A stretch of DNA of 5,929 bases from Bacteroidota bacterium (lineage in GTDB: Bacteria > Bacteroidota > Ignavibacteria > Ignavibacteriales > Ignavibacteriaceae). The notes under the pieces were generated by a model that saw only the letters and a program-made list of their open reading frames with translations, did no database searches and was not told the DNA's origin. Both the position numbers and the translations under genes were made by a program. Location: contig JAJYOQ010000266.1 of NCBI GenBank assembly GCA_021796135.1, forward strand, positions 1 through 5,929, written 5' to 3'. How positions within the stretch are numbered: the first letter of the stretch is position 1; every line of letters begins with the position of its first letter. Shown here piece after piece: positions 1 to 5,929 of the stretch.

Positions 1-11
1 ATCTGGAGAAA

Positions 12-224
12 TTACTCCTCATTATAGATTGAGTTGCCTTTATCAACCAGTCTCTTATCAATATTGCCTAGCTTTACTTCTTTTACCGGTCCGATGCCTT
101 TATCCTCAGCAGCGCTTTTTTTCTGTTGATTCCCGGTTTTAAGCATTGCTTCATTTGAAGCAATGCTAAGGAAACTGATTATTGATACTAGAAATAGAAT
201 TTTAATTATTGAGTGCGATTTCAT
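12..224 (-). CDS. Short exported protein resembling the N-terminus of a c-type cytochrome (possibly truncated)
   Basis: This frame encodes 70 residues. It has a clear signal peptide (basic start MKSHSIIK, hydrophobic 6-21, probable cleavage after A26) and a short charged mature part containing KGIGPVKEVKLGNIDKRLVDKGNSIYNEE. From family knowledge, stretches of this kind (GIGPVK, then ID--LV-KG--IY-) directly precede the CxxCH of small periplasmic c-type cytochromes. Here TAA (12-14) falls where the heme cysteine would be expected. None of the three frames shows CxxCH in the 11 bases left before the window edge. It is either a pseudogene or frameshifted cytochrome continuing outside the window, a sequencing error, or a genuine short heme-less protein. 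The strong ribosome site and 34-bp spacing place it third in the operon, where a periplasmic electron acceptor for the cytochrome-porin would fit. Confidence 0.6.
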   Translation of the reverse strand: MKSHSIIKILFLVSIISFLSIASNEAMLKTGNQQKKSAAEDKGIGPVKEVKLGNIDKRLVDKGNSIYNEE

Positions 225-230
225 TATTTT

Positions 231-235
231 CTCCT
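231..235 (-). promoter_or_regulatory. Ribosome binding site of the small exported protein gene
   Basis: AGGAG on the minus strand lies 6 nt before the ATG at 222-224, inside the 34-bp gap after the cytochrome-porin stop. It shows that this small frame is set up for translation. Confidence 0.75.
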
Positions 236-258
236 AAGAAATTATTTCTGATATTTAA

Positions 259-1641
259 CTAAAAAACAAACCATGCTAAGAAGTACATTGTATTATTATC
301 GGATGCATTTCTGCCAGAACCATCATAATTAGTGCTTCCGCCGTTGAATTGGTTATACATAGTATATTGTAATGCAAATTGAGTATTGAGCCAGGGAATA
401 AATGTTAACTGAAGTACTTCACCGCTGCTGTTAGGGGTAGAGCTATTACTTCCTGTGACCGGGTTTGGAGCGTAAATGACAGCATCACTTGACCCGCTAG
501 TTGAGAAGAATCCTGCCGATAACTCCGCAAAATCCGGGAAATTATAAGCAGCGTCAATTTTAAATGAATTTAATGTATTGCTTGAATTAGCTGATGCTCC
601 TGCATTGAATGTTGCATCGAGATTCTGTTTTTCGGTAATATAGGAAGTATGTAAAATTATTGTTCCGCCATTATCCAGACTATTTTCATATTGAGCATCA
701 AAACCGATGTCAGTAAATTTATTAGTTAGTCCGGAAATACCCATTGGATAAATTTCTTGAGATAGACCAAAAGTTCCAATCTCTAAATATTGACTTGTCC
801 ATTGATGCTGAAGAGCCACTCTCCAATATGGAGATACTCCTTTAATATTACCTGCCCAAGTTGAATCGGGAGGATAAGCTGCGCCTTGCGGAGCTGAATG
901 ATATAGAGATATTTCAGCGTATAATAATTTATCATATAGACCGTAGACACCCAATCCGGCTTCATTTCCGGGTGCTGATTGCAAAAGGGTTGAAGCTGAA
1001 GGAGAAGGAGCTGCACCTGAAGATGCATAAGGGAAACTCCATATTGGAGTTGTATTCCAAACATCCTGCATTGATGGATTATTATTTAATGTGAATCCAT
1101 AAAGCAAGTCATTAGAACCGAGTGAGGTATGGTTTGCGTATCTTAAATCCACCATATCAAGTCCGAAAGTTCCGCCTGAAGGATCATAAGTAAATTGTAA
1201 ATATGTTCCGAAGTGAGGAGTAATTTCTCCAGATAGGAAAAAACTGATTTGTTGCGGTAATTGTGCAAAAGAACTTTCTGTCCCGGGCTGTGGTTTATTA
1301 ACTGATGAAAAAGAAGTCATTACCATGGCCGATAAAGGAAGGGAGTTTAATAGTTTTAAAGTAGTTCTATTGCTATCCGGGGAGACTGCTTCAATAGTCT
1401 CTGTATTGTTCATTGTATATCCGTTCAACTTAAACATTCTGCCGAATGAGTTAAGAGCAGGGAATGTATAATGGCAATAGTTGCATGACAGATTTGTCTG
1501 TCTTGCAAAGCTAGGTATTGCAAAATTCTGAGAATTAAAAATTGTGATCAAAATTCCGGTCATAATAATAATTAACAAGGTTTGACCTTGCTTTATCCCG
1601 GAGGATAATTTTCCTGAAAAGAACGGTACTCGTGATTTCAT
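259..1641 (-). CDS. Cyc2-like fused monoheme cytochrome-outer membrane porin
   Basis: Starting at the ATG with AGGAG, the protein is 460 residues. It begins with a signal peptide: a basic n-region, a hydrophobic core about 21-35, and probable cleavage near A41. The mature N-terminus reads IPSFARQTNLSCNYCHYTFP, with one CxxCH heme c site (C53, C56, H57), followed by ALNSFGRMFKLNGYT. This arrangement (PxFARQT, CxxCH, P-LN-FGR-FK--GYT) is the signature I recall from Cyc2 fused cytochrome-porins, in which a heme domain plugs a roughly 16-strand barrel. The rest is rich in alternating, aromatic and Gly/Asn/Ser segments and ends in Phe (YFLAWFVF), the typical outer-membrane beta-signal. Its length suits Cyc2. 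The usual Gly after ARQT is Asn here, so it may belong to a divergent branch. Cyc2 oxidises Fe(II) at the cell surface; that activity here is inference. It lies second in the sigma-54 operon. Confidence 0.82.
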   Translation of the reverse strand: MKSRVPFFSGKLSSGIKQGQTLLIIIMTGILITIFNSQNFAIPSFARQTNLSCNYCHYTFPALNSFGRMFKLNGYTMNNTETIEAVSPDSNRTTLKLLNSLPLSAMVMTSFSSVNKPQPGTESSFAQLPQQISFFLSGEITPHFGTYLQFTYDPSGGTFGLDMVDLRYANHTSLGSNDLLYGFTLNNNPSMQDVWNTTPIWSFPYASSGAAPSPSASTLLQSAPGNEAGLGVYGLYDKLLYAEISLYHSAPQGAAYPPDSTWAGNIKGVSPYWRVALQHQWTSQYLEIGTFGLSQEIYPMGISGLTNKFTDIGFDAQYENSLDNGGTIILHTSYITEKQNLDATFNAGASANSSNTLNSFKIDAAYNFPDFAELSAGFFSTSGSSDAVIYAPNPVTGSNSSTPNSSGEVLQLTFIPWLNTQFALQYTMYNQFNGGSTNYDGSGRNASDNNTMYFLAWFVF

Positions 1642-1648
1642 TTCTTTA

Positions 1649-1653
1649 CTCCT
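1649..1653 (-). promoter_or_regulatory. Ribosome binding site of the cytochrome-porin gene
   Basis: AGGAG on the minus strand lies 7 nt before the ATG at 1639-1641. It argues for this start over the in-frame ATG 36 bases upstream at 1675-1677, which has no such motif and would add 12 residues before the signal peptide. Confidence 0.8.
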
Positions 1654-1679
1654 AATTATTTGATTAAATGTTAACATAT

Positions 1680-2063
1680 CTAAGAAATTATTTTTTGATT
1701 TTGTTTTAAACAGTAGTCGACTGCTTTATTTAGTTTCTTTAATTCTAACGGCTTGATAAAAAGATAATCAGCGCCATTTATTTTCATATTTGATTCTCTA
1801 ATTTTATCGGAATAACTTGTAATTGCTATTATTCTAATATTTGATTGAAGTTTTTTTGCCTCCATGATAAAATCGGTTTCTAATTTAGAAGCAACACTTA
1901 CATCCGCAATTAGTAAATCAAAATTTTGCTGTTTCATCTTTTTTAGTCCGACTTCTGTTGTCGGCGCTCCAATCATATTGCAGTTTTTTTTAATTAAATA
2001 TTCCTCAAATGCAGAAAGGATATTTTCATCATTGTCCACAACCAAAACCTGGTGCATATTCAT
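1680..2063 (-). CDS. Stand-alone receiver-domain protein (CheY-like response regulator)
   Basis: This 127-residue protein is a single receiver domain with no output domain. The acidic pocket is D10 and D12 (VVDNDE), the phospho-acceptor is D54 (LIADVSV), and T82 and K104 (FIKP) complete the switch set, so it should be phosphorylatable. It is the first gene after the sigma-54 promoter and ends 38 bp before the cytochrome-porin start. It may be a phosphate sink or feedback partner of the upstream kinase, or may signal to a protein outside the window. The start is uncertain: neither Met1 nor Met3 (codon 2055-2057) has a Shine-Dalgarno sequence, unlike the other complete genes here. The domain call is secure; the role is open. 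Confidence 0.92.
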   Translation of the reverse strand: MNMHQVLVVDNDENILSAFEEYLIKKNCNMIGAPTTEVGLKKMKQQNFDLLIADVSVASKLETDFIMEAKKLQSNIRIIAITSYSDKIRESNMKINGADYLFIKPLELKKLNKAVDYCLKQNQKIIS

Positions 2064-2216
2064 AACATTTTATATAAACAAGTTGTAAGAGTGGCAATTA
2101 GCTTTATATTCAATTAATACTGCAAACGCCAGATAATATTCAACAACCATGCCGATTGCCAATTTATCGCAGAAATGCATAAAATTGATCAGGAAAGCGG
2201 TTTTTTATGATAAGGA
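2064..2216 (-). other. Predicted 5' leader of the sigma-54 operon, with an unproven 36-codon ORF
   Basis: This stretch runs from the predicted transcription start to the receiver gene. It contains one open frame from ATG at 2178-2180 to TAA at 2070-2072 (36 residues, with an internal in-frame ATG at 2148-2150). Its middle is fairly hydrophobic (LAIGMVVEYYLAFAVLI). It ends 6 bp before the receiver ATG, which could allow translational coupling. No Shine-Dalgarno motif precedes either ATG, so I do not call it a gene. I see no recognisable riboswitch or sRNA. Confidence 0.35.
2199..2211. repeat. 13-bp direct repeat, copy 2 (start of the leader)
   Basis: This is identical to 2282-2294. Together the two copies bracket a 70-bp segment holding both dyads and the sigma-54 promoter. 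The segment has no terminal inverted repeats that would mark it as a small mobile element. Confidence 0.6.
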
Positions 2217-2226
2217 AATTTCAAGT

Positions 2227-2243
2227 AGCAGTACAACTGCCAA
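2227..2243 (-). promoter_or_regulatory. Sigma-54 (-24/-12) promoter for the receiver/cytochrome-porin operon
   Basis: On the minus strand this reads TTGGCAGTTGTACTGCT. Compared with the known consensus YTGGCACGRNNNTTGCW, the invariant GG and GC are present with exactly ten bases between them, and the flanking TGGCA and TGC match. The predicted start is near 2216, leaving a leader of about 150 nt before the receiver gene. Two points of context raise the prior: the site lies in the only real gap in the window, and a sigma-54 activator is encoded immediately upstream. Confidence 0.75.
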
Positions 2244-2258
2244 TTATTATTTGGCAGT
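2236..2258. repeat. Perfect 8-bp inverted repeat overlapping the -24 element
   Basis: Arms ACTGCCAA and TTGGCAGT flank a 7-bp AT-only centre. The proximal arm contains the -24 box (TTGGCA on the minus strand) of the sigma-54 promoter, and the distal arm shares three bases with the neighbouring dyad at 2256-2278. A protein bound here would compete with sigma-54. Alternatively the repeat is an incidental mirror of the promoter half. Confidence 0.6.
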
Positions 2259-2278
2259 GTAAAATAAAGTTTTACACT
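2256..2278. repeat. Perfect 9-bp inverted repeat after the regulator gene
   Basis: Arms AGTGTAAAA and TTTTACACT flank a 5-bp centre (TAAAG). The dyad lies 9 bp past the stop of the NtrC-type gene and about 13 bp upstream of the -24 element. Its size and spacing suit a dimeric HTH operator. As a terminator for the minus-strand genes it is poor: the stem is AT-rich and no U-run follows in that direction. A T-rich tract follows it on the plus strand, where there is no gene to end. Its role is undecided. Confidence 0.6.
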
Positions 2279-2281
2279 TTT

Positions 2282-2294
2282 GGTTTTTTATGAT
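2282..2294. repeat. 13-bp direct repeat, copy 1 (spans the regulator stop codon)
   Basis: The plus-strand sequence GGTTTTTTATGAT occurs here and again at 2199-2211, 83 bp apart start to start. This copy covers the last codon and stop of the NtrC-type gene. The identity ends sharply on both sides. It is partly a homopolymer run, so chance is possible. Confidence 0.6.
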
Positions 2295-3703
2295 TTGAAG
2301 TCTTCGGAATTGATATTATATTTTTTCATCATGCGCTGGAAATTTTGTCTTGTCATATTTGATGATTTTGATGCGGAAGTTACATTACCGGAATGTGCAG
2401 AAAGTTTTTCTTCTATGAATTGTTTCTCAAAAATTTGAAGAATATTTTCTCTTGCCTGTCTGAAAGTCGTACCGGTAACAGGTAAGGAAGAGCTTTTAAT
2501 ATTATTTACACTAATCATTTTTTCGAGTAATTCATGCCCAATTTCTTCTCCGCGGGTCAGCATGACAGCGCGCTCAATTAAGTTCTCTAATTCTCTAATA
2601 TTGCCAGGGAAATGATATGAACCCAGCAAATCCAAAGCCTGCTGAGAAAATCCTTTAACTTTTTTACTTAAATGCTCGTTATACTTCGCAAGGAAATAAT
2701 TGGCAAGAAGCGGAATATCTTCAGTACGCTCTCTTAGCGGCGGAAGTTTTATTGAGACAACGTTTAATCTAAAAAAAAGATCTTCTCTGAAATTACCTTT
2801 TTTAATTTCAGACTCCAGGCTTCGATTAGTTGCAGCAATGAACCTAGCTTGAACTTTGATAGGAATATCACCGCCCAATCTTTCGAACTCTCGTTCCTGA
2901 AGGACTCTGAGTAATTTTTGCTGGAGATTGGGTAAAAGATTGCCTATTTCATCCAAAAAAATTGTACCATTATGTGCAAGTTCAAATTTACCCAGTTTAC
3001 GTTCTATTGCACCGGTAAAAGATCCTTTTTCAAATCCGAAAAACTCTGATTCAAGAAGGTTGTCCGGCACTGCTGAGCAGTTAATTCCGATAAACGGATA
3101 ACCCATACCTAAAGCGCTGTTATGAATTGACCTTGCGACTAATTCCTTACCTGTTCCGCTTTCTCCGGTAATTAGAACGGATACAGTATTCGGTGTTGTT
3201 GAAACCAGTCCGATTAATTTATAAATCTCCTGCATTTTTTCACTTCTGCCAATAAGGTCATATCTATCAACTATATCAGCATTTAACGATGGGTGATCTA
3301 CTTTTACAACGTTAGACTCTAAAGATTCAGGTAAAGCTTTTCGGGTTAATTCTCTTATCTTTTCAATATCAAGCGGTTTGGTGAGATAATCAAAAGCTCC
3401 AAGCTGCATGGCTTTTATTGCATTCTGCATTATACCATAACCAGTAATAATTATTACCGGAATATTTATATTTTGTTCTCTTAATTTTTTAAGGACTCCC
3501 AACCCGTCTAATTTGGGTAAAGTTATATCCATGAAAATCAGATCAACACTTTCGGATGCAACTGTCTTTAATGCTTCTTCTCCGTCATTTGCAGTAATTG
3601 CTGAATATCCGTCTTTTTTCAATACTTCAAGAAATGCATATAAAATTTTTTCATCATCATCTACTACCAGAATCCTAAAAGCATTTTTCTTTTTATCGCT
3701 CAA
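2288..3703 (-). CDS. NtrC-family sigma-54-dependent response regulator (REC-AAA+-Fis HTH)
   Basis: This 471-residue protein has the usual length and order of NtrC/AtoC-type activators. The receiver domain (about 8-125) keeps the acidic pocket D15/D16, phospho-acceptor D59 (FMDI), T87 and K109. The AAA+ domain (about 148-385) has Walker A GESGTGKE (180-187), the sigma-54 contact loop as GSFTGA (227-232, Ser in place of the usual Ala), Walker B IFLDEIG (248-254), the REDLFFRLNV segment (306-315) and sensor II GNIRELENL (367-375). A Fis-type helix-turn-helix ends the protein (about 439-464). It should bind an upstream site and remodel sigma-54 holoenzyme when phosphorylated. The start is TTG at 3701-3703, chosen because GAGGT lies 6 nt upstream and eight residues then lead into receiver strand 1. 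It sits 20 bp after the kinase gene and immediately upstream of a sigma-54 promoter, its likely target. The family assignment is secure; the target is inferred. Confidence 0.96.
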   Translation of the reverse strand: MSDKKKNAFRILVVDDDEKILYAFLEVLKKDGYSAITANDGEEALKTVASESVDLIFMDITLPKLDGLGVLKKLREQNINIPVIIITGYGIMQNAIKAMQLGAFDYLTKPLDIEKIRELTRKALPESLESNVVKVDHPSLNADIVDRYDLIGRSEKMQEIYKLIGLVSTTPNTVSVLITGESGTGKELVARSIHNSALGMGYPFIGINCSAVPDNLLESEFFGFEKGSFTGAIERKLGKFELAHNGTIFLDEIGNLLPNLQQKLLRVLQEREFERLGGDIPIKVQARFIAATNRSLESEIKKGNFREDLFFRLNVVSIKLPPLRERTEDIPLLANYFLAKYNEHLSKKVKGFSQQALDLLGSYHFPGNIRELENLIERAVMLTRGEEIGHELLEKMISVNNIKSSSLPVTGTTFRQARENILQIFEKQFIEEKLSAHSGNVTSASKSSNMTRQNFQRMMKKYNINSEDFKS

Positions 3704-3709
3704 TTGAAG

Positions 3710-3714
3710 ACCTC
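3710..3714 (-). promoter_or_regulatory. Ribosome binding site of the TTG-started regulator
   Basis: On the minus strand this reads GAGGT, six bases before the TTG at 3701-3703. It decides the start: a nearby GTG is out of frame, and no in-frame ATG precedes receiver strand 1. Confidence 0.7.
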
Positions 3715-3723
3715 ACAATGTTA

Positions 3724-5929
3724 CTAAATATATTCAGGTAATGAATTTCCGTCATTCTCAATGGGAATTAAAATTCTAAATATTGTCCCAGCGCCTTTTT
3801 TACTTTCAACAGTTATAATGCCCCGATGGGCATTTATAGTTCTTTTCACCATTTGCAAACCCAGACCTGTACCGTTTGCTTTTGTCGTGAAAAATGGGTC
3901 AAATATTTTGGAAATATTTTTGCGTTCAATGCCCATTCCTGTGTCAGCTATTTCAATCTGGATGCAATTTGTACCTTTTAGCAATGTTATTTCATATCTG
4001 GATCGATCGGAATTTTCAATTCGCACATAATCTACTCCGTCATCAACTTTATAATCATGAAGTGTTTTTTTAAGGCTTATTTTTTTAATTGAGATTGAAA
4101 TTCCTAATTCTAATCCGATGCCTTCATTTGAATCTTCGGAATGGTTCCTTTTTTCATCAATTGACTGTATAGCATTTAATAATAGATTAATAATAGCTTC
4201 CTTCAAATGAGAGATATCTAATAGTATATTCGGAATTAAAGGTTCAATATCTTTTCGGATAGAGATCTTAGACTTTTGCAGCCGCAATTGAACAAAGTCC
4301 AAACTATCATTTAATATTTTTTCTATTTCCGCAATTTGAAATTTCATAGGTAAAGGGTATGCAAAATTTAATAATTTTGTAACGATATCTTCCATCTCTC
4401 TAGTGGAATTAAGAGCAACGGAAATGGATTTCTTCTCAGACCTTACGAGGTTTTCTGATTCCGTAAGTAATTGGAGAATCATTTTTATAGAAGTAAGCGA
4501 ATTTCTAAATTCATGTGCCACGAAAGCAGCAATTTCGCCAGTTGCAGCAAGTTTTTCAGTTTTAATAAGTACATTCTCTAATTTTTTACGTTTTGTAATA
4601 TCAGTTATAACAGCCAAGACCGCAATAGTTTCACCATTTTTCTTCATCGGGATTGCTATATGTTCAATATAGCGTTCCTCCGGTTTGCCTTCAAAAGTAT
4701 GGTTAATGCAAGATTCAATTTTACTTTTAGTTATTGCCTGCTTACAAATACAATCAATACAAAATCCGTTATTTCCAAAAATTTTATTGCAAGTCTCACC
4801 CTTTACATCGTCTATTTTATAGCCGGTAATCCCGTTAAAAGCTGCGCTGGCAGTTTGAATATGGAGATCTTTATCTAAAAGGAGAAATGCGCTTGGAACA
4901 TTATCCAGAATTGCCTGCAGTTTTGTCTTTTCGGCAAACAGCTCCTCAGTCCTGGAATTAACCATTTCTTCTAAGTGAGTTCTATATTTTTGAATTTCAT
5001 TTTCATGATCAAATAGTGATTGAGCCATTAAATTAAACTGCTCTGCAAGTTTCTCGATTTCATCACGAGTCTCAACATTTACGCGATGATTATAATTTCC
5101 TTTAGTAATTGTTTCTGCGCCGCGGGTAAGTGTCGCAATTGATTTAGTAAAATGCTGAGTAGCCAATAAACTCAAACCAATTGAGATGAACAAAAACAAA
5201 ACCAAGATACCCGCAAAGGTAATTTCATAAGTATGAACCGGTTCCATAATTATTGCTTTTGGAATCGCTACAATTAAATATAAAGGGATCGTAAAACTTT
5301 CACCGATATTCGCGTGATAAATTGACGAATAGCCGTAAAATAAAGGAGCGTGATAAATTATATCTCCATTGCTGTCAATTACGGAAGATTTCTTATCAGA
5401 TATAATTTGATTATTTGTAGATTTAGAATAATCATTTTGAAGATTAAATTTATCTCTACCGGCTAATAATTTACTCCAGTCTTTTTTCTTTTGTGAATGA
5501 TAAAGATAATGACCGTCTCCGCTAACAAGAATTACTTTTTCATATTTATTAAGAGTCTTATAAGTTTGAAGAGTACTAAATAGATTTTTGACAAAAACGT
5601 CTGCTATTAACATTCCGGCTTTTTTATCTTTGGAAAAAAGCGGCATTGCAAATGTAATTACAGAAACCAGTTTATGATCAGGACCTAAAAGCTCGGCAGG
5701 CGCTAAAGCAATCTGGTTCCTTAATAAAGGTTTGTCCATTAGCTGATAATAAATTAAAGGAGTATGTTTTAATTCATCTTTGGGTGTAGCGGTAAAGGTA
5801 TTAACATTTGCATCCGCAGAATCAGCGTGTACACATGCTATTTCATTACCATCCTCGTCAACAATTCTAATTTGATAATAAATATCTCTTGTCCTGGCAA
5901 AAGATAAAAGTTCATTTTCTAAATATTTA
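3724..5929 (-). CDS. Membrane sensor histidine kinase, dCache-HAMP-PAS-HisKA-HATPase (5' end outside window)
   Basis: The reading frame is open from the window edge to the TAG at 3724-3726, giving 734 visible residues. Met at 5739 is not the start: the 63 codons upstream read as dCache sensor sequence (for example DIYYQIRIVDEDGNEI). Numbering visible residues from the edge, an extracytoplasmic dCache domain (about 1-233) is followed by a transmembrane helix (about 238-256), HAMP (258-309), a coiled coil (309-339) and a PAS domain (336-448) with clustered Cys380, 390, 393 and 395. The H-box HEFRNSL has phospho-accepting His472. The ATPase domain has the N-box (Asn585), G1 DTGMG (662-666), F-box FDPFFTT (676-682) and G2 GTGLGL (686-691). 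All catalytic boxes are intact. About 50 extra residues lie between the N-box and G1. The N-terminal first TM helix is not visible. The NtrC-type regulator follows after 20 bp, so it is the probable cognate partner. The ligand is unknown. Confidence 0.95.
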   Translation of the reverse strand, partial: KYLENELLSFARTRDIYYQIRIVDEDGNEIACVHADSADANVNTFTATPKDELKHTPLIYYQLMDKPLLRNQIALAPAELLGPDHKLVSVITFAMPLFSKDKKAGMLIADVFVKNLFSTLQTYKTLNKYEKVILVSGDGHYLYHSQKKKDWSKLLAGRDKFNLQNDYSKSTNNQIISDKKSSVIDSNGDIIYHAPLFYGYSSIYHANIGESFTIPLYLIVAIPKAIIMEPVHTYEITFAGILVLFLFISIGLSLLATQHFTKSIATLTRGAETITKGNYNHRVNVETRDEIEKLAEQFNLMAQSLFDHENEIQKYRTHLEEMVNSRTEELFAEKTKLQAILDNVPSAFLLLDKDLHIQTASAAFNGITGYKIDDVKGETCNKIFGNNGFCIDCICKQAITKSKIESCINHTFEGKPEERYIEHIAIPMKKNGETIAVLAVITDITKRKKLENVLIKTEKLAATGEIAAFVAHEFRNSLTSIKMILQLLTESENLVRSEKKSISVALNSTREMEDIVTKLLNFAYPLPMKFQIAEIEKILNDSLDFVQLRLQKSKISIRKDIEPLIPNILLDISHLKEAIINLLLNAIQSIDEKRNHSEDSNEGIGLELGISISIKKISLKKTLHDYKVDDGVDYVRIENSDRSRYEITLLKGTNCIQIEIADTGMGIERKNISKIFDPFFTTKANGTGLGLQMVKRTINAHRGIITVESKKGAGTIFRILIPIENDGNSLPEYI

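Follow-up and report, generated by a model that had tools for sequence, protein, structure and literature searches.

A predicted sigma-54 circuit for a Cyc2-type cytochrome-porin operon in Ignavibacteria

The 5,929-nucleotide stretch of Ignavibacteriaceae DNA analyzed here (the window; contig JAJYOQ010000266.1, assembly GCA_021796135.1) appears to encode a dedicated circuit in which a sensor kinase would act, via an NtrC-type activator, two tandem palindromes, and a sigma-54-type promoter at positions 2155-2139, on a long operon that includes a Cyc2-type cytochrome-porin gene (probability of the whole circuit, about 0.8). The first-pass annotation had proposed that a dedicated kinase, activator, and sigma-54 promoter drive the receiver, porin, and small exported protein genes. 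Comparison with relatives supports this arrangement well but not the promoter it named: judging by the sequences, the circuit looks real, and the site at 2243-2227 does not look like the promoter kept by evolution. The minus strand carries, in order, the kinase gene, the activator gene, a 224-bp gap, and the receiver, cytochrome-porin, and truncated cytochrome c genes, with the following features.

3724..5928, minus strand: sensor histidine kinase, from domain matches; 5' end beyond the window
2288..3703, minus strand: NtrC-type response regulator/enhancer-binding protein, with receiver, sigma-54 AAA+ domain with GSFTGA, and Fis-type HTH
2258..2276, minus strand: UAS1, perfect 19-bp palindrome TGTAAAACTTTATTTTACA, putative activator-binding site
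2238..2256, minus strand: UAS2, perfect 19-bp palindrome TGCCAAATAATAATTGGCA, putative activator-binding site
2227..2243, minus strand: -24/-12 site of the first-pass annotation, overlapping UAS2, unconserved
2139..2155, minus strand: predicted sigma-54-type promoter TCGGCATGGTTGTTGAA (GGCAY-N5-TTG, A at -12), conserved across relatives
1680..2063, minus strand: receiver-only protein, encoded at the head of the proposed operon, from domain match and gene order
259..1641, minus strand: Cyc2-type cytochrome-porin, 460 aa, with AIPSFARQT, CNYCH, PAL, and a 16-strand barrel model
12..224, minus strand: cytochrome c gene, 5' portion, truncated at the window end, from comparison with locus L001

The same-strand placement of kinase and activator upstream of the receiver and porin genes, as first annotated, was confirmed and recurs in relatives, in the order kinase-ntrC-rec-porin at loci L001, L007, L008, and L013 and ntrC-kinase-rec-porin at L009 to L012 and L014 to L016. 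Receiver and cytochrome-porin likewise stand as members of the proposed operon; what was taken for a small exported protein, however, is the 5' portion of a gene for cytochrome c, which in L001 extends to 152 aa and includes a CXXCH motif. In the window its stop codon falls at positions 14-12, at the window end.

Domain matches in the kinase comprised HK_sensor_dom_bact, HAMP, PAS, HisKA, and HATPase_c; a full-length relative (L007) measures 836 aa. It had been called a dCache kinase, but dCache_1 was matched only below the cut-off (35.4 versus 45 bits). The NtrC-type assignment of the activator held, with a receiver, Sigma54_activat (215.8 bits), an AAA lid, and a Fis-type HTH (HTH_8, 21.9 bits, just under the cut-off of 22). 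Its GAFTGA-like loop reads GSFTGA, and G[A/S/T]FTGA was present in all 36 aligned activator sequences. A kinase paired with a receiver-AAA+-HTH activator is what the module shares with NtrC/AtoC/ZraR-type systems, from which it differs in its predicted target and predicted binding site. AtoC was the top NCBIfam match of the activator (442 bits, under the AtoC cut-off of 714), and the protein fell under the cut-off of every family among the 25 listed of 121 matched.

The tandem palindromes are best read as the putative enhancer of this activator. UAS1 begins 11 bases past the ntrC stop codon in the window, and UAS2 starts 20 bp after UAS1. The element type is TGYMAA-N7-TTGGCA, with a spacing of 20, 21, or 22 and variable half-sites, because of which a test that looked only for palindrome pairing at one spacing, 21, was weak (P = 0.041 in the window, marginal; P <= 0.05 in six further of 15 relatives, L010 and L011 of these via an unrelated stretch). 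A motif-based test that replaced it gave P <= 0.01 for the tandem UAS in 11 of 16 discovery gaps, on which both the UAS and promoter patterns were shaped, and in 19 of 22 further receiver gaps, already scanned before the motif test. The pair is rare elsewhere: allowing up to two mismatches, it occurred at the receiver gap in six of the nine genomes searched, with a single match elsewhere and none to the reversed pattern. The form found in group B gave one match per genome in 7/7, every one at the receiver gap (one reversed-pattern match).

Closer to the receiver gene, 88 bp downstream of the site first named, lies GGCAY-N5-TTG, which was present in 16/16 discovery gaps and in 14 of the 22 receiver gaps taken from other regions, where shuffling predicts 0.21, and absent from the other eight, one of which, L140, carries TTGGCACACACCTTGAT one base outside the stretch tested. 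Of the 135 ungapped columns in the group-A alignment, 28 were invariant, 16 of them within the 38 UAS columns (P = 2.7e-4, hypergeometric) and eight within the 14 promoter columns (P = 1.7e-3, hypergeometric), values that, like those from shuffling, overstate confidence because related sequences are not independent. The site lies 92 nt from the receiver start in the window and in L001, and 38 to 49 nt in discovery gaps with a clearly placed start. Among the 22 test gaps, the L139 stretch (667 nt) includes part of the activator gene, which was reported by a search that scored only four candidates per genome, and the L150 stretch is not directly after ntrC. Some fetched regions do not count among the 22. 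Neither ntrC of L127 is followed by a receiver, and the pattern is absent there; L129 and L151 are truncated; L148 and L154 carry the pattern, but a receiver was called at neither; L152 lacks a receiver and has the pattern only at 524 nt from the gene that follows; L153 has neither receiver nor pattern; and L156 belongs to a discovery genome.

The sigma-54 consensus is YTGGCACG-N4-TTGCW, with GG at -24 and GC at -12. Against it, the first-pass annotation had seen a good promoter in TTGGCAGTTGTACTGCT at 2243-2227, starting transcription near 2216. The motif is there, agreeing with the consensus at 10/13 letters and with its GG and GC spaced as in the textbook, and shuffled gaps of the same composition reach its score in only 2.7% of cases, although shuffled whole strands do so in 30%. 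Loss of the -24/-12 bases among relatives had been set beforehand as grounds for abandoning the site, and the GC at -13/-12 is found in 1/9 aligned gaps, that of the window; L001, with an activator 93% identical (genome G001), has TTGGCAGTTAATCATCC at this position. Its TTGGCA is moreover accounted for as one arm of UAS2, a palindrome kept in relatives, and a better conserved site lies downstream. What the annotation read as a -24 element is one arm of a palindrome that probably binds the activator; we rejected 2243-2227 as the promoter because its -12 bases are not kept, give its use by sigma-54 polymerase next to no credence, and for the same reason predict a start at about 2128 rather than 2216. 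The palindromes themselves, lying so close behind ntrC, AT-rich, and capable of forming hairpins, might be thought a terminator for that gene, with the operon read from an ordinary housekeeping promoter; sigma-70-like matches do occur in the gap, but across the entire window they are not in excess (27 versus 23.8 in shuffles). This is very unlikely, and its terminator part was rejected on the strength of genomes G003 to G006, in which the activator gene lies away from the operon while UAS and promoter remain with it: the double palindrome is kept in L003, L004, and L006, where the upstream neighbor is not ntrC, and in G005, where the activator is on another contig and followed by a different gene. 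Neither palindrome was listed by a terminator scan of the minus strand.

There is also the question of whether GGCAY-N5-TTG is a sigma-54 site at all or, with the activator still binding the palindromes, a housekeeping promoter particular to this clade or the site of some other protein. GG and TTG are kept in 16/16 discovery gaps, but most lack the textbook C at -12, which occurs in five of seven group-B rows (L009, L012, and L014 to L016) and in none of the nine group-A rows; because this letter varies (A, G, C, or T), the sites match the textbook consensus poorly. Textbook TTGC could not be upheld as the rule for the clade either, being unenriched in these genomes (6 matches versus 19 in controls). 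On the other hand, the relatives' genomes favor A over C at -12, TTGA-type sites being enriched (32 versus 9 in controls; 25/32 intergenic), and the G[A/S/T]FTGA loop of all aligned activators and the sigma-54 AAA+ domain of the one in the window argue for sigma-54. We regard a non-sigma-54 identity as very unlikely. RpoN was found in 15/15 relatives' genomes. Some TTGA-type sites precede FlgB-like, small heat-shock-like, and DnaK-like genes, judged from first residues. With A apparently favored at -12, searches for textbook sigma-54 promoters may miss promoters in this group.

The predicted sigma-54 circuit is also reflected in co-variation between activator and DNA elements. Where the activator is divergent, the UAS differs too: the group-B activators form a single long-branched clade (100/100) and have their own UAS form. 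The relatives are draft metagenome genomes, in which absences are weak; with that proviso, nothing in G002 matches the activator at E <= 1e-120, and the porin gene of this genome lacks an adjoining receiver, with neither UAS nor promoter in the 300 nt upstream. Among receiver-less porin genes (60 of 65 loci scanned, leaving out L046, L052, L055, L068, and L073), the promoter pattern was upstream of 2/60 and the tandem UAS of none.

The likely start of the cytochrome-porin is 1641 rather than 1677, because its ten closest homologues are 459 to 460 aa long. Cyc2 proteins are described by a CXXCH preceded by AXPXFAR[Q/K][T/Y] and followed by PXL (PMC8406198). The window protein fits this signature (AIPSFARQT-NLS-CNYCH-YTF-PAL), its 460 aa and one CXXCH agree with the Cyc2 format of a single CXXCH in at least 365 aa, and its model has 16 strands between residues 103 and 459 (pLDDT 70.6), as in a C-terminal 16-strand barrel, its closest PDB matches being general porins (E = 6.7e-9). 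It matched no Pfam or NCBIfam family and, by sequence, five PDB entries at E = 0.49 or worse, none relevant. The strict Cyc2 pattern is satisfied at 25 of 80 related porin loci, and a relaxed one at 45. The protein thus shares the signature, single CXXCH, PXL, and 16-strand porin with Cyc2 iron oxidases, but it belongs to an Ignavibacteria branch that is Cyc2-type by motif and model, and its relatives share their loci with genes for a receiver and for a quinone-linked complex. Alternative complex III comprises a pentahaem ActA, a Mo/FeS ActB fused to ferredoxin, and two NrfD-like subunits. The downstream genes of L001 encode a pentahaem cytochrome c, separate Mo and ferredoxin proteins, and one NrfD, so we did not retain that identification; by gene content, the complex is related in parts to alternative complex III but non-canonical.

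Cyc2-type genes serve to spot microbial iron oxidation, and to our knowledge little has been found on what switches them on. As the first-pass annotation had supposed, the open-licence literature searched yielded no sigma-54 case for Cyc2-type genes, nor anything on RpoN in iron oxidation with outer-membrane cytochromes, on sigma-54 in Ignavibacter, or on a Bacteroidetes sigma-54 promoter consensus. The closest parallel is the Acidithiobacillus ferrooxidans rus operon, which is headed by the outer-membrane Cyc2 gene and under two-component control by RegB/RegA but reported as sigma-70, versus the sigma-54 predicted here; the tet and cyd operons of that species have sigma-54 promoters with an adjoining activator gene (PMC5506826). 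Sigma-54 is tied to extracellular electron transfer cytochromes in Geobacter sulfurreducens, where, according to the portions available, the RpoN regulon is instead global, with the consensus TTGGCACGGTTTTTGCT; Cyc2 did not appear in those portions (PMC2725144).

In the circuit that we propose, the kinase would sense a periplasmic or redox signal and phosphorylate the activator, which would bind the tandem palindromes upstream of the receiver gene, loop to sigma-54 RNA polymerase at 2155-2139, and open the promoter. One long operon would be transcribed, predicted in the window's genome to take in the receiver, the outer-membrane cytochrome-porin, and cytochrome c, to which relatives would add the pentahaem cytochrome/molybdopterin-FeS/ferredoxin/NrfD quinone-linked complex; the receiver may feed back on the kinase. 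More tentatively, and with the odds somewhat against it, a single-purpose sigma-54 module of kinase, activator, receiver, and tandem enhancer might govern the electron route between outer membrane and quinone pool across Ignavibacteria and Kryptoniota via different cytochrome-porins, the sigma-54 of the lineage having shifted its -12 preference from TTGC to TTGA and the receiver at the operon head braking its own kinase.

Such a switch would control genes that move electrons across the outer membrane in uncultured Ignavibacteria and their kin. The conserved kinase offers a handle on the signal. A dedicated sigma-54 switch, if true, would make expression strictly signal-dependent, so that presence of the genes alone would be no proof of activity.

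Five genes, all on the minus strand, lie in the 5,929-base window, with conserved elements in the gap between activator and receiver:

5928–3724, minus, sensor kinase (start outside the window)
3703–2288, minus, NtrC-type activator
2276–2258, minus, palindrome 1, 19 bp, TGTAAAACTTTATTTTACA
2256–2238, minus, palindrome 2, 19 bp, TGCCAAATAATAATTGGCA
2155–2139, minus, promoter pattern GGCAY-N5-TTG, TCGGCATGGTTGTTGAA
2063–1680, minus, stand-alone receiver (after a 224-bp gap downstream of the activator)
1641–259, minus, cytochrome-porin
224–12, minus, cytochrome c gene, first part

Gene-by-gene comparison of the window with L001, the nearest related locus, revealed the same five genes in identical order (identity 92% over 420 aa for the kinase, 93% for the activator, 85% for the receiver, 91% for the porin, and 83% over 72 aa for the cytochrome). 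The first-pass annotation is upheld in part: its genes and circuit are, the position of its promoter is not. Downstream, L001 continues with a pentahaem c7-type cytochrome, a molybdopterin/FeS protein, a ferredoxin, NrfD, a small membrane protein, a second cytochrome c, and a 204-aa protein; another related locus, L013, has a Rieske and cytochrome b pair in place of the pentahaem/molybdopterin/NrfD row. One genome, G009, carries the module twice, as L013 (activator near group A, Rieske/cytochrome b downstream) and as L009 (group-B activator, molybdopterin/NrfD complex), A and B being the two activator/palindrome types. The window's cytochrome c gene (12–224) stops at the window end, where there is a short inverted repeat (GGAG-AAATTA-CTCC, 1–17); its L001 counterpart continues through a CXXCH. 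The stop and repeat may be an assembly edge artefact.

The first-pass annotation had placed a -24/-12 promoter at 2243–2227 (TTGGCAGTTGTACTGCT). This site scores 10/13 against the consensus, a value that 2.7% of shuffled gaps and 30% of shuffled whole strands also attain. Among nine aligned group-A gaps, GC at -13/-12 is confined to the window, while GG is retained in eight, likely because TTGGCA is a palindrome arm. With its -12 bases present in 1/9 aligned gaps, the site does not withstand the comparison among relatives that the annotation itself had proposed, and it was rejected as the operon promoter.

Conservation points elsewhere in the gap. In the alignment of the nine group-A gaps before the start codon, 28 of 135 ungapped columns are invariant; 16 of these fall within the 38 columns of the palindromes (P = 2.7e-4) and 8 within the 14 columns of the GGCAY-N5-TTG promoter (P = 1.7e-3). 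The palindromes are in tandem, 20 bp apart in the window and 20 to 22 in relatives. Among the 16 discovery gaps, on which the patterns were shaped, the promoter pattern occurs in all (0.12 expected), and 11 have a tandem pair reaching P ≤ 0.01; a different palindrome is present in the other five (L009, L011, L012, L014, and L015), all of them group-B loci. Most likely, the activator, bound at 2276–2238, would drive enhancer-dependent activation from 2155–2139 (probability about 0.8), our confidence being slightly reduced because the further gaps were not scored blind.

These came from a survey of 391 genomes of the class, 37 of which yielded the activator at E ≤ 1e-140; 30 regions were retrieved and 22 receiver gaps scored. 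The promoter pattern was found in 14/22 (0.21 expected) and tandem palindromes at P ≤ 0.01 in 19/22 (exceptions L143, L144, and L150), values that serve as guides only, as the gaps were inspected before scoring and the sequences are related. The promoter pattern was absent from eight of the 22 scored stretches (L128, L131, L132, L140, and L142 to L145); in L140 a matching site lies one base outside. Eighteen of the 29 regions L127 to L155 have a downstream cytochrome-porin of similar N-terminal type (FARKY or FSRKY forms), located after a second kinase-activator pair in L127 and truncated by the contig end in L147 and L154. Among them, AXPXFAR[Q/K][T/Y] is exact in only 4/18 (L134, L141, L153, and L154, the last without PXL), the remaining 14 candidates deviating at one or two places. 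The other 11 regions comprise three with a multihaem cytochrome instead, four with no such gene (L142 to L145), two with no porin (L148 and L155), and two cut off. In L128, L133, and L138 the same kinase-activator-receiver module precedes multihaem cytochromes (11 CXXCH in L128 and L138; 8 in L133, where the contig end truncates it). L142 to L145 form an activator clade (100/100) whose receiver precedes no recognized cytochrome gene; the opposite strand of L143 carries an aldehyde dehydrogenase nearby.

The palindromes could alternatively be a terminator. In four relatives' genomes (G003 to G006), however, the double palindrome persists at the receiver gap although the activator does not adjoin the operon, lying 8.6 kb off in G003 and on other contigs in G004 to G006; the kinase adjoins the activator in G003 to G005 and is out of sight in G006. 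A terminator was rejected on these grounds, and the palindromes look like putative activator sites. When ≤2 mismatches were allowed, 6/9 genomes searched had the tandem pattern at the receiver gap, with one extra match (G006 contig 271) and zero reversed-pattern control hits; G001 and the L013 copy of G009 were missed because the spacing there is 20. In G002 this search found no tandem pattern and the activator was not found at E ≤ 1e-120; its porin gene has no adjoining receiver, and the preceding 300 nt contain neither promoter pattern nor palindromes. The group-B activators make up a single clade (100/100, 6 rows; branch 0.82) in which ntrC precedes the kinase and both the HTH end (LVSKH-type versus MMKKY) and the palindrome are altered; the group-B palindrome occurs once per genome in seven genomes, at the receiver gap (1 control hit). 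Of 65 receiver-less porin loci, 60 were scanned: the promoter pattern occurs in two (L029 and L032), and no locus has the tandem palindrome, L038 having one single 19-mer. A Pseudomonadota cytochrome-porin locus, L080, has a good textbook site (TTGGTACGTTACTTGCT, 2281–2297) 34 nt before the called start and a fragment resembling the activator (37% over 81 aa) ~1.8 kb upstream; it is possibly an independent case.

RpoN is encoded in 15/15 relatives' genomes, and the activator has a sigma-54 AAA+ domain, the G[A/S/T]FTGA loop being present in 36/36 aligned sequences. The weak point of the sigma-54 reading is the -12 element, which in the window is TTGA and not TTGC. Genome-wide in 14 genomes, the TTGA-type pattern YTGGCAYRNNNNTTGAW gave 32 hits versus 9 control hits, while neither TTGCW (6 versus 19) nor TTGKW (25 versus 29) was enriched. 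Intergenic positions account for 25/32 TTGA and 2/6 TTGC sites, and for 19 of the 25 an ORF begins within the interval from 60 nt before to 400 nt after the site. Judged by first residues, the downstream proteins include one FlgB-like, two small heat-shock-like, and one DnaK-like, with two more FlgB-like cases among TTGA sites called coding. This preference for TTGA in Ignavibacteria-group genomes was observed over the set G001 and G003 to G015 (loci L157 to L193). In seven genomes of other phyla, TTGC gave 33 hits versus 7 control hits and TTGA 22 versus 5; A at -12 is therefore not peculiar to the Ignavibacteria group, where it is C that is scarce (TTGA:TTGC 32:6 versus 22:33 elsewhere, P = 1.9e-5). 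One relative's RpoN differs near the stretch aligned with what we take to be the -12-reading helix of a solved RpoN (DISTISRVVNGKYVQSPMG versus HESTISRVTTQKYLHSPRG); that this difference causes the -12 shift is conjecture.

Cyc2 proteins have been described as porins of at least 365 aa with AXPXFAR[Q/K][T/Y] before a single CXXCH and PXL after it (PMC8406198). The window porin (460 aa) has AIPSFARQT, CNYCH, and PAL; its ten closest homologues are 459 to 460 aa, the best (93% identical) labeled Ignavibacteriaceae bacterium. The strict pattern was found in 25/80 related porin loci and a relaxed one in 45/80. A structural model built from 28 aligned sequences (pLDDT 70.6, with low values N-terminal of residue 100) places 16 strands in the stretch from residue 103 to 459; general porins are its top PDB matches (E = 6.7e-9, query TM 0.41). 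By its recognition features the porin thus appears Cyc2-like, an assignment that does not imply Fe(II) oxidation or a direction of electron flow. Ignavibacteriales genomes with iron-oxidation genes have been reported from sites where such genes are mainly Cyc2 (PMC8478452).

One account of Acidithiobacillus ferrooxidans describes a sigma-70 cyc2 operon under RegB/RegA, and sigma-54 promoters for tet and cyd (PMC5506826); the window operon, in contrast to that cyc2 operon, is predicted to be sigma-54 dependent. The Geobacter RpoN regulon is reported to take in cytochromes of extracellular electron transfer (PMC2725144). The literature searched described no Cyc2-type genes under sigma-54 control. 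The circuit would hence be a switch of a familiar type, whose class of target is new to the extent of these searches and whose promoter is apparently a lineage variant.
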